This document shows, one piece after another, positions 1 to 64,000 of a stretch of DNA of 64,000 bases (within the stretch, counting starts at the first letter, position 1; every line of letters starts with the position of its first letter). The notes under the pieces are model-generated. The model worked only from the letters and a program-made list of their open reading frames with translations. It did no database searches and was not told the origin of the DNA. Both the position numbers and the translations under genes were made by a program. This DNA is from Pseudonocardia broussonetiae (GTDB taxonomy: Bacteria > Actinomycetota > Actinomycetes > Mycobacteriales > Pseudonocardiaceae), in assembly GCF_013155125.1 (NCBI RefSeq), contig NZ_CP053564.1, positions 3,727,501-3,791,500 on the forward strand, in the 5' to 3' direction.

Positions 1-159
1 CACAAACTGCTGCGCGTGCACCAGGTCCGCTACGTCGAGGACCTGCTGCCCTACGACCTCGCCTGGAGCGGCTCGGGGGTGCTCCTGCTGCTGGTCGGTG
101 CCGTCCTCGCGCGGCGCGGGCGGCGCGAGGGCGCTCCGGTGCGGGGGAGCGGCCGGTGA
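1..159 (+). CDS. DUF2243 membrane protein, C-terminal fragment
   Basis: The gene enters from the left edge, so only its last 52 codons are visible. They read HKLLRVHQVRYVEDLLPYDL, then a Gly/Leu/Val-rich membrane segment and a short basic tail. The VHQVRY-LLPYDLAW signature matches the end of DUF2243 integral membrane proteins, whose function is unknown. Such genes commonly sit directly before a CtaG-like cytochrome oxidase assembly gene, and that is the arrangement here: the TGA stop lies inside the GTGA start of the next gene. The family call is good; a role in oxidase biogenesis is inference from the pairing. Confidence 0.75.
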   Translation, partial: HKLLRVHQVRYVEDLLPYDLAWSGSGVLLLLVGAVLARRGRREGAPVRGSGR

Positions 160-1007
160 CGCACGCCGGCCACGCCGGCACCGCCGTCCCGGTGGTGGGC
201 TGGCTGGTCACGGTGCTGCTCGTGCTGGTGCCGGCGGCCGCGTACGCGGCTCTGGTCCGGGCCCGCGGGCGGCCGTGGCCGCCGCTGCGGACGGCGAGCA
301 CGGTCGCCGGGCTGGTGCTGGCGGCGCTGGCCGTGTCGCCCCTGCTGGGGCCGCACGACCCCCGCGGGCACATGGTCCAGCACCTGCTCCTGGGGATGGT
401 CGCGCCCGTCGCGCTGGTGCTCGGGGCGCCGGGCACGCTCCTGCTGGGCGCGCTGCCGGTCGCCCGCCGGGGCGTCGCGCGGGCGGTGCTGCGCAGCCGG
501 GTGCTGCACGTGCTCACGCACCCGGTGACCGCCGCGGTCCTGTCCGTCGGCGGGCTCCACGTCCTGTACCTGACGCCGCTGCACGCCCTCGCGGCCGCCG
601 ACGGCACCGTCCGCGCGCTCGTCGACGTGCACGTCCTGCTGTCCGGGGTGCTGTTCGCGTGGGCGGTCGCGGGCCCGGACCCGGCGCCGCGCCGACCGTC
701 GGTGACGACCCGTGCGGTCGTGCTCGTGCTCGCGGGCGGGGCCCACGCGCACCTGGCCAAGCTGCTCCACGCCCACGACCTGCACGGCCTGCGCGACGCC
801 GCGCCGCTCATGTACTACGGCGGCGACCTGGCCGAGCTCCTGCTCGCCGTCGCCCTGTTCGCGTCCTGGTACCGCGCCCGCCCGTCGCCCGTTTCGGGGC
901 CCCGTCGCCGGGCACACCCGGCGAGTCCGCATCCCGATCGCCCCAGGAGAAGCCGTGTTCTTCCACCGCCAGGAACTGCAGTACAAGTCGACGCCGGACA
1001 AGCCTGA
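156..1007 (+). CDS. CtaG-like cytochrome c oxidase assembly membrane protein
   Basis: A polytopic membrane protein of 283 residues with about six or seven hydrophobic helices. It carries the conserved histidine features of the caa3-type CtaG family (GHMVQHLLLG near residue 70, and a HAHLAKLLHAHDL segment late). Members are thought to help insert copper into the cytochrome oxidase CuB site; that is family knowledge, not shown here. The GTG start overlaps the DUF2243 stop, which implies translational coupling. The last 40 or so residues are Pro/Arg-rich, lie beyond the final helix, and run 53 bp into the next gene across its ribosome-binding site. Confidence 0.78.
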   Translation: MTHAGHAGTAVPVVGWLVTVLLVLVPAAAYAALVRARGRPWPPLRTASTVAGLVLAALAVSPLLGPHDPRGHMVQHLLLGMVAPVALVLGAPGTLLLGALPVARRGVARAVLRSRVLHVLTHPVTAAVLSVGGLHVLYLTPLHALAAADGTVRALVDVHVLLSGVLFAWAVAGPDPAPRRPSVTTRAVVLVLAGGAHAHLAKLLHAHDLHGLRDAAPLMYYGGDLAELLLAVALFASWYRARPSPVSGPRRRAHPASPHPDRPRRSRVLPPPGTAVQVDAGQA

Positions 1008-1836
1008 CGCCGTCTACGCCCGCAAGCTCCAGGAGGTGCTGGGCGGGCAGTACGGCGAGATCAGCGTGGCCATGCAGTACATGTTCCAGGGCTGGAACAT
1101 GCACACGCCCGGCAAGTACCGCGACCTCGTCTTCGGCATCGCGTCCGAGGAGATCGGCCACGTCGAGATGCTGGCGACGATGATCGCCCAGCTGCTGGAG
1201 AAGGCCCCGCTGGGCATCACCTCCGACGCCGTGCAGGACGACCCGACCGTGGCGGCGGTCGTCGGCGGCATGGACGTGCAGCACGCCATCGTCGCCGGTG
1301 CGGGCGCCCGCGCGGTCGACAGCAACGGCAACCCGTGGCAGGGCAGCTACATCACCGCGAGCGGCAACCTGCTCGCCGACTTCCAGGCCAACGCGAACGC
1401 CGAGATGCAGGGCCGCCTCCAGGTCGCCCGGCTCTACCACATGACCGACGACCACGGCGTCCGCGACCTGCTGTCGTTCCTGCTCGCGCGCGACACCATG
1501 CACCAGAACATGTGGCTGGCCGCGGCCGCCGAGCTGCAGGAGGAGGGCGCCGAGCTGCTGCCGGTGCCGAGCAACTTCCCGCAGAGCATGGAGAACACCG
1601 ACGTCAACTACCAGTACCTGAACTTCAGCGACGGCACGCAGGCGTCGGAGGGCCGCTGGGCCAAGGGCCCGTCGGTCGACGGCAAGGGCGAGTTCACCTA
1701 CCACGAGGGGCCGACGACGACCGCCCCCATGCCGCCCCCCACGCGTCCCGACGCGCGCATGTACGGCACGACCGACCTCCCCAACGCGATGGAGAAGGTC
1801 GCGGGCCGCGCGCAGGACATGCTCAACCGCGAGTGA
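955..1836 (+). CDS. Manganese catalase
   Basis: Decomposes hydrogen peroxide with a di-manganese centre in a ferritin-like four-helix bundle; cytosolic. The 293-residue length is normal for the family. All five expected metal ligands are visible: Glu35 (GGQYGEIS), Glu66 and His69 (SEEIGHVEM), Glu150 (ANAEMQG) and His183 (DTMHQNMW). The GTG start was chosen because an AGGAGA ribosome-binding site lies just upstream and MFFHRQELQYK matches family N-termini. The gene begins inside the 3' end of the CtaG-like gene. A weak stress-sigma-like pair (GTTTC at 891, GGGCA at 910) lies upstream. A 30-bp palindrome follows the stop. Confidence 0.95.
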   Translation: MFFHRQELQYKSTPDKPDAVYARKLQEVLGGQYGEISVAMQYMFQGWNMHTPGKYRDLVFGIASEEIGHVEMLATMIAQLLEKAPLGITSDAVQDDPTVAAVVGGMDVQHAIVAGAGARAVDSNGNPWQGSYITASGNLLADFQANANAEMQGRLQVARLYHMTDDHGVRDLLSFLLARDTMHQNMWLAAAAELQEEGAELLPVPSNFPQSMENTDVNYQYLNFSDGTQASEGRWAKGPSVDGKGEFTYHEGPTTTAPMPPPTRPDARMYGTTDLPNAMEKVAGRAQDMLNRE

Positions 1837-1843
1837 CGGCGTC

Positions 1844-1873
1844 CCGGCTCCGGACCCGCGGGTCCGGAGCCGG
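1844..1873. terminator. 30-bp perfect palindrome between convergent genes
   Basis: A perfect 30-bp self-complementary GC-rich sequence (arms beginning CCGGCTCCGGACCC) sits between the manganese catalase stop and the stop of the convergent gene at 1882. It can form a strong hairpin on either transcript, so it probably serves as a bidirectional terminator. No U-tract follows, as is usual in actinobacteria. Confidence 0.75.
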
Positions 1874-1881
1874 ACCGGTCG

Positions 1882-2346
1882 TCAGGAGGCCGCGCGGTGC
1901 GCGACCGCCGCGGACCGGTGGTCCCGCACGTGGGGCCGGAGCAGGTCGGCCAGCCCGTGCGGGTCCTCGACGCCGAGCACGGCGACGGGGTGGCGCAGCC
2001 GCCGCCACGGCCCGGAACCGGCGACCGGGCGGTGGAAGCGCAGCCGCACCCGCTCGCACCAGCTCGCCCCGAGGCAGAGGCTCCGGTCGCGCAGACCGGC
2101 CCGGACGCCGAGCAGCCGTCCGGTGGCCGCCGGCCGCACCAGCTCGACCGACGCCAGGTTGGGCAGCGGCGTGCACCACCCCCAGCGACCCAGCCGCAGG
2201 TCGACCAGGCCGTCGCCCACCAGCACCGCCGCGGACACCGGGTCGACCGACAACCGGGCCAGCCGCCGCGCCGCGGGGACGTCGAACCGCAGGTCGAACC
2301 GTTCGGGAGCGATCGGCCGGTGATCGGCTCGCAGCGGTGGCAGCAC
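1882..2346 (-). CDS. Conserved actinobacterial hypothetical protein
   Basis: A 154-residue soluble protein of unknown function. It begins VLPPLRADHRPIAPERFDLR and contains DLRLGRWGWCTPLPNLASVEL, a beta-rich layout I recognise from a widespread uncharacterised actinobacterial family. The GTG start has a good GGAGGAGG ribosome-binding site five bases upstream, which decides it against the longer open frame. It is convergent with manganese catalase and divergent from the hemerythrin-like gene, with 79 bp between the two start codons. No catalytic motif is apparent, and I cannot assign a role. Confidence 0.75.
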   Translation of the reverse strand: MLPPLRADHRPIAPERFDLRFDVPAARRLARLSVDPVSAAVLVGDGLVDLRLGRWGWCTPLPNLASVELVRPAATGRLLGVRAGLRDRSLCLGASWCERVRLRFHRPVAGSGPWRRLRHPVAVLGVEDPHGLADLLRPHVRDHRSAAVAHRAAS

Positions 2347-2425
2347 GTCGTCCTCCTCCGGCCGGGCGTCCCGGCCCGAGCCCGGAGGTACCCGTCCCCG
2401 TCCGCCCCACACGATCGGAAGCGCC

Positions 2426-3202
2426 ATGACCGCACCCGACGATCCCCGCCCCGACGGCCCCAGCCCCGACGACCCCAGCCCCGACGGCCCCCGCTCGATC
2501 GCGACGCAGAGCGTCGACGAGATGGGCGGGCCGACCAGCATCCTGGCCCGCCAGCGCGCCGACCACGCCCGGCTCGACCGACTGATGGACCGCGCCCGCG
2601 CCACCGAGGCGGCCGGGGGCCGGGCCCACGCGGTGGCGCTGCGGGCCGTCGCCCGCCTGGTCTTCACGCACGCCTTCGCCGAGGAGGCGGTGCTGTTCCC
2701 CGCGGCGCGGCGCGTGCTGCCCGAGGGCGACGACCTCACCCTCGACATCGAGCGCGACCACCAGCGCGTCGACGAGCTGGTGACGCGGCTGGACCGCTCC
2801 GGCTCCGCCGACCCCGGGCACGCCGCCCTGCTGCGCGAGACCTTCGCCGTGCTCGACGAGGACGTGCGGACCGAGGAGGACGTGCTGCTGCCGCGGCTGC
2901 AGGAGGCCCTCGGGCACGCGGAGCTGCGGCGCCTGGGCTGGGAGTGGGAGCTGGTGCGCCGCATCTCGCCGACGCGCGCGCACCCGGTCGTGTCGCGCCG
3001 CCCGCCCGGTCAGCCGCTGTCGGCGCTGCCGCTCACCGTGCTCGACCGCGGCCGGGACCTGCTCCAGCGGGTCGACGAGCTCACCGGCGGCCGGGCCGCG
3101 CCCGTCGTCGCCGTCGTGGACCGGGCGCTGGCCGCCACCGCGGGGGCCGTGGAGCGGCTGCCCCCGGTGCGCAGGGGTGAGCGGCCGGAGACGTCGCGCT
3201 GA
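2426..3202 (+). CDS. Hemerythrin-like (HHE) domain protein
   Basis: A 258-residue cytosolic protein. Residues 1-35 are a low-complexity Asp/Pro-rich leader with repeated PSPDDP-like units. An HHE four-helix domain follows at about residues 35-180. Candidate iron-binding residues are seen in DHARLDRLMD, FTHAFAEEAVLFP, ERDHQRVDELV and TEEDVLLPRL. Family members bind di-iron and act in oxygen, nitric oxide or redox sensing. The C-terminal 75 residues form an Ala/Val/Arg-rich helical tail with no domain I recognise. The neighbouring manganese catalase hints at oxidative-stress physiology, which is inference. The downstream selO gene is convergent, nine bases away. Confidence 0.85.
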   Translation: MTAPDDPRPDGPSPDDPSPDGPRSIATQSVDEMGGPTSILARQRADHARLDRLMDRARATEAAGGRAHAVALRAVARLVFTHAFAEEAVLFPAARRVLPEGDDLTLDIERDHQRVDELVTRLDRSGSADPGHAALLRETFAVLDEDVRTEEDVLLPRLQEALGHAELRRLGWEWELVRRISPTRAHPVVSRRPPGQPLSALPLTVLDRGRDLLQRVDELTGGRAAPVVAVVDRALAATAGAVERLPPVRRGERPETSR

Positions 3203-3211
3203 CGCGCTCCC

Positions 3212-4648
3212 TCAGGTGCCGCAGTAGGTGACGTAGGGCGTGGCGTCCTCCGGCGGCTCGGCGAGGTCGGCCAGGTCGGGACGGTCGTCGAAGGGGTGCG
3301 TGACGGCGTCGAGCAGCCGGTGCAGGGGGCCCGTGTCGCCCGCGGTGGCCGCGTCGAGGGCCTGCTCGACGCGGTGGTTGCGCGGGATGTTCACCGGGTT
3401 GACGGCGTCCATCGCGGCGGCGACGGCCGCGCGGTCGGCGGGCAGGAGGGCGTCGCGGCGGGCGGCCCAGGCCTCGAAGGGGGCGCGGTCGGTGAACAGG
3501 TCGCGCGCCGAGCCGGCGGACAGGGCGCGGAAGAAGCCCGTGTGGTCGACGCGCTGGGCGTGCAGGAGCTCGAGCAGGTCGGCGGCGAGCGCGGGATCGG
3601 GGGCGTCGAGCCCGAGCTTGGCGGCCATCCCGCGGTCGTGGGCGGCCTGGTAGCGCGGGGCGAACCCCTGCAGCACCTCGGTCGCGGCCTCGACGGCGGC
3701 GTCGGTGTCGTCGTGCAGCAGCGGCAGGAGCGCCTCGGCGAACCGGGCGAGGTTCCACAGCACCATCGAGGGCTGGTTGCCGTAGGCGTAGCGGCCCCTG
3801 TGGTCGATGGAGCTGAAGACGGCGGCGGGGTCGTGGACGTCGAGGAAGGCGCAGGGGCCGTAGTCGATGGTCTCGCCGGAGATCGTGGTGTTGTCGGTGT
3901 TCATCACGCCGTGCACGAACCCGACGAGCATCCACCGGGCCACCAGGTCGGCCTGGGCGTCGGCGACGCCGCGGAGCAGGCCGAGGTACCGGTCCGGGGC
4001 GCCCGCGAGATCGGGGTGGTGGCGCTCGATAGCGTGGTCGGCGAGGTCGCGCAGCAGCGCGGCGTCGCCCGTGGCGGCGGCGTAGGAGAACGTGCCGACC
4101 CGCAGGTGGCTCGCCGCGACCCGGCACAGCACGGCCCCGGGCAGCAGCCGCTCGCGCGGGACCTGCTCGCCCGTGGCCACGACCGACAGCGCCCGCGTCG
4201 TCGGGATCCCGAGCGCGTGCATCGCCTCGCCCAGCACGTACTCGCGCAGCATCGGGCCGAGCACCGCCTTGCCGTCGCCGTTGCGGGCGTAGGGGGTGCG
4301 GCCGGAGCCCTTGAGGTGCAGGTCGCGGCGGCGCCCGGCGACGTCGCGGACCTCGCCGAGCAGCAGCGCGCGGCCGTCGCCCAGGCGGGGCTGGTAGTGG
4401 CCGAACTGGTGGCCCGCGTAGACCTGCGCGACCGTGCGGACGCCGTCGGGGACCCGGCCGACGAGCAGCCCCGTGCCGGCGGGCGTGCGCAGGGCGGCGG
4501 GGTCGACGCCGAGCTCCGCGGCGAGCGGCTCGTTGAGCACCACCAGCCGCGGGTCGGGGAACGCCGCGGCGCTCCACGGCGTCGCGAGGTCGGGGAGGGC
4601 GCGGGCGAACGCGTCGTCGAGGTCGAGGAGGGTGGCCGCGGCAGTCAC
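3212..4648 (-). CDS. selO: SelO family protein adenylyltransferase
   Basis: A pseudokinase-fold enzyme that transfers AMP from ATP to Ser, Thr or Tyr of redox proteins (family knowledge). The 478-residue length is typical. Diagnostic blocks are present: [32 protein letters not shown] with the ATP-contacting Lys, and [19 protein letters not shown] with the metal-binding Asn/Asp. The extreme C-terminus has a Cys (TYCGT) in the region that holds selenocysteine or cysteine in homologs. The GTG start is preceded by TAGCCT and seven bases, which suggests a leaderless transcript. Confidence 0.95.
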
Positions 4649-4703
4649 GTCGTCCAGGCTACGGGCCCCGGCCGACAGTGCGCGGCGCTCGCGCGTGGTG
4701 CGG

Positions 4704-4728
4704 GTGTGACGACGGCCGGTCCGGGGTA
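4704..4728 (+). promoter_or_regulatory. Candidate SigB/SigF-type promoter
   Basis: GTGTGA, 13 bases, then GGGGTA resembles the GTTT-N15-GGGTA consensus of group 3 stress sigma factors in actinobacteria. The same hexamers with the same 13-bp spacer occur before the DUF5709 gene at 42871-42895. It lies about 43 bp before the ATG at 4771. The element is seen; the sigma assignment is inference. Confidence 0.5.
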
Positions 4729-4770
4729 GACGTCGGCACCATCCCACCGATCCGCACACAGGAGGACACG

Positions 4771-5259
4771 ATGTCCCTGCTCAGGTACGCACTGGTCGCC
4801 GCCGCCGGCTACTACGCCGGTCAGCCCGCGGGACGGCGGCAGCTCGACAAGCTCATGGGACAGGCCAAGGAGGCCGCCCAGAGCCCGAAGGCCGCCGAGC
4901 TCACCGAGCGCGGCAAGACCCTCGCCGGACAGGGTGCGGCGCGGGCCGTCGGCAAGGTGAAGGGGGCGACGTCGTCCGTGACCTCCCGGTCCTCGTCGTC
5001 GGGCACCGCGTCCTCGGGCACCGGCGCCACCGACCCCGGCATCCGCACCGAGGCCGGGTCGGCGACGCCGTCCGGCAACGGGACCCTGGGCACGAGGACC
5101 TCGGGGACCGGGGCCGCCGGCACGGGGACCGGGACCGGGGCCGCCGGCTCGGCTGACCCGTTCGACGGCCGCACCGTCGCCGAGGACAGCGCGGCGGTCC
5201 GCACCGGCGTGACCCCGCCGCCGCCCGCCACCCGCACCGCCCCGGGCGAGGCGGAGTAG
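4771..5259 (+). CDS. YtxH-like hypothetical protein with Gly/Thr/Ser-rich tail
   Basis: A 162-residue protein. The N-terminus ([20 protein letters not shown]) looks like a short membrane-associated helix, followed by a charged amphipathic segment ([15 protein letters not shown]) as in YtxH-like general stress proteins. From about residue 75 it becomes low-complexity Gly/Thr/Ser/Ala, with [14 protein letters not shown] repeats, and is probably disordered. The ATG start has a strong AGGAGG site. A stress-sigma-like promoter lies upstream, which fits a general stress role, but the exact function is unknown. Confidence 0.7.
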
Positions 5260-5317
5260 CCGTCCTGTCGGTGGCCGCGTGCATAATCCGGCTCGCCGAC
5301 CGAGGGGACGACGAACG

Positions 5318-6313
5318 ATGACGGTGCCGCACGCGCTCACCGAGCCGGACGTGGTGGAACTGCGCAGGGAGACGGCCGCGAGCGGGCCGGTCACGGTGTG
5401 GTTCACCGAGGCCGCCGTCGGCGTGCCGGTGGGCGGCTCGGCCAAGGTCGTGGCGGTCGGGGAGGCCGGCGAGGGGGAGTTCATCCAGGTCCGGCGCTCC
5501 GGCTCCCGCGACACGATGTTCTGCTCGCCCAACGAGCTCACCCGTGTCCGGCCGAGCCGGGCGTCGGCGGGGAAGTGGGGCGGGTCGGGCGGGAGCGCCG
5601 CGTCGGCCGGGAGCGCGGGGCGCGGCGCGTCCGCGGGGCGCGGGGAGAAGGCGTCCGCCGCTGCGGTGGCACCCGCGCCCACGCGGTCGGCTCCGGCGCG
5701 GTCGGCGGCGTCGCCCGGCTCGCCGTCCCCTTCTCCGTCCCGCACGCCGAGCACGGGTGGGCCGTCGTCGGCCACCTCGTCCGCGCCGTCGTCCGCTGCG
5801 TCGCGGCCCGGCTCGGCCGGCGACCAGGCGGGCCGCCCGTCCGGCGGGCCTCCGGCGGGCTCGTCCGGCGAGCTGTCGGCCGGAGCGGCTCCGGCCCGGG
5901 CGGCGGCGAAGGCCCGGGCCGCTTCGGCTGCGGCGGACTCGGTTGCGGCTCCGGCCCCGGCTCCCGGCGCCACGGGGGCCGACCCGTCGACGCCACCGGC
6001 GTCCGCCGTCCCGGCCCGTCCCGCCCGCGCGCGGCGCGACACCGCGCGCACCTCGGAGCTGAGCGTCACCCTCAGCGCCACCGCCGAGGGGGAGTGGAGC
6101 GTCGAGGTGCTGGCCGGGAAGAAGCGCGTGGTGCCGTCCACGGCGGTCCCGGCCACCGCCGTCGCCGCGGCGGCGCGGGCGCTGCCCGTCGCGGTCGCGG
6201 AGGCCGTCGAGTCCTCGCTCGAGGGTGCGCGCCGCCGCCAGCGCGAGCGCGTGGAGCAGCTGCGCGCCGAGCTCGACGCGGCGCAGCGCGTCCTCGACGA
6301 GTTCGAGGCCTGA
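5318..6313 (+). CDS. Conserved hypothetical protein with disordered middle (DUF6319-like)
   Basis: A 331-residue protein in three parts. A folded N-terminal module of about 80 residues (VVELRRETAASGPVTVWFTE through CSPNELTRVRPSR) is followed by about 160 residues of Ala/Ser/Pro/Gly low complexity. The last 85 residues run from a beta segment (SVTLSATAEGEWSVEVLAG) into a coiled-coil-like helix (RRQRERVEQLRAELDAAQRV). The pattern resembles proteins annotated DUF6319 in Pseudonocardiaceae, but I am not certain of that name. The ATG at 5318 was preferred because it follows GAGGGGACG and begins the conserved part. Function unknown. Confidence 0.65.
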   Translation: MTVPHALTEPDVVELRRETAASGPVTVWFTEAAVGVPVGGSAKVVAVGEAGEGEFIQVRRSGSRDTMFCSPNELTRVRPSRASAGKWGGSGGSAASAGSAGRGASAGRGEKASAAAVAPAPTRSAPARSAASPGSPSPSPSRTPSTGGPSSATSSAPSSAASRPGSAGDQAGRPSGGPPAGSSGELSAGAAPARAAAKARAASAAADSVAAPAPAPGATGADPSTPPASAVPARPARARRDTARTSELSVTLSATAEGEWSVEVLAGKKRVVPSTAVPATAVAAAARALPVAVAEAVESSLEGARRRQRERVEQLRAELDAAQRVLDEFEA

Positions 6314-6398
6314 GCCTGCAGGTTTGCGGCGGCGGGGGCGGGGATCACCCGTGGTGGGTGGCGACGTCCGCCGCCCGGTACGGGACACGGAGCATCAC

Positions 6399-6620
6399 AT
6401 GACCGGCACACCGATCCCACGCGCTCACGACGGGGTCCCCGTCGCCGACATCACCGAGCGGCTGATGGCCGAGTTCGGGGCCGTCGTCCCGCTCTCGGAG
6501 ATCAGCGCGGCGGTGGTGCGAGCGCTGCGCGACCTGGCCGGGGTGCCGGTCGGCGCACTCCCGGAGCTGGTGGAGCGCCTCGCGCGGCAGGTCCTGCGCG
6601 AGGCGGGCGGCGAGGGCTGA
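6399..6620 (+). CDS. Small three-helix-bundle-type protein
   Basis: A 73-residue protein whose core ITERLMAEFGAVVPLSEISA...VRALRDLAGVP..ALPELVERLARQVL resembles the short three-helix-bundle dimerisation domain found as small stand-alone actinobacterial proteins. No catalytic residues. The start is ATG without a strong ribosome-binding site. Upstream, GTTTG at 6322 followed by GGGGAT loosely resembles a stress-sigma promoter. It is convergent with the ZIP transporter gene nine bases away. Function unknown. Confidence 0.6.
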   Translation: MTGTPIPRAHDGVPVADITERLMAEFGAVVPLSEISAAVVRALRDLAGVPVGALPELVERLARQVLREAGGEG

Positions 6621-6629
6621 GGCGGCCGG

Positions 6630-7382
6630 TCACGCCGCCAGGTGCACGACGAGCGCGGTGAGGAAGCCGACCGCGGTGATGAGGCCGGTCAGCACGTGCG
6701 TCCGCTCGAACGCCTCCGGGATCATCGTGTCGGCGACCATCGCGAGCACGGCCCCCGCCGCCACCGCGGTGATCGTCGCGATGACGGCGGGGGAGACACC
6801 GTCGAGGGCGAGGTACCCGATCATCGCGGCGAGCCCGCTGAGCACGGCGATGCCGGTCCACACGCCGAAGACGTAGCGGGCGCTGCGTCCGGCCTGCTTC
6901 ATCCCCGCCGCGCTGGAGAGGCCCTCCGGCACGTTGGAGATGACGACGGCCGCCAGCACGGCCGGGCTGACCGCGCCCCCCGCCAGCAGCCCGACGCCGA
7001 GCACCACCGACTCCGGGATGCCGTCCAGCAGTGCGCCGACCGCGATCGCCGCACCGCTGCCCGAGCTCTCCGCCTCCGAGGGCTGCTGCCCGCCGGATCG
7101 CTTGCGGTGGCGGGCGCCGCGCCGGTCGAGGGCGGTGTTCGCGGCCACGTAGACGACGGCACCGGCGAGGAAGCCAAGCACGGTCGGCAGTGCGCCGCCC
7201 AGCCGGACCGCCTCGTCGACCAGCTCGAACGCGAGCGCCGAGATCAGCACCCCGGCGCCGAACGCCATGATCCCCGCGATGACGGCGCGGGGGACCCGCA
7301 CCCACCAGGCGATGGCGGCGCCCAGCACCAGCGCGCCGCCGCCGACCAGGCCCCACAGCCCCGCCGCGAGCCAGGTGGGCAC
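6630..7382 (-). CDS. ZIP family divalent metal transporter
   Basis: A 250-residue integral membrane protein with about eight hydrophobic helices. It shows the ZIP hallmark metal-path motifs DGIPESVVLG and ISNVPEGLSSA, in helices IV and V of the family, separated by a charged cytosolic loop after helix III (RHRKRSGGQQPSEAES). ZIP proteins move zinc or other divalent metals into the cytoplasm; the substrate cannot be read from sequence. The GTG start follows a GAGAGGGG site. It stands alone between convergent and codirectional neighbours. Confidence 0.9.
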   Translation of the reverse strand: MPTWLAAGLWGLVGGGALVLGAAIAWWVRVPRAVIAGIMAFGAGVLISALAFELVDEAVRLGGALPTVLGFLAGAVVYVAANTALDRRGARHRKRSGGQQPSEAESSGSGAAIAVGALLDGIPESVVLGVGLLAGGAVSPAVLAAVVISNVPEGLSSAAGMKQAGRSARYVFGVWTGIAVLSGLAAMIGYLALDGVSPAVIATITAVAAGAVLAMVADTMIPEAFERTHVLTGLITAVGFLTALVVHLAA

Positions 7383-7422
7383 GGGCCCCCTCTCGTCCGC
7401 TCCTGCCGCCCGTCCTACCGGG

Positions 7423-8595
7423 TCAGGCGATGGAGCGCACGTTGGACCGGTCGCCGCCCGGCGTCGCGCGGGAGTCCTCGTCGTCGGTGAGGACGGCGCG
7501 CAGCAGCAGCCCGCCCTGCAGCTTCACCAGCCGCGAGGCCAGCGTCGTGACGTACCGGAAGCCGGCGCGGGGGTCGAGCACCGTCCGCGGGCTCACGTCC
7601 AGCGCGGCCCTGACGACGTTGCGCACCAGGTCGGCCGGGACCGGCTGGGCCAGCAGGACGACGCCGTCCGGGCCGGGCCGGCCCTGGATGCCGGCGACGC
7701 CGCGCGGTCCGACCGGGCCCTGCGGACCCTGCTCGCCCTGGAGCCCCTGCGGACCGGTCAGGCCCTTGGCGCCGACCTCCCCGATCGGGCCCTGCAGGCC
7801 CTGCGGACCGCGGTCGCCCTGCGGACCGGTCTCGCCGATCACGCCGCGCTGGCCGGGCGCGCCCGGGAGGCCCTGCGGCCCCTGCTCGCCGGCCTCGCCG
7901 ACCGACCCGCGCGGGCCGCGCTCGCCGACCGGACCCACCGGCCCGACCGGTCCACGCGGACCGGGCTCCCCGGGACGGCCGGTCGAGCCGGGGACGCCGG
8001 GCGCGCCCTGCTCGCCGGTCAGCCCCGCCGGGCCCGTGATGCCGCGCGGGCCCTGCTCACCCGCGGGCCCGACGGGTCCCTGCGGTCCGGTCTCGCCCTT
8101 CGCGCCGGTCTCGCCGCGCAGGCCGACGGGCCCGGGCAGGCCCTTCTCGCCCTTGTCACCGGGCTCGCCGGTGGCGCCGACGGGTCCCTTGTCGCCCTTG
8201 TCGCCGCGCTCGCCCGCGGGGCCGACCGGGCCCTTCTCGCCCTTGTCACCGGGCTCGCCGAGCGGCCCGACCGGGCCCTTGTCGCCCTTGTCGCCGCGCT
8301 CACCGATGAGCCCGACCGGGCCCTTGTCGCCCTTGTCACCGCGCTCGCCCGCGGGGCCGACCGGGCCCTTCTCGCCCTTGTCACCGGGCTCGCCGAGCGG
8401 CCCGACCGGGCCCTTCTCGCCCTTGTCACCGCGCTCGCCGGCCGGCCCCATCGGACCGCGCGGGCCCTTCTCGCCCTGCTCGCCCGGGGCGCCGACCGTC
8501 GCGACGCTCTCCGGAGCGACCTGCTCCGCACCCTGGTTCTTCTTGCCACCGCGCTTGCCGGTGCCGCGGTCGTTCACGTCTGCTGGCTGGGTCAT
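7423..8595 (-). CDS. Collagen-like protein with 92 Gly-X-Y triplets
   Basis: A 390-residue protein. Residues 1-34 are a charged, Lys/Gly-containing leader with no signal peptide. Residues 35-310 are an uninterrupted run of 92 Gly-X-Y triplets rich in GDKGEK and GPVGP. Residues 311-390 are a compact non-repetitive domain (LLAQPVPADLVRNVVRAALD). Bacterial collagen-like proteins form triple helices, usually at the surface, on spores or on phage fibres. Here no secretion or anchor signal is visible, so location is open. Seven near-identical 15-residue units (residues 53-157) show recent repeat expansion. The ATG start has a GAGAGG site. Confidence 0.88.
   Translation of the reverse strand: MTQPADVNDRGTGKRGGKKNQGAEQVAPESVATVGAPGEQGEKGPRGPMGPAGERGDKGEKGPVGPLGEPGDKGEKGPVGPAGERGDKGDKGPVGLIGERGDKGDKGPVGPLGEPGDKGEKGPVGPAGERGDKGDKGPVGATGEPGDKGEKGLPGPVGLRGETGAKGETGPQGPVGPAGEQGPRGITGPAGLTGEQGAPGVPGSTGRPGEPGPRGPVGPVGPVGERGPRGSVGEAGEQGPQGLPGAPGQRGVIGETGPQGDRGPQGLQGPIGEVGAKGLTGPQGLQGEQGPQGPVGPRGVAGIQGRPGPDGVVLLAQPVPADLVRNVVRAALDVSPRTVLDPRAGFRYVTTLASRLVKLQGGLLLRAVLTDDEDSRATPGGDRSNVRSIA
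8125..8439 (-). repeat. Seven 45-bp tandem repeats inside the collagen-like gene
   Basis: Seven consecutive 45-bp units encode variants of GERGDKGEKGPVGPL (residues 53-157). Units differ at only a few positions (GER/GEP, GEK/GDK, GPL/GPA/GLI/GAT). The high nucleotide identity suggests slippage or recombination and probable length polymorphism between strains. Confidence 0.9.
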
Positions 8596-8820
8596 GCCGG
8601 ATGTGCCTCTCGTGGTCCACTGCTCGATCCCGCCGCCGCGGCCCTGCTGGCCCGGCGGCCCGTGGAGCACTCCTGCGGGCTCCTCGACGCGGGGGCACTG
8701 CCTCCCGCCCGTTCCCCCCGATTACCCCCCCGCTCCGGAGGTGACGCCCCGCGCAGGCCCGTTGACCGTGTGACGCCGCGCATGCGCTGGTCGGCGGCAC
8801 GGCCGGGCGGCGTCCCGGAC

Positions 8821-8844
8821 GAGTGCGTTCCGCGGAACGCACTC
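8821..8844. repeat. 24-bp perfect palindrome containing GCGTTCCGCGGAACGC
   Basis: The 16-bp palindrome GCGTTCCGCGGAACGC is extended by GAGT and ACTC to a perfect 24-bp dyad. Further copies of the 16-mer occur at 8903-8918 and 8970-8985, and one with a single mismatch at 9325-9340. There is also a half-site at 8872-8880. All lie in the non-coding stretch upstream of the collagen-like gene. Confidence 0.85.
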
Positions 8845-9144
8845 GCCGGAGTCGCCTCGGGGCCCGGGATCGCGTTCCGGGGTGGTCGGGACGAGGGGTT
8901 GAGCGTTCCGCGGAACGCAGGGGAGGGGCGGCAGGTCCGCCCGTGTGCAGGTCCGTCGGGTCGGCGTGCGCGTTCCGCGGAACGCAGGCGGCGATCGTCC
9001 CGCGCGCGTTCCCGTCTGCCGCGCGCGTTCCAGGCTCCCGCGCGCCTCCGGGAGCGCGCGGGAGCATGTTGTGTGCGCGGGAGCATGTTCTGCGCGCGGG
9101 AAGCCCGGGGGGCGGGGCTGAGCTGCCTCGACCGCTCGGTGCTG

Positions 9145-9221
9145 CTCGGCCGACCGCCGCTGCCTCGGCCGACCGCCGCTGCCTCGGCCGACCGCCGCTG
9201 CTTCGGCCCGACAGCCGCTGC
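9145..9221. repeat. 19-bp tandem repeat, three copies plus a degenerate fourth
   Basis: CTCGGCCGACCGCCGCTGC occurs three times head to tail (9145-9163, 9164-9182, 9183-9201) and is followed by a 20-bp degenerate copy. A diverged copy may precede it. The array is non-coding and probably arose by slippage. Confidence 0.8.
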
Positions 9222-9235
9222 CTCGACCGCCCGGT

Positions 9236-9291
9236 GATCAAGCGCAGATGGTCGTGGTTCGTGATCGACTGACGACCATCCGCCCTTGATC
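9236..9291. repeat. 20-bp inverted repeat with 16-base loop
   Basis: The left arm 9236-9255 (GATCAAGCGCAGATGGTCGT) and right arm 9272-9291 are complementary at 18 of 20 positions. The loop plus right arm (9261-9291) recurs at 58646-58676 with 27 of 31 identical bases. This is a dispersed intergenic repeat rather than a gene-specific terminator. Confidence 0.8.
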
Positions 9292-9481
9292 GGCGGGGGC
9301 CGGGCCGGGCGGACGGGGGCGGCCGCGTCCCGCGGAACGCGAACCGCCGATGCGCACGCCGCACTACTGCGCACCTGTCGGCCACCTGCGCACGTCCCAG
9401 CGGGCGCGGGAGGCCGGAAGGTGCGTGGGAGGTCCGTCCCGACCTGCGCAGGTGGTCGGGAGGGCGGCCGGGGCGCGTGCG

Positions 9482-9994
9482 TCAGGGGCGGAGGGCGGTG
9501 TCGAGCAGGCGGGTCAGTTCGCCCACCCTCCCCCCACCGGCTGGAGCGGGTGGGTAGCGCAGCAGGACCTCCACCACCTCCGGCCCCACCCGCCCCGACA
9601 CCTCCGCGAGGTGTGCGGCCCCGACGGCGGGGTCGTCGCCGGCCGCCAGTTCGAGAGCCCGCGCCGCGAACGCGGCCGCCCCGAGCACGTGCTTGACCTG
9701 CGTGGCGTTCGGCAGGGGGTGGAGGTAGGCGGCGCCCGCCGCCGCCATCGCCGACCGGGCCGCCGCGTCGGCGGCCTCCGATGCGCTCTCCTGAGCCGCC
9801 CGCATCGCCGCCCACGCCGCGTCGCGCAGGGCCTTCCCGCGCCGGCCACCGCGGGCGAACTCCCACGCCGTGGCGACCGCGGCGGCGGGCCGCGGGTCGT
9901 CGGGGCGGTCGGCTTCGAACAGCCCGAGCACCTCCTCCGCGCAGATCGCCGCGAACGCGCTCACCGCGCGGAGGTCGTCGGCGCCCAGGTCCAC
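9482..9994 (-). CDS. Imm-5-like putative immunity protein
   Basis: A 170-residue, Ala-rich, all-helical protein. LRAVSAFAAICAEEVLGLFE, a PRPAAAVATAWEFARGGRRG segment, YLHPLPNATQVKHVLGAAAF and LELAAGDDP match the family annotated as putative immunity protein (Imm-5-like). The founding idea for that family is protection from toxins of polymorphic systems, but many members are orphans, as this one appears to be. The GTG start lies two bases after the stop of the CGNR regulator gene, so the two are one transcript. No toxin gene is visible nearby. Confidence 0.7.
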   Translation of the reverse strand: MDLGADDLRAVSAFAAICAEEVLGLFEADRPDDPRPAAAVATAWEFARGGRRGKALRDAAWAAMRAAQESASEAADAAARSAMAAAGAAYLHPLPNATQVKHVLGAAAFAARALELAAGDDPAVGAAHLAEVSGRVGPEVVEVLLRYPPAPAGGGRVGELTRLLDTALRP

Positions 9995-9996
9995 TG

Positions 9997-10599
9997 TCAG
10001 GTCGCCGGGTCCGCCGCCCGCCGCCGGGCGCGGGAGGCGCGGAGGTTGACCGCGTTGCCGCACACCCGCACGTCGTGCCACACCCCGCTGTTGTTGCGCG
10101 AGCGGTCGTAGAACGCGCCGGAGCAGAGGTGGCTGCGGCAGACCTTCAGCCGTCGCCAGGTGTCGGTCTGCTGCGCGCGCTGGACCTCCGCGAGCAGCGC
10201 GCCGGTGAGCCATTCGCGCCCGTCGCCGCGCGGCTCGGCCACGAGCACGCCGTCGGGGCCCAGCGTCAGGCGGACGCGCCCGGTGAGCGCCCGGCCCTCC
10301 GCGGCGTCGGACTCCTCGCCGTCGCGCGCGCGCAGCAGGACCGTGAGCTGCTCGCGCATCCGGAGCAGGCGCGGCAGGTCGCCCGCGGCGAACGGCTCGA
10401 CCTCGGGCCGCGGCGCCCCCGTCCGCTCCGCCCACAGGTCCACCGCGCCGTCGAACCACGCGCGGGCCGTGCCGAGGTCGGCGAGCAGGTCGGCCTGGCG
10501 GGGACGCCCGGCGGCGCGGGTGTTGAGGAAGTCGTGCACCAGCGCGAGCCCGGTCGGGGCGAGATCGACGTCGTAGCGCGCCGAGGCGGACAGGGACAT
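9997..10599 (-). CDS. CGNR zinc-finger (ABATE-like) transcriptional regulator
   Basis: A 200-residue protein with an N-terminal helical domain (TGLALVHDFLNTR at about residues 17-29) typical of ABATE/CGNR proteins. The C-terminal zinc-binding CGNR motif covers about residues 153-190: RLKVCRSHLCSGAFYDRSRN and VRVCGNAVNLRASRARRR, with Cys pairs and the diagnostic CGN. Such proteins are stress-linked DNA-binding regulators. The start ATG is preceded by TACAGT and six bases, which suggests a leaderless transcript. It is divergent from the flavin reductase at 10739 and cotranscribed with the Imm-5-like gene. Confidence 0.85.
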   Translation of the reverse strand: MSLSASARYDVDLAPTGLALVHDFLNTRAAGRPRQADLLADLGTARAWFDGAVDLWAERTGAPRPEVEPFAAGDLPRLLRMREQLTVLLRARDGEESDAAEGRALTGRVRLTLGPDGVLVAEPRGDGREWLTGALLAEVQRAQQTDTWRRLKVCRSHLCSGAFYDRSRNNSGVWHDVRVCGNAVNLRASRARRRAADPAT

Positions 10600-10738
10600 A
10601 TCCGTACTGTACTCGACCCTGTCGTCGTCAAGCGGCCACTCGCCGCGCAGGGGCTTGCTGTGACGCAACTCAGCAGCTTACGGTTATGTCTCCCGTGGGC
10701 CCTCCCGGCTCCGCACCCACCGATCGGAGCCCGACTCG

Positions 10739-11449
10739 ATGATCATCGACGCCTCGACCCTGGACGCCGCCGCCTCCTACAAGCTGCTCATCGGGAGCGT
10801 CCTGCCGCGGGCGATCGGCTGGGTCAGCACCGTGTCGACGACGGGCGTGGCGAACCTCGCCCCGATCTCGTTCTTCACCGTCGTCGGGCGGGTCCCGCCG
10901 ATGGTGTCGCTGTCGATGCAGCCGCGCTCGACCGGCGAGCTGAAGGACACCTTCGTCAACATCCGTGAGACCGGCGAGTTCTGCACCAACCTCGTGTCGC
11001 TGCCGCACGCCCACCAGGCGCACCGCAGTGCGGCCGAGTTCGACTCCGAGATCGACGAGTTCGAGGCCGTCGGCCTGCGCAAGGCGGCGTGCGAGGTCGT
11101 CTCGGCGCCGCGCGTCGAGGGGGCGCCCATCTCCTTCGAGTGCACGCTCGACCGGATCATCCCGATGGGCGACCAGGGCGACCACGTCGTGTTCGGCGAG
11201 GTCCGCCGCTTCCACATCCGCGACGACCTCTACCTCGACGGCGGCCGCATCGACATCGCCGCCCTGCACCCGGTCGGCCGCCTCGCCGCCGAGTACACGC
11301 TGGTCGAGAACGTGTTCACGACCCCGCTCGAGGACGGCCTGGTCGACGGCCGACGCGGCTCGCGGATGCAGCGCCTCGACGACCGCCCCACGGAGTTCTC
11401 GCCGATCGACACCGCGGCGTGGTCCGCCTCCGGTGCCGTCCGCGACTGA
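10739..11449 (+). CDS. Flavin reductase family protein (flavoredoxin-like)
   Basis: A 236-residue split-barrel FMN-binding protein. PRAIGWVSTVSTTGVANLAP and the ISFFTVV...PPMVSLS pattern are the flavin-binding core of the flavin reductase/flavoredoxin family. These proteins bind FMN and reduce it with NAD(P)H or act as electron carriers. It is related to the protein encoded at 47098-47736, which shares the PRPIAWVSTRS...DNLAPHSFFTV region. The next gene is 109 bp downstream behind an 11-bp tandem repeat. The partner enzyme is unknown. Confidence 0.85.
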   Translation: MIIDASTLDAAASYKLLIGSVLPRAIGWVSTVSTTGVANLAPISFFTVVGRVPPMVSLSMQPRSTGELKDTFVNIRETGEFCTNLVSLPHAHQAHRSAAEFDSEIDEFEAVGLRKAACEVVSAPRVEGAPISFECTLDRIIPMGDQGDHVVFGEVRRFHIRDDLYLDGGRIDIAALHPVGRLAAEYTLVENVFTTPLEDGLVDGRRGSRMQRLDDRPTEFSPIDTAAWSASGAVRD

Positions 11450-11498
11450 CGCACGCCTGCACCCGCACGCACGCACGCACGCACGCCCGCACGTCCCA

Positions 11499-11547
11499 CA
11501 CCCGAACCACACCCGAACCACACCCGAACCACACCCGAACCACACCC
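11499..11547 (+). repeat. 11-bp tandem repeat, four copies plus a partial, before the hydrolase
   Basis: CACCCGAACCA is repeated four times exactly and once partially. It ends directly at the AGGAGC ribosome-binding site of the gene at 11559, and a (CGCA)5 run lies just upstream at about 11464-11486. Because the array fills the leader, its copy number could vary between strains and change transcript or promoter spacing. Confidence 0.85.
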
Positions 11548-11558
11548 AGGAGCACCCC

Positions 11559-12725
11559 ATGGTCGACGCCGACCCGCCCCCCTTCCTCGTCCTCGTCCAC
11601 GGCTTCCTCGACGACGCCGCGATCTGGCAGCCCGTGCTCGACGAGCTCGGCGCCTCCGGGAAGGAGGCGGTGGCCGTCGACCTCGCCGGCATGTCCGGCC
11701 GCCCCGACGAGCCCGGCCCCTACACGCTCGACCGCTACGTCGACGACGTCACCGCGGCCGTCGACGCCACCACCGGGCCGCTCGTGCTGGTCGGGCAGAG
11801 CATGGGTGCGCAGATCGCCGAGCTCGTGGCGGCGGCGCGGCCCGACCGGGTCGCCGGCCTCGCCCTGCTCGCGCCGGTGCCGCTCGCCGGCACGCACCTG
11901 CCCGAGGAGGCCGTGGCCCCCTTCAAAGGACTGGGCGGCAGCGCCGACGCCCAGCGCTGCGCGCGGCAGCAGCTCAGCGCGAGCTTCCCGCCCGCCGAGC
12001 TCGACCGCCTGAGCACCGCCGGCGCGCGCATCGCCGTCGACGCCGTCCCGCAGTTCGTCGACGCCTGGAACACCGGCGACCCCGCGGGCACCGGGCCGTC
12101 GGCGTTCACCGGCCCCGTCCTCGTGCTGCGCGGCGCCGCCGACCCTTTCTGCACGGCCGAGGTCGTGGAGGCCGGGGTGCTGTCGCGGTTCCCCGGGGCG
12201 CGCACCGCCGCCGTCGAGGACGCCGGGCACTGGGTGCACGCCGAGCAGCCCCGCGCGGTGGGCGAGCACCTGGCCTCCCTGCTCGCGGAGATGGGCGCAC
12301 CGGCGGGCAACCGCGCCGCCGGCGTCGAGCGCCAGGGCTGGACCACGGCGTTCGAGGAGAAGACGCCCACCGCGTTCGGGCAGGCGTTCGCCCCGACCGT
12401 GCAGCTGCAGGCCGGCACCCTGCACCGGCCCGTCGTCGGCCCGGAGGCGGTGCAGCAGGTGATGGCCGCGGCGAGCGGGATCTACGAGTCGCTGACGTTC
12501 ACCCACCAGGCCGGCGCGGGCGTGCGCACCTACCTCGAGTGGGAGGCCACCGCGTTCGGCGGGACGCGGCTCCAGGGCGTGACCGTGCTGACGAAGGACG
12601 ACGAGGGCCGGATCGTCGACGTCGCCATCCACCACCGCCCGCTCGCGGCCGCTCTGGCCTTCTCCCGCGAGCTGGGGGAGCGCCTCGCCGGGACGATCGA
12701 CCGCGACCACTTCCACCAGGGCTGA
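11559..12725 (+). CDS. Alpha/beta hydrolase fused to an NTF2/SnoaL-like domain
   Basis: A 388-residue fusion. Residues 1-245 are an alpha/beta hydrolase with an oxyanion HG (VHGFLDDA), nucleophile Ser81 in GQSMGA, an acid in LRGAADPF and a catalytic His in EDAGHWVH. Residues about 250-388 (RQGWTTAFEEKTPTAFGQAF through VDVAIHHRPLAAAL) look like a SnoaL/NTF2-type cone domain often found in isomerases and hydrolases of small polar molecules. The substrate is unknown. The ATG start has an AGGAG site. A 21-bp stem hairpin lies after the stop. Confidence 0.8.
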   Translation: MVDADPPPFLVLVHGFLDDAAIWQPVLDELGASGKEAVAVDLAGMSGRPDEPGPYTLDRYVDDVTAAVDATTGPLVLVGQSMGAQIAELVAAARPDRVAGLALLAPVPLAGTHLPEEAVAPFKGLGGSADAQRCARQQLSASFPPAELDRLSTAGARIAVDAVPQFVDAWNTGDPAGTGPSAFTGPVLVLRGAADPFCTAEVVEAGVLSRFPGARTAAVEDAGHWVHAEQPRAVGEHLASLLAEMGAPAGNRAAGVERQGWTTAFEEKTPTAFGQAFAPTVQLQAGTLHRPVVGPEAVQQVMAAASGIYESLTFTHQAGAGVRTYLEWEATAFGGTRLQGVTVLTKDDEGRIVDVAIHHRPLAAALAFSRELGERLAGTIDRDHFHQG

Positions 12726-12747
12726 CACCACCCCGGGGCTGACCCCA

Positions 12748-12793
12748 CCCGTGAGTGGATACGAGTGCCGGAGCACTCGTATCCACTCACGGG
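12748..12793. terminator. Perfect 21-bp stem hairpin with CGGA loop
   Basis: A perfect inverted repeat with base CCCGTGAGTGG and tip ACGAGTGC-CGGA-GCACTCGT lies between two convergent genes, so it should terminate transcription from both sides. The GTGAGTGG/CCACTCAC base, 18-bp core stem and 4-base loop recur with a different upper stem at 53214-53253. Confidence 0.85.
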
Positions 12794-12796
12794 GTC

Positions 12797-14599
12797 TCAG
12801 CGCCGGACGACCGGCAGCAGCAGCGCCGACGGGTGCCCGGCGTCGTGCAGCACCGTCTGCCTCGCCGGCCGGGTGGTGCGGGCGTCGGCCGGGTTCTCCC
12901 CGGTGTTGGGGTTCGGGTCCCAGCGGGGGAAGTCGCTGGAGGTGACCTGCAGGCGCAGCCGGTGCCCCGGGCGCAGGACGTGGGCCAGGTTGCCCAGCTC
13001 CACGGTGATCGCGTGGACGCTGCCCGGCTCCAGCAGCGACGGCTCGTCGTAGGAGTCGCGGAAGCGCATGCGGACCAGCCCCTCGGCGAGGTTCTGCACG
13101 AAGCCGCCGGGGTGCACGTCGGAGACGACGGCGACGAAGTCGGTGTCGGGCGCGTCGGTCGCGACGAACAGCCGCAGCTCCAGCGGGCCCGCCATCTCGA
13201 CGCCGGTGGTCGCCTCGGGGCCGGTGTAGACGAGGACGTCGGGCCGGGCCTGGTTCGGTCGCTGGTCGCGGACGCCGCCGCCGACGTAGCGCCCGCCCGC
13301 GGTCGGCACCGGGTCCTCGGGGTCGTAGACGTAGCTGTCGGCGGGTTCGGACGCCGCCGCGGGCTCCGCGTCGAGCCGCCCGTCGCCCTCGGCGGTGTTC
13401 GCCGCGCCGCCGCTGCGCAGGTGCAGCGCGGTGGTCGTGGCGCCCGCGGGCGGCCAGGTCTCCTCGTCCTGCCAGCGGTCGGCACCGAGCAGGAACAGTC
13501 GGACGGGCGGCTGGGGCAGGCCGGGCCGGTCGTCGCGGACGAAGTGGTCGAACCAGGCGCGCTGCATCTCGAGCACGGGATAGGCGGCCTCGGGCCCGAA
13601 GTCGATGTCGCCGGTGCCGCCCGACGTCGGCTGGCTGTAGGGGAGCAGGTGCGACCACGGGCCCATGAACAGCGCCTGACCCGCCCGCGCCCGCTCGCTC
13701 ATCGCCCCGTCCTTCAGGCCGGTGAAGTACTGCGGGGTGTCCCAGTTGGCGATGTCGTACCAGGACCCGACGTGCAGCATCGGCACGTCGATGTTCTGCA
13801 GCTGGCGGCGCAGGTCGATCGACCACCAGTACGGGCCGTCGGTGCCGTGGTGGAGGATGTCGGCCAGGAACGGTGCGCCCGCCCCGAACCGCTCCACCCA
13901 GTCGCGCAGGGGCCGGTGGCGCAGCGCCTCGTCGGTGAGCGGGGAGAACCGCATCTCCGGGTCGGCGCGGAGCTTCTCCAGCGCCTCCAGGCGGTCGGTG
14001 TCGCCGAGCGTGCTGAGCACGTCCTGCGCCATGTTCATGAAGTACGACAGCGTCCACGACAGCTCGAGCGCCCCGTGGTTGTACCAGTAGTTCTCGAACG
14101 CCCCGAGGTACGCCGACACCGGCACCGCCGTCACCAGGTGCGGCGGGCGCTGCGCCGCGGCGAGGTACTGCGACAGCGCGCCGTAGGACTGGCCGAACAT
14201 CCCGACGCGGCCGTTCGACCCGGGCAGCCCCGCCGCCCACTCGACGGCGTCGTACCCGTCGCGCCCCTCGTAGGCGAACGGGTACCAGGCACCCTCGGAG
14301 CCGAACCGGCCGCGGGTGTCCTGCACGACCACCAGGTAGCCGTGCGACGCGTGGTAGTGCGCCTCGGTGAACGGCTCGGCGAGGTCGTTGCGCTGCTTGC
14401 CGTAGGGGGTGCGGCGCAGCAGGGTCGGCGCCGGGGCGACCCCCACCGGCCGGTACACGTCGGCGTACAGCGTCTTCCCGTCCCGGGTCCGCATCGGCAC
14501 GTCGACCTCGCGGACCACCTCCCAGGGCCCGCGCAGCGTCTGCAGATCCACGTCGTCGTCCTCCGCCTCGTCCGTCGTCTCGGGTCCCGAGTGTGACAC
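12797..14599 (-). CDS. CocE/NonD family serine hydrolase
   Basis: A 600-residue hydrolase of the X-Pro dipeptidyl-peptidase S15/CocE group. The N-terminal alpha/beta hydrolase carries nucleophile Ser138 in GMFGQSYGA. DTRGRFGSEG, a cap region rich in Trp/Tyr, and a C-terminal jelly-roll domain (about residues 340-600, ending in SSDFPRWDPNPNTGENPADA) are diagnostic. Family members cleave esters or amides, for example cocaine esterase and glutaryl acylases; the substrate here is unknown. It has a GTG start and is divergent from the enoyl-CoA hydratase gene across a 59-bp region containing a dyad operator. Confidence 0.9.
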   Translation of the reverse strand: MSHSGPETTDEAEDDDVDLQTLRGPWEVVREVDVPMRTRDGKTLYADVYRPVGVAPAPTLLRRTPYGKQRNDLAEPFTEAHYHASHGYLVVVQDTRGRFGSEGAWYPFAYEGRDGYDAVEWAAGLPGSNGRVGMFGQSYGALSQYLAAAQRPPHLVTAVPVSAYLGAFENYWYNHGALELSWTLSYFMNMAQDVLSTLGDTDRLEALEKLRADPEMRFSPLTDEALRHRPLRDWVERFGAGAPFLADILHHGTDGPYWWSIDLRRQLQNIDVPMLHVGSWYDIANWDTPQYFTGLKDGAMSERARAGQALFMGPWSHLLPYSQPTSGGTGDIDFGPEAAYPVLEMQRAWFDHFVRDDRPGLPQPPVRLFLLGADRWQDEETWPPAGATTTALHLRSGGAANTAEGDGRLDAEPAAASEPADSYVYDPEDPVPTAGGRYVGGGVRDQRPNQARPDVLVYTGPEATTGVEMAGPLELRLFVATDAPDTDFVAVVSDVHPGGFVQNLAEGLVRMRFRDSYDEPSLLEPGSVHAITVELGNLAHVLRPGHRLRLQVTSSDFPRWDPNPNTGENPADARTTRPARQTVLHDAGHPSALLLPVVRR

Positions 14600-14611
14600 A
14601 GGTGAGAACTG

Positions 14612-14627
14612 AACAGATATGTCTGTT
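14612..14627. promoter_or_regulatory. Operator-like dyad AACAGA-N4-TCTGTT
   Basis: A perfect 6-bp dyad with a TATG spacer lies midway between two divergent genes. It overlaps the likely -35 region of the enoyl-CoA hydratase promoter, whose TATGGT at 14647-14652 sits six bases before the ATG. It looks like a binding site for a dimeric repressor, which is not encoded next to it. Confidence 0.55.
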
Positions 14628-14658
14628 GCGACCGAGGCGTATCACTTATGGTTCTGCC

Positions 14659-15450
14659 ATGACGCAACTGACCCACACCCTCGACGACGACGGGCTGGCG
14701 ACGCTCACGCTGCACCACCCCCCGCAGAACCGGATCGGCGTCGGCACCTCCGACGAACTGCTCGCGGCGGTCCGCGCGATCGAGGCGAGCGACGTCCGGG
14801 CGGTCCTGCTGCGCGCCGAGGGCCCCGACTTCAGCCTCGGCGGCGACATCGGGCCGTGGCCGGAGTGGTCGCGCCGCGAGATGCGCGCGAACTTCGAGCA
14901 CTTCATGGCCGCGTTCAACCGGTTCGAGCGGCTGTCCGTGCCGACCGTCGTGGCCGTGCAGGGGATGTGCCTGGGCGGGGGGTTCGAGCTCGCGCTGCGC
15001 GGTGACGTGATCATCGCGGGGGAGGGCGCGCGGTTCGGCCACCCCGAGCAGTCGATCGCGATCGTCACCCTGCTCGGCGGGGTCTACCGCGTCGCCGCGC
15101 GGGCCGGGAGGGTGCGCGCGCTGGAGTGGGCGATGACCGGCGAGCGGGTGCCGGCCGCGGAGATGGAGCGGTGCGGCGTCGTCAACCGGGTCGTGCCCGA
15201 CGACGAGCTCCTCGACACCGCCACCGCGTTCGCGCGCCGCCTCGCCGGGGGCCCGACGAAGGCGCACGCGGCGCACAAGGCGCTGCTGCGGACCTGGGAG
15301 ACCGGTGGCACCGCGGCCGCCGACGACGTCATGTTCGACGTCGCCCTCCCGCTCTGGGACACCGAGGACACCGCGATGGCCATCCCGACGGCCGTCGAGG
15401 CGCTGCGCTCGGGCAGCCCGCGCCCCCGCATGGCCTACCAGGGCCGCTGA
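14659..15450 (+). CDS. Enoyl-CoA hydratase/isomerase family protein
   Basis: A 263-residue crotonase-fold enzyme. The acyl-CoA oxyanion-hole segments are LRAEGPDFSLGGDIG and VQGMCLGGGFELALRGDVI. A region around GHPEQSIAIVTLLGG supplies the usual catalytic positions. It probably hydrates or isomerises an acyl-CoA in fatty or aromatic acid breakdown. It lacks the paired crotonase glutamates in canonical form, so the exact reaction is uncertain. The start appears leaderless (TATGGT, six bases, ATG). Thirteen bases separate it from the metallo-hydrolase gene, so the two form an operon. Confidence 0.85.
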   Translation: MTQLTHTLDDDGLATLTLHHPPQNRIGVGTSDELLAAVRAIEASDVRAVLLRAEGPDFSLGGDIGPWPEWSRREMRANFEHFMAAFNRFERLSVPTVVAVQGMCLGGGFELALRGDVIIAGEGARFGHPEQSIAIVTLLGGVYRVAARAGRVRALEWAMTGERVPAAEMERCGVVNRVVPDDELLDTATAFARRLAGGPTKAHAAHKALLRTWETGGTAAADDVMFDVALPLWDTEDTAMAIPTAVEALRSGSPRPRMAYQGR

Positions 15451-15463
15451 GAGGAGACGACCG

Positions 15464-16306
15464 ATGACGACGCTGTCCTACGCCGTGCACGTCACCCCCG
15501 GGATCCCGACGGCGATCCCCGACCTGCCGCCCGACCTCGACCGCCGCTGGTGGTCGCCCATCTCCGCGACCCTGGTCTCGGGCGAGCGCGACGCCGTCCT
15601 CGTCGACGCGTTCCTCACCGTCGAGCAGGCCACCGAGCTCGCCGCGTGGGTCGCGGCGTCGGGCAAGGACCTGACGACGATCTACATCACGCACGGACAC
15701 GGCGACCACTGGTTCGGCCTGGCCACGCTGCTCGACCGCTTCCCCACCGCGCGCGCGGTGGCGACGCCCCGCACCGTGGCCCACGCGGAGGGGCAGGGCG
15801 CCCCGGAGTTCGTGGAGTCGTTCTGGCGCACGCGGTTCCCGGGCCAGGTGCCCGACCGGCTGGTCCTGCCCGAGCCGCTCGACGGCGACGTGATCGAGCT
15901 GGAGGGCGAGGAGCTGCGGATCGTCGACCTCGGCCACACCGACACCGACGACACGACCGCGCTGCACGTGCCGTCGCTGGGCCTCGTGGTCGCCGGCGAC
16001 GCGGCCTACGACGACGTGCACCTCTACCTGGCCGAGTCGCCGGCGGTGGGGCGCAAGGCCTGGCTCGCCGCGCTCGACGTCCTCGAGGACCTGCGGCCCA
16101 CCGCGGTGGTCGCCGGGCACAAGCGCGCGGGGCTGCCCGACGACCCCGCGGTGATCGACCGGACGCGGCGCTACATCCTCGACTTCGAGGAGCTGCTCGC
16201 CGCCGGTCCCACCACCGAGGAGCTCTACCGCGGGCTGCTGGAGCGCCACCCCGGCCGGGTCAACCCGGGTGCGGCGTGGGGGTCGGCGCGGTCGGCGACG
16301 GGCTGA
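15464..16306 (+). CDS. MBL-fold metallo-hydrolase
   Basis: A 280-residue metallo-beta-lactamase-fold hydrolase. The HxHxDH zinc motif appears as THGHGDHW, with later ligands in DLGHTDTDDTT and VAGDAAYDDVH and a C-terminal VVAGHKRAG. It resembles glyoxalase II-like or lactonase-like hydrolases of small esters; the substrate is unknown. The ATG start has a GAGGAG site and follows the enoyl-CoA hydratase in one operon. The 3' end overlaps the convergent TetR gene by 47 bp. Confidence 0.87.
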   Translation: MTTLSYAVHVTPGIPTAIPDLPPDLDRRWWSPISATLVSGERDAVLVDAFLTVEQATELAAWVAASGKDLTTIYITHGHGDHWFGLATLLDRFPTARAVATPRTVAHAEGQGAPEFVESFWRTRFPGQVPDRLVLPEPLDGDVIELEGEELRIVDLGHTDTDDTTALHVPSLGLVVAGDAAYDDVHLYLAESPAVGRKAWLAALDVLEDLRPTAVVAGHKRAGLPDDPAVIDRTRRYILDFEELLAAGPTTEELYRGLLERHPGRVNPGAAWGSARSATG

Positions 16307-16946
16307 GCCCGGCCAGCGCGGTCGTCGTCCGCAGCAGCCACGCCTCGTACTGCGCGGGCGTCCAGCCGTGCAGGCGGGTCGTGAGCAGGTAGGTCTCGGC
16401 CGCGACCAGGACGGTCGCGGTGTCGGCGAGGGCCTCGACGTCGCAGGGGCCGGGGAGCAGGCCGTCCTGCGCCAGCCGCGTCCAGAACGCGTGCGAGGCG
16501 TGGCGGGTGTGCGCGCGGGCCTGCTCCCAGAACCCGGCGATCAGCGGCTCGACGGCGGCCGCCTGCTGCGCCACCGCGAACAGCGCCCCGGCCCGCTCGA
16601 CGATCTCCCGCGCCGCCGCGGCGTGCGCGGCCAGCCGCTCGGCGGCCGTGGGAGCGGTGAGCGCGGTCCGCATCCGGTCGCGGCCGAGCACGTCGACCGG
16701 CTCGGCGTCACCCACCACCGCCTGGTCGACGACCCGTCCCAGCAGCTCGGCCTTGCCCCCGAAGCGCACGTACACCGTGCGCGCGCCCACCCCGGCCGCC
16801 GCGGCGACGTCGGCCAGCGTGGTGCCGGCGTAGCCGCGCTCGACGAACAGCCGCGCGGCCGCGGCGACCACCTTCGCCTCGGTGGCGGCGATCCGGGTCG
16901 CGCTCGCGCGGTCGCGTCCGGTCGGCGTCTTGACGGGCTCGTCCAC
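16260..16946 (-). CDS. TetR family transcriptional regulator
   Basis: A 228-residue repressor. The N-terminal helix-turn-helix (AATEAKVVAAAARLFVERGY followed by TLADVAAAAGVGARTVYVRF) is classical TetR; the rest is an all-helical ligand-binding and dimerisation domain. The GTG start at VDEPVKTPTGRD was chosen because the upstream 50 bp, shared with the divergent VOC gene, holds two perfect TGCAGT-N3-ACTGCA dyads. Starting further upstream would place an operator inside the gene. It very likely represses itself and the VOC gene. Confidence 0.88.
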   Translation of the reverse strand: MDEPVKTPTGRDRASATRIAATEAKVVAAAARLFVERGYAGTTLADVAAAAGVGARTVYVRFGGKAELLGRVVDQAVVGDAEPVDVLGRDRMRTALTAPTAAERLAAHAAAAREIVERAGALFAVAQQAAAVEPLIAGFWEQARAHTRHASHAFWTRLAQDGLLPGPCDVEALADTATVLVAAETYLLTTRLHGWTPAQYEAWLLRTTTALAGLSPSPTAPTPTPHPG

Positions 16947-16950
16947 GAGA

Positions 16951-16983
16951 TGCAGTCTAACTGCATTCTGCAGTCCCACTGCA
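16951..16983. promoter_or_regulatory. Twin TetR operators TGCAGT-N3-ACTGCA
   Basis: Two perfect 15-bp dyads (16951-16965 and 16969-16983) are offset by 18 bp in the intergenic region between the TetR gene and the VOC gene. Adjacent paired operators of this kind usually bind two repressor dimers. This is the best regulator-operator assignment by position in the window. Confidence 0.85.
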
Positions 16984-16996
16984 ATGGGAGGCTCCC

Positions 16997-17494
16997 ATGG
17001 ACGTGTCCACGGCTCCGGTGCTCGCCGGCGTCCACCACCTCAAGCTGCCCGTCTCCGACCTCGACCGCTCGCTCGACTGGTACGTGACCCGTCTCGGCTA
17101 CCGGCTGCAGCAGGACTGGTTCGACGACGGGGTGCGCACGGGCGTCGGCATGACCCACCCCGCGGGCGGCCCGGACCTCGCGCTGCGCCACGACCCGGCG
17201 CGCGCCCGGGCCTCGGCCGGCTTCGACTTCTTCGCGATCGGCGTGCCCGACGAGGCCGCGATCCGCTCCCTCGCCGCCCGCCTCACCGCCCTGGGCGAGG
17301 AGCACGCGGGCGTGCACCTCGCGACGTTCGGCTGGATCCTGCCGCTGCTGCACGACCCCGACGGCCACGAGGTGCGCTTCTACACGACCGAGCACCACAC
17401 CGACGTCACGTCGGTCCCCGAGGTGCACGACGCCGTGCGCACCGCGGCGCGGCGGGAGGCCTCGATCGCGCGGTCGGGGAAGGGGGCGGATTGA
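16997..17494 (+). CDS. VOC family (glyoxalase/bleomycin resistance-like) protein
   Basis: A 165-residue vicinal-oxygen-chelate protein. VHHLKLPVSDLDRSLDWYVT opens the first beta-alpha-beta-beta-beta unit and GWILPLLHDPDGHEVRFYTT closes the second, giving the usual metal-binding His and Glu positions. Members act as dioxygenases, isomerases or drug-binding proteins, and the substrate is not deducible. It is divergent from its probable TetR regulator, which suggests induction by a small molecule that it modifies or binds. Confidence 0.87.
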   Translation: MDVSTAPVLAGVHHLKLPVSDLDRSLDWYVTRLGYRLQQDWFDDGVRTGVGMTHPAGGPDLALRHDPARARASAGFDFFAIGVPDEAAIRSLAARLTALGEEHAGVHLATFGWILPLLHDPDGHEVRFYTTEHHTDVTSVPEVHDAVRTAARREASIARSGKGAD

Positions 17495-17543
17495 GTGCCA
17501 CCACGGATGCCGCGGACGCCTCGGGTTCCTACCGTCTACGACC

Positions 17544-18698
17544 ATGAGCAGCGCACCGGGCACGCAGGCCACCACCACCGCGGCGACGCGCGGGGCCGCG
17601 GCCGTCCCGGTGCTGATCGGAGCGGTGGCCGGCCTCGCCTGGGCCACCGCACTGCGCGGGCTGATGGTGCAGGTCGCGGGCCCGGAGTCGACCGTGGAGT
17701 GGGGCGGCACCGTCGGCGGGATCCTGCTGCCCGGTCTCGTCGCCGGCGCGCTGCTCGGCGCGGCCGAGCACCTGCGCCGCACCGGCCACCCGCACCGCGG
17801 GTGGCTGGCCCTCGCCCCGCTCGCGTTCGTGGTCGCGACCCCCGGTGTCCTCGTCTCGGTAATCACCGACGGCGGCATCGGCGGCGGCGCGATCGCCCTG
17901 CCGCTGCTCGGGATCGCGGGCGGGTGGGCGCTGGGCGGGCGCGGGCCGGTCGCGGCACGGGTCGTCGCCGGCGCGCTGCCGGTGGCCGGGGCGGTCGGCT
18001 GGGCGGTCGGCGCCCCCGCCATCGCCCCGGCGCTCGCCGTCACGACCGCCCGCGGGGCGTGGGTGGCGGTGCTGTTCGCCGCGCTGCTGGCCGTGCAGTC
18101 GCTGGGCTGCGCGGTCCCGCACCGGCCGGCGGGCGGGCCGCTCGTGCCGAGCGCGCGGGCGGCGGCCGTGATCGGCGCGGTCTGCGGGCTGGCGTGGGCG
18201 GCCGGGCTGCGCTCGCTGATGGTGGAGATCGCGGAGCCCGGGCCATCGCACGTCTCGTGGGCGGGGACGTTCGCCGGGATCCTGCTCCCGGGGCTCGTCG
18301 TCGGCGTCCTGCTCGGCCGCGCGCCGCACCGCCGTGGCCCCGGCCGGCTCCGCGGGGGGCGCGGGCGGTCGGCGGTCGGGGTGGTCGCCGGGGCCGCGGC
18401 CGCGGGCGTCGTGATCGCCGGTGGCCTGGGCGGCGGCGCGCTCGCCGTGGTCCTGTGCGGCCTGGCGGGCGGGTACGCGCTGGCCGGGTCCGGGCGCCCC
18501 GCGTTCCGGGTGGCGGCGGGCCTGCTGCCGGTGGCCGTCGTCGTCGCGTGGTCGGTGGCCACCGCGGTGGTGGGGCTCGACGAGCCCGGCACCGGCGCCC
18601 GCGGGGCCTGGGTCGCCGCCCTGCTCGCCTCGCACCTGGCCGTGCTCGCCCTGGCGTGCGCGCTCCCGTACCGGCGGCACCGGGCCCCGCTCGCCTGA
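17544..18698 (+). CDS. Integral membrane protein with internal duplication
   Basis: A 384-residue protein of about ten hydrophobic helices with no family I recognise. It is built from two homologous halves. The first contains GAVAGLAWATALRGLMVQVA and GGILLPGLVAGALLG; the second contains GAVCGLAWAAGLRSLMVEIA and AGILLPGLVVGVLLG. Each half starts with a Trp-containing helix ending in a charged LRxLMV segment. The start looks leaderless (TACCGT, eight bases, ATG). A transport or scaffold role would be a guess. It is convergent with ribBA, 24 bp away. Confidence 0.75.
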   Translation: MSSAPGTQATTTAATRGAAAVPVLIGAVAGLAWATALRGLMVQVAGPESTVEWGGTVGGILLPGLVAGALLGAAEHLRRTGHPHRGWLALAPLAFVVATPGVLVSVITDGGIGGGAIALPLLGIAGGWALGGRGPVAARVVAGALPVAGAVGWAVGAPAIAPALAVTTARGAWVAVLFAALLAVQSLGCAVPHRPAGGPLVPSARAAAVIGAVCGLAWAAGLRSLMVEIAEPGPSHVSWAGTFAGILLPGLVVGVLLGRAPHRRGPGRLRGGRGRSAVGVVAGAAAAGVVIAGGLGGGALAVVLCGLAGGYALAGSGRPAFRVAAGLLPVAVVVAWSVATAVVGLDEPGTGARGAWVAALLASHLAVLALACALPYRRHRAPLA

Positions 18699-18722
18699 CG
18701 GCCGGCCCGACCACCCCCACCG

Positions 18723-19991
18723 TCAGACGACGTGCCGCCCGGCGGCGTGGTGGCCCATCCGGTCGCGCTTGGTGCGCAGGTAGCGCACGTTGTGCGGGTT
18801 CTCGGCCACCGGCAGCGCCACCCGGCCGACGATCTCCAGGCCGTGCCCGCCCAGCCCGCCGTACTTCGCCGGGTTGTTGGTGATCAGCCGGATCCGGCGG
18901 ACGCCGAGGTCGGTGAGGATCTGCGCGCCCGTGCCGTAGCTGCGCGAGTCGACGGGCAGGCCCTGCGCGGTGTTGGCGTCGACGGTGTCGAGGCCCTCCT
19001 CCTGCAGCGCGTACGCGCGGATCTTGTGCGCGAGCCCGATCCCGCGGCCCTCGTGCCCGCGCAGGTACACCACGGCGCCGCAGCCCTCCTCGGCGATCGC
19101 GCGCAGCGCCTGCTCGAGCTGGGCGCCGCAGTCGCAGCGCAGCGAGCCGAGGATGTCGCCGGTGAGGCACTCGCTGTGCACGCGGATCAGGGCGCCGCGC
19201 TCGGTCGCGCCCGCGGCGGCCACGTCGCCCAGGACGAGCGCGAGGTGCTCGGTGCCGTCGAGCGCGGAGCGGTAGGCGGCGGCGCGGAAGTCGCCGAACA
19301 CCGTCGGCATCGCCGACGTCGCGACGTGCTCGACGAGCTGCTCGGTGGCCCGGCGGTGGCGCACGAGGTCGGCGACGGCGAGCACCGGCAGGTCGTGCTC
19401 CGCGGCGAACGCGCGCAGCTCCTCGCCGCGGGCCATCGACCCGTCCGCCGCGACGATCTCCCCGATGACGGCGACGGGCACCTGCCCGGCCAGCCCCATC
19501 AGGTCGACGGCGGCCTCGGTGTGCCCGGCGCGCTCCAGCACGCCGCCCGCGCGGGCGCGCAGCGGGAACACGTGCCCGGGACGGCGCAGCTCGTCGGGCC
19601 GGGTGGCGGGGTCGGCGAGCGCGCGCAGGGTGCGGGCGCGGTCGGCGGCGGAGACGCCGGTGCCGCTGTCGAGGTGGTCGACGGTGACGGTGAACGCGGT
19701 GCCGTGGGCGTCGGTGTTGTCGGCGACCATCTGCGGCAGGTGCAGCGCCTCGACCCGCTCGGCGGGCATCGGCGCGCAGACGATGCCGGTCGTGTGCCGC
19801 ACGACGAACGCCACCTGCTCCGCCGTCACGGTCGCGGCGGCGAGCACGAGGTCGCCCTCGTCCTCGCGGTCGGCGTCGTCGACGACGACGACCATCCGGC
19901 CCGCGGCCAGCGCCGCGACCGCGCGCTGCACCGCCCCGGTGGCCGGCAGCTCGGTGATCGTCGTCCCGTGGTCGTCGGTCGTGGGTGTCAT
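18723..19991 (-). CDS. ribBA: Bifunctional DHBP synthase/GTP cyclohydrolase II
   Basis: Catalyses both entry steps of riboflavin synthesis. Residues 1-205 are the RibB domain, with the acidic DDADREDEGDL loop (residues 38-48) and GHTEAAVDLMGLAG. Residues 210-422 are the RibA domain, with RVHSECLTGD, zinc ligands Cys275, Cys286 and Cys288, GHEGRGIGL and NNPAKYGGL. The 422-residue length is normal. The ATG at 19991 was preferred to the GTG six bases upstream because that GTG lies inside the GAGGAG site. Its promoter carries the same 21-bp-spaced GGATA repeats as the neighbouring monooxygenase genes, so it may be a pathway-specific flavin supplier. Confidence 0.95.
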   Translation of the reverse strand: MTPTTDDHGTTITELPATGAVQRAVAALAAGRMVVVVDDADREDEGDLVLAAATVTAEQVAFVVRHTTGIVCAPMPAERVEALHLPQMVADNTDAHGTAFTVTVDHLDSGTGVSAADRARTLRALADPATRPDELRRPGHVFPLRARAGGVLERAGHTEAAVDLMGLAGQVPVAVIGEIVAADGSMARGEELRAFAAEHDLPVLAVADLVRHRRATEQLVEHVATSAMPTVFGDFRAAAYRSALDGTEHLALVLGDVAAAGATERGALIRVHSECLTGDILGSLRCDCGAQLEQALRAIAEEGCGAVVYLRGHEGRGIGLAHKIRAYALQEEGLDTVDANTAQGLPVDSRSYGTGAQILTDLGVRRIRLITNNPAKYGGLGGHGLEIVGRVALPVAENPHNVRYLRTKRDRMGHHAAGRHVV

Positions 19992-20021
19992 CGGCACTCC
20001 TCGTCGGGGTCGTTCCGGGCG

Positions 20022-20074
20022 ACGCTACGAGCCGCGCGGGCCCGCCTCTATCCGCGCATCGCGCCGCTCCATCC
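20022..20074 (-). promoter_or_regulatory. ribBA promoter with GGATA direct repeats
   Basis: On the minus strand, GGATGGA (starting 20074) and GGATAGA (starting 20053) are 21 bp apart. The -10-like TAGCGT starts 26 bp after the second repeat. The same layout occurs at the flavin reductase and aldehyde dehydrogenase promoters nearby, which indicates a shared activator, probably the AraC protein at 20690-21673. Confidence 0.7.
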
Positions 20075-20109
20075 GTTCCGCGAAGCGCCGTGCGCGGCCG
20101 TCGGTGCGC

Positions 20110-20163
20110 GGCTATCACCCTGCGATCCGCGGATAGCGCGGGCGCCGCGACCGCCCCTAGCGT
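20110..20163 (+). promoter_or_regulatory. Flavin reductase promoter with GGATA direct repeats
   Basis: GGCTATC at 20110 and GGATAGC at 20131 are 21 bp apart. TAGCGT at 20158 (27 bp after the second repeat) continues as CGGCCG, identical to the aldehyde dehydrogenase promoter. The proximal repeat overlaps the -35 position, typical of class II AraC activation. Confidence 0.7.
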
Positions 20164-20171
20164 CGGCCGGC

Positions 20172-20693
20172 ATGGACGAGACGATCGAGGCACCGGCCGC
20201 CGTGGAGCCCGGACGCATGCGGGAGGTCCTCGGGCACTTCGCCTCGGGGATCGTCGTGGTGACCGCGACGGGCCCGGACGGCCCGGTCGGCTTCACCTGC
20301 CAGTCGTTCGCGTCGCTGTCGCTCGACCCGCCGCTCGTCAGCTTCTGCCCGGCCCGGACGTCGTCGACGTGGCCGCGGATCCGGGAGATCGGCCGGTTCT
20401 GCGTCAACGTGCTCGCCGACGACCACCGCGAGCTGAGCACCGCGTTCGCGCGCTCGGGCACCGACAAGTTCGCCGGGGTGCCGTGGACGCCGTCGACGTC
20501 CGGGGCGCCCGTCCTCGACGGCGTCTGCGCCTGGATCGACTGCGCGCTCGCCGACGAGTACGACGGCGGCGACCACACCATCGTCCTGGGCCGCGTGCAC
20601 GACCTCGGCGCCGACGCCGCCCGGCTCCCGCTGCTGTTCCACCGCGGCGCCTACGGCATCGCGGCGGGACGCGGGGAGTCCGAGGAGTCCTAG
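20172..20693 (+). CDS. Flavin reductase domain protein of a two-component monooxygenase
   Basis: A 173-residue HpaC/ActVB-like reductase. LGHFASGIVVVTATGPDGPV, GFTCQSFASLSLDPPLVSF, IREIGRFCVNVLADDH and a terminal FHRGAYG are typical. It would reduce FMN or FAD with NAD(P)H and supply it to a partner oxygenase; the LLM monooxygenase 3 kb away with the same promoter type is the natural candidate (inference). The ATG lies nine bases after the TAGCGT hexamer. Its stop overlaps the stop of the convergent AraC gene. Confidence 0.88.
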   Translation: MDETIEAPAAVEPGRMREVLGHFASGIVVVTATGPDGPVGFTCQSFASLSLDPPLVSFCPARTSSTWPRIREIGRFCVNVLADDHRELSTAFARSGTDKFAGVPWTPSTSGAPVLDGVCAWIDCALADEYDGGDHTIVLGRVHDLGADAARLPLLFHRGAYGIAAGRGESEES

Positions 20694-21673
20694 GCGCGCA
20701 GCGTGTCGCGCGGCAGCTCGCCGAACCGCTCGCGGTACTGCTGGGCGAACCGGCTCTGGTGCAGGAAGCCCCAGCGGACCGCGACGTCGGTGACGAGCGT
20801 GACCGACGGGTCGCTGCGCAGCAGCTCCGCGCGCACGTGGTCGAGCCGGATCCGGCGCAGGTGGCTCATCGGGGACTCGCCCAGCGCCTGCTGGAACGAC
20901 GCGTGCAGCGTGCGCACGCTCATGCAGCCCACGCGGGCCAGCTCCTGCGGGGTCAGCGGCTCGTCGGCGTGCTGCTCCATGTAGTCCAGGACGGGCTGCA
21001 GCCGGCCGTGGCGCAGGGGCTCGGCGGGCGCGCGCAGGTCGTCGCTGTACTGGTGGCGACCGGTGTGCAGCAGCTGCGTCATCACGAACGCCTCGAACTG
21101 CTCGCGGGCCAGCGGGAGCTCGGCCAGGCCGCCGGGGCGGTCGAGCTCGCGGGCCAGGAACTCGACCGAGGACAGCAGCGTGGTGCCCTGCCCGGTCGAG
21201 AGGTCGAGCGCGAAGTCGAAGTCGACGATGTCGGTCACCGGCCGCCCGAGCAGGTCGCCCAGGTGCGTCTCCAGGCTGCGGCGCGGGATCTTGAGGATGA
21301 GCTGCTCGGCGTCGGGCGACCAGCGCACGGTGTTGCGCTGGTCGGGCGCGAGCACGATCCCGCTGCGCCCGCCGTGGGTGGAGGCGCGCCCGCCGTCGGT
21401 GCGGTCGGCGTCGGTGCGGCCCGCGACGGTGAGGTTGACGTGGTAGTTGTCCTCGGTCGCGGGCATCACGAGCTTGGCCGCGGACCGGTAGGTGAGGTAG
21501 CCCAGCGTGAAGCGCCGGTCGGTGACGGCGTTGAGCGTCATCTCGAGGTGGTCGGTGGGGGCCGTCAGCTCGTGCTCGAGGTAGATGCGGGTGACGGCGT
21601 CGCGCGCCTCGTCGAGGCTCCGGGTGCCCAGCACCGGGAACCGTGTCAGCAGTGCAGGGGGACCGGTCTCCAT
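20690..21673 (-). CDS. AraC family transcriptional regulator
   Basis: A 327-residue regulator. The N-terminal half is an AraC_binding_2-type sensor (EMTLNAVTDRRFTLGYLTYR). The C-terminal 100 residues hold two helix-turn-helices (ELARVGCMSVRTLHASFQQA and VTDVAVRWGFLHQSRFAQQY). I chose the ATG at 21673, behind GGGGAGG and a possible TACGCT -10; an ATG at 21733 would add 20 unconserved residues. It sits in the middle of the flavin module whose three promoters share 21-bp-spaced repeats, the spacing expected for this family, and is probably their activator. A single GGATACC lies upstream of its own gene. Confidence 0.9.
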   Translation of the reverse strand: METGPPALLTRFPVLGTRSLDEARDAVTRIYLEHELTAPTDHLEMTLNAVTDRRFTLGYLTYRSAAKLVMPATEDNYHVNLTVAGRTDADRTDGGRASTHGGRSGIVLAPDQRNTVRWSPDAEQLILKIPRRSLETHLGDLLGRPVTDIVDFDFALDLSTGQGTTLLSSVEFLARELDRPGGLAELPLAREQFEAFVMTQLLHTGRHQYSDDLRAPAEPLRHGRLQPVLDYMEQHADEPLTPQELARVGCMSVRTLHASFQQALGESPMSHLRRIRLDHVRAELLRSDPSVTLVTDVAVRWGFLHQSRFAQQYRERFGELPRDTLRA

Positions 21674-21806
21674 CGCCGTGCGACACCTCCCCGTGTCCGC
21701 CTCGTCCGGAGCGTAGGACGAGACGGAGGTCATGGCCAGCCGCTGAGCGCAGGCCGGTATCCGCAGGGTGCGGCCGTGGAGCGCGGGCGGCGGTTCTGCA
21801 CGGAGC

Positions 21807-21860
21807 GGATCGAGGGCCGCCGCGCGCGGATATCGCGGCCGGTCCCGCCGTCCCTAGCGT
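21807..21860 (+). promoter_or_regulatory. Aldehyde dehydrogenase operon promoter with GGATA direct repeats
   Basis: GGATCGA at 21807 and GGATATC at 21828 are 21 bp apart. TAGCGT at 21855, 27 bp on, is followed by CGGCCG. It matches the flavin reductase promoter in repeat spacing, -10 sequence and distance. Confidence 0.7.
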
Positions 21861-21894
21861 CGGCCGCCACCAGCCGACGACGAGGGAGAGGTCG

Positions 21895-23385
21895 ATGACG
21901 ACCACCGCACCACCAGCGCTCGAGGAGCTCAAGCTCTTCATCCACGGGAAGTCGGTGGACGCCCGCTCGGGGCGCACCTTCGAGACCCAGAACCCCTACA
22001 CCGGGCAGCCCTGGGCCCGGCTCGCCGACGGCGGGCCCGACGACGTCGACGAGGCCGTCGCGTCCGCCCGCGCCGCCTTCGAGGGCGAGTGGGGCGCGAT
22101 GACCGGCTTCGCCCGCGCCGCGGTCCTGCGCCGCTGCGGCGACGCGATCGCGGCCAACGCCGAGCGGCTCGCGCGCCTGGAGGTCAACGACTCCGGGAAG
22201 CTCTACCGCGAGATGATCGGGCAGCTCAACGCCCTGCCGCAGTGGTACTACTACTTCTCCGGGCTGGCCGACAAGATCGAGGGGCGCACCGTCCCGCCGG
22301 TCAACCCGAACTACTTCGGCTACACCCGGCGCGAGCCGATCGGCGTCGTCGGGGCGATCACGCCGTGGAACTCGCCGCTGCTGCTGCTCACGTTCAAGCT
22401 GGCCCCGGCGCTGGCCGCGGGCTGCACCATGGTCGTGAAGCCGTCCGAGCACGCGCCCGCCTCGACCGTCGCGTTCGCGCAGATCCTGCACGAGGCCGGG
22501 CTCCCGGCGGGCGTGCTCAACGTCGTCACCGGCTGGGACCGCTCCACCGGCGAGGCCCTGGCGAGCCACGAGGGCGTCGACAAGATCGCGTTCACCGGCT
22601 CGTCGGCGACCGGCGCGAAGGTCGCGCAGGCCGCGGTGGCCAACTTCAACCGGGTCACCCTGGAGCTGGGCGGCAAGAGCCCGCAGATCGTCTTCCCCGA
22701 CGCCGACCTCGACGCCGCGGCCAACGGGCTCGTCGCCGGCGTGTTCGCCGCGACCGGGCAGACCTGCATGGCCGGCTCCCGGCTGATCGTGCACGCCGAC
22801 GTGCACGACGAGCTCGTGGCGAAGGTCGTCGCGCGGGCGGAGTCGATCGTGCTCGGCGACCCCAACGAGGCCGCCACCGAGATGGGGCCCGTCGCGAACC
22901 GGCCGCAGTACGAGAAGGTGCTCGGCTACCTGCAGGGCGCCGCCGCCGAGGGCGCCGTGTTCGCCTGCGGGGGAGAGCCCGACGCCGAGCGCGGCGGGCT
23001 GTTCGTCAAGCCGACCGTCGTCACCGGCGTGACGCCGGAGAACACCATCGTCCGCGAGGAGGTGTTCGGGCCGGTGCTGGCCGCGTACACGTTCACCGAC
23101 GAGGACGAGGCGCTGAAGCTCGCCAACGACACGCCCTACGGCCTGGCCGGGGCGGTGTGGACCAAGGACGTGCACCGCGCGCACCGCGTCGCCGCGAAGC
23201 TCCGCGCCGGCACGATCTGGATCAACGCCTACCGCGTCATCGCGCCCAACATGCCCTTCGGCGGCTTCGGGGCCAGCGGCATCGGCCGGGAGAACGGCAT
23301 CGACGCGATCGGTGAGTACACGGAGAACAAGTCGGTGTTCGTCGAGCTCACCGGCGGCACGCGCGACCCGTTCCAGCTCGGCTGA
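21895..23385 (+). CDS. Aldehyde dehydrogenase (NAD(P)+)
   Basis: A 496-residue ALDH superfamily enzyme that oxidises an aldehyde to its acid. Signatures are TPWNSPLLLLTFKLAPALAA, the general-base loop LELGGKSPQIVF, the Rossmann GSSATG, and the catalytic Cys near residue 290 in ATGQTCMAGS. The ATG start has a GGGAGAGG site. Forty-three bases separate it from the LLM monooxygenase gene, so the two form an operon. It would oxidise the aldehyde released by the monooxygenase. Substrate unknown. Confidence 0.92.
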   Translation: MTTTAPPALEELKLFIHGKSVDARSGRTFETQNPYTGQPWARLADGGPDDVDEAVASARAAFEGEWGAMTGFARAAVLRRCGDAIAANAERLARLEVNDSGKLYREMIGQLNALPQWYYYFSGLADKIEGRTVPPVNPNYFGYTRREPIGVVGAITPWNSPLLLLTFKLAPALAAGCTMVVKPSEHAPASTVAFAQILHEAGLPAGVLNVVTGWDRSTGEALASHEGVDKIAFTGSSATGAKVAQAAVANFNRVTLELGGKSPQIVFPDADLDAAANGLVAGVFAATGQTCMAGSRLIVHADVHDELVAKVVARAESIVLGDPNEAATEMGPVANRPQYEKVLGYLQGAAAEGAVFACGGEPDAERGGLFVKPTVVTGVTPENTIVREEVFGPVLAAYTFTDEDEALKLANDTPYGLAGAVWTKDVHRAHRVAAKLRAGTIWINAYRVIAPNMPFGGFGASGIGRENGIDAIGEYTENKSVFVELTGGTRDPFQLG

Positions 23386-23428
23386 GCACCCTCCCCCCGC
23401 GCCCCTTCCCGCACACCAGGAGACCGCC

Positions 23429-24607
23429 ATGACCGTCACCGCCAACGAGCGCCTCGGCCTCGCACCCACCGACCCCCGCCCGCCCGCCGAGACGCAGCCC
23501 GCGGCCGACCGCACCGAGACCAACCCGCTGTTCGGCGACCAGAAGATGAAGCTGGGCCTGTTCGGGACCAACTGCTCCTACGGCCTGATCATGAGCCACG
23601 CGCCCAGCAGCTACGAGATCACCTGGGAGCACACCAAGGAGATCGCGCAGCGCGCCGACCGGCTCGGGTTCGACGTGCTCGTCCCCGTCGCCCGCTGGAA
23701 GGGCTTCGGCGGGTCCACGAACTTCAACGGCAACTGCTTCGAGACCTACACCTGGGCCGCCGGGGTCGCCGAGGCGACCGAGCGGATCGCGATCGCCGCG
23801 ACCTCCCACCTGCCGACGATGCACCCGATCGTCGCGGCCAAGCAGGCCACGACGGTCGACCGGATCTCCGGGGGCCGCTTCGCGCTGAACATGGTCATGG
23901 GCTGGGTGCCGCCGGAGATGGAGATGTTCGGCTCCGAGCAGCGCGAGCACGACGAGCGCTACGCCTACGGGCAGGAGTGGCTCGACTTCGTGAACAAGCT
24001 CTGGACCGAGCAGGGGACGTTCGGCATCCACTCGACGTACTTCGACGCGGAGCTGCTCGAGGCCTACCCGAAGCCGCACCAGGGCCCGCGGCCCGCGCTG
24101 ATCAACGCGGGCAACTCGCCGTCGGGCATCGAGTTCTCGGCGCGCAACGTCGACTTCAACTTCGCCTCGCTGGACACCCTGGAGAACATCAAGGGGTACA
24201 CGACCAAGCTCAAGGCGAAGGCGCGCGAGGAGTACCAGCGCGAGATCCACGCGATGACCTACGGCCTGGTCGTCTGCCGCGACACCGAGGAGGAGGCGAA
24301 GCGGGCGTTCCAGCAGGTCGTCGACGAGGGCGACTGGGGCGCGGCCGGCAACGTCATCAAGATCGCCGGGTCGGGCGCGAGCCAGTCGTTCGACCACGCC
24401 GTCAAGGAGATGCAGGAGCGCTTCATCGCCGGCTGGGGCGGCTACCCGATCGTCGGCACGCCCGAGCAGGTCACCGAGGAGCTCGGCCGGCTCAACGAGG
24501 CCGGCATGGAGGGCATGATCTTCGGGCTCATCGACTACAACGAGGAGCTCAAGTACTTCGGCGACGAGGTCATGCCCCTGCTCAAGCAGGCGGGCCTACG
24601 GCACTGA
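23429..24607 (+). CDS. LLM-class flavin-dependent monooxygenase (RutA/SfnG-like)
   Basis: A 392-residue luciferase-like TIM-barrel monooxygenase. After a 35-residue unstructured N-terminus, the core reads KMKLGLFGTNCSYGLI, WKGFGGSTNFNGNCFETYTW, ATSHLPTMHPIVAAKQATTV and FALNMVMGWVPPEMEMFG. This resembles pyrimidine monooxygenase RutA and dimethylsulfone monooxygenase SfnG more than F420 enzymes. It probably uses reduced FMN from the nearby flavin reductase to insert oxygen and cleave a C-N or C-S bond (inference). Cotranscribed with aldehyde dehydrogenase. The 3' end overlaps the convergent ATPase gene by 26 bp. Confidence 0.88.
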   Translation: MTVTANERLGLAPTDPRPPAETQPAADRTETNPLFGDQKMKLGLFGTNCSYGLIMSHAPSSYEITWEHTKEIAQRADRLGFDVLVPVARWKGFGGSTNFNGNCFETYTWAAGVAEATERIAIAATSHLPTMHPIVAAKQATTVDRISGGRFALNMVMGWVPPEMEMFGSEQREHDERYAYGQEWLDFVNKLWTEQGTFGIHSTYFDAELLEAYPKPHQGPRPALINAGNSPSGIEFSARNVDFNFASLDTLENIKGYTTKLKAKAREEYQREIHAMTYGLVVCRDTEEEAKRAFQQVVDEGDWGAAGNVIKIAGSGASQSFDHAVKEMQERFIAGWGGYPIVGTPEQVTEELGRLNEAGMEGMIFGLIDYNEELKYFGDEVMPLLKQAGLRH

Positions 24608-25082
24608 CCTCCTGCGCCGCCGTGACGTCGGGCGCGGCGCCGACCGGCCGGCTGACCAGCACCACGGTCGTGCCGGCGGTGCCGCGCTGGATGTGCATCT
24701 CCTCCATGCACCCGCTCATCACGGCCAGGCCGTGGCCGCGGGTGTGGGCGGGCGGGGTGGCGGGCTGGTGGGCGCCCCAGCGGCCGCGGTCGAGCACCGT
24801 GGCCACGACGCGGCGCGCGCCGGCCGTGCGGCGGATCCAGGCGTGCAGGGTGACGGTCCCGGCCGTGCCCGGGTGGTAGGCGTGGTCGACGACGTTGGCG
24901 ACGGCCTCGTTGACGGCCAGCTCCACGTCCTCGGCCTCGTCCTCGGGCCAACCCTGTCCGTTCAGCCAGGTGCGCACCAGCTTGCGCACGGGGCGCAGCG
25001 ACGCGGCGTCGGCGGGCAGCACGGTCATGAGGTCGCCGGGGTGCTCGGGTCGGACGGCGCGGGGCTCGTCGATGGTGGTCAT
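24582..25082 (-). CDS. RsbW-like anti-sigma ATP-binding protein
   Basis: A 166-residue GHKL-type ATPase (HATPase_c_2). The N-box is ELAVNEAVANVVDHAY (residues 55-69), the later ATP-lid glycines are in TRGHGLAVMSGCM, and a final GTTVVLV strand is seen. Such proteins are serine kinases that bind a sigma factor or phosphorylate an antagonist. It is divergent from the ECF-RsbT fusion gene across 236 bp, so it is a plausible second regulator of the same stress circuit, though no antagonist of the RsbV type is next to it. The ATG start follows GAGGAGAGG. Confidence 0.85.
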   Translation of the reverse strand: MTTIDEPRAVRPEHPGDLMTVLPADAASLRPVRKLVRTWLNGQGWPEDEAEDVELAVNEAVANVVDHAYHPGTAGTVTLHAWIRRTAGARRVVATVLDRGRWGAHQPATPPAHTRGHGLAVMSGCMEEMHIQRGTAGTTVVLVSRPVGAAPDVTAAQEVSAVGPPA

Positions 25083-25181
25083 GCCTCTCCTCGCGGCCGC
25101 TCTGCTGGACCGCGGCAGCAGTATCCCCCGAGGCGGGGCCGCCGCGCACCGGCGGACCGGGATCACACAGGGGGGGGCGGG

Positions 25182-25203
25182 CCTCCCGCGTCATCCCGGC
25201 CGG
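25182..25203. repeat. 22-bp element upstream of the stressosome operon
   Basis: A 22-bp word beginning CCTCCCGCGTCATCCC recurs at 28068-28089 with 21 of 22 bases identical. The first copy starts 137 bp before the ECF-RsbT start codon; the second starts 141 bp before the DUF6221 start codon. The similar placement suggests a shared regulatory site. Confidence 0.55.
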
Positions 25204-25318
25204 GTCCCGGACTCCGACGGATCCGTCCGGTCGAGTGACGGTGCGTCGCAGGGCCGGTGGGACTCACCCCGTAGGGCTACGCTCCGCGCTCCGTGAGTGT
25301 CTGTGGAAAGGGGCGGGC

Positions 25319-26398
25319 ATGAGCGCCGCGCACCCCGATCCGCCGCACGAGGGCCCGATCCTGGACCTCGTGCCGATCGTGCGACGGGTGGTGGGGGCGC
25401 GGATCGCCGACGCCGCGACCCGCGAGGACATCGTGCAGGAGACGCTGGCCCGGGTCGTGGCCTCGCGCTCGCGGATCGAGAACGACTCGCTCGTCCCGTA
25501 CGCGGTGACGATCGCACGCAACCTGATCGCCTCGCTGGTGCAGCGCGAGCAGCGGGACCGGCGCAGCGCGCACCTGCTGGCCGACACCGACGACACCGAG
25601 CCCCGCCCCGACGAGGAGCTGCTGCGCCAGGAGGAGGCGTCGACCGTCGCCACCGCCATCGCCCGGCTCCCGGAGGAGGAACGGGCGATCCTGCTGGCGC
25701 ACGAGGTCGACGGCACGGACACGGCCACGCTCGCGGCCGACCGCGGCTCGACGCCGGGCGCGATCGCCGCCCAGCTGAGCCGGACGCGCTCGCGGCTGCG
25801 CGTGGAGTACCTCGTCACGCAGAGCGGGTCCGAGCCGCCCACCGACCGGTGCCTTCCGGTGCTGGTCGCCGTGTCGTCGGGGGACCGGCGACGCCGCCGC
25901 GAGCTCGACGCCGACGGCCACCTCCTGTCCTGCGACTTCTGCAGCAGGCTGGCCCCGGGGCTCGTCCCGCCGCGGGCGCGCCGCCCGGCGACCGACGACA
26001 CCCGCGTCCCCGTGCGCGAGGACGCCGACGTGGTGCTCGTCCGCCAGAAGGGCCGCGAGGTGGCCGCCGCCGCCGGGTTCTCCGGGACGGACCTCACCGT
26101 GATCGCCACCGCGATCTCGGAGATCGCGCGCAACATCGTGAAGTTCGCGGTGCGCGGCGAGTTCGTGTTCTCCGTGCTGGAGGAGGAAGAGGCGGGCGGG
26201 CGGACCGGCGTCCGGGTCGTGGCCCGCGACAGCGGCCCCGGCATCCGGGACGTCGCGCAGGCCCTGGAGGACGGCTACAGCACCTACCGCGGCCTGGGGC
26301 TGGGGCTCCCGGGCGCGCGGCGGCTGATGGACGAGTTCGAGGTGGTCAGCGAGGTCGGGCGCGGCACGACGGTGACGATGACCAAGTGGCGACGATGA
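25319..26398 (+). CDS. ECF sigma factor fused to zinc-finger-like motif and RsbT kinase
   Basis: A 359-residue three-part protein. Residues 12-165 are an ECF sigma factor: region 2 with DIVQETLARV (38-47) and region 4 with a helix-turn-helix ending TPGAIAAQLSRTRSRLR. Residues 178-208 contain C-x22-H-x3-C-x2-C (Cys178, His201, Cys205, Cys208), like the ZAS anti-sigma zinc motif. Residues 230-359 are a full RsbT: SEIARNIVKFA N-box, DSGPGI, and GLGLGLPGARRLMDEF. RsbT normally phosphorylates RsbS and RsbR and is released from the stressosome on stress. Here release would free a sigma factor (inference). Downstream RsbR and RsbS are cotranscribed. Confidence 0.88.
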   Translation: MSAAHPDPPHEGPILDLVPIVRRVVGARIADAATREDIVQETLARVVASRSRIENDSLVPYAVTIARNLIASLVQREQRDRRSAHLLADTDDTEPRPDEELLRQEEASTVATAIARLPEEERAILLAHEVDGTDTATLAADRGSTPGAIAAQLSRTRSRLRVEYLVTQSGSEPPTDRCLPVLVAVSSGDRRRRRELDADGHLLSCDFCSRLAPGLVPPRARRPATDDTRVPVREDADVVLVRQKGREVAAAAGFSGTDLTVIATAISEIARNIVKFAVRGEFVFSVLEEEEAGGRTGVRVVARDSGPGIRDVAQALEDGYSTYRGLGLGLPGARRLMDEFEVVSEVGRGTTVTMTKWRR

Positions 26399-26439
26399 CC
26401 GAGTGGCGGCGTGACGTGATGGACGACGAGGGAGGCACG

Positions 26440-27330
26440 ATGGCAGGGGACGGTCCGTCGGACGTGGAGGAGCACCACCGGCACGAGGAGGACGCGATGC
26501 TGCTGCCCGAGCTCGTCGCCCATCTGCGTGAGCACCGCACCGTGCTGCGCGAGGAGTGGGCGTCGCGGATCAACGAGGCCCACCTGCTGTCCGCGATGAC
26601 ACCGCAGGAGGTGTTCAGCGAGGTCACGTCCGTGTACGACAACTACGTCGGCGTGCTGGAGACGGGCAGCGTCGACGAGCTGCGCGACTACGCCCGGGAC
26701 CTGTCGGAGCGCATCATCCCGCGCGGGGTCGAGACCCACGAGGTCATCGGGATCGTGCTGCTGCTGCGCGACGTCCTGGCCCGCTCGCTGTTCGAGAAGT
26801 ACCGCGACGACTTCGACCTGCTCAACCGGGTCCTCAACGCCTACGAGCCGGCCGCCAACCGCATCGCCACGACCGTCGCGGGGAGCTTCGTCGAGGAGCG
26901 GGAGCGGGTGATCCGCCAGCAGCAGGACTCGCTGCGCGAGCTGTCCACCCCGGTCCTGCAGGTCCGGGAGCGGCTGCTCATCCTGCCGATCATCGGCGTG
27001 CTCGACACCGACCGGGCGCACCAGCTCACCGACCAGCTGCTGCACGCCATCCGCTCGCACCGCGCCCGGGTGGTCGTCATCGACATCACCGGCGTCCCCG
27101 ACGTCGACGAGTCGGTGGCCGACCACCTCGTCAAGACCGTCGATGCCTCGCGGCTGATGGGCGCGGGCGTCATCATCACCGGGCTGTCCTCGGAGATCGC
27201 CCAGACCCTGGTGACGATCGGGGTCGACCTCAGCAAGATGAACACCGTCGGCGACCTGCAGGGCGGCATCGAGGAGGCCGAGCGGCTGCTCGGGTTCCGC
27301 GTCGTCAGGGCGGATGATGCCGACCGCTGA
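26440..27330 (+). CDS. rsbR: RsbR-type stressosome protein
   Basis: A 296-residue stressosome subunit. Residues 20-165 are an all-helical RsbRD-like sensor domain without haem, flavin or PAS signatures, and residues 170-290 are a STAS domain. By alignment with Bacillus RsbRA, the second phosphorylation site is kept as Thr256 (SEIAQTLVTIGVDL). The first site (Thr171 there) is Glu224 here (GVPDVDESVADH). The ATG at 26440 was chosen for its GGGAGG site; an in-frame ATG at 26395 would overlap the previous stop. It overlaps rsbS by 17 bp. Confidence 0.88.
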   Translation: MAGDGPSDVEEHHRHEEDAMLLPELVAHLREHRTVLREEWASRINEAHLLSAMTPQEVFSEVTSVYDNYVGVLETGSVDELRDYARDLSERIIPRGVETHEVIGIVLLLRDVLARSLFEKYRDDFDLLNRVLNAYEPAANRIATTVAGSFVEERERVIRQQQDSLRELSTPVLQVRERLLILPIIGVLDTDRAHQLTDQLLHAIRSHRARVVVIDITGVPDVDESVADHLVKTVDASRLMGAGVIITGLSSEIAQTLVTIGVDLSKMNTVGDLQGGIEEAERLLGFRVVRADDADR

Positions 27331-27727
27331 CCTCGAGCCCTCCGGGCCGCTCCGCGTGTCGATCCTGACGCAGGGCGGCTACCTCGTCGCGTCCGTGCAC
27401 ACGGCGCTCGACGACGGCCAGCTCCTGCGCTTCCGGCGCGACCTCCTCGACCAGATCGGCAGCCGGCGGTCCCGCGGGGTGGTCATCGACGTCGGCGCGC
27501 TCGACGTCATCGACTCGTTCGCCTGCCACACGCTGCGCACCATCGCCGAGGTCGCGCGGCTGCGGGGCGCCGAGACCGTCGTCGTGGGCATCCGGCCCGA
27601 CGTCGCGCTGGCCATGGTGGAGCTCGGCGCCTCGCTGGGCCCCGTGACCACCGCGCTCGACCTCGAGGAGGCGTTCGAGGTGCTCGCCGACCGGGCCGCG
27701 GTGCCCCCGGCCGGGCCGCTGCGATGA
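27314..27727 (+). CDS. rsbS: RsbS-type stressosome STAS protein
   Basis: A 137-residue single STAS domain. VVIDVGALDVIDSFACHTLR carries the phosphorylatable Ser68, equivalent to Ser59 of Bacillus RsbS, and LALVELG-like and LDLEEAFEVL segments match RsbS closely. It would form the stressosome core with RsbR and hold the RsbT-containing sigma fusion. A second ATG follows immediately, so the start may be one codon later. It overlaps rsbR upstream and the RsbU-like gene downstream by four bases (ATGA), implying coupled synthesis. Confidence 0.92.
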   Translation: MMPTADLEPSGPLRVSILTQGGYLVASVHTALDDGQLLRFRRDLLDQIGSRRSRGVVIDVGALDVIDSFACHTLRTIAEVARLRGAETVVVGIRPDVALAMVELGASLGPVTTALDLEEAFEVLADRAAVPPAGPLR

Positions 27728-28053
27728 GCGCCGCCCTCGAGCGCCTGCGCCGCAACTACGGCGTCGGTTTCCTGCGCTACCTGGGCCGCCGCGACGAGAG
27801 CTCGCTGCTGTCGGCCTACGAGATCGGCCGCGCCGGGCTGACCGGCGGGGTCGGCCTGCTCGACGTCGTCCAGGTCCACCACACCGTCCTCCTCGACGCC
27901 CTGCGCACGGCCCGCCCCGACGAGATCGAGGACGTCGCCGAGGCGGCGGCCGCGTTCCTCGTCGAGGTGCTGGCCTCCTTCGAGATGACGAACCGCGCGG
28001 CCCTGGCCCGCGCCGCGGCGCCGCCGCGAGGCGACGCCCCCACCTCCTCCTGA
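27724..28053 (+). CDS. Stand-alone RsbU N-terminal (RsbT-binding) domain protein
   Basis: A 109-residue helical protein. RLRRNYGVGFLRYLGRRDES, LLSAYEIGRAGLTGGVGLLD and VVQVHHTVLLDAL match the N-terminal domain of the phosphatase RsbU, the part that RsbT binds to switch RsbU on. No PP2C phosphatase domain follows: the frame ends normally at 28053, 155 bp before the next gene. It is therefore likely an adaptor or competitor for the RsbT domain of the sigma fusion rather than an enzyme (inference). Last gene of the stressosome operon. Confidence 0.85.
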   Translation: MSAALERLRRNYGVGFLRYLGRRDESSLLSAYEIGRAGLTGGVGLLDVVQVHHTVLLDALRTARPDEIEDVAEAAAAFLVEVLASFEMTNRAALARAAAPPRGDAPTSS

Positions 28054-28067
28054 CCAGCGGGTTCCTC

Positions 28068-28089
28068 CCTCCCGCGTCATCCCCGCCGG
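28068..28089. repeat. Second copy of the 22-bp element
   Basis: Differs at one position from the element at 25182-25203. It lies between the end of the stressosome operon and the DUF6221-like gene, 141 bp before that start codon. Confidence 0.55.
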
Positions 28090-28208
28090 TGCGGGCCGTC
28101 CCCATGTGTGACGTCCTGACATCCGGCGCGAGCCGGCCACCGTCTCCGGGCGGGGCGGTGCGGGCACATGCCGCCGCCCCGTCCGGGGCCACCGGGAGGA
28201 GACCCCTG

Positions 28209-28604
28209 ATGACCACCCACGACGATCCCCGCGGAACGGACGCCGACCCCCGGCTCGAGGGCCTCGCGCGGTTCCTGCTGGCGCGGCTCGACGAGGACGA
28301 GGCGGCGGCGCGGGCGGTGGTGCTCTCCGGGGACCTGCTCCCGTACGAGTCGATCCTGCAGACCGCCGACCACGGCGCCCGGCACGGCCCGCTGCGGGTC
28401 CTGCGCGAGGTGGCGGCCACGAAGGCGGCGGTGTCGCGCATCCTCGAGGCCGGGCCGCCCGGGTCCGACCCGGCGCACGCGCTCGTCGCGGCCCTCGCCT
28501 GCGTGTTCGCCGAGCACCCGGACTTCGACCCGGAGTGGCTGGCCGTCGTCGACGAGGGGACCGAGACGCCCGACAACGTCGTGCAGCTCCCGCTGCTCGG
28601 CTGA
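28209..28604 (+). CDS. DUF6221-like protein
   Basis: A 131-residue soluble protein. GLARFLLARLDEDEAAARAV, HGARHGPLRVLREVAATKAAV and VFAEHPDFDPEWL follow the DUF6221 pattern, a common actinobacterial small protein of unknown function. In typical members a longer Trp-containing segment follows the first helix; here it is short. The ATG has a GGGAGGAG site. The shared 22-bp element suggests coregulation with the stressosome operon. Confidence 0.7.
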   Translation: MTTHDDPRGTDADPRLEGLARFLLARLDEDEAAARAVVLSGDLLPYESILQTADHGARHGPLRVLREVAATKAAVSRILEAGPPGSDPAHALVAALACVFAEHPDFDPEWLAVVDEGTETPDNVVQLPLLG

Positions 28605-28671
28605 GGCCGGGCACCGCACCCGATCGGCGGAAACGCTCCCCCCGGGCGGCCCGGACGGGCAGTCTGGGCGG

Positions 28672-29640
28672 GTGGACGCGCTGCCGGAGCCGGTGAGCCC
28701 GATGCTCGCGACCGCCGGCGACCCGCCGGCGGGGCCGGGCTGGGCGGTCGAGTTCAAGTGGGACGGCGTGCGCGCCGTGCTCGCCGCCGCGGGCGACGCG
28801 GTGCGGATCGCCAGCCGCAACGGCAACGACATCACCGGCGGCTACCCCGAGATCGTCGCGGCCGGGATCGGCGCGGGGCGCTCGGTGCTCGTCGACGGGG
28901 AGCTCGTCGCGCTCGACGCGCAGGGCCGGCCCGACTTCGGGCTGCTGCAGCAGCGGATGCACGTGCGCGGCCCCGCGCCCGAGCTGCGCGAGCGCGTCCC
29001 GGTCCTGTTCTACGTGTTCGACGTGCTGGTCCTCGACGGCGCGAGCCTGCTGCCCGAGCCCTACGACGCGCGGCGCGAGGTGCTGCTGGGCCTCGGCCTG
29101 GACGCGCTGCCGGGTGTCGGCGTGCCGCCCTCGGTGCCCGACGTCAGCGGGGCGCAGATGCTCGAGGTCGCCCGGCAGCACGGGCTGGAGGGCATCGTCG
29201 CGAAGCGGCGCGCGGCCCGCTACGACCCGGGGCGGCGGTCACCGGCGTGGGTCAAGACGGCGCTGGTGCGGACCCAGGAGGTGCTCGTCGGCGGCTGGAG
29301 CCCCGGACAGGGCCGCCGGGCGTCGACGATGGGAGCGCTGCTGCTGGGCGCCCGCGACCGCGCCGGGCGGCTGCGCTACCTCGGCCACGTCGGCACCGGC
29401 TTCACCGAGGCGGTGCTGCGCGACCTGATGGCCCGCATGGCCCCGCTGCGGCGCGACCGCAGCCCCTTCGACGAGGAGGTGCCCCGCGAGCACGTCCGCG
29501 GCGTGCGGTGGGTGGAGCCGCGGCTGGTGGGGGAGGTGCGCTATCGCACGCTGACCACCGACGGCCGGCTCCGGCACGCGGCGTGGCGCGGGCTGCGCCC
29601 GGACCGGGATCCCGACGAGATCGTGCTCGACCTGCCGTGA
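28672..29640 (+). CDS. ATP-dependent DNA ligase (LigD ligase-domain type)
   Basis: A 322-residue ligase. The nucleotidyltransferase motif I is FKWDGVR with adenylated Lys29. Motifs RNGNDITGGYPEI, LVDGELVAL, GLEGIVAKRRAARYDPG and the WVKTALVRTQEVLVGGW block link the adenylation and OB domains. It corresponds to the ligase module of LigD without polymerase or nuclease modules and may seal nicks in repair or end joining. The GTG start lies six bases after CAGTCT, which suggests a leaderless message. The next gene starts 13 bp downstream. Confidence 0.9.
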   Translation: MDALPEPVSPMLATAGDPPAGPGWAVEFKWDGVRAVLAAAGDAVRIASRNGNDITGGYPEIVAAGIGAGRSVLVDGELVALDAQGRPDFGLLQQRMHVRGPAPELRERVPVLFYVFDVLVLDGASLLPEPYDARREVLLGLGLDALPGVGVPPSVPDVSGAQMLEVARQHGLEGIVAKRRAARYDPGRRSPAWVKTALVRTQEVLVGGWSPGQGRRASTMGALLLGARDRAGRLRYLGHVGTGFTEAVLRDLMARMAPLRRDRSPFDEEVPREHVRGVRWVEPRLVGEVRYRTLTTDGRLRHAAWRGLRPDRDPDEIVLDLP

Positions 29641-29653
29641 CCGGTCCGCCACG

Positions 29654-32600
29654 ATGGGCGGCGTGATCGACGCCGGACCCGTGCGCATCGCCCTGCTCGG
29701 TGCGTTCCGCGTGGTGGTGGGCGACCGCGAGGTGCCCGCCGACGGGTGGCCGGGACGCCGGGCGGCCGAGCTGGTGGCGCTGCTCGCCCTCGCCGAGCGG
29801 CGCCGGCTGCAGCGCGAGCAGGTGGTCGAGGCCCTGTGGCCGCACCTCGCGCCCGCCGCCGGCGCGGCCAACCTGCGCAAGGCCGCCCACCAGGCCCGCC
29901 AGGTGCTGGGCCGGGAGGACGGCGTCGTGCTGGCCGGCGGGCGGGTCGCGCTGCTCCCGTCCGCGGAGGTCGACCTCGACCGGTTCCTGCTGCTGGCCGC
30001 CGACGCCGTCCGCTCCGGCGACGCGCGGGCGGCGGGCGCCGCGGCGGACGCCTGCACCGGCGAGCTGCTGCCCGAGTACCGCTACGAGGAGTGGGTGCAG
30101 GACCCGCGCGAGCGGGTGCGCGCCCGGCACGTCGAGGTGCTGCGGCTGGCCGGGCGGTGGGCGCGGCTGGTCGAGGTCGAGCCCGCCGACGAGCACGCCC
30201 ACCAGGAGCTGGTGCGGGCGGCGCTGCGCGCGGGCGACCGGCACGGGGCGATCCGCTGGTACGGGCGACTGCGCACGGCCCTGCAGAGCGAGCTGGGGGT
30301 GGCCCCGGGCCCGCGCAGCCGGGCGCTGTACGAGGAGTGCGTCGCCGGGCTCGGCCCGGCCGCGACCGCGTTCGTCGGGCGGCAGGTCGAGCTGGCCCGC
30401 GCCGGAGCGGCGCTGGGGGACGCCGCGGACCCGGGCGCCCTCGCCGTCCGCGGCCCCGCCGGGATCGGCAAGTCCGCGCTGTGCGGCGAGGTCGCGGCCC
30501 TGGCCGGGGCGGCGGGGCGGCTCGTCGTCACGGTCACGGCCGCGGCGGGCGACGGCCCGTACGCGCCGCTCGCCGCCGCCGTCGAGGAGCTGGTGGGGCG
30601 CGACCGGGGCCTGCTCGACGCCGTGCCCGCCGCCACCCGCGCGGTGCTCGCCGGGCTGACGCCGCTGGCCGGGTCGGGGCAGCCCCCCGATCCGGCGCTG
30701 CACCGGCACCGGATCGTCGGCGCCGTGCACCGGCTGCTCACCGCGGCGGCCCCGCCCGCGGGGGTCGTGCTCGTCGTCGACGACGCCCACCTCGCCGACG
30801 ACGCCACGGTCGAGACCTGCGTCCAGGTCGCCCGGACCCGCGGGCCGCGGCCGCTGCTCGTGGTCCTGTCCTACCGGGCCGACGCCGCCCGCACCGCGCT
30901 GGTGCGCGGCGTCGCGGGGCTGGAGCGGGCGGGGCGGTGCGCGGTCGTGGACCTCGGCCCGATGCCGCGCGCCGACGTCGAGGCGCTCGTCGTCGCGGGG
31001 GCCCCGCAGCGCCCGGGCCCGGCCGCGCTGGCGCGGATCGTGGACACCGCGCACGGCAACCCGTTCCTCGCGCTCGAGCTGGCCCGGGCCGGGGACGCGC
31101 CGGCGGTGCCGCGGTCGGTGTGGGAGACGGTCGCGGCCCGGTTCCTCGACCTCGACGAGCCCATCGCCGCCATGCTGCGCCGCCTCGCGGTGGCCGGCGG
31201 CGACCTCGGCCCCGGCGGCGTGCTCGCCCTGACCGGGCTGCCCGAGGCCGACGGGTTCGCGCTGCTGGACGCGGGGCTCGCGGCCGGCGCGCTGGTCGTC
31301 GACGACGGGCGCTACCGGTTCCGCCACGACCTCGTCCGCCGCGCGCTCGCCGAGCAGGTGCCCCCGCACCACCGGGTCGCGATGCACCGCGACACCGCGC
31401 GCCGGCTGGCGGGGGCGGGCGCGGAGCCCTCGCGCGTCGCCCGGCACTGGCTCGACGGCGACCGGCCCGACGAGGCCGTGCCCTTCCTGCTCGCCGCCGC
31501 GGAGCGCGCCCACCGGCTCGGCGCGTTCGGCGACGCCCTGCGCCACGTCGACGCCCTGCTGGAGCACGACCCGGGCCACGCCGACGCGCTGTGCCTGCGC
31601 GCCGAGGTCCTCGACGCCCTGGGCGACCTGCGCGCCCCGGCCGCCTACGGGCTGGCGGCCGACGCCGCGGGGGAACCGGCCGCGCAGGAGATCCGCTCGA
31701 AGCAGGCGCTGGCCCAGGTCAAGCGCGGCGACCCGCCCGGCGCCCTGGTCACGCTGCGGGGCCTGGAGCCGGTCACGGTCGGGGGCCGGCTCGCGCACGC
31801 CCTGGCCTGGGCCGGCGCCGCGGTGCTCGGGTTCGCCGACCCCGAGACGGGCACGGCGAAGGCCGCGGAGAGCCGGCGCCTCGCGCTGGAGTCCGGCGAC
31901 GCCCCGTCGCTGGTCATCGCCTCCTGGGCGCAGGCCGCGGCCGCGCACGCCCGCGGCGAGCTGCGCGCCAGCGTCGTCGCCGACCTGCTGGAGACCGCGG
32001 CCCTGCCCGAGCTCGCCACCAGCGTCTTCGACGGGCACCTCTGCATCAACCAGCGCCTGCTCTACGGCGCCCGGCCCTACGCCGACGTCCTGGCGTTCGC
32101 CGACGCCTTCGCCGCCGAGGCCGAGCGGCTCGGCGCGGCCCGGGGCCTCGCGTACGCGGTGACGCTGCGGGGCGAGGCGCTGCTGCTGTCCGGGCGGCTG
32201 GAGGAGGCGGAGACCGCGCTCGGCGAGGCGATCCGGTTGAGCCGGGCGAGCGGCGGCGCGGTGGGGGAGTCGCTGGCGCTGCAGCGCCGCGCCGAGATCG
32301 CCCTGCACCGGGGCGACGCCCGAGGCGCCGACCTGCTGCTCGACGAGGCGCTCGCCGTCGCCCGCGAGTCCGACGTCGGGTTCCACCTGCTCGACCGCAT
32401 CTACGGCACCCGGATCGCCGCGGCGGCCGACCCCGACGCCGCGCTGGCCGCCCTCGACGACGCCGAGGACTCCGTCCGCGGGCCGCTGGAGACCTGCCCC
32501 GGCTGCCGGATCACGCTCGTCGTCCCGGGCGCGATCGCGGCGGCGCGCGGGGGCGACCTCGACCGCGCGGCCGAGTACGGGACGTCGGCGGAGTGGCTCG

Positions 32601-32791
32601 CCGGCGTCGTCATGCGGCTGCCGGGCTGGGACGCGGCGCTCGACGAGGTCCGCGGCCACCGGGCGCGGGCGGCGGGGGAGCCGTCCGCGGCGCACTTCGC
32701 GGCGGCGGCCGCCGGGTTCGGGGCGGCGGGGCAGCCGCTCGACGCGGCGCGCTGCGCGGCGCTCGCGAGCGCCCCCGAACGCTCCCGATGA
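29654..32791 (+). CDS. SARP-type transcriptional regulator with AAA ATPase and TPR-like repeats
   Basis: A 1045-residue regulator. Residues 10-95 are a winged-helix OmpR-like DNA-binding domain (RIALLGAFRVVVGDREVPAD), and about 95-230 a bacterial transcriptional activation domain. An NTPase follows, with Walker A GPAGIGKSA near residue 270 and Walker B VVLVVDDAHLADD. The last 450 residues are Ala-rich helical repeats. Such large SARP/LAL-like proteins activate specialised metabolism or cell physiology genes; the target is unknown. A GTG at 29663 is an alternative start. Confidence 0.88.
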   Translation: MGGVIDAGPVRIALLGAFRVVVGDREVPADGWPGRRAAELVALLALAERRRLQREQVVEALWPHLAPAAGAANLRKAAHQARQVLGREDGVVLAGGRVALLPSAEVDLDRFLLLAADAVRSGDARAAGAAADACTGELLPEYRYEEWVQDPRERVRARHVEVLRLAGRWARLVEVEPADEHAHQELVRAALRAGDRHGAIRWYGRLRTALQSELGVAPGPRSRALYEECVAGLGPAATAFVGRQVELARAGAALGDAADPGALAVRGPAGIGKSALCGEVAALAGAAGRLVVTVTAAAGDGPYAPLAAAVEELVGRDRGLLDAVPAATRAVLAGLTPLAGSGQPPDPALHRHRIVGAVHRLLTAAAPPAGVVLVVDDAHLADDATVETCVQVARTRGPRPLLVVLSYRADAARTALVRGVAGLERAGRCAVVDLGPMPRADVEALVVAGAPQRPGPAALARIVDTAHGNPFLALELARAGDAPAVPRSVWETVAARFLDLDEPIAAMLRRLAVAGGDLGPGGVLALTGLPEADGFALLDAGLAAGALVVDDGRYRFRHDLVRRALAEQVPPHHRVAMHRDTARRLAGAGAEPSRVARHWLDGDRPDEAVPFLLAAAERAHRLGAFGDALRHVDALLEHDPGHADALCLRAEVLDALGDLRAPAAYGLAADAAGEPAAQEIRSKQALAQVKRGDPPGALVTLRGLEPVTVGGRLAHALAWAGAAVLGFADPETGTAKAAESRRLALESGDAPSLVIASWAQAAAAHARGELRASVVADLLETAALPELATSVFDGHLCINQRLLYGARPYADVLAFADAFAAEAERLGAARGLAYAVTLRGEALLLSGRLEEAETALGEAIRLSRASGGAVGESLALQRRAEIALHRGDARGADLLLDEALAVARESDVGFHLLDRIYGTRIAAAADPDAALAALDDAEDSVRGPLETCPGCRITLVVPGAIAAARGGDLDRAAEYGTSAEWLAGVVMRLPGWDAALDEVRGHRARAAGEPSAAHFAAAAAGFGAAGQPLDAARCAALASAPERSR

Positions 32792-32864
32792 TCGAGAACG
32801 TTCCAGGAACGCCCGCGCGGGAGGCTCCGCCGCACACCCGTTGCACCGACCCGAGGAGCCTCCC

Positions 32865-33221
32865 GTGCAGACACTCACCCCCGATACCGTGCCCGTCGTC
32901 ATCAAGGACGAGAACGTCGAGGTCCGCCTCACGCAGGTCGGCGAGATGACCGTCTCGTTCATCCGCCTCACCGAGGGCACCGACCTCGGGCCGGCGCTCG
33001 TCGGGCTCCCCGGCGACACCTGCTCGTGCCCGCACTGGGGCTACATGCTGGAGGGGCGCCTGCTCATGCGCGTGCCCGGCGGCGACCGCACCTACTCCGC
33101 GGGCGAGGCCTTCTACTGGGCGCCCGGGCACGCGCCCTTCGCGCTCACCGACTGCGCCTACGTCGACTTCTCGCCCACCGCGGAGTTCGACACGGTGATC
33201 GCGCACCTCACCCGGGGCTGA
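32865..33221 (+). CDS. Cupin-domain protein
   Basis: A 118-residue single cupin barrel. HWGYMLEGRLLMRVPGGDRT followed by SAGEAFYWAPGHAPF gives the two cupin motifs; one Cys-rich turn (DTCSCPHW) precedes. The metal site is incomplete compared with classical enzymes, so a binding role is possible. The GTG start has a GAGGAG site. The 3' end overlaps the convergent PLP-enzyme gene by 14 bp. Function unknown. Confidence 0.8.
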   Translation: MQTLTPDTVPVVIKDENVEVRLTQVGEMTVSFIRLTEGTDLGPALVGLPGDTCSCPHWGYMLEGRLLMRVPGGDRTYSAGEAFYWAPGHAPFALTDCAYVDFSPTAEFDTVIAHLTRG

Positions 33222-34263
33222 CGGGCGGGCCGCCGTCGGTCCCCACCAGCACCACGACCGCCGCGGCGCCGGGGCGCGCGGTCGCACCGGGATCGGCGGC
33301 CAGCACCCGCAGGCCCGCCAGGGCCGCCGCGCCGCAGGGCCCGAGGGGGACCCCGGCGGCGCGGAGGTCGGCCACCGCGGCCAGCGCCTGGTCGTCGGTG
33401 ACCGCGACCGCGGCGTCGAGCCGCTCCGCGATCACCGGCCAGGCGGTCGAGGACACGGTGCCGCAGTTGAGCCCGGCCATCACCGTGGGCGCCGAGGTGT
33501 CGACGGTGACCGGCCGCCCGGCCGCGAGCGAGCGGCCCACGCAGGCCGCGCCGACCGGCTCGACGGCCAGCACCGCCGGCGGGCGCGAGCGGTGGTGCTG
33601 CAGCGCGGCCTGCAGCAGCGAGCCGACGCCCGTGGGCACCACGAGGAGGTCCGGCGCCGCGCCGAGCTGCTCGTCGACCTCGGCGAACAGCGTCCCGTAG
33701 CCGTCGACGACCCAGCCGGGGACGTCCTCGTACCCGGGGCGGGCGGTGTCCTGCACCAGCACGTCGTCGCCCCGCACCGACGCCGCGGCGTGGCGCACCA
33801 CGTCGTCGTAGACCAGGTCGGTCGGGACGACCTCGGCCCCCTCGCCCGCGACGGAGTCGGCGACGGCCGGGTCGAGACCGCCCGGCAGGTGGACGCGTGC
33901 CCGCACCCCGAGCAGCCGCGCCATCCGGGCCAGCGCGCGCCCGTGGTTGCCGTCGGTGGCCGTGACCAGGGTCGGCGCCGTTCCGGCCGTGCGGCGCCGC
34001 AGCTCGTCGAGCGAGCGCGCGGGGTCCGCGTGCCCGGCCCGCGCGCTGAGCGCCCGGTTGACCGCCCACGACGCGCCGAGCACCTTGAACGCCGGCAGGC
34101 CGAGCCGCTCGGACTCGTCCTTGACCCACACCTGCCCCACGCCCAGCTCCGCCGCGAGGGCGGGCAGCGGCGTCAGCGGGGTGGGGCGGTAGCCGGGCAG
34201 GGTCGCGTGGAACTCCCGGGGGAGCACGGCCAGGTCGCCCCCGGATGCCGGTATGGGTCCCAT
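33208..34263 (-). CDS. PLP-dependent diaminopropionate ammonia-lyase-like enzyme
   Basis: A 351-residue fold-type II PLP enzyme. The Schiff-base Lys lies in RLGLPAFKVLGASWA, TATDGNHGRALARMARLLG binds the substrate carboxylate, and VPTGVGSLLQAAL is the Gly-rich phosphate loop. The motif AFKVLGASWAV and overall order resemble diaminopropionate ammonia-lyase (YgeX) and threonine-deaminase relatives. It probably eliminates ammonia from a small amino acid; the exact substrate is uncertain. The ATG start at MGPIPASGG follows no strong ribosome-binding site. Confidence 0.82.
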   Translation of the reverse strand: MGPIPASGGDLAVLPREFHATLPGYRPTPLTPLPALAAELGVGQVWVKDESERLGLPAFKVLGASWAVNRALSARAGHADPARSLDELRRRTAGTAPTLVTATDGNHGRALARMARLLGVRARVHLPGGLDPAVADSVAGEGAEVVPTDLVYDDVVRHAAASVRGDDVLVQDTARPGYEDVPGWVVDGYGTLFAEVDEQLGAAPDLLVVPTGVGSLLQAALQHHRSRPPAVLAVEPVGAACVGRSLAAGRPVTVDTSAPTVMAGLNCGTVSSTAWPVIAERLDAAVAVTDDQALAAVADLRAAGVPLGPCGAAALAGLRVLAADPGATARPGAAAVVVLVGTDGGPPVSPG

Positions 34264-34348
34264 CGACTCCGTCTCAGAGGCTGTTGTTCGCGTCTCCCAT
34301 GGCGCGGAGTGTGGCCGATGATCACCGCGCGCGCCTACCGTGGGCCCC

Positions 34349-34636
34349 ATGACCGGATGGGTGCGGCCCTGGGTGCAGATGGTGGAGATCGCGGTGTCGG
34401 CACCGGTGGTGATCGGGATCAGGACGGTCGGGATGGTGCGCGGCGGGTGGCCGCCCACGGCGAAGGCCCGTCGCGAGTACTCGCGCATGGTGCGGGAGAA
34501 GACGGAGGGGTTCACGCGCGCCGCCGTCGTGGCGGTCACGACGCCGCCGCGCGACACGGCCCGCCTCGCCGCCGCCGTCCTCGCGCCGGTGCACCAGCGG
34601 GTGGTGGCGAACCGCAGGAGGCTGGGCGGGTGGTGA
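34349..34636 (+). CDS. Small hypothetical protein
   Basis: A 95-residue protein: a hydrophobic/amphipathic N-terminal half (MTGWVRPWVQMVEIAVSAPV) then a basic C-terminal half rich in Arg (TAKARREYSRMVREKTEGFT). I do not recognise a family. TACCGT seven bases before the ATG suggests a leaderless transcript. It overlaps the downstream epimerase-like gene by four bases (GTGA), so the two are cotranscribed. Confidence 0.6.
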   Translation: MTGWVRPWVQMVEIAVSAPVVIGIRTVGMVRGGWPPTAKARREYSRMVREKTEGFTRAAVVAVTTPPRDTARLAAAVLAPVHQRVVANRRRLGGW

Positions 34637-35436
34637 CCCGCCTCCTGGTCACCGGGGCCGCCGGCAGCATCGGCACGGACCTGCGTCCGCGTCTCGCCCG
34701 GCCCGGCCGGGTGCTGCGGCTGATGGACCTCGTCCCCGTCCCGGACCCCGGGCCGGGCGAGGAGGTCGTCACGGGGTCGGTCACCGACCGCGACGCCGTC
34801 GCCGCGGCGGTGGCGGGCGTCGACGCCGTCGTCCACCTGGCCGGGATCCCCGACGAGGCGCCGTGGGGCGACATCGTCGCGGCCAACGTCGACGGCACCC
34901 AGGCGGTGCTCGACGCCGCCGCCCGCGCCGGGGTCGGGCACGTCGTGCTCGCGTCGAGCAACCACGCCGCCGGCTTCCACACCCGCGACGCCGCCGGGCC
35001 GCTCCCGGCGACCGCCGAGCCCCGCCCGGACACCTTCTACGGCTGGAGCAAGGCGGCGCTGGAGGCGCTCGGGCGGCTCTACCACGACCGCTGCGGCACC
35101 CACGTCGTCTGCCTGCGCATCGGCTCGTGGGCGCAGCGCCCGGGCGACGCCCGCGCCCTGTCGACGTGGATCTCGCCCGACGACGGCGGCCGGCTGGTCG
35201 AGGCCGCCCTGGCCGCACGTGGCTTCCACACGGTGTGGGGGGTGTCGGCGAACACCCGCCGCTGGTGGTCGCTCGACGAGGGCGCGGCGCTGGGCTACCA
35301 CCCGCTCGACGACGCCGAGGCGCACGCGGCCGGCCTGCTCGGCGACGCCGACGGCCCCGACCTCACCGGTCCCGTCCACCACCGCGTCGGCGGGGCCTTC
35401 ACCGTGGCGCCGCTCGGGGAGCGGCTCGACTCCTGA
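34633..35436 (+). CDS. NAD-dependent epimerase/dehydratase family protein (uronate dehydrogenase-like)
   Basis: A 267-residue extended SDR. It has a Rossmann TRLLVTGAAGSIGTDLRPRL, an NAD-binding Asp in LRLMDLV, LAGIPDEAPW, VLASSNHAAGF, and a catalytic YGWSKAALEAL (YxxxK). The pattern and length resemble uronate dehydrogenase and similar sugar-acid oxidoreductases, but that substrate is only a suggestion. The GTG at 34633 overlaps the upstream stop and has GGAGGC upstream. Convergent with rnz, 13 bp away. Confidence 0.85.
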   Translation: MTRLLVTGAAGSIGTDLRPRLARPGRVLRLMDLVPVPDPGPGEEVVTGSVTDRDAVAAAVAGVDAVVHLAGIPDEAPWGDIVAANVDGTQAVLDAAARAGVGHVVLASSNHAAGFHTRDAAGPLPATAEPRPDTFYGWSKAALEALGRLYHDRCGTHVVCLRIGSWAQRPGDARALSTWISPDDGGRLVEAALAARGFHTVWGVSANTRRWWSLDEGAALGYHPLDDAEAHAAGLLGDADGPDLTGPVHHRVGGAFTVAPLGERLDS

Positions 35437-35449
35437 CTCACCGGCCTGC

Positions 35450-36346
35450 TCACCGACGGGGCGGCACCGGCACCCGCACCAGGTCCTCGGCCACCACGAC
35501 GTCCCCGCCGAACACCGCGGCCGCCTGCTCGCCGAACCGGGCGGGGTCGGGGTAGCGCTGGGAGAAGTGGGTGAGCACGAGCGTGCGCACCCCGGCGCGC
35601 GCGGCGACCGCCCCGGCCTGGCCCGCCGTCAGGTGGCCGTAGGTGTGCGCCAGGTCGGCGTCCTCGTCGAGGAAGGTCGACTCGATCACCAGCAGGTCGA
35701 CGCCCTCGGCCAGCGCGTGCACGCCGTCGCACAGGCGGGTGTCCATGACGAACGCGGCCTTCTGGCCCGGCCGCGGCTCGCTGACCTCCTCGAGCGCGAC
35801 GCCCCCGAGGGACCCGGTGCGCTGCAGCTCCCGGACGGCGGGGCCGTGGACGCCGGCGGCGGCGAGGCGGTCAGGCAGCATCCGGCGGCCGTCGGGCTCG
35901 ACGAGGCGGTAGCCGTACGCCTCGACACCGTGGTCGAGGCGGCGCACCTCGAGGTGCGGCTCGTCGGCGACCGGGCCGTCTGCGGTGATCGGGTGCTCGC
36001 GCACGTCGAGGACGTCGTGGAACGGGGTGGCGTGGCGCAGGCGGTCGAACCACGCCTGCCCCGACGCCGGGAAGTGCGCGTGCACGGGGTGCGCCACGCG
36101 GTCGAGCGAGAGCCGCTGCACGACCCCGGGCAGGCCCAGGCAGTGGTCGCCGTGGAAGTGCGTCAGGCAGATGCGGGTGATCGCCGAGCTCGCGACGCCG
36201 GCCAGCAGCAGCTGGCGCTGGGTGCCCTCGCCGGGGTCGAACAGGAGGCCGTGGCCGTCCCAGCGGAGCAGGTAGCCGTTGTGGTTGCGCCGCCGGGTCG
36301 GGGCCTGGCTGGCGGTGCCGAGCACCACGAGCTCCCGGTCGGACAC
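35450..36346 (-). CDS. rnz: Ribonuclease Z
   Basis: A 298-residue metallo-beta-lactamase-fold endonuclease that trims tRNA 3' ends. The zinc motif is [58 protein letters not shown] and VLTHFSQRY are all characteristic. The TAGGGT hexamer seven bases before the GTG start indicates leaderless transcription. It lies 55 bp from superoxide dismutase, transcribed in the same direction. Confidence 0.94.
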
Positions 36347-36401
36347 GGCCGCGACCCTACGCGCCGGCCCGGGCGGGGGGCCCGGACCGGCGCCGGGGGC
36401 G

Positions 36402-37004
36402 TCAGGCGGCGCGGGCCGCGGCGAAGCGCTGCGCGGCGTCGTCCCAGTTGACGACGTTCCACCAGGCCTTGACGTAGTCCGGCTTCACGTTCTTGTACTG
36501 CAGGTAGAACGCGTGCTCCCACATGTCGAGCATGACGATCGGCACGACGCCGACCGGCACGTTCCCCTGCTGGTCCCACAGCTGCAGGATGTGCAGGCGC
36601 TGCCCGAGCGGGTCGTAGGCGAGCACGCCCCAGCCCGACCCCTGGATGGTGGTCGAGGCGGCCGTGAACTGGGCCTGGAAGGCGTCGAAGGACCCGAAGG
36701 CCTCGTCGATCGCGCTCGCGAGGTCGCCGGTGGGCTTGCCGCCGCCGTCGGGGGAGAGGTTCTTCCAGAACAGCGAGTGGTTGATGTGCCCGCCGAGGTT
36801 GAACGCGAGGGTCTTCTCCAGGCCGACGATCGCGCCGAAGTCGCCGCCCTCGCGGGCCGTGGCGAGCTTGTCGAGTGTCTCGTTGAGCGCGTTGACGTAG
36901 GTCTGGTGGTGCTTCGAGTGGTGCAGCTCCATGATCTCGCCCGCGATGTGCGGCGCGAGCGCGCCGTAGTCGTAGGGGAGGTCGGGCAGCGAGTACTGGG
37001 CCAC
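36402..37004 (-). CDS. sodA: Superoxide dismutase (Fe/Mn family)
   Basis: A 200-residue cytosolic enzyme that dismutates superoxide. Metal ligands are visible in [23 protein letters not shown] and the Asp/His of [14 protein letters not shown]. The [18 protein letters not shown] block is actinobacterial-type; sequence alone does not settle Fe versus Mn. The GTG start ([12 protein letters not shown]) has GAAGGAG seven bases upstream and matches homolog N-termini, so the longer in-frame extension was rejected. Confidence 0.95.
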
Positions 37005-37097
37005 GGTGCAGCTCCTTCTCTCGATCTTCTCCGGTGGTGCCATCATCTTGCTGTAGCCAACGTATCCACGCAGCGACGGCGGGATAGCGTGCGTCCC

Positions 37098-37748
37098 GTG
37101 GTCGCGGCGGTGGTGTGGGACATGGACGGCACGCTCCTCGACTCGGTCGACGCCATCGCCGCGGCGTTCGCGGCGGTCACCGGCCGCCCGCCGATCCCGC
37201 CGGCCGAGGTCGAGCGCCTCTTCCGGTTACCCACGCCGGCGGCGATCCTCACGGACCTGGCCGGAACCGACGCGGGCCCCGCGGAGGTCGACGCCTTCTA
37301 CGCGGCGCTGGCCGTCGAGGCCGAGGGCGTCGAGCCCTACCCGGGCGTCCACGACGTCCTGGCCGCGCTCGCCGGGCGCGTCCCGACCGGGGTGTTCACC
37401 GGCTCGAACGCCGTCGCGACCGGCATCCTGCTGCGCGCGACCGGCCTGCACGACCTGCTCGACACCGTCGTCGCCGGCGACGACGTGGCCCGTCGCAAGC
37501 CGCATCCCGACGGGCTGGAGCTCGCCTGCCGGCGGCTCGGGGTGGCGCCCGCCGCGGCGCTCTACGTCGGCGACACCGACAGCGACCTGACCACCGCCGT
37601 CAACGCCGGCGCGGTCCCGGTCGCGGCGGCGTGGGGGCACAACCACCGGCCCGGCGCGGTCGGCGCGGCGGTGGCCGCCCGCCCGGCCGACGTGCTGGCG
37701 CTGCTGGATGCCGGCCCGGACCGGCCGACTCGCGCCGCGCGCTCCTGA
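37098..37748 (+). CDS. HAD family hydrolase (phosphoglycolate phosphatase-like)
   Basis: A 216-residue HAD phosphatase. Motif I is [10 protein letters not shown], motif II GVFTGSN, the Lys is in [11 protein letters not shown], and motif IV is YVGDTDSD. The helical cap between motifs I and II is the small phosphoglycolate phosphatase/beta-phosphoglucomutase type. Substrate unknown. The GTG start is preceded by TAGCGT and seven bases, indicating leaderless transcription. The SRPBCC gene follows after 16 bp. Confidence 0.88.
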
Positions 37749-37764
37749 TCAGCAGACTGCCCCG

Positions 37765-38253
37765 ATGAGCCGCTTCTCCGCGACCACCGCGTCGGAGGCC
37801 GTCGTGGCCGCCGACCGCTCCCGGATCTGGGCGGTGCTGCGCGACCCCGTCCTGCTGCCGCAGCTGACGCCGCTGCTGCGGAAGATCGAGACCGACGGCG
37901 ACCGGTGGCGGTGGCACCTCGTCGGGCTGTCGGTGCTCGGCGTCGGGATCAGCCCGGTGTTCACCGAGCGGATGGTGTTCGACGAGGGCGACGGTGACGG
38001 CCACCGCATCGACTACACCCACGCCCCGCCGCCCGGCGTGCGCGAGAGCACCGGCGCCGAGGGCTGGTACGTCCTCACCGACGAGCCCGGCGGCGGCACG
38101 CGGCTCGCGATCAGCCTCGGTCTGAGCGTGGAGCTGCCGCTCCCGCGGCTCGCGGCCCCGGCCGTCACCGCCGTGATGAAGGAGACGATGCAGCGGATGG
38201 GCGACCGCTTCTCCGCGAACCTGCTGCGCCACCTCGGCGTTCCGGCCCGGTAG
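37765..38253 (+). CDS. SRPBCC (START-like) protein
   Basis: A 162-residue START/polyketide cyclase-like fold. The N-terminal ADRSRIWAVLRDPVLLPQLT is the usual first strand and helices, DYTHAPPPGVRESTGAEGWY is the middle sheet, and a long C-terminal helix (AVTAVMKETMQRMGDRFSAN) closes the cavity. Such proteins bind hydrophobic ligands. Function unknown. Probably cotranscribed with the HAD phosphatase gene. Confidence 0.78.
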   Translation: MSRFSATTASEAVVAADRSRIWAVLRDPVLLPQLTPLLRKIETDGDRWRWHLVGLSVLGVGISPVFTERMVFDEGDGDGHRIDYTHAPPPGVRESTGAEGWYVLTDEPGGGTRLAISLGLSVELPLPRLAAPAVTAVMKETMQRMGDRFSANLLRHLGVPAR

Positions 38254-38326
38254 GTTGACCGGCGTCCAGGAGAACGTGACGTGAACGGACCCCGCCCCGG
38301 CGGGGGTGGCGAGGCAGGGGTGTGCG

Positions 38327-39304
38327 GTGACCGGCCCCCTCGGCGCGCTCGACCGCCGCATCGTCGGCGCGCTGCAGGTCGACGGCCGCGCCGCCTGGGA
38401 GCGGATCGCCGCCGTGCTCGGCGAGCCCGAGGGCACCGTCGCCCGGCACGGGGCGGCGCTGCTGGGTGAGGGCGGGGTCCGGGTCGTCGGCGTGCCGGCG
38501 CCGGAGGCTGGCGCGGTCGTGCACCTGCGCTGCGGGCCCGGTCAGGAGCGGGTGGCCGTGCTCGCGCTGGCCCGTCGCGGCGACACCCGCTGGGCGCACC
38601 TGCTCGCGGGCCCGGCCGGGGGCGTCGCGGAGATCCGCTGCCCGCCCGACCGGCTCGCCCGGCTCGTCGGCGACGAGCTGCCCCGCGTGCCCGGCCTCGT
38701 CGACGCCACCGCCGACACGGTCCTGCGCCACGTCCGCACCGAGGACGAGTGGCGTCCCGGCCTGCTCGCCACCGAGGAGTGCGACGCCCTGTCCGAGCAC
38801 CTGCCCCCGCCCGGCGACGCGCCGTTCGGCGAGGTCAAGGAGCTGAGCCCGAGCGACCGCATGCTGCTCACCGCCCTGCAGTTCGACGCCCGCCGCGGCG
38901 ACGAGGAGCTGGCCGAGGTCACCGGGCTCTCGCGCAGCGCCGTGCCCCGCCGCGTCGACCGCCTCCGCCGCGACGGCCGCCTGCGCATCCGCGTCGTCGT
39001 CGACCCGGCCCGGATCGGGTTCCCCCTGCGCGCCGTCGTGCGCGCGTCGGCGGTGCCGCGGGACGTGGCGGCCGTGGCCGCCGGGCTGCGCCGCGAGCCC
39101 TGGGTGCTGCGGGCGTGCCGCGTCACCGGCGACCGCCCATTGCTGGCCGAGGTCGCGGTGCCCGGAGTCGACGCCCTGCACGACCTCACCACCGACGCCC
39201 CCTGGCTCGACCGCGTCACCGCCCTGGACACCGCGGTGGTCGTCGGCACGCTCAAGGACGGCGGGCTGTTCAGCCCGCCCGCCCCGCGCTCGTCCTGGGA
39301 CTGA
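38327..39304 (+). CDS. Lrp/AsnC-type regulator with duplicated module
   Basis: A 325-residue regulator containing two Lrp-like units. Each begins with a helix-turn-helix (LDRRIVGALQVDGRAAWERI and DRMLLTALQFDARRGDEELA), and each is followed by a ligand-binding half (VVHLRCGPGQERVAVLALA; RIGFPLRAVVRASAVPRDVA). Such double-module Lrp proteins are common in actinobacteria and usually respond to amino acids. The GTG at 38327 was chosen over an earlier GTG because AGGGG precedes it and the domain starts promptly. Confidence 0.85.
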   Translation: MTGPLGALDRRIVGALQVDGRAAWERIAAVLGEPEGTVARHGAALLGEGGVRVVGVPAPEAGAVVHLRCGPGQERVAVLALARRGDTRWAHLLAGPAGGVAEIRCPPDRLARLVGDELPRVPGLVDATADTVLRHVRTEDEWRPGLLATEECDALSEHLPPPGDAPFGEVKELSPSDRMLLTALQFDARRGDEELAEVTGLSRSAVPRRVDRLRRDGRLRIRVVVDPARIGFPLRAVVRASAVPRDVAAVAAGLRREPWVLRACRVTGDRPLLAEVAVPGVDALHDLTTDAPWLDRVTALDTAVVVGTLKDGGLFSPPAPRSSWD

Positions 39305-39353
39305 CCGCCGCCCGCGGGTGCCGCCGGCGACGATCACGGGGCACTATCGGGCG

Positions 39354-39665
39354 ATGCACGTGACTCTCACCGCCCAGGGCGCCGTCGTCGTCGACGCCGA
39401 CGACTGCACCCGCCTGCACCTCGAGACCTCCCTGACCGGCCCCGCGCTGCGGGCCGCCCTGCGCGACACCGGGACGGGCGAGGTCGCGCCCGACGGCGCC
39501 GTCTGGCTCGACCTGGCCGTGCTGCGCTCCCGGGCGCAGCTCGCCGCCACGGCCGAGGACTGGCCGGCGCGGTGGGACAAGATGGTGGGCTACGCGGAGA
39601 AGTCGGGCTGGCTGTCGGTCGACGGGCGGTCGGTGAAGGTGCACATCGAGGGTGCGCAGGCGTAG
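39354..39665 (+). CDS. Small conserved hypothetical protein
   Basis: A 103-residue soluble protein. MHVTLTAQGAVVVDADDCTR is beta-rich, then a helical LRAALRDTGTG segment and the conserved-looking WDKMVGYAEKSGWLSVDGRS. I do not recognise a named family. The start is ATG with no strong ribosome-binding site. A 21-bp inverted repeat follows 38 bp after the stop. Confidence 0.65.
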   Translation: MHVTLTAQGAVVVDADDCTRLHLETSLTGPALRAALRDTGTGEVAPDGAVWLDLAVLRSRAQLAATAEDWPARWDKMVGYAEKSGWLSVDGRSVKVHIEGAQA

Positions 39666-39702
39666 CCGGGGGCCCGCTCTGCCCGCGAGGCCCCGCCCCC
39701 GA

Positions 39703-39759
39703 GTTGCAGGAAAGCCACGTTCACGCCACTGGATTGCATGAACGTGGCTTTCCTGCAAC
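39703..39759. terminator. Perfect 21-bp inverted repeat with 15-base loop
   Basis: Arms 39703-39723 (starting GTTGCAGGAAAGCCACG) and 39739-39759 are exactly complementary. The repeat sits between convergent genes and probably terminates both. Its AT-richer arms stand out from the surrounding DNA, and its arms differ from those of the GTGAGTGG hairpins. Confidence 0.75.
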
Positions 39760-39783
39760 GGGAAGAGCGGGGGAGGGCGACGC

Positions 39784-40494
39784 TCAGACCCCCGGGTGCA
39801 CCACGTGGATCTCCGCCCACGTCACCCGGTCCGGCGGGGCACCGGTGGGCACGCGGACCAGGCCGTCGGGCCCCGGCTCGGCCGTGCCGGGCAGGTTCGG
39901 GAGGCGGTCGCGCAGGCGGCCCAGCGCGGCCCGGTAGAACCGCAGCTGGGTGCGCCGGCCGAACACCGCGAAGCCGACGCGGTAGAGCGGGTTGCGGATC
40001 TCGGACTGGCGCGAGTACGCGTCGATCCGGAACTCCACCCGCCCGGTCTGCAGCTCCTTGGCCACCTCGTAGACGAGCTTCCCCTGCTCCAGGTGCCCGT
40101 CGAGGGTCTGGTACGCCCACCCGACGACGCGCTCCGGGCCGTTCGGGCCGTCGCGCAGCTCGTCGAGCTCGGAGGTGATCCGCACGCCCATGAGGAACCG
40201 GAAGTTCGCGAAGCGGCCCTGCAGCAGCATGTCGCGGCCCACCACGTCGGCGGGGTAGCGGTACACCGCGCGCAGGACCGCCGGGTCGGTGAACTCGTAG
40301 CCGTTCACGAGCTCGCCGGCGTCGTGCACGAGCCCGTGGGGCTCGGGCTCGCCGGGCTGCTCGTAGCCGAGCTCGAGGGTCCAGCGGTCCTGGTGCCACC
40401 CGTGCGTGACGTGCGGCGGGGCCTGGCCCTCGTCGTAGTTGATGTGCCGGCGGCCGAGGTCCTCGACGATCGCGGGCAGGTCCGGGCCCCTCAG
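39784..40494 (-). CDS. DUF1990-like protein with probable CTG start
   Basis: A 236-residue protein if started at CTG 40494. The C-terminal part (VVGWAYQTLDGHLEQGKLVY, RVEFRIDAYSRQSEIRNPL) has the DUF1990 pattern. The nearest GTG (40329) would discard 55 in-frame residues that look coding (HINYDEGQAPPHVTHGWHQD). No ATG, GTG or TTG precedes them, but a CTG lies six bases after a perfect GGAGG. It is paired divergently with a second DUF1990-like gene of similar length. Function of the family is unknown. Confidence 0.72.
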   Translation of the reverse strand: MRGPDLPAIVEDLGRRHINYDEGQAPPHVTHGWHQDRWTLELGYEQPGEPEPHGLVHDAGELVNGYEFTDPAVLRAVYRYPADVVGRDMLLQGRFANFRFLMGVRITSELDELRDGPNGPERVVGWAYQTLDGHLEQGKLVYEVAKELQTGRVEFRIDAYSRQSEIRNPLYRVGFAVFGRRTQLRFYRAALGRLRDRLPNLPGTAEPGPDGLVRVPTGAPPDRVTWAEIHVVHPGV

Positions 40495-40540
40495 CGCGGG
40501 CCTCCGGTGATGATCACGCGGATCGGGTACCCGGACCGAC

Positions 40541-41284
40541 GTGTTCCTACTCGGTCGTCCCGCCCCCGGCTCCCGCCTCCAGTTCGTCGACCACGTCCTG
40601 CGCTGGCCCTACGGGATCGTCAACGCCCTGCGCCACCGCCTGCCCGGCGGCCCCGTGCTGCACCGCACCCAGATCGGGGGCGACGCGGGCGACCTGCCCG
40701 ACCCCGTCCCGGCCGACCTCCGCGACGACCGCATCCAGTACGTCTCCGACGGCGTCGGCCCGCTGATGCACCGGAGCTACTCCATCGAGGTCGACGGCGC
40801 CGAGCGCACCGCCGAGTCGGTGATGGCCGAGCTGCGCCGCGACCCCAACTGCGCCGTCCCCGACGCCGCCGTCTTCCAGCGCCCCGACGGGACCGACGGA
40901 CCGCTGAGCCTGGGCGACGAGTACGTCGTCCGCATCCCGGCGCCGTGGGACGGCCCGGTCCGCGTGATCGACGTGACGCCGCGCTCGTTCCGCCTGGCCA
41001 CGCTGTGGGGGCACCTGGAGGCGGGCCAGATCCAGTTCCGGGCCGAGCCGCTGCCCGGCGGCGCGCTGCGGTTCGTCATCGAGTCCTGGGCCCGCGCGGG
41101 CGACCGCGCGTCGCACCTGCTCTACAACCGGCTGCCGCTGGCGAAGGAGATCCAGCTGACGGTGTGGACGCGCACCTGCAGCGCCGTCGCCGAGATGGTG
41201 GGCGGCACCGTCCGCGACGGCATCACCGTCCTCACCCGCGTCGTCGAGGAGGACGTGGCGGCGCGGCCGGGCCCCGGGGTCTGA
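40541..41284 (+). CDS. DUF1990-like protein
   Basis: A 247-residue protein. The second half (LATLWGHLEAGQIQFRAEPL, FVIESWARAGDRASHLLYNR) parallels the LDGHLEQG..FRIDAYSR segment of the divergent neighbour, so the two are probably ancient paralogs. The N-terminal half (RLQFVDHVLRWPYGIVNALR) is membrane-peripheral-looking. The GTG start is preceded by TACCCG and seven bases. Function unknown. Confidence 0.7.
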   Translation: MFLLGRPAPGSRLQFVDHVLRWPYGIVNALRHRLPGGPVLHRTQIGGDAGDLPDPVPADLRDDRIQYVSDGVGPLMHRSYSIEVDGAERTAESVMAELRRDPNCAVPDAAVFQRPDGTDGPLSLGDEYVVRIPAPWDGPVRVIDVTPRSFRLATLWGHLEAGQIQFRAEPLPGGALRFVIESWARAGDRASHLLYNRLPLAKEIQLTVWTRTCSAVAEMVGGTVRDGITVLTRVVEEDVAARPGPGV

Positions 41285-41303
41285 CCGGCCCTAGCCTGGG
41301 GCG

Positions 41304-42239
41304 GTGCTGATCTCCGCGCTCGACACCGTCCTGGACCGGACGGTCGCCCCCGGCTACTCGCGCCTCGGCTACCTCGCGCGGTCGGCGGGGTGGTCGGGCG
41401 CGCAGGCCGACCCGGCGCCGGGCGCGCTGGCGGGCAGGGTCGCGCTGGTCACGGGCGGGGGAGGGGGCCTCGGGCTCGCCACCGTCGCCGGGCTGGCGCG
41501 GCTCGGGGCCGCGGTCCACCTGGTCGTGCGCGACGAGGGGCGCGGCGAGCAGGCACGCGCGCGCCTGGCCGCGGAGCTGCCGGGCGCCGACCTGCGCGTC
41601 ACGCGCTGCGACGTCTCCGATCTCGACGACGTGCGCCGCGCCGCCCCCGTCCTCGCCGACGCGCGTCCCGACCTCCTCGTGCACAACGCCGGGGTGCTGC
41701 CGCCCGCGCGCAGGACGACCGCGCAGGGCCACGAGCTGACGCTGGCCACGCACGTGCTCGGCCCGCACCTGCTCACGCGGCTGCTCGCGGGCCCGCTGGG
41801 CGAGCGCGGCGGGCGGGTGCTGTGGATCGCGTCGGGCGGGATGTACGCCCAGCGCCTGCGGTCCGACGAGCCCGTTCCCTACGACGGCACCACCGCCTAC
41901 GCCCGCACGAAGCGGATGCAGGTGGTGCTGTCCGGGCTGTGGGCGCGGGAGCTGCGGGGCCGCGTCGACGTCCACGCCGTGCACCCGGGCTGGGCCGACA
42001 CCCCGGGCCTCGCCAGCTCGCTGCCCGGCTTCGGGCGGCTGCTCGGCCCGCTGCTGCGCACCGCCGAGCAGGGAGCCGACACCGCGGTGTGGCTCGCGGC
42101 CGCGCCCGCGGACGTCGCCGGGACGGGGCGGTTCTGGCACGACCGCCGCCCGCGCCCGGAGCACTACGTGCCCTGGACGCGGGAGAGCGCGGCCGACCGC
42201 GCGGAGCTGTGGGCCCGCGCGGAGTCCCTCACCAGCTGA
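41304..42239 (+). CDS. Short-chain dehydrogenase (DHRS12-like)
   Basis: A 311-residue SDR. After about 45 N-terminal residues comes the cofactor loop VALVTGGGGGLGLA, then LLVHNAGVLPP, a catalytic Ser in VLWIASGGMYA, and the active site YARTKRMQ (Y-x3-K). The C-terminus (VHPGWADTPGLASSLPGF) is typical of dehydrogenase/reductase SDR family member 12. It probably oxidises or reduces a lipid or steroid-like alcohol; unknown. The GTG start follows TAGCCT by six bases, suggesting a leaderless message. The 5' end is 19 bp from the DUF1990-like gene. Confidence 0.85.
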   Translation: MLISALDTVLDRTVAPGYSRLGYLARSAGWSGAQADPAPGALAGRVALVTGGGGGLGLATVAGLARLGAAVHLVVRDEGRGEQARARLAAELPGADLRVTRCDVSDLDDVRRAAPVLADARPDLLVHNAGVLPPARRTTAQGHELTLATHVLGPHLLTRLLAGPLGERGGRVLWIASGGMYAQRLRSDEPVPYDGTTAYARTKRMQVVLSGLWARELRGRVDVHAVHPGWADTPGLASSLPGFGRLLGPLLRTAEQGADTAVWLAAAPADVAGTGRFWHDRRPRPEHYVPWTRESAADRAELWARAESLTS

Positions 42240-42265
42240 GCAGCAGCTCCTCGGGCTGTGCAGCG

Positions 42266-42820
42266 CTAGGCACTGGGGGTGGGCCCGTCGAGCAGGACGC
42301 GGGCCGCCCGCAGGACGTGGGCCACGGCGCCGCGGTCCGCCCCCGCGCCGATCTCGGCCCGGACCTGCCCGAGCCCGAGCAGCCACGCGAGCAGCAGGGT
42401 GGCCCGCAGATCGGCCTCGTCGGGGTCGTCGGTGCCCGCCTGCGCCGCGAACGCCGCGCGGTAGGCGGCGCCGAGCTCGGTGCGCACCGTCTCGGCCGGC
42501 GTGCCCCCCGAGCGCAGGACGGCGTGGAACATCGCGCCGTCGGGCTCGTCGGCGAACACGGCGGTGACCAGGCGCTCCAGCAGCGTCTCCGGCGGGCCGT
42601 CCGACAGCGGGGCGAGCGCCTGCGCGGTGACCGCCTCGGCGAACAGCGACTCCTTGTTGCCGAAGTACCGGAACAGCAGCGCCTGGTTGACGCCGGCCCG
42701 GTCGGCGACGCCGCGCACCGTCGTCCGGTCGTAGCCGCGCTCGGCGAACAGCGTGCGCGCGGCGGCCAGCAGGGCGCCGCGGGTGGCGGCCGAGTCGCGG
42801 GGGCGCGGGACGGTGGTCAT
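42266..42820 (-). CDS. TetR family transcriptional regulator
   Basis: A 184-residue repressor with a TetR N-terminus (RGALLAAARTLFAERGYDRT, VRGVADRAGVNQALLFRYFG) and an all-helical sensor domain. The ATG start has GAGGAAG upstream. It is convergent with the SDR gene and divergent from the DUF5709 gene at 42905. I did not find a clear dyad operator in the 84-bp intergenic region, so its target is open. Confidence 0.87.
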   Translation of the reverse strand: MTTVPRPRDSAATRGALLAAARTLFAERGYDRTTVRGVADRAGVNQALLFRYFGNKESLFAEAVTAQALAPLSDGPPETLLERLVTAVFADEPDGAMFHAVLRSGGTPAETVRTELGAAYRAAFAAQAGTDDPDEADLRATLLLAWLLGLGQVRAEIGAGADRGAVAHVLRAARVLLDGPTPSA

Positions 42821-42870
42821 CGGCGCTTCCTCTCCGGCGGGATCGGGCGATCAGACCACATCGGGCACGC

Positions 42871-42895
42871 GTGTGGTGCGCCGCGCCGCGGGGTA
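42871..42895 (+). promoter_or_regulatory. Candidate SigB/SigF-type promoter
   Basis: GTGTGG, 13 bases, then GGGGTA, ending nine bases before the ATG of the DUF5709 gene. The hexamers and spacer match the element at 4704-4728. Confidence 0.5.
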
Positions 42896-42904
42896 CGCCC
42901 CGGC

Positions 42905-43441
42905 ATGCCCGACTACGACGACCAGTCCGACGCCCCCGACCTGGGCGCGTCGGTGCAGCTCGAGAACAGCGAGACGATGGAGGGGCCGCCCGGGGCGGAC
43001 CCGCTCGACGCCGGGTACGTGCCGCCGGACCGCCCCTACGCCCTGGACGACGACCGCACCGAGACCCTCGACGACCGGCTCGCCGCGGAGCTCCCCGAGG
43101 AGGTCGTCGACGCGCAGGTCGACCGCGCCGGACGGCTCACCAACGACGACGGCGACGACATGGACGCCGTCGACGTCGGCATCGACGGCGGTGCGGCGTC
43201 GGCGGAGGAGGCGGCCGTGCACGACGTCGACGTCGACACGCGCGTCGACGGCGAGCCATCCGTGGCCGCCGACCCGGAGCTCCTCGACCCGGAGGTGGAG
43301 GCCGAGATCGACGGGTCCGAGGACGCGCTCGCCCGCCGCGACGCGGGCCGCGACCTCGCCGACACCCTCGACCGGGCGGTCGACGGCTCCGCCGCGGGGG
43401 CGTCGGGACGCACGGACGCGGGGCCGGTACCGGGCCTGTGA
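42905..43441 (+). CDS. DUF5709 family protein
   Basis: A 178-residue, very acidic protein. The N-terminal SVQLENSETMEGPPGADPLD AGYVPPDRPY motif is the DUF5709 signature. The middle has TLDDRLAAELPEEV, and the rest is Asp/Ala-rich with a final DLADTLDRAVDG. Probably stress-related and partly disordered; function unknown. The upstream element resembles a stress-sigma promoter, and the close ATG suggests a very short leader. Confidence 0.85.
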   Translation: MPDYDDQSDAPDLGASVQLENSETMEGPPGADPLDAGYVPPDRPYALDDDRTETLDDRLAAELPEEVVDAQVDRAGRLTNDDGDDMDAVDVGIDGGAASAEEAAVHDVDVDTRVDGEPSVAADPELLDPEVEAEIDGSEDALARRDAGRDLADTLDRAVDGSAAGASGRTDAGPVPGL

Positions 43442-43503
43442 GCAGGTCGCGGTGACAGGCACGGTTCCCCCGGGGACAGTGGAGGGATGACGAGGGTGGA
43501 GGG

Positions 43504-43890
43504 ATGACGGTGCACCGGCCCGGTCCGCTGCGGTGGCTCTGGTACGCCATGGGCGGCGGGCTGCCGGCGCGCTACCGCGACTGGGTGCTGCACGACGTCA
43601 CGACGAGGACGTGGGCGCTGCGTCAGATGCTGCGCTCGATCGTGCAGCTGGTGCCGATCGGGATCCTGCTGGTGCTGCTGGTGCCCGGGGAGCTGTGGGT
43701 CCGGCTGGTCGCCGTGCTCGGCGGGGCGGCGGTGGGGATGATCTACGCGGCCTCGTTCGTCCACCTGACGACCGAGCACCGGTCGGTCAAGGCCGGCTGG
43801 GCGCGGGGCCAGGCCGAGGCGGTCCGGGAGAAGCGCACGGCCCCCCGGCGGGAGGCGGCGGCGCGGCGGTACGAGGAGCGGTACCGCTGA
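43504..43890 (+). CDS. DUF5313 membrane protein
   Basis: A 128-residue protein. RPGPLRWLWYAMGGGLPARY RDWVLHDVT is the family N-terminus. Two hydrophobic helices (VPIGILLVLLVPGELWVRLV; VAVLGGAAVGMIYAASF) are followed by a basic tail. DUF5313 occurs widely in actinobacteria with unknown function. The upstream sequence has a duplicated GTGGAGGGATGACG word, so an earlier start codon is possible but the second fits the family. Confidence 0.82.
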   Translation: MTVHRPGPLRWLWYAMGGGLPARYRDWVLHDVTTRTWALRQMLRSIVQLVPIGILLVLLVPGELWVRLVAVLGGAAVGMIYAASFVHLTTEHRSVKAGWARGQAEAVREKRTAPRREAAARRYEERYR

Positions 43891-43905
43891 TCCCGGTCGT
43901 CGGTG

Positions 43906-44319
43906 CTACTCGGCGCCCGCGGTGAGCTTGGCGATCTCCACGTCCAGGTCCATCCGGCCGCCCTCGTCACCGAACGCGACCAGCTCGGCGGTGGTCTCGA
44001 CGAAGTGGCGCAGCAGGTCGCGGTCGACCTCCAGGACGGCGCGGCCGTCGGTCGAGCGGATCTCGATCTCGACGATGTCGTAGCCCTGGACGACCTGCGG
44101 GCTCATCCGGATGTCGCCCTCGCCGGCGGCCTCGTCGAGCGCCTCGCGGACCAGGTCGCGGGCGACGAGCCACTCGACCCAGCGGTCGGCCCTGGTCCGG
44201 ACGGCGAGGATGACGGCGAAGGGGTCGGTCGCCGAGTAGCTCCAGCGCGTCACGACGGGCGCCGGCTGGCCGTGGAGAACGGTGAACATGTCCTGCGAGA
44301 CCGTGTCGACGGTGTCCAT
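43906..44319 (-). CDS. SsgA-like sporulation/cell-division regulator (SALP)
   Basis: A 137-residue SsgA/SsgB-family protein. WSYSATDPFAVILAVRTRAD, VEWLVARDLVREAL, DIRMSPQVVQGYDIVEIEIR and a C-terminal LRHFVETTAELVAFGDEG are the family pattern. SALPs control septum placement and peptidoglycan remodelling in mycelial actinobacteria, so presence supports a filamentous or related organism. Single gene, ATG start. Confidence 0.9.
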   Translation of the reverse strand: MDTVDTVSQDMFTVLHGQPAPVVTRWSYSATDPFAVILAVRTRADRWVEWLVARDLVREALDEAAGEGDIRMSPQVVQGYDIVEIEIRSTDGRAVLEVDRDLLRHFVETTAELVAFGDEGGRMDLDVEIAKLTAGAE

Positions 44320-44470
44320 GATCGCCCCTGTGGTTCGGGTGCCCGCCGCTGCTGCGACGGTGTCATGAGGAGAATCGCCGCAGGTGCCGCGGGCGCATCA
44401 CTTCCGGCCGCTGTTCACCCGAACAAGTGAGGCCGTCGCGGTCGGTCACGACCGGGCCCCGTCCGGGCGA

Positions 44471-44911
44471 TCAGGCGGGGTCGTCGGCGGTGACGACCCA
44501 GATGCCGCCCTCGCCGGTGCGCCCGGGCTGGGCCACGGTCAGCACGCGGCGGGTGCCGTCGGGGCCGGTGACGTCGACGGTGTCCGCACCGGCCGTGCCC
44601 CCGCCGGCCGCCACCACCGTCGCGTCGTCCCAGCCGTAGGCCGCGGCGACGTAGGAGCGGGCGAGCTCGGCGGGGTCGAGCAGCCAGGGCTGCGCCCCGT
44701 CGTCGACGCTCTCCTGCAGGCCGACCGACTCGGCGGCGCTGCGGGCGGGCCACGGCGCGGCGACGGCGGGCGCGACCGCCGGCTCCGTGACGGCGGGGAC
44801 GCCCGACGGCGGCGGGACCGGGTCGGGGGTCGCGGCGGGGGTGGGGGAGCCGCAGCCGGCCAGCAGGACGCAGGCGGTCGCGGACGTCACCAGGAGGCGG
44901 CGCAGGGTCAT
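44471..44911 (-). CDS. Lipoprotein, secreted
   Basis: A 146-residue protein with a clear lipoprotein signal (RRLLVTSATACVLLAGCGS; lipobox LAGC, Cys near residue 20). The next 40 residues are Pro/Ala-rich, and the C-terminal domain of about 90 residues ends in a small beta-rich unit (DTVDVTGPDGTRRVLTVAQP). It should be exported and acylated. Function unknown. Divergent from the acyl-CoA synthetase gene. Confidence 0.8.
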   Translation of the reverse strand: MTLRRLLVTSATACVLLAGCGSPTPAATPDPVPPPSGVPAVTEPAVAPAVAAPWPARSAAESVGLQESVDDGAQPWLLDPAELARSYVAAAYGWDDATVVAAGGGTAGADTVDVTGPDGTRRVLTVAQPGRTGEGGIWVVTADDPA

Positions 44912-45051
44912 CCGGCGGACGCTAGCCGCGTCGCGCCGCGCCCGGCAGCCACCGCGGGCGGCGCGTCGGGGTGGGAGGAGGGGCAGCGGCCGACGGGGCG
45001 GATCACTAGGGTTCGCCGGAGCACGGGCGGCGACATCACGAGGTGAACCAC

Positions 45052-46770
45052 ATGACCGGGTCGGTCCAGAACCCTTCGGCACAGAACCCTTCGGCAGAGG
45101 CCTTCTACGCGGCGCGGGCGTTCCTGCAGGAGCACCGCCTCGACTACGACACGGCGCTGCGCGACTTCGCCTGGCCCGAGATCGACGAGTTCAACTTCGC
45201 GCTCGACCACATCGACGCCGTCGCCGCCGATCCCGAGCGCGGCGCGAAGCGGGCGCTGTGGATCGTCGAGGGCGACGGGTCCGAGGCGCACTGGACTTAT
45301 CGGGAGCTGGCCGAGCGCTCGAACCGCGTCGCCAACTGGCTGCGCGGGCACGGCGTCGCGCGCGGCGACCGGATCATCCTCATGCTCGGCAACCAGGTCG
45401 AGCTGTGGGAGACGATGCTCGCCGCGATGAAGCTCGGCGCGGTCGTCATCCCGGCGACGACGCTGCTCACGGCGTCCGACCTGCGCGACCGCCTCGACCG
45501 CGGCGCCGCGAAGCACGTCGTCGTGGGTGGCGCCGACGCCGGCAAGTTCGACGGCGTCGAGGGCGACTACACGAGGATCGCCGTCCGCGGCGCCCCCGAG
45601 GGCTGGCTCGACTACGCCGACGCCGACGACGCCCCCGCGGAGTTCACGCCGGACGGCGTCACCAAGGGCTCCGACACGCTGCTGCTGTACTTCACCTCCG
45701 GCACCACCGCGAAGCCCAAGCTCGTCGAGCACACCCACGCCAGCTACCCCGTCGGGCACCTGTCCACGATGTACTGGATCGGGCTCGAGCCCGGCGACGT
45801 CCACCTCAACATCTCCTCGCCCGGCTGGGCCAAGCACGCGTGGAGCAACGTCTTCGCGCCGTGGATCGCCGAGTCGTGCGTGCTCGTCATGAACTACGCG
45901 AAGTTCGACGCGGCGTCGGTGCTGGCGGTGCTCGACCGCTGCGGCGTCGACAGCTTCTGCGCCCCGCCCACGGTGTGGCGCATGCTCATCCAGGCCGACC
46001 TCTCGGGCCTGAAGACCCCGCCGCAGAAGGTCGTGGGCGCGGGGGAGCCGCTCAACCCCGAGGTCATCGAGCAGATCGAGAAGGCGTGGGGCGTCAAGAT
46101 CCGCGACGGCTTCGGGCAGACCGAGTCCACGGTGCAGATCGGCAACCCGCCCGGGCAGACCGTCAAGCCGGGCTCGATGGGCCGCCCGATCCCGGGCTAC
46201 CCGATCGTCCTGGTCGACCCGGCCACCGGCGAGAAGGGTGTCACCGAGGGCGAGATCTGCATCGACCTCGAGCGGCGCCCGCTCGGCCTGATGGTCGGCT
46301 ACCACGGCGACCCCGAGCGCAACGCCGAGGCGATGGCCGACGGCGTCTACCACACCGGTGACGTCGGCTCCCGCGACGAGGACGGCTACATCACCTACGT
46401 CGGGCGCGCCGACGACGTGTTCAAGGCCTCGGACTACCGGATCTCGCCGTTCGAGCTGGAGAGCGTGCTGATCGAGCACCCGGCGGTGGCGGAGGCGGCG
46501 ATCGTGCCCTCGCCCGACCCCGTGCGGCTCGCCGTCCCGAAGGCGTACGTCGTGCTCGCCGCGGGGTACGACCCGACCGAGGAGACGGCGCGCTCGATCC
46601 TGCAGTTCGCCCGCGACAACCTCGCCCCCTACAAGCGGATCCGGCGCCTGGAGTTCTTCGAGCTGCCCAAGACGATCTCCGGCAAGATCCGCCGCGTGGA
46701 GCTGCGGGGCCGCGAGGGCGAGCTGCACGCCCAGGACGGCGCCACTCCGCCCGGAGAGTTCACCCTCTAG
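45052..46770 (+). CDS. AMP-dependent acyl-CoA synthetase
   Basis: A 572-residue ANL-superfamily ligase that activates a carboxylate via an acyl-AMP. P-loop FTSGTTAKPKLVEHTH, DGFGQTESTVQIG, YHTGDVGSRDEDGYITYVGR, the hinge ADDVFKASDYRISP and the C-terminal ISGKIRRVELR (with the adenylation Lys) are present. It is nearest to the medium-chain or benzoate-type ACSM group. The ATG start has AGGTGA five bases upstream. A perfect 15-bp duplication gives QNPSAQNPSAE near the N-terminus. Confidence 0.9.
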   Translation: MTGSVQNPSAQNPSAEAFYAARAFLQEHRLDYDTALRDFAWPEIDEFNFALDHIDAVAADPERGAKRALWIVEGDGSEAHWTYRELAERSNRVANWLRGHGVARGDRIILMLGNQVELWETMLAAMKLGAVVIPATTLLTASDLRDRLDRGAAKHVVVGGADAGKFDGVEGDYTRIAVRGAPEGWLDYADADDAPAEFTPDGVTKGSDTLLLYFTSGTTAKPKLVEHTHASYPVGHLSTMYWIGLEPGDVHLNISSPGWAKHAWSNVFAPWIAESCVLVMNYAKFDAASVLAVLDRCGVDSFCAPPTVWRMLIQADLSGLKTPPQKVVGAGEPLNPEVIEQIEKAWGVKIRDGFGQTESTVQIGNPPGQTVKPGSMGRPIPGYPIVLVDPATGEKGVTEGEICIDLERRPLGLMVGYHGDPERNAEAMADGVYHTGDVGSRDEDGYITYVGRADDVFKASDYRISPFELESVLIEHPAVAEAAIVPSPDPVRLAVPKAYVVLAAGYDPTEETARSILQFARDNLAPYKRIRRLEFFELPKTISGKIRRVELRGREGELHAQDGATPPGEFTL

Positions 46771-46860
46771 TACGTGATCTTGGGAGGCCGTCGGGCGTCG
46801 CGCCCGCCAGAATGGGTACCACTCCACTGAACCGGGACCGGGTGCGCCGCGAATGCCGCG

Positions 46861-46881
46861 CGCGTCCGGCTCCCGGACGCG
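46861..46881 (+). promoter_or_regulatory. 9-bp hairpin just before a small gene
   Basis: CGCGTCCGG-CTC-CCGGACGCG forms a perfect stem with a 3-base loop, ending 13 bp before the GTG of the next gene. It may attenuate or terminate read-through from the acyl-CoA synthetase gene. Confidence 0.45.
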
Positions 46882-46894
46882 ACGAGGGGGATCC

Positions 46895-47119
46895 GTGGAC
46901 GTCACGCAGAAGTCCGGCCTGGCCGGCGAGATGGCCGCGATGCCGCAGGTGTGGCGACGGCTGCTCGCCGCCCACGTGCCCGACCGGCTGGGGCGCTGCA
47001 CGTCGTGCCGCCACTCCAGCGGGTCGGGCGCGAAGTGGCCCTGCAACCTGCACCGCGTCGCCGCCGAGGCGGAGCGGCTCTACGACCTGAAGCTCGGTCA
47101 GGCGGTCGGCGCGGAGTAG
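46895..47119 (+). CDS. Small cysteine-containing hypothetical protein
   Basis: A 74-residue protein. GRCTSCRHSSGSGAKWPCNLH could hold a small zinc ribbon (Cys-x2-Cys ... Cys-x2-His). The preceding helix and the following LYDLKLG segment look folded. The GTG start follows GAGGGGG. It is a short actinobacterial protein type I have seen without assigned function. Its 3' end overlaps the convergent flavin reductase gene by 22 bp. Confidence 0.65.
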   Translation: MDVTQKSGLAGEMAAMPQVWRRLLAAHVPDRLGRCTSCRHSSGSGAKWPCNLHRVAAEAERLYDLKLGQAVGAE

Positions 47120-47736
47120 TGCCCGGGCCAGTGCCGGTAGGGGATCCGCGTGATCTCGCGGAGCTCGCCGACGGTCGACCACTCGTCGCGCCCGAGACGG
47201 GCCAGCGGGGCGAGGCCGGCGATCGTGGGGAGGCCGCCGTCGTGGGGGTCGCCGTCGAACACGTCGGTGCGGACCGAGGCGTGCACGACGCGGCCGATGA
47301 CGACCGTCGAGTCGCCCAGCGTCAGCGCCTGCTCGAGGCGGCACTCCAGCGCCACCGGTGACTCGGCGACCCGCGGCGGCGCCACCAGCGCGCTCGGCTC
47401 GGCCGTCAGCCCCACCTCGGCGAACTCGCTGACCCCGGCCGGGAAGTCGGTGCCCGTCGCGTTGACCTGCTCGAACAGCGGCTCGGTGGCCAGGCAGACG
47501 ACGAACTCGCCGGTGTCGCGCGCGTTGGTCAGCGAGTCCTTCACCCCGACGCTGGTGAACTGGACCATCGGCGGGTCGACGCAGGAGACGGTGAAGAACG
47601 AGTGCGGGGCGAGGTTGTCGACGCCCGCGGCCGAGCGCGTGCTGACCCAGGCGATCGGGCGGGGCACGACCACGGAGGTGAGCAGGCGGTAGAACCCGCG
47701 GACGCCGAGGCCGGCCGGGTCGAGATCGGTGCGCAT
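47098..47736 (-). CDS. Flavin reductase family protein
   Basis: A 212-residue FMN-binding split-barrel protein. VPRPIAWVSTRSAAGVDNLA, PHSFFTVSCVDPPMVQFTSV and LECRLEQALTLGDSTVVIG fit the family. A paralog-like protein lies at 10739. The ATG start is clear. Partner oxygenase unknown; it is divergent from cobD across 56 bp. Confidence 0.85.
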   Translation of the reverse strand: MRTDLDPAGLGVRGFYRLLTSVVVPRPIAWVSTRSAAGVDNLAPHSFFTVSCVDPPMVQFTSVGVKDSLTNARDTGEFVVCLATEPLFEQVNATGTDFPAGVSEFAEVGLTAEPSALVAPPRVAESPVALECRLEQALTLGDSTVVIGRVVHASVRTDVFDGDPHDGGLPTIAGLAPLARLGRDEWSTVGELREITRIPYRHWPGHYSAPTA

Positions 47737-47792
47737 GGCCCGATCCTGCCCCGCGGGTGATCGCCGCGCCCGCTCCGCCGTAGGTTCGCGGC

Positions 47793-48722
47793 GTGAGAAC
47801 GCGCGCAGCCGGGCTGCTCCTCGGGGCGCTCGCCGACGCCCTGCTCGGCGACCCCCGCCGCTTCCACCCGGTCGCGGGCTTCGGCTCGGTCGCGGCGGCG
47901 GTGGAGCGGCGGACGTACGCCGACCGGCGGGCGTCGGGGGTCGTGCACACGGCCGTGCTCGTCGGCGGGGTCGTCGGTGCCGGGGTCGCGGTGGAGGGGG
48001 TCGGGCGGCGGCATCCGCTGCTGGGCGTCGCGCTGACCGCACTGGCCACGTGGACGGTGCTCGGCGGGTCGTCGCTGGCGGCGCACGGAGCGGCGCTGGC
48101 GGGGGAGCTCACCGCGTCCGACGGGGACGGCCTGGCGGCGGCGCGGCGGCGGCTGCCGTCGCTGTGCGGGCGCGACCCGGCGTCGCTGGACGCGGCCGGG
48201 ATGGCGCGGGCGGGCGTGGAGTCGTTGGCGGAGAACACCTCCGACGCCGTGGTGGCCCCGCTGTTCTGGGGCGCGGTGGCCGGGGTGCCGGGGCTGCTCG
48301 GGTACCGGGCGGTGAACACGCTCGACGCGATGGTGGGCTACCGCTCGCCCCGGTACGCGCGGTTCGGGTGGGCCTCGGCCCGCCTCGACGACGCCGCCAA
48401 CCTGCTGCCGGCCCGGGTCTGCGCGGCCCTGTGCGTGGTCCTCGCCCCGGCCGTCGGCGGTTCCCCGGCGGCCGCGCTCGCCGCCTGGCGCCGGGACGCG
48501 GGCTCCCACCCCTCCCCGAACGCCGGGCCGGTGGAGGCGGCCGCCGCCGGGGCGCTGGGCGTCGGGCTCGGGGGGCGGACGGTGTACGCCCACGGGGTCG
48601 AGGAGCGCCCCCGCCTGGGCGACGGCCCCGCCCCCGTCGCCGCCGACCTGCACCGCGCCGCCCGCCTCTCCCGGCTGGTGGCCGGGGCGTCGGCGGTGCT
48701 GGCGGCGCTCGCCGCCCGCTGA
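47793..48722 (+). CDS. cobD: Adenosylcobinamide-phosphate synthase
   Basis: A 309-residue membrane protein (CbiB/CobD) that attaches aminopropanol to adenosylcobyric acid. [59 protein letters not shown] and [20 protein letters not shown] are the family blocks. The TAGGTT hexamer six bases before the GTG start indicates leaderless transcription. The stop is seven bases from the convergent SURF1 stop. Confidence 0.95.
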
Positions 48723-48729
48723 CCCCGGC

Positions 48730-49530
48730 TCAGTGCGGGAGCGGCGCCTCGTCGTCCTCGCCCGACAGCGCCCGGCGCAGGGCCGACCGGTCGGGCCGCC
48801 CCCGCCGCTGCAGCAGCTCCAGCCGGATGAAGTAGCCCAGGGCCAGCAAGGCGATCACCCCGAACGTGATCCACTGCAGCGCGTAGGACAGGTTCGTGAA
48901 CGGCGCCCCGCCCGCCACCGGGGCCACCGGCAGGGGGCTCAGGACGCCGGGCTGGTCGGCGGCGAGCTGGAGCCAGCCCGGTTCGAGGGCGAGGCCGGTG
49001 GCCGAGGCGAGCAGGCGGGAGTCGGCGACGTAGAGCTGCCGGAACCCGGCCTCGTCGAGCACTCGGCCCTCGGGGTCGGTCTGGTCGAGGCGCAGGCGCG
49101 CGGTGAGCGTCACCTCACCCGCGGGCGGGGCGGCGACGTCGGGCGTGACCGCGCCGCTGGAGGTCTCGACGGTCCCGCGGTCGACGGTCAGCAGCCGCCC
49201 GTCGGACGTGCGGAACGGCGTCAGCACCTCGACGGCCGGGCGCCCGTCGACGACCCGCAGCCGCACCAGGCCCTGGTCGTCGGGCAGGTAGGTGCCGGTG
49301 ACCTCGACCTGGCGCCACTCGACGTCCGGCGTCACCCCGGCGCCGGGCTCCACCAGCTGCGCCAGCGGCACCGGCGGCGTGGTGTTGGCCGCGTCGATCG
49401 CCTGCTGCTGCGCCTCCCGCTGGGCCTCGCGGCCGAACTGCCACGGCGCGAGCAGCGTGTAGCAGGCCACCACGAAGCCGAGCACCACGGCGATGAGGGC
49501 CAGCCAGCCCGGACGCAGGAGGAACCGCAC
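48730..49530 (-). CDS. SURF1-like cytochrome oxidase biogenesis protein
   Basis: A 266-residue inner-membrane protein with helices near the two ends ([40 protein letters not shown]) flanking an extracytoplasmic domain ([20 protein letters not shown]). SURF1 homologs aid haem insertion or assembly of cytochrome oxidase. The GTG start is only 18 bp from the divergent cobQ start, with superimposed -10 elements. It sits between cobD and cobQ but has no cobalamin role known. Confidence 0.88.
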
Positions 49531-49535
49531 GCCCT

Positions 49536-49542
49536 TACGGTA
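49536..49542. promoter_or_regulatory. Superimposed divergent -10 elements
   Basis: The 7-bp sequence TACGGTA reads TACGGT on the plus strand (49536-49541) and TACCGT on the minus strand (49542-49537). The plus hexamer ends seven bases before the cobQ GTG; the minus hexamer ends six bases before the SURF1 GTG. Both spacings fit leaderless transcripts. Confidence 0.6.
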
Positions 49543-49548
49543 GTCGGC

Positions 49549-51054
49549 GTGCGCGGAGGACTGCTGGTGGCCGGGACGACCTCCGACGCGGGCAAGAGCG
49601 CGCTCGTCGCCGGCATCTGCCGGGTGCTGGTCCGGCGGGGGGTGCGGGTGGCGCCGTTCAAGGCGCAGAACATGAGCAACAACTCGGTCGTGACGCCCGA
49701 CGGCGGCGAGATCGGCCGCGCGCAGGCCATGCAGGCCCACGCGTGCGGCCTCGCGCCCAGCACCGCGTTCAACCCGGTGCTGCTCAAGCCGGGCAGCGAC
49801 CGGAGCTCGCAGGTCGTCGTGCTCGGCCGCGTCGACGGCACGGTCAGCGCCCGCTCGTACTACGAGCGGAAGTCGGCGCTGCTCGACGTCGTCGTCGACA
49901 CCCTCGCCGGTCTGCGCGCGCAGTACGACGTGGTGGTGTGCGAGGGCGCCGGCTCGCCCGCGGAGATCAACCTGCGGGCCTCCGACATCGCCAACATGGG
50001 GCTCGCGCAGGCCGCCGACCTGCCCGTGGTCGTCGTCGGCGACATCGACCGCGGCGGCGTCCTCGCCCACCTCTTCGGCACCCTCGCCGTCCTCGACGCG
50101 GCCGACCAGGCCCGCATCGCCGGGTTCGTGATCAACAAGTTCCGCGGCGACCCCGGTCTGCTCGCCCCGGGCCTCGACCAGCTCCGCACGCTCACCGGCC
50201 GGCCCACGCTCGGGGTCGTGCCGTGGGCCGACGGGCTGTGGCTCGACGCCGAGGACTCGCTCTCCGTCGTCTCCGACGGCGTCCTCGGCCGCCCCGCGCC
50301 GCCCCGTGGCGACGCGTGGCTGAACGTGGCCGTCGTCCGGCTGCCGCGGATCTCCAACGCCACCGACGCCGAGGCGCTGGCCTGCGAGCCCGGCGTCGCC
50401 GTGCGGTACGTGACCGAGCCCTCGCGCCTGGCCGGCGCCGACCTCGTCGTGCTGCCCGGCTCGAAGGCCACCGTCGCCGACCTAGCCTGGCTGCGCCGAA
50501 CCGGCCTCGCCGACGCCGTGCTCGCCCACGCCCGCGCCGGGCGCCCGGTGCTCGGGATCTGCGGCGGCTACCAGATGCTGGGGCGGACGATCGCCGACCC
50601 GCACGGGGTGGAGTCGGGCGACGCGGAGGGCCTGGGCCTGCTCGACCTGGAGATCGCGTTCGACGTCGACAAGCACCTCGCCACCCCGCACGGCACGGCG
50701 TGGGGCGAGCCCGTGAGCGGCTACGAGATCCACCACGGGCGCGTGGTCCGCTCGGGCGACCCGGGGCTCATCGGGGCGGAGGGCTCCGAGACCGACCGCG
50801 TCTGGGGCACCCACTGGCACGGCCTGCTGGAGAACGACGGGTTCCGGCGGCGGCTGCTCGGGCGCGTCGGGCGTCCGGGGTTCGTGGCGGCGCCGGACAC
50901 CTGCTTCGCCGACGAGCGCGAGCGCCAGCTCGACCTCCTCGGCGACCTCGTCGAGCAGCACCTCGACATCGGCGCACTCGACCATGTGATCAGTCACGGA
51001 GCGCCCCGGGACCTCCCGGTGGTGACGTCCGGTCTGGCAGTGTCCCCCTCGTGA
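49549..51054 (+). CDS. cobQ: Cobyric acid synthase
   Basis: A 501-residue ATP- and glutamine-dependent amidase that amidates four side chains of adenosylcobyrinic acid a,c-diamide. [17 protein letters not shown] and [11 protein letters not shown] form the ATP-binding half. The class I glutaminase half contains [10 protein letters not shown] with the nucleophilic Cys and [17 protein letters not shown] with its His. The GTG start appears leaderless (TACGGT seven bases upstream). The stop overlaps the chelatase GTGA start. Confidence 0.96.
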
Positions 51055-53204
51055 CCGTCGTGCAGTTCCCGTTCTCCGCCGTCGTCGGCCACGACGACCT
51101 CCGCCTCGCCCTGCTGCTCAACGCCGTGCACCCGGGCGTCGGCGGCGTGCTGGTGCGCGGGGAGAAGGGCACCGCCAAGTCGACGGCCGTGCGCGCGCTG
51201 GCCGCGCTGCTGCCGGCGCTGACGGTGGTGCCGGGCTGCCGCTTCGGCTGCGACCCCGCCTCGCCCGACCCCGGCTGCCCGGACGGCCCGCACGCGGGAA
51301 CCGCGGGGGAGTCGCGCCCGGCGCGGCTGGTCGAGCTGCCCGTCGGCGCCACCGAGGACCGGCTCGTCGGCTCGCTCGACCTGGAGCGCGCGCTGAGCGA
51401 GGGCGTCCGCGCCTACCAGCCGGGCCTGCTGGCCGACGCCCACCGCGGCGTGCTCTACGTCGACGAGGTCAACCTGCTCCACGACCACCTCGTCGACCTC
51501 CTGCTCGACGCCGCCGCGATGGGCCGCGCCCACGTCGAGCGCGACGGGGTCTCGGTCTCGCACGCCGCCCGGTTCCTGCTGGTCGGGACGATGAACCCGG
51601 AGGAGGGGGAGCTGCGCCCGCAGCTGCTCGACCGCTTCGGCCTCGCCGTCGAGGTGCGCGCCGCGCGCGACGTCGACACGCGCGTCGAGGTCGTGCGGCG
51701 GCGGATGGGCTTCGACGCCGACCCGTCCGCCTTCGCCGCCCGCTACGCCGACGACGAGCGCGCGACGGCCGAGCGGATCGCCGCGGCCCGCGAGCGCGTC
51801 GGCGCGGTCGTCCTGCCCGACGCCGAGCTGCGCCGGATCGCGGCAGTCTGCGCGGCGTTCGACGTCGACGGGATGCGCGCCGACCTCGTCATCGCCCGCG
51901 CCGCCGTGGCGCACGCGGCGTGGCGCGGCGCGGGGGCCGTCACCGAGGAGGACGTGCGCGTGGCCGCCCGGCTGGCCCTGCCGCACCGCCGCCGCCGCGA
52001 CCCGTTCGACGAGCCCGGCATGGACGACGGCGCCCTCGACGAGGCGCTGCGCGAGGCGGCGGAGCACGAGGGCCCCGACGACGACGGCCCCGACGACGAC
52101 GGGGGCCCCGGAGGTGGCGGGAGCCCCGACCCCAACCCCGCGAACGGCTCGTCCGCCCAGCCTGATGACGCGAACGGCCCGTTCGACCAGGAGGGGGAGG
52201 AGGCGGACGCGACCCCCGCCCCCGCCTCCGGCAGCGCCGATGGCCCCGGTGACGGCGCTGACGGCAGCCCCGACGGCGCGCAGTCCCACCCCCACCCCCG
52301 AGCGAACGGGCCGTCCGACCAATCGGACCGCGCGAACGGGCCGTTGGGCCAGGACGGTGACCCCGCCCCCACCCCCACCGGCACCTTCCGCGCCCGCCGC
52401 CTCGAGGTGCCGGGCCTGGGCGAGGGCGCCCCCGGCCGCCGCTCCCGCGCCCGCACCGACGCGGGCCGGGTGGTCCGCGCCGCCGACGACGTCCCGCGCC
52501 GCGCCGCCGACGTCCACCTCGCCGCCTCGATCACCGCCGCCGCCCCGCACCAGCGGGCCCGCGGCCGCAGCGGGCCCGCGCTGGTCCTGCGCCACGGCGA
52601 CCTGCGCACCACCGTCCGCGAGGGCCGCGAGGGCAACCTCGTGCTGTTCGCCGTCGACGCGTCGGGCTCCATGGCCGCCCGCGCGCGCATGTCGGCGGTG
52701 TCCGGGGCGGTGCTGTCGCTGCTGCGCGACGCCTACCAGCGCCGCGACAAGGTCGGCCTCGTCACCTTCCGCGCCCGCGGCGCCGAGCTGGTGCTGCCTC
52801 CGACGTCGAGCGTGCCCGCGGCGCAGGCGCGGATGGCGTCGCTGCGCACCGGGGGGCGCACCCCGCTCGCCGACGGCCTGCTCCGCGCCCGCGAGGTCCT
52901 GCGCGTCGAGCGGCTGCGCGATCCCCGCCGCCGCGCCCTGCTCGTCCTGCTCACCGACGGGCGGGCGACGGTCGGGCGCTCGGGCGCCGGGCGGGTGGGC
53001 GACCCCGTGACCGACGCCTGCCGCGCCGCGGCCCTGCTCGCCGCCGACGGCGTGGCGACGGTGGTCGTCGACTGCGAGTCCGGACCCGTCCGCCTCGGCC
53101 TCGCCGCACGCGTCGCCGCGGCCGCGGGCGGGGAGATCGTGACCATCGGGGCGCTGTCGGCCGACGGCGTCACCGGCGTCGTCCGCGCCGCCCGGGCGGC
53201 CTGA
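51051..53204 (+). CDS. ChlI/ChlD-like (cobalto)chelatase AAA-VWA fusion
   Basis: A 717-residue fusion. Residues 1-325 are AAA+ of the ChlI/BchI type (Walker [23 protein letters not shown] insert, Walker [12 protein letters not shown]). Residues 330-460 are an acidic, Asp/Pro/Gly-rich linker. Residues 510-717 are a VWA domain with the MIDAS motif DASGSM near residue 535. In mycobacteria the homologous gene lies with cobO and cobB, as here, and is thought to act with CobN in cobalt insertion; direct evidence is limited. The linker contains repeated ANGP units derived from a palindromic DNA word. Confidence 0.9.
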
Positions 53205-53213
53205 CGGCCGCTC

Positions 53214-53253
53214 GTGAGTGGCAACCGTGGCCAGGGCCACGGTTGCCACTCAC
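53214..53253. terminator. Perfect 18-bp stem hairpin with CAGG loop
   Basis: Left arm GTGAGTGGCAACCGTGGC and its exact complement enclose a CAGG loop. It is the same size and has the same GTGAGTGG base as the hairpin at 12751-12790, but a different upper stem. It lies in the 72-bp gap between the chelatase gene and cobO, where it may act as a partial terminator or RNA stabiliser. Confidence 0.8.
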
Positions 53254-53276
53254 GGGCCCGACGAAGGAGGGCATGC

Positions 53277-53891
53277 ATGCCGCAGGGACAGGTCGAGACC
53301 GTGCCCGACGACGGGCTCACCACCCGCCAGCGCCGCAACCGGCCGCTCGTCGTCGTGCACACCGGCACGATGAAGGGCAAGTCGACGGCGGCGTTCGGGC
53401 TGGCGCTGCGCGGCTGGGCGCAGGGCTGGTCGATCGGGGTGTTCCAGTTCGTGAAGTCGGCGAAGTGGAAGGTCGGCGAGGAGGCCGCGTTCCGGGCCCT
53501 GGGCCGCGTGCACGAGCAGACCGGCGAGGGCGGGCCGGTGGAGTGGCACAAGATGGGCGAGGGCTGGTCCTGGGTGCGCAAGCCCGGCACCGAGGAGGAC
53601 CACGCCGCGGCCGCGCGGGAGGGCTGGGCGGAGATCCGGCGGCGGATCGAGGCGCAGACCCACGAGGTCTACGTCCTCGACGAGTTCACCTACCCGATGA
53701 AGTGGGGCTGGGTCGACGTCGCGGAGGTGGTGGAGGTGCTGGCCGCGAGGCAGGGGCGCCAGCACGTCATCATCACCGGGAGGGACGCGGCGCCGGAGCT
53801 CGTGGCGGCCGCCGACCTCGTCATGGAGACGGGCAAGGTCAAGCATCCGATGGACGCCGGCCAGAAGGGCCAGCGGGGAATCGAGTGGTGA
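53277..53891 (+). CDS. cobO: Corrinoid adenosyltransferase
   Basis: A 204-residue CobA/CobO-type ATP:cob(I)yrinic acid a,c-diamide adenosyltransferase. P-loop HTGTMKGKSTAAFGLALRGW, FQFVKSAKWKVGEEAAF, VYVLDEFTYPMKWGWVD and HVIITGRDAAPELVAAADLV are typical. The ATG is preceded by AAGGAGGGC; another ATG sits four bases earlier out of frame. The stop overlaps the start of the aldo/keto reductase gene (TGATG). Confidence 0.95.
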   Translation: MPQGQVETVPDDGLTTRQRRNRPLVVVHTGTMKGKSTAAFGLALRGWAQGWSIGVFQFVKSAKWKVGEEAAFRALGRVHEQTGEGGPVEWHKMGEGWSWVRKPGTEEDHAAAAREGWAEIRRRIEAQTHEVYVLDEFTYPMKWGWVDVAEVVEVLAARQGRQHVIITGRDAAPELVAAADLVMETGKVKHPMDAGQKGQRGIEW

Positions 53892-54862
53892 TGAAGCAGG
53901 TCAGACTGGGTGCTACCGGGCTGCGGGTCTCGCGGATCTGCCTCGGGATGATGAGCTTCGGCACGCCGGAGTGGCGCGAGTGGGTCCTCGACCTCGACGC
54001 CTCGCGCCCGCTCGTGCGCGCCGCCGTCGAGGCCGGGATCACGTTCTTCGACACGGCGGACATGTACTCCGACGGCGCCAGCGAGGAGGTGTCGGGCACG
54101 CTGCTGCGCGAGCTGTTCGCGCGCCGCGACGACTACGTGCTCGCCTCCAAGGTCTTCATGCCGACGGGGAAGGGCCCCAACGACCGCGGGCTGTCGCGCA
54201 AGCACGTGATGGCGAGCATCGACGCGTCGCTGCGGCGGCTGGGCACCGACCACCTCGACCTCTACCAGATCCACCGGTGGGACCCCCACACGCCGATCGA
54301 GGAGACGATGGAGGCGCTGCACGACGTCGTGCGCGCCGGGAAGGCCCGCTACATCGGGGCGTCGAGCATGTTCGCCTGGCAGTTCGCGAAGGCGCAGCAC
54401 GTCGCCGACGCGCACGGCTGGACGCGGTTCGTCTCCATGCAGGACCACTACAACCTCGTCTACCGCGAGGAGGAGCGGGAGATGCACCCGCTGTGCCTCG
54501 ACCAGGGCGTCGGGGTCATCCCGTGGAGCCCGCTGGCGCGCGGCCGCCTCACGCGCCTGCCCGAGCAGCACACCACCGTGCGCGCGGGGAGCGACCCGAT
54601 CGCCGACCGCATGTACGGCGAGGCCGACGACGCCGTGGTGCGCGCGGTGGCCGAGGTCGCGAAGGCGCGCGACCTGCCGATGGCGCAGGTGGCGCTGGCG
54701 TGGATGCTGCACAAGCCGGTGATCAGCGCGCCGATCGTGGGGGCCACGAAGCTCCGCCACATCGAGGACGCCGTCGCCGCGGTCGACGTCGAGCTGACCG
54801 ACGACGAGATCGCCGCGCTCGAGGCGCCCTACGTCCCGCACCCGGTGCTCGGCCACGCATGA
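53891..54862 (+). CDS. Aldo/keto reductase
   Basis: A 323-residue NADPH-dependent TIM-barrel oxidoreductase. The catalytic tetrad lies in FFDTADMYSDGASEE (Asp, Tyr), LASKVFMPTGKGPND (Lys) and YQIHRWDPHTPIEE (His). The C-terminal cofactor loop is APIVGATKLRHIEDA. It is translationally coupled on both sides: its ATG overlaps the cobO stop and its stop overlaps the cobB ATG. A cobalamin-related role is therefore conceivable but undocumented. Confidence 0.9.
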   Translation: MKQVRLGATGLRVSRICLGMMSFGTPEWREWVLDLDASRPLVRAAVEAGITFFDTADMYSDGASEEVSGTLLRELFARRDDYVLASKVFMPTGKGPNDRGLSRKHVMASIDASLRRLGTDHLDLYQIHRWDPHTPIEETMEALHDVVRAGKARYIGASSMFAWQFAKAQHVADAHGWTRFVSMQDHYNLVYREEEREMHPLCLDQGVGVIPWSPLARGRLTRLPEQHTTVRAGSDPIADRMYGEADDAVVRAVAEVAKARDLPMAQVALAWMLHKPVISAPIVGATKLRHIEDAVAAVDVELTDDEIAALEAPYVPHPVLGHA

Positions 54863-56211
54863 CGGCCCGGGCGCTGGTCGTCGGGGCGCCCTCGTCGGGG
54901 TCGGGCAAGACGACCGTCGCCACCGGCCTCGTCGCGGCGCTGCGCCGGCGCGGCACGGCGGTGGCGCCGTTCAAGGTCGGCCCCGACTACATCGACCCCG
55001 GCTACCACGCGCTCGCGGCCGGGCGGCCCGGTCGCAACCTCGACCCGGTCCTCGTCGGGCCCGACCGGATCCTCCCGCTGGCCCGCCATGGGAGCGCGGG
55101 CGCGGAGATCGCGGTGGTCGAGGGCGTGATGGGGCTGTTCGACGGCCGGCTGCGCGACGGGGCCGGGTCGACCGCGCAGGTCGCGGGGCTGCTCGGGGCG
55201 CCGGTGGTGCTCGTCGTCGACGTCCGGGGGCAGTCGCGCAGCCTGGCCGCGCTGCTGCACGGGTTCCGGACCTTCGACCCGGCCGTGCGGGTGGCCGGCG
55301 TGGTGCTCAACCGCGTCGGCAGCCCGCGCCACGAGGACGTCCTGCGGGCCGCGGCCGACGAGGTGGGCCTGCCGGTGCTCGGCGCGCTGCCCCGCCGCGA
55401 CGCGTTGGAGGTGCCCTCGCGCCACCTCGGGCTGGTCACGGCGGCGGAGCACGGCGCCGCCGCGCTCGCCGCCGTCGACGCGATGGCGGAGCTGGTGGCC
55501 GCGCACGTCGACCTCGACGCGGTGGTCGCGTTGGCCGCGCCGCTGCCCCCGGGGCCGGTGTGGGACGCGGCCGAGGAGGTCGGCGACGCGACCCGCGGCC
55601 GTCCGGTGGTGGGGGTGTTCGGCGGCCCGGCGTTCACGTTCGGCTACGCCGAGCACGCCGAGCTGCTGGCCGCGGCGGGGGCCGAGGTCGTCGTCGTCGA
55701 CCCGCTGCGCGACGCGGGGCTGCCCCCCGGCACCGCCGCGCTCGTCGTCCCCGGGGGGTTCCCCGAGGAGCACGCCGACGCCCTGAGCGCGAACGCCCCG
55801 CTGCGCGCCGCGGTCCGGGAGCTCGCGGCGACGGGCGCACCGGTGCACGCCGAGTGCGCCGGGCTGCTCTACCTGTGCGAGTCGCTCGACGGCCTGCCGA
55901 TGTGCGGGGTGCTGCCCGCGCAGGCCGCGATGACGCCCCGGCTGACCCTGGGCTACCGCGACGCCGTGGCGCTCGGCGACTCCGCCCTGTTCGCCGCGGG
56001 GGAGCGGGTCACCGGGCACGAGTTCCACCGCTGCGCCGTCACGCCCGGCGCCGGCGCGGACCCCGCGTGGGCCTGGCGCGACGCCGACCCGGAGGGGTTC
56101 GTGGCGGGTGGGGTGCACGCGTCGTTCCTGCACACGCACCCGGCGGGGCACCCGCGCGCCGTCGCGCGGATCATCTCCCGGAGCGCCCCTCCAGGAGCTA
56201 CTGTGGAGTAG
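54859..56211 (+). CDS. cobB: Cobyrinic acid a,c-diamide synthase
   Basis: A 450-residue CobB/CbiA amidase. The ATP-binding half has VVGAPSSGSGKTTVATGLV, PFKVGPDYIDPGYH and VEGVMGLFDGR. The glutaminase half has GAPVHAECAGLLYLCESLDG with its Cys and ASFLHTHPAGHP with His. It amidates the a and c carboxylates of (hydrogeno)cobyrinic acid. The start overlaps the preceding stop by four bases. Confidence 0.95.
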   Translation: MTARALVVGAPSSGSGKTTVATGLVAALRRRGTAVAPFKVGPDYIDPGYHALAAGRPGRNLDPVLVGPDRILPLARHGSAGAEIAVVEGVMGLFDGRLRDGAGSTAQVAGLLGAPVVLVVDVRGQSRSLAALLHGFRTFDPAVRVAGVVLNRVGSPRHEDVLRAAADEVGLPVLGALPRRDALEVPSRHLGLVTAAEHGAAALAAVDAMAELVAAHVDLDAVVALAAPLPPGPVWDAAEEVGDATRGRPVVGVFGGPAFTFGYAEHAELLAAAGAEVVVVDPLRDAGLPPGTAALVVPGGFPEEHADALSANAPLRAAVRELAATGAPVHAECAGLLYLCESLDGLPMCGVLPAQAAMTPRLTLGYRDAVALGDSALFAAGERVTGHEFHRCAVTPGAGADPAWAWRDADPEGFVAGGVHASFLHTHPAGHPRAVARIISRSAPPGATVE

Positions 56212-56232
56212 GTCACTCACCGAGGAGGCGAC

Positions 56233-57609
56233 GTGGTGGAACGGTTGTCTCCGCTGGACGCGTCGTTCCTCTTCATGGAGGACGTCACGACGCACATGCA
56301 CGTCGGTGGGCTGATGACGTTCGAGCCCGGCACCGACGTCGACCTGCAGGGGTTCGTCCGCCTGATCGGCGAGCGCCTGGCCGCGGTGCCGCGCTACCGG
56401 CAGAAGGTCCGCGAGGTGCCCGCCCGCCTGGGGCTGCCGGTGTGGGTCGACGACCCCGACTTCGACCTCGAGTACCACGTCCGCCGCTCCGCGCTGCCCG
56501 CCCCGGGCACGGACGCGCAGCTGCGCGAGCTGGTGGGGCGCCTGCAGGGCCGCCCGCTCGACCGCGACCGCCCGCTCTGGGAGATCTACCTGGTCGAGGG
56601 CCTGGAGGACGGCGGGTTCGCGATCATCACCAAGACCCACCACGCGATGGTCGACGGCCTGTCCTCGATCGACATCGGCGCGGTCCTGCTCGACCTCACC
56701 CCGGAACCGCGCCCGTCCGAGCCCGACGGGTGGGCGCCGGCGAGCGAGCCGTCGTCGGTGTCGCTGGCCGTCGGCGCCGTGCTCGACCAGCTCCGCCGCC
56801 CGCAGCACGCGCTGGGCACCGCCCGCCGGGCCGTCGCCGACGTGCAGACCGCGGCGGGAGCCGTCGCTCAGACGGCAGGGGCGGTGCTCGCGGCCGTGTC
56901 CACCACGAAGGTCGCGCGGACGCACCCCCTCAACGCCGCCATCGGGCGCCAGCGCCGCTACGGCACGTCGGCGGGGGCGCTCGACGACTACAAGGCCGTC
57001 CGCAAGGCCCACGGCGGCACCGTCAACGACGTGGTGCTGACGGTCGTCGCGGGAGGGCTGCGGCGCTGGCTCGCCACGCGCGGCGAGGACGTCCGCCCCG
57101 GCGGAGGAGTCCGGGCGATGGTGCCGGTCAGCGTGCGGCCCCCGGGTGCGCAGCTCGGCAACCAGATCTCGGCGCTGTTCGTCGACCTCCCGGTGGGCGA
57201 GGCCGACCCCGTCGCCCGGCTGGAGCGGATCACCGCCGCGATGCTCGCCCACAAGCGCAGCGGGCAGGCCGTCGCGGCGGGCGCGCTCGTCGGCCTGGTC
57301 GGGCTCACCCCGCCGACGCTGCACAGCCTGGGCGCGCGGCTGTCGAACTCGATGTCGGCGCGGGTGTTCAACGTGATCGTCACGAACGTCCCCGGGCCGC
57401 AGTTCCCGCTCTACGCGATGGGCGCGCGGATGCGCGACATGTACCCGGTCGTGCCGCTGGCCAAGGGCCAGACGGTGTCGATCGGTATCACCTCCTACGA
57501 CGGCGGCGTCTTCTACGGACTCAACGCCGATCGCGACGCGATGCCCGACGTCGACGTGCTCGCAGCGTCGATGGGGGAGTCGCTCGAGGAGCTGAAGGAG
57601 ACGCTGTGA
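56233..57609 (+). CDS. WS/DGAT wax ester synthase/diacylglycerol acyltransferase
   Basis: A 458-residue acyltransferase. The catalytic HHxxxDG motif is His136-His137-Ala-Met-Val-Asp141-Gly. The N-terminal RLSPLDASFLFMEDVTTHMH and C-terminal VTNVPGPQFPLYAMGARM and GLNADRDAMPDVD blocks are typical of actinobacterial Tgs proteins. It forms triacylglycerol or wax esters from acyl-CoA. GTG start with GAGGAGGCGAC. It is coupled to the patatin gene (TGATG), suggesting linked storage-lipid synthesis and turnover. Confidence 0.93.
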   Translation: MVERLSPLDASFLFMEDVTTHMHVGGLMTFEPGTDVDLQGFVRLIGERLAAVPRYRQKVREVPARLGLPVWVDDPDFDLEYHVRRSALPAPGTDAQLRELVGRLQGRPLDRDRPLWEIYLVEGLEDGGFAIITKTHHAMVDGLSSIDIGAVLLDLTPEPRPSEPDGWAPASEPSSVSLAVGAVLDQLRRPQHALGTARRAVADVQTAAGAVAQTAGAVLAAVSTTKVARTHPLNAAIGRQRRYGTSAGALDDYKAVRKAHGGTVNDVVLTVVAGGLRRWLATRGEDVRPGGGVRAMVPVSVRPPGAQLGNQISALFVDLPVGEADPVARLERITAAMLAHKRSGQAVAAGALVGLVGLTPPTLHSLGARLSNSMSARVFNVIVTNVPGPQFPLYAMGARMRDMYPVVPLAKGQTVSIGITSYDGGVFYGLNADRDAMPDVDVLAASMGESLEELKETL

Positions 57610-58607
57610 TGCGGACGGGACTCGTGCTCGGTGCGGGCGGCATCCTGGGTTCCGCGTGGATGGCCGGTGCCCTGTCGGCACTGGCGCCGCGCCTGGACCG
57701 CCCGCTCGGCGACCTCGACCTCGTGCTGGGCACGAGCGCGGGCAGCGTCCTCGGGGCGGCGCTGCGCTGTGGCATGACGCTCGACGAGCTGCTGGCCCAC
57801 CAGCACGGCATGGCGCCGCGCGAGATCGACCCCGGCCTCGACGGCGACCTGCCCGACATGCGCACGCTGGAGCGGGAGTCCGGCGACGGCCTGCCGCCGA
57901 TCCCGCTGCCCTGGATCGGGTCGCCGCGCCTGCTGGCCTCGGCGGTGGCGCACCCGCTCAGCATCAACCCGTGGGTCGCGGCGTCGGGGCTGCTGCCGGC
58001 CGGGCGCGGGCGGATGGGCTCGCTGGTGACGATGGTCGGCGCGCTGCAGACGCGCCTGGGCGTCACCACCGACGGCTGGGTGCCGGGCGCGCCGCTGTGG
58101 ATCGCGGCCGTCGACTACGACTCCGGCCACCGCACGGTCTTCGGCCGCGCGGGCGCCCCACCGTCGACGGTGGGGGAGGCGGTGCTGGCCTCGTGCTCGA
58201 TCCCCGGCTGGTTCCAGCCCCAGGTGATCGGCGGGCGGCGCTACGTCGACGGCGGCGTCGCCTCCAGCACGTCGCTGGGCCTGCTGGCCCGGCCCGGCGC
58301 GCCGGAGCTCGACGAGGTCTACGTGCTCGCGCCGATGGCCAGCCACGCCTACGACCGCCCGATGGACCCCCTGTCCGCGGCCGAGCGCGGGGTGCGCCGG
58401 GTCTTCACCCGCTGGCTCGACGCCGAGGTGCGGGCGGTGCGGGAGGCGGGGGTGCGGGTCGTCGTGCTCACGCCGGGGCCGGAGGACCTCGCGGCGATGG
58501 GCGGCAACCTCATGAACCCCCGGCGCCGGGAGCGGGTGCTGGAGACGTCGCTGCGGACGTCGGCGGCGGCGCTGGTGCGGCCGGAGACGGGGACCACAGC
58601 GGCCTGA
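57609..58607 (+). CDS. Patatin-like phospholipase
   Basis: A 332-residue lipid acyl hydrolase. The N-terminal LVLGAGGILGSAWMAGALSA is the oxyanion loop, the nucleophile is Ser43 in LGTSAGSVLG, and the catalytic Asp lies in GGRRYVDGGVASSTS. It is cotranscribed with the WS/DGAT gene and may hydrolyse membrane or storage lipid to feed it (inference). The ATG overlaps the previous stop. Confidence 0.88.
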   Translation: MRTGLVLGAGGILGSAWMAGALSALAPRLDRPLGDLDLVLGTSAGSVLGAALRCGMTLDELLAHQHGMAPREIDPGLDGDLPDMRTLERESGDGLPPIPLPWIGSPRLLASAVAHPLSINPWVAASGLLPAGRGRMGSLVTMVGALQTRLGVTTDGWVPGAPLWIAAVDYDSGHRTVFGRAGAPPSTVGEAVLASCSIPGWFQPQVIGGRRYVDGGVASSTSLGLLARPGAPELDEVYVLAPMASHAYDRPMDPLSAAERGVRRVFTRWLDAEVRAVREAGVRVVVLTPGPEDLAAMGGNLMNPRRRERVLETSLRTSAAALVRPETGTTAA

Positions 58608-58645
58608 CCCGGCGGTTGCGCCCTGCCCGCGACCGCTCGCGGCGA

Positions 58646-58676
58646 GTGATCCACTAGCGACCATCCGTCCTTGATC
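58646..58676. repeat. Copy of the 31-bp dispersed repeat
   Basis: Matches 9261-9291 at 27 of 31 positions (GTGATCCACTAGCGACCATC, then the CCTTGATC end). Located 38 bp after the patatin stop in otherwise non-coding DNA. Confidence 0.8.
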
Positions 58677-58734
58677 CGCGGGTTTCCGGCCGCATCCCGC
58701 GGCCCGAGCGTCCTGCGGGGCCAGGGCGTGTCCT

Positions 58735-59147
58735 CGTCGCCCGGACCCTCACCTCCTGGCCGTGTGACGTCAGTCGCTCCTCCAGGCAGGGCTGCTCCAG
58801 CGTGGAGGCCGTGCCCGGCAGCCCGACGTGCCTCAGGACGGCGGCGCGGACGGCGGCGGCGGTGACGTCGGCGCTGCGCAGCACCTCCGATGTCGACGGG
58901 CGGCGGCGATCACGTCCGCCACCAGGTGCATCGTGTCGGGGCACAGGACCAGCAGGTCGGCGCCCCCGTCCTGCAGCGAACGCGCGACGGCGGCGAGCTC
59001 GGCCCCCGCGCGCTCCCGGTCCGCCGGTGAGCTGGAGCTCCTCGATCCCGGCGACGTCGACCGACGCCAGCAGCAGCCGCGCGGGGTGCGGACCGCCCAG
59101 CCGCTCGACTCCCGGCTCGTGCCCCCGAGCAGTCCGATCGTCCGCAC
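58735..59147 (-). pseudogene. Degenerate aspartate/glutamate racemase
   Basis: On the minus strand, pieces of an aspartate/glutamate racemase appear in two alternating frames. VRTIGLLGGTSRESS begins at GTG 59147; then GPHPARLLLASVDVAGIEEL in another frame; then ADLLVLCPDTMHLVADVI in the first frame; then RSADVTAAAVRAAVLRHVGL and TLEQPCLEERLTSHGQE in the second. At least three frameshifts are needed and the C-terminal half is missing. CPDTMH keeps the first catalytic Cys. No intact copy is in the window. Confidence 0.78.
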
Positions 59148-59166
59148 GGTGGGCGACACTGGCGCG

Positions 59167-59982
59167 GTGAAGCAGGGAAGCGTGACCTTCGTCGGAGCCG
59201 GGCCCGGAGCGGCCGATCTCATCACGCTGCGCGGCGCGCGGCGCATCGCCGAGGCCGACGTGGTCGTCTGGGCGGCGTCGCTGGTGATGGAGGAGTGCGT
59301 CACCGAGCACGCGCGGGCCGACGCCGAGCTCGTCGACTCCTCCCAGATCGCCCACGACGACGTCCTCGCGCTCTACCGCCGCGCCGCCGCCGAGGGGCTC
59401 GCCGTCGCGCGGGTGCACTCGGGCGACCCCTCGCTGTGGGGCGCGGTGCAGGAGCAGTACGACGCGGCCGTCGAGATGGGGCTGTCGGTCGAGATCGTGC
59501 CCGGGGTGTCGGCGTTCGGCGCGGCGGCCGCGGCGGCGGGGCGGGAGCTGACGATCCCCGAGGTCGCGCAGTCGGTGGTGCTGTGCCGGCTCGAGGGCGG
59601 CAAGACCCCGATGCCCGAGCGCGAGAAGCTGCGCGAGTTCGCCCGCCACGGCACCACGATGGCGATCTTCCTGTCGGCGGCGCGGACGTCGCAGATGGTC
59701 GAGGAGCTGCGCGAGGGCGGCTACCCCGACGACACCCCGGTCGTGGTCGCCTACCGCACCACCTGGCCCGACGAGCTGACGATCCGCTGCCGCCTCGACG
59801 AGGTCGTGGGCGTGTGCAAGGAGCGCAAGCTCTGGCGCCAGACGCTGTTCCTGGTGGGCGCGGCGCTCGGCGCGAAGGGCACCCGCAGCCACCTCTACCA
59901 CGCGGGCCACTTCCACACCTTCCGCAAGCCCGACGCCGAGGCCCGGCGCGCGCTGCGCGCCGCCCGCGCCGCCACCCCGTGA
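59167..59982 (+). CDS. cobM: Precorrin-4 C11-methyltransferase
   Basis: A 271-residue SAM-dependent tetrapyrrole methylase. VTFVGAGPGAADLITLRGAR, ASLVMEECVTEH, VHSGDPSLWGAVQEQ, IVPGVSAFGAAAAAAGRELT and TRSHLYHAGHFHTFR fit CobM/CbiF. The GTG start lies six bases after GACACT, so the transcript may be leaderless, starting its own unit downstream of the racemase pseudogene. Confidence 0.94.
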   Translation: MKQGSVTFVGAGPGAADLITLRGARRIAEADVVVWAASLVMEECVTEHARADAELVDSSQIAHDDVLALYRRAAAEGLAVARVHSGDPSLWGAVQEQYDAAVEMGLSVEIVPGVSAFGAAAAAAGRELTIPEVAQSVVLCRLEGGKTPMPEREKLREFARHGTTMAIFLSAARTSQMVEELREGGYPDDTPVVVAYRTTWPDELTIRCRLDEVVGVCKERKLWRQTLFLVGAALGAKGTRSHLYHAGHFHTFRKPDAEARRALRAARAATP

Positions 59983-59994
59983 CGGAGCCCCGCC

Positions 59995-60064
59995 ACCTCG
60001 CACACCCGCTGCGCACCTCGCACACCGCCGACGGTGTGCGAGGTCGCCACCCGCTGTGCGAGGT
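59995..60064. repeat. Four 10-bp words at exact 20-bp spacing
   Basis: ACCTCGCACA occurs at 59995 and 60015; its inverse TGTGCGAGGT occurs at 60035 and 60055. Successive copies start exactly 20 bp apart, two direct followed by two inverted, so the block is a nested dyad. The inner pair makes a 13-bp stem with a CCGA loop. The last copy supplies the GAGGT ribosome-binding site of cobL. Confidence 0.85.
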
Positions 60065-60070
60065 CGCGTC

Positions 60071-61234
60071 GTGCTGACCGTCGTCGGCGTCGACGGCTCC
60101 CCGCTGCCCCCCGCCGCCTCGGCGGCGCTCGCGCAGGCCGAGGTCGTCGCCGGGGCCGCGCGCTACCTGCACCTCGCACCCGCGGGCGCCGAGCGGGTCG
60201 CGATGGGGCCGGTCGACGCCGCCCTCGACGCGCTCGACGGCCGCCGCGGCGTCGTCCTGGCCAGCGGCGACCCCGGCTTCTTCGGCATCGTCCGGCTCCT
60301 GCGCGCCCGCGGGCACGACCCGGTCGTGCTGCCGGCCCGCTCGTCGGTGCAGCGGGCGTTCGCGCGGATCGGGCGGCCCTGGGACGACGTCGCCGTGGTC
60401 AGCGCGCACGGACGCGCGCTGGGCCCCGCCGTCAACGTCTGCCGCGCGCGCCCCGCGACCGCCGTGCTCACCGCCCCCGGCGCCGGTCCCGCCGAGATCG
60501 GCGCGGCGCTGCACGGGTGGGAGCGCACGCTCGTCGTCGCCGAGGACCTGGACGGCCCGCACGAGCGGGTCAGCACCGTGACCCCGGACGAGGCCGCCGC
60601 CCGCACCTGGCGCGACCCGAACGTCGTGCTCTGCCTGCGCGACCCCGACGCCGTGCCCGACCCCGCCTGGATCGCCGGCGGCCCGCCGCGCCCCGGCGGA
60701 TGGGCGCTGCCCGACGACGCCTTCGCCCACCGCGCCGGCATGGTCACCAAGGCCGAGGTCCGCGCGCTCGCGCTGGCCCGACTCGCCCCCGCGCCGGGCG
60801 TGCTCGTGTGGGACGTCGGCGCGGGCTCCGGCTCGGTCGGCGTCGAGTGCGCGCGGCTCGGCGCGGCCGTGGTCGCCGTCGAGCGCCGCCCCGACGACGC
60901 CGCCCGCGTCCGCGAGAACGCCGCCGCGCACGGCGTCGACGTGCGGGTGGTGGAGGGCGGGGCCCCGGCCGCGCTGGCCGGGCTGCCGCAGCCCGACGCC
61001 GTGTTCGTCGGCGGGGGAGGCCCCGACGTCGTCGCGGCCGCGGCGGCCACCGGGGCGCCGCGCGTCGTCGTCGCCCTCGCCGCGCTCGACCGCCTCGCCC
61101 CGACCCGCGACGCCCTGCACGCCTACCGCGTCGAGGGCGTCCAGCTCGCGGCGTCGCGGCTGGCCGACCTGCCCGGCGGCAGCGTCCGCCTCGCCGCCAC
61201 CAACCCGATCCTGCTGCTCTGGGGAGAACTGTGA
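60071..61234 (+). CDS. cobL: Precorrin-6Y C5,15-methyltransferase (decarboxylating), CbiE-CbiT fusion
   Basis: A 387-residue fusion. Residues 1-200 are CbiE-like methylase (VLASGDPGFFGIVRLLRARG, VVSAHGRALG). Residues 215-387 are CbiT-like methylase (RAGMVTKAEVRALALARL and SAM-binding VWDVGAGSGSVGVECARLG). It methylates C5 and C15 and removes the acetate carboxylate at C12. GTG at 60071 with GAGGT six bases upstream; an in-frame GTG 15 bases earlier is less likely. Its stop overlaps the next gene. Confidence 0.93.
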   Translation: MLTVVGVDGSPLPPAASAALAQAEVVAGAARYLHLAPAGAERVAMGPVDAALDALDGRRGVVLASGDPGFFGIVRLLRARGHDPVVLPARSSVQRAFARIGRPWDDVAVVSAHGRALGPAVNVCRARPATAVLTAPGAGPAEIGAALHGWERTLVVAEDLDGPHERVSTVTPDEAAARTWRDPNVVLCLRDPDAVPDPAWIAGGPPRPGGWALPDDAFAHRAGMVTKAEVRALALARLAPAPGVLVWDVGAGSGSVGVECARLGAAVVAVERRPDDAARVRENAAAHGVDVRVVEGGAPAALAGLPQPDAVFVGGGGPDVVAAAAATGAPRVVVALAALDRLAPTRDALHAYRVEGVQLAASRLADLPGGSVRLAATNPILLLWGEL

Positions 61235-62910
61235 ACCGACCGACAACGGGGATCGCGCTGTTCGCCGTCACCGACGCCGGCCGCCGCGCCGCCGCCGAGC
61301 TGGCGCCCGCCCTCGGCGCGGAGGTCCGGGCGCTCGACGAGCTCCCGGCGCTGTGGCCCGCCCTCGACGCCGCCGTGTTCTGCCTGGCCACCGGCGCCAC
61401 CGTGCGGCTGATCGCGCCGCTGCTGTCCGACAAGCGCACCGACCCCGGCGTGGTCTGCGTCGACGAGGCCCGCCGCTTCGCCGTCGCGCTCACCGGCGGG
61501 CACGAGGGCGGGGCCAACGCGCTCGCGACCCGCGTGGCGGCCCTGCTCGGCGCCGAGCCGGTCATCACGACGGCCTCCGACGCGGCCGGGTCCACCGGGC
61601 TCGACGAGCTCGCCGCGCTCCTGGACGCCGAGGTCGACGGCGACGCCGCCGCGGCCGGCACCGCGCTGCTCGACGGCGCCGCCCGCGTGGAGAACCCGCT
61701 CGGTCTGCCGCTGCCCCCGCTCCCGCCGCTGGTCGGCGAGCCGCGCCACACCATCACGATCAGCGACCGCGCGGCCCCCGGCGCCGCCCCGGCGTGGACG
61801 GTGCTGGTGCCCAGGACGCTGGTCGTGGGCATCGGCAGCGCGCGCGGCGTGACCCCCGCCGCCGTCGCGCAGACGCTGCGCCGCGTCGAGGACGAGCTGG
61901 GCTTCGACCTGCGCGCCGTGCGGGCCGTCGCGTCGGTCGACCTCAAGGCCGACGAGGCCGGCATCCTCGCCGCGATCGCCCCGCACCCGCTGCACACCTA
62001 CCCGGCCGAGGTGCTGGCGCGCGTCGCGGTGCCCAACCCCAGCGAGGTGGTGCGCGCCGAGGTCGGCACGCCCAGCGTCGCCGAGGCCGCGGCGCTGCAC
62101 CACGCGGGGCCGGGCGCGGAGCTCGTCGTCGAGAAGGTCAAGGGCGACAACGTGACGGTGGCCGTGGCGCGGGTCCGCGCGCGCGGGCGGCTCGCGATCG
62201 TCGGCCTCGGCCCGGGGGCCGCCGACCTGCGCGTCCCGCGCGCCGACGCCGAGCTGCGCCGGGCGTCGGTCGTGGTGGGGCTCGACCAGTACGTCGACCA
62301 GGTCCGGCACCTGCTGCGCCCGGGCACCGAGGTCCGCGCCAGCGGCCTGGGCGACGAGGAGCAGCGCGCCGCCGACGCCGTCGCGCTCGCGGGCAAGGGC
62401 CTCGCGGTCGCGCTCATCGGGTCCGGCGACGCCGGCATCTACGCCATGGCCAGCCCGGCGCTGGAAGGCGCGGGTGCCGACATCGACGTCGTCGGCGTGC
62501 CGGGCGTGACCGCCGCGCTCGCCTCCGCCGCGCTGCTGGGCGCCCCGCTCGGCCACGACCACGTCCTCATCTCGCTGTCGGACCTGCACACCCCGTACCC
62601 GGTGATCGAGCAGCGCGTGGCCGCGGCGGCCGCGGCCGACCTCGTCACCTGCTTCTACAACCCCCGCAGCCGCGACCGGCACTGGCAGCTCGGCGCGGCG
62701 CTGGAGGTCTTCCGGGCCCACCGCCCGCCGTCGACGCCCGTGGGCGCCGTGCGGCAGGCCGGGCGCCCCGGGCAGCGGGTGTGGACCGCCCCGATCGCGG
62801 AGTTCGACCCGGCCGAGGTCGACATGTTCACCACGGTCGTCGTCGGGTCGAGCACGACCCGGATGGTGGCGGGGCGGATGGTGACGCCGCGGGGCTACCG
62901 CTGGCGGTGA
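61231..62910 (+). CDS. cobJ: CbiG-CobJ fusion (cobalamin ring contraction)
   Basis: A 559-residue fusion. Residues 1-315 are CbiG-like (CLATGATVRLIAPLLSDKRT, ALTGGHEGGANALAT, VVGIGSARGVTPAAVAQTLR). Residues 319-559 are precorrin-3B C17-methyltransferase (LAIVGLGPGAADLRVPRA, VGLDQYVDQV, IGSGDAGIYAMASPA, ISLSDLHTPYPVI, FYNPRSRDRHWQL). The combined protein opens the lactone and methylates C17 in ring contraction. The presence of CbiG suggests chemistry akin to the anaerobic route. GTG start overlaps cobL by four bases. Confidence 0.93.
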   Translation: MNRPTTGIALFAVTDAGRRAAAELAPALGAEVRALDELPALWPALDAAVFCLATGATVRLIAPLLSDKRTDPGVVCVDEARRFAVALTGGHEGGANALATRVAALLGAEPVITTASDAAGSTGLDELAALLDAEVDGDAAAAGTALLDGAARVENPLGLPLPPLPPLVGEPRHTITISDRAAPGAAPAWTVLVPRTLVVGIGSARGVTPAAVAQTLRRVEDELGFDLRAVRAVASVDLKADEAGILAAIAPHPLHTYPAEVLARVAVPNPSEVVRAEVGTPSVAEAAALHHAGPGAELVVEKVKGDNVTVAVARVRARGRLAIVGLGPGAADLRVPRADAELRRASVVVGLDQYVDQVRHLLRPGTEVRASGLGDEEQRAADAVALAGKGLAVALIGSGDAGIYAMASPALEGAGADIDVVGVPGVTAALASAALLGAPLGHDHVLISLSDLHTPYPVIEQRVAAAAAADLVTCFYNPRSRDRHWQLGAALEVFRAHRPPSTPVGAVRQAGRPGQRVWTAPIAEFDPAEVDMFTTVVVGSSTTRMVAGRMVTPRGYRWR

Positions 62911-62984
62911 GTCCCGGATCTGATCGGCGGCGTCCGATCCTGTCGGCCCCCTCACGGTCGGCGGCCGGGCCCGCACCCCCGGGT

Positions 62985-62990
62985 TATGCT
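62985..62990 (+). promoter_or_regulatory. -10 element for the riboswitch transcript
   Basis: TATGCT lies just before the cobalamin riboswitch core, putting a start of transcription near 62997. No clear -35 is visible. Confidence 0.5.
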
Positions 62991-62996
62991 CGCCGC

Positions 62997-63074
62997 GATC
63001 CGACTGCGTGGGAACCCGGTGCGACTCCGGGGCGGTCCCGCCACTGTGTCCCTCCGGGGGAGCCAGACCTCGCG
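62997..63074 (+). ncRNA. Cobalamin riboswitch (compact form)
   Basis: Contains the conserved core GTGGGAACCCGGTGCGACTC, then CGGTCCCGCCACTGTG and a later GAGCCAGACC, matching the GGTGxGAxTCC, GCCACTG (B12 box) and GAGCCAGA elements of cobalamin riboswitches. It is shorter than typical forms (about 80 nt). It lies 220 bp after cobJ and about 56 bp before cobH, so it should repress cobH-cbiX by hiding the ribosome-binding site or terminating when cobalamin is plentiful. Confidence 0.9.
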
Positions 63075-63129
63075 CACGTCGCCACCACCACCGCCGCACC
63101 GGGCGAGGAACACCCGGGGAGGAGCAGCC

Positions 63130-63711
63130 GTGCGCACCGTGCACCCCATCGAGACCGAGTCCTACGCGATCCTGCGCACCCGCCTCGACACCGCCGACCT
63201 GCCGCCGCTCACCCGCGCCGTGGTCGAGCGGGTCGTGCACACCACCGCCGACCCGTCCTGGGCGGGCGACCTGGTCTGCGACGAGGGCGCCCTGCGCGCC
63301 GGCCGCGCGGCCCTGCTGGCGGGGGCGCCGCTGGTCACCGACGTGCGGATGGTCGCGGTCGGGGTCACCGCGCGGCCGTCGGTCGTCGCGCTGGACCTGG
63401 CCCCCGTCGCCGCGCCCGGGCTCACCCGCTCGGCCACCGGCATCCGCGCCGCCGCGGCGCAGTACCCGGACGGCGCGGTGTGGGTGATCGGCAACGCCCC
63501 CACCGCGCTCGACGAGCTGCTGCGCACCGGCGTGCGGAGCCCGCTCGTGATCGGGCTGCCCGTCGGGTTCGTCGGGTCGGTCGCGGCCAAGGCGGCGCTG
63601 CGGGCGGCAGGCTGGCCGTCGGTGTCCAACCGCTCCGAGCGCGGGGGAGCCGCCGCCGCGGCCGCCGCCGTCAACGCCCTGCTCTACGCCGATGGAGAGG
63701 ACCCCTCGTGA
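63130..63711 (+). CDS. cobH: Precorrin-8X methylmutase
   Basis: A 193-residue enzyme that moves a methyl group from C11 to C12. HPIETESYAILRTRLDTADL, the catalytic His in ERVVHTTADPSWAGDLV, VTDVRMVAVGV and a terminal PLVIGLPVGFVGSVAAK are characteristic. GTG start with GGGGAGGAG seven bases upstream. Preceded by the cobalamin riboswitch and coupled to the next gene by a GTGA overlap. Confidence 0.94.
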   Translation: MRTVHPIETESYAILRTRLDTADLPPLTRAVVERVVHTTADPSWAGDLVCDEGALRAGRAALLAGAPLVTDVRMVAVGVTARPSVVALDLAPVAAPGLTRSATGIRAAAAQYPDGAVWVIGNAPTALDELLRTGVRSPLVIGLPVGFVGSVAAKAALRAAGWPSVSNRSERGGAAAAAAAVNALLYADGEDPS

Positions 63712-64000
63712 ACACGCCCCTGATGCTGGCCGGCCACGGCACGGTCGACGCCGCGGGGGTGGCGGAGTTCGTCTCCTTCACCGACCGCCTGCGCCGCCTG
63801 CTGGCCGCCGAGGACGTCGACGTCGACGGCGGGTTCATCGAGCTGTCGCAGCCCACCGTGCACGAGGCGTGGGAGCGGCTCACCGGCCGCGGCCACACCC
63901 ACCGCGCCGCCGTGCCGATGGTGCTCGTCGGCGCGGGCCACGCGAAGGGCGACATCCCCGCCGCGCTGGAGCGCGAGGTGCGCCGCGAGCCCGGCACCAG
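63708..64000 (+). CDS. cbiX: Sirohydrochlorin cobaltochelatase-like protein (CbiX), 5' part
   Basis: The first 97 codons are visible before the window ends. PLMLAGHGTVDAAGVAEFVS and VDGGFIELSQPTVHEAWERL match the CbiX/SirB small chelatase family, with the metal-binding His in AGHGT and a later VPMVLVGAGHAKGDI. It inserts cobalt or iron into sirohydrochlorin or related rings. Its GTG overlaps the cobH stop. The C-terminus is outside the window. Confidence 0.9.
   Translation, partial: MNTPLMLAGHGTVDAAGVAEFVSFTDRLRRLLAAEDVDVDGGFIELSQPTVHEAWERLTGRGHTHRAAVPMVLVGAGHAKGDIPAALEREVRREPGT

Follow-up and report, generated by a model that had tools for sequence, protein, structure and literature searches.

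An ECF sigma factor fused to an RsbT-type switch kinase in a stressosome cassette of Pseudonocardia broussonetiae

In Bacillus, the route from the stressosome to the sigma factor runs through RsbT, RsbU, RsbV, RsbW and SigB. RsbU_N is described as the receiver of RsbT in several coupled effectors, in which it is fused to the output, namely a PP2C phosphatase, a histidine kinase or a GGDEF domain (PMC12143880, PMC9237108). In the groups ECF48, ECF52 and ECF53 (e.g. SCO4117), the ECF sigma part is described as preceding a zinc-finger segment and, behind it, a C-terminal extension with a regulatory role (PMC8999054, PMC5826349); this extension includes membrane and extracytoplasmic parts, and proteolysis is presumed. 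The account of the EcfG-NepR-PhyR general stress response is of a partner switch that controls an ECF sigma factor (PMC8999054). We analyzed 64,000 nucleotides of the P. broussonetiae genome (the window) containing a four-gene cassette that resembles all of these systems. In contrast to the Bacillus and Listeria stressosome, RsbT is here fused to an ECF sigma factor, RsbU lacks its phosphatase, and the gene order is T-R-S-U_N. Unlike in the coupled effectors, the output is carried by RsbT and RsbU_N stands alone; unlike in ECF48, ECF52 and ECF53, RsbT replaces the membrane and extracytoplasmic part and the partners are cytoplasmic; and, unlike in the EcfG system, NepR and PhyR are absent from the cassette and the switch kinase and the sigma factor form one polypeptide. 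No sigma–RsbT fusion was found among the matches listed from the open-licence literature.

The fusion gene (25319..26398, + strand) encodes 359 aa without an internal stop. Sigma region 2 (Sigma70_r2, aa 18–79), sigma region 4 (Sigma70_r4_2, aa 111–160) and an RsbT-type ATPase/kinase domain (HATPase_c_2, aa 236–356) each scored above the curated Pfam cut-off, and a zinc-finger-like C/HCC segment occupies aa 178–208. These results agree with the first-pass annotation, which had placed ECF regions 2 and 4, a C-x22-H-x3-C-x2-C motif and an RsbT ATPase in one protein. The sigma part consists of regions 2 and 4 only, with region 3 absent, as in ECF (sigma70 group 4) factors. The ATP-site residues of RsbT, the putative Bergerat ATP-binding residues of the kinase, are conserved in the fusions. 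N272, R242 and R246 are invariant in 84 aligned homologues; N272 probably corresponds to N49 of RsbT, and R242 and R246 probably to R19 and R23. N49 is reported to be required for kinase activity in Listeria (PMC7705745), and R19 and R23 are described as contacts to RsbU (PMC12143880).

The three genes that follow encode RsbR, RsbS and an RsbU N-terminal domain, as had been proposed. The RsbR co-antagonist (26419..27330, + strand; Pfam and phmmer) comprises an N-terminal region and a STAS domain above the cut-off, whereas RsbRD_N fell below it (19.3 vs 24.3 bits); its phmmer E value against the solved RsbR 9o4h was 3.5e-31. An alternative in-frame ATG lies at 26395, and a start there would overlap the TGA of the fusion. 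The single-STAS antagonist RsbS (27314..27727, + strand) was assigned by Pfam and by its match to the solved RsbS 6qcm (2.1e-21). The cassette encodes together an RsbR with a C-terminal STAS domain, a single-STAS RsbS and an RsbT HATPase, as does the Bacillus and Listeria stressosome, and it likewise retains the contact Glu of RsbU_N, the phosphorylatable Ser of RsbS and the ATP-site residues of RsbT. Ser68 of RsbS aligns with Ser, residue 56, of 6qcm_A, and this position (Ser56/59 type) is Ser in 29/29 fusion loci and 74/75 canonical rows. The RsbR phosphosites, which are characteristic of stressosome RsbR and not defining, are less uniform: the Thr171-type site (Thr197 in the window) is S/T in 21/29 fusion loci vs 37/75 canonical rows, and the Thr205-type site (Glu231 in the window) in 1/29 vs 57/75, with variation among the canonical rows as well. 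Thr205 is described as a late inhibitory site (PMC3944199).

Scoring of the 7991 best candidates gave 2550 homologues; of the 120 listed, 119 carry Sigma70_r2 and HATPase_c_2 in one protein. In a different family (f7), stop-free fusion frames were present in 24 of the 149 genomes. RsbR and RsbS lie directly behind the fusion in all 29 distinct loci. Because the fused state recurs in homologues and in genomes of other families, a chance join of sigma factor and RsbT is excluded, and with it the objection that a sequencing error had merged two genes. The further objection, absence of the fusion in relatives, holds locally, since the fusion was found in 1/62 genomes of the genus and 1/249 of the host family (top 8 candidates per genome scored), so that it is not common among the host's relatives; it fails elsewhere, as the fusion and its operon recur in other actinobacterial families, with Modestobacter caceresii and Nocardioides among the carriers. 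Six loci with longer RsbT matches (L075, L077, L079, L082, L089 and L099) were rejected as further fusions, since the sigma model gave no hit; they carry free RsbT genes followed by an RsbU_N protein and preceded by RsbR and RsbS, the latter two not being detected in L082.

Neither RsbV nor SigB was found among the window neighbors typed by Pfam. Upstream of the cassette, and in divergent orientation, the window has a gene for an RsbW-like ATPase; the other fusion loci gave no counterpart at 1e-5. A weak PP2C probe, built partly from histidine-kinase tails, revealed no RsbX next to the cassettes; it gave two weak matches, 3–5 kb downstream, in L163 only. Outside the cassette, neighbors were conserved within f7 only: a small MTVIAF protein and, in 15 loci, a secreted protein.

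A promoter-like motif, CGCGTCAT-N17-GTC, was newly noticed; it is found repeatedly next to the fusion cassettes, in lineages independent of one another. In the window, a candidate target promoter of this form (28073..28100, + strand) lies downstream of the operon and upstream of a gene for a DUF6221 protein (28209..28604, + strand; start codon picked by eye), its candidate target. A weaker, speculative candidate for the operon promoter, CGCGTCAT-N17-CTC with CTC in place of GTC, occupies 25187..25214 (+ strand) and starts 132 nt before the fusion start. The N17 spacing rule was fixed from the f7 loci and the window before 10 loci outside f7 were scanned for spacing. These contained 21 CGCGTCAT sites (4.5 expected), of which 9 had GTC at offset 17 and none at the other offsets of 10–29 (P 4e-9). 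In a Nocardioides locus (L048), the motif precedes the fusion gene, and 64 nt separate its GTC from the start codon. In 8 of the 29 fusion loci, the sequence covered contained no exact N17 match.

The motif might instead belong to another regulator, a repressor or other sigma factor, whose presence near the cassettes would be a coincidence. Motif autoregulation was not found in f7, where a TANNNT box precedes the fusion instead; this box, chosen by eye and then tested against shuffles, was present near the start in 19/28 loci at ≥7/9 matches (mean 7.6 and maximum 14 in 200 shuffles). Moreover, the spacing showed no peak across the whole genome that contains the window, where N17 accounted for 4/64 CGCGTCAT-N12..22-GTC matches (lengths read by eye; 44 matches in the reversed control), nor a clear peak in four of six further fusion genomes (rows read by eye), and a large regulon was accordingly rejected. 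The N17 share was 6/35 in G731, 7/50 in G722, 7/40 in G836 and 4/9 in G837 (expected 1 in 7), and the matches compared with the reversed control were 50/7 (G722), 35/7 (G731), 40/9 (G836), 9/19 (G837), 22/6 (G838) and 17/20 (G839). Three further N17 sites occur in the window's genome besides the window's own. Against another regulator stand the exact spacing beside the cassettes, the near absence of the motif from 71 canonical stressosome loci of lower GC (1/80 CGCGTCAT sites fit the spacing), and its excess in fusion genomes within f7. The longer motif (≤1 mismatch) averaged 3.9 in the 24 fusion genomes vs 1.7 in the 125 others of f7 (p 4e-7), with 0.67 vs 0.62 for the reversed motif; without cassette-stretch sites, it averaged 3.1 in 18 fusion genomes vs 1.7 (p 0.001). 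Exact sites, minus the seven discovery sites, occurred in 5/24 fusion vs 3/125 other genomes (p 0.003), and in 3/24 (p 0.05; two of the three genomes near-identical) when those within ~5 kb of the cassette were also removed. We regard the action of another regulator as unlikely, and CGCGTCAT-N17-GTC as a candidate bipartite promoter that the fused sigma factor may read.

We propose that the cassette probably encodes a stressosome with a sigma factor as its output, and that this sigma factor, covalently linked to the switch kinase, would be stored on the complex, freed, and directed to a small regulon. In unstressed cells, the RsbT domain would be docked on the RsbR/RsbS shell and would keep the attached ECF sigma factor on the megadalton complex and off RNA polymerase, perhaps aided by the zinc-finger-like segment beside region 4. 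When RsbR senses stress, RsbT would phosphorylate Ser68 of RsbS and the entire sigma–RsbT protein would be released. The stand-alone RsbU_N, the alternative partner of RsbT, would then bind the freed domain and most likely stabilize the released protein, probably as a dimer. The free sigma factor would act at few promoters, in which 17 nt separate a −35-like box (CGCGTCAT) from a −10-like box (GTC); these promoters would lie close to the cassette and, in some lineages, ahead of the cassette itself. The interpretation in the first-pass annotation, in which the stressosome would hold and release the sigma factor directly, is supported, and from the sequence evidence we infer this holding and release.

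The first-pass annotation had left the lone RsbU_N domain unexplained. In the window, its gene occupies 27724..28053 (+ strand; Pfam 5.4e-11); among the 29 fusion loci, 26 carry a stand-alone RsbU_N and one more a partial one. The ORFs end 0–23 aa past the match (42 aa in the contig-end partial L053), leaving no room for a phosphatase, and the C-terminal PP2C of RsbU is absent from the window and from the other loci with a known end. Glu25 aligns with Glu, residue 24, of the solved RsbU 2j6z, and this RsbT-contact residue is Glu in 27/27 fusion and 63/63 canonical rows. RsbU_N could instead be a brake, a soluble anti-sigma factor acting on the released sigma–RsbT protein, with the stressosome only tuning the free amount. 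Its retention in nearly all cassettes without any effector domain, the invariance of the contact Glu and the soluble anti-sigma proteins described for several ECF groups (PMC8999054) are in keeping with a brake. However, RsbT is described as binding RsbU_N after release, with activation as the outcome (PMC12143880), and one locus (L052) has no detectable RsbU_N, with 9 kb downstream covered, and retains the other cassette genes. A brake, which we think improbable, would be a variant of stressosome-controlled release and does not contradict its core.

Somewhat less probable still is that the zinc segment is a built-in anti-sigma domain, an ECF52-like main redox or metal switch, with the stressosome only positioning the protein. 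The Hx3Cx2C part of the zinc motif of ZAS anti-sigma domains directly follows region 4, the motif C178-x22-H201-x3-C205-x2-C208 is exact in the fusion, and its four residues are invariant in the 84 aligned fusions and in 15/15 segments, including 6 from RsbT-less relatives; the combination of sigma factor, zinc finger and membrane part described for ECF48, ECF52 and ECF53 (PMC8999054) offers a parallel. Against such a switch, Pfam zf-HC2 had no match to the segment and was dropped as its assignment, and among the solved structures unrelated chains ranked above the anti-sigma chain 3hug_B, whose E value was 3.6.

Release from the stressosome as the control of the sigma factor is also favored by a genome-wide count. 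Exactly one RsbU_N (E up to 1e-3), the cassette's own, was found in each of the 25 fusion genomes searched; no RsbU_N-bearing effector is therefore left, and the fused sigma factor is the likeliest output. Mere co-production, in which the sigma factor would be constitutive or zinc-controlled and RsbT would signal separately to another effector, is highly unlikely: the complete C-terminal RsbT domain does lie behind a low-confidence stretch (aa 218–225, pLDDT <50), and the sigma–zinc module is found with another tail in RsbT-less proteins, but this count stands against it, as do the retention of the fusion across families and the single clades formed by its RsbT parts and by the RsbR parts.

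We lean towards regarding the cassette as a distinct class of signal transduction, in which a sigma factor with its own kinase would release itself from the stressosome in one step and RsbU_N would serve as a free partner. The arrangement suggests that RsbT, besides RsbU_N, can be an attachment point for outputs. With kinase and sigma factor in one protein, the departure of RsbT from the stressosome, the trigger of which is debated, could be read directly as transcription, in a system of four genes for which a candidate promoter is available. The cassette also offers a design, found in nature, for a stress switch that works in one step. In some soil actinobacteria, the multi-step relay appears to have been cut to one step.

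The sigma-RsbT fusion gene of the window (25319–26398, + strand) is an uninterrupted frame encoding a protein of 359 aa. The protein matched Sigma70_r2, Sigma70_r4_2, and HATPase_c_2 of Pfam, all above the cut-off, and the sigma70-ECF model of NCBIfam at 4.9e-19; the NCBIfam SpoIIAB model matched over the last third at 1.2e-11, which is under the cut-off of that model. The zinc-type motif described in the first-pass annotation was recovered exactly (C178-x22-H201-x3-C205-x2-C208), and RsbR, RsbS, and the RsbU_N-only protein lie 3′ of the fusion on the same strand, as had been proposed. Of the gene overlaps claimed there, RsbR/RsbS and RsbS/RsbU_N were confirmed, and that between the fusion and RsbR exists only with an RsbR start at 26395. 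A divergent gene immediately 5′ of the fusion (24582–25088, − strand) encodes an HATPase_c_2 (RsbW-like) protein, for which a search of the other fusion loci gave no relative at 1e-5. Downstream, an ATP-dependent DNA ligase with A_M and A_C domains (28672–29640, + strand) is a neighbour without relation to the cassette.

The sigma-RsbT fusion is real and widespread, and its presence is patchy. The protein search gave 2550 relatives among 7991 candidates scored, and sigma region 2 and HATPase were on one chain in 119 of the 120 relatives listed, one of which may be the window's own protein; the exception (P0027) had no sigma call. In the species-genome scan, the best 80 of 554 matches included 9 near-full-length relatives, in records of Nocardioidaceae, Nocardioides, Modestobacter, Propionibacteriaceae, Euzebyaceae, and Acidimicrobiales, and the remaining 71 matched within the RsbT part or slightly before it. 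The sigma part is divided over two frames in one fusion locus, L053. The fusion was found in 4 of 396 phylum genomes, the window's genome counted (top 5 candidates per genome scored), in 1 of 62 genomes of the window's genus, where eight more matches span RsbT alone, and in 24 of 149 genomes (7 of 53 genera) of one other family of the same class, f7, with internal stops in none.

RsbR and RsbS were present 3′ of the fusion in all 29 distinct fusion loci (the window, nine from named records, and nineteen others), several of which are closely related; L178 was left out as a copy of L049. Stand-alone RsbU_N was present in 26 of the 29; of the other three, L053 has a partial copy at a contig end, L050 is truncated there, and none was detected in L052. 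L054 additionally encodes a second RsbS-like STAS protein 3′ of the cassette (10450–10800). The gene order in the canonical, free-RsbT loci of the same scan is RsbR, RsbS, RsbT, and then a longer RsbU_N protein where seen. A quick tree from a short alignment separated all 29 fusion RsbT parts from 81 canonical rows by one branch (SH-aLRT 94); a second quick tree, in which several canonical rows are long branches, did likewise for all 29 RsbR proteins and 71 canonical rows (99). The simplest reading of the sequences is that the cassette would have had a single origin and then spread as a unit.

The same sigma and zinc segment was found in six phylum genomes (L129–L133 and L136; model matches to positions about 6–221), followed by a hydrophobic stretch, membrane by eye, and a further region without RsbT; this tail gave no Pfam match above the cut-off. 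These RsbT-less proteins, from two further actinobacterial families, represent a sister architecture. Their layout resembles that of ECF48/52/53, given as sigma, zinc finger, and membrane part in PMC8999054 and PMC5826349. Neither an RsbT nor an HATPase extension is named in Tables 1 and 2 of PMC8999054, where groups are listed by number and domains are not given. The sigma-zinc module is portable, and RsbT therefore occupies the position that a regulatory tail has in relatives.

RsbU_N was detected exactly once (E up to 1e-3), always at the cassette position, in each of 25 fusion genomes, comprising the window's, 18 of the 24 from f7, two from a different family, and four named ones. The search also covered 14 control genomes, of which only Bacillus subtilis gave a match. 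According to PMC12143880, RsbT acts via a phosphatase, histidine kinase, or cyclase that carries RsbU_N; this route was not detectable in the fusion genomes because the cassette RsbU_N is the sole copy found. The Glu through which RsbU_N contacts RsbT is invariant, with E in all 27 fusion and all 63 canonical rows. Histidine-kinase-like tails were seen by eye after RsbU_N in L073 and L077, free-RsbT stressosome loci in records from Rokuibacteriota and Acidobacteria; proteins of this type have been described before in Proteobacteria.

The RsbS phosphoserine is kept in 29 of 29 fusion loci. For the RsbR sites, 75 of the 81 canonical loci yielded a row. The Thr171-type site is S/T in 21 of 29 fusion loci vs 37 of 75 canonical rows, and the Thr205-type site in 1 of 29 vs 57 of 75, the residues in the fusion loci being E (16), Q (6), V (3), A (2), H (1), and T (1). 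As the rows share ancestry, this contrast counts as one or a few events. The window RsbR was aligned to 9o4h, which we take to be a Listeria protein. Through this alignment, Glu231 of the window RsbR corresponds to Listeria Thr209 (PMC7705745), and the 9o4h chain itself has Glu there. Thr205 of RsbR is described as a late inhibitory site in PMC3944199.

A candidate promoter motif, CGCGTCAT followed by GTC 17 nt on (N17 site), was first noticed in the window and ahead of two genes that neighbour f7 cassettes. The CGCGTCAT-N17-GTC rule was written down before the sites were listed across all loci; the CGCGTCAT core alone was already visible 5′ of L046 and L048. The ten non-f7 loci (130,305 bp) contained 21 CGCGTCAT sites vs 4.5 expected, with GTC at offset 17 in 9 of the 21 and at no other offset from 10 to 29 (P 4e-9, assuming a GTC rate of 0.03); the counts at offsets 8, 9, and 30 were 1, 2, and 3. 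In the f7 loci (215,017 bp, discovery sites included), offset 17 was occupied in 21 of 44 sites and any other offset from 10 to 29 in at most 2; the 9 sites with offset 30 partly reflect a conserved segment within the RsbR gene. GTC stood at offset 17 in 1 of 80 CGCGTCAT sites of 71 canonical stressosome loci (GC 0.60) and in 0 of 2 in the six loci of RsbT-less relatives. None of 31 N17 sites lay within cassette genes vs 16 of 37 other CGCGTCAT sites, and 21 of the 29 fusion loci had at least one N17 site. The consensus of thirty unique sites is ccCGCGTCATG-N13-ggcGTCt. Among the sites examined, N17 sites lie 5′ of the fusion gene itself (L048), a PRC-barrel protein (L051), an alpha-amylase family protein (L047), small proteins (L046), and DUF6221 (window).

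A secreted-looking f7 protein with a repeated LDLLGLVIDL-type motif is encoded at most about 4 kb from the cassette, on either side, in 15 loci (L162–L170 and L172–L177); the one tested gave no Pfam match. The exact N17 motif lies 5′ of this protein in L164, L168, L169, L173, and L174, and near variants in others. The f7 cassette upstream regions have a TANNNT box about 6 nt 5′ of a GTG start (e.g., L162, L165, and L168). The upstream sequence suggests a leaderless, housekeeping-type promoter for the f7 cassette.

Matches to CGCGTCAT-N17-GTCTTC with at most one mismatch averaged 3.9 in the 24 f7 fusion genomes vs 1.7 in 125 others (p 4e-7), a comparison in which same-genus genomes are not independent; f7 genomes of the same genera without the fusion averaged 1.9 (17 genomes). 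Fusion and other f7 genomes were alike with a reversed-pattern control. When sites within the fetched cassette stretches were excluded, the mean was 3.1 in 18 fusion genomes (p 0.001). Exact matches occurred in 10 of 24 fusion vs 3 of 125 other f7 genomes (p 4e-7), in 5 of 24 fusion genomes without the seven discovery sites (p 0.003), and in 3 of 24 when those less than about 5 kb from a cassette were removed as well (p 0.05). No spacing was prominent in the window's own genome (N17, 4 of 64), and none of four further fusion genomes showed a clear one. The regulon probably has few, local members, or else its boxes have diverged.

No sigma-RsbT fusion was named in the titles and abstract openings found in the open-licence literature, and publication elsewhere is possible. 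Eleven downstream architectures are described for globin-type RsbRST modules in the available part of PMC9237108, with no sigma fusion noted among them. In the simplest working model, the stressosome would store the sigma factor through the fused RsbT, stress would free the stored sigma-RsbT protein, and the lone RsbU_N would be the partner of the freed protein.
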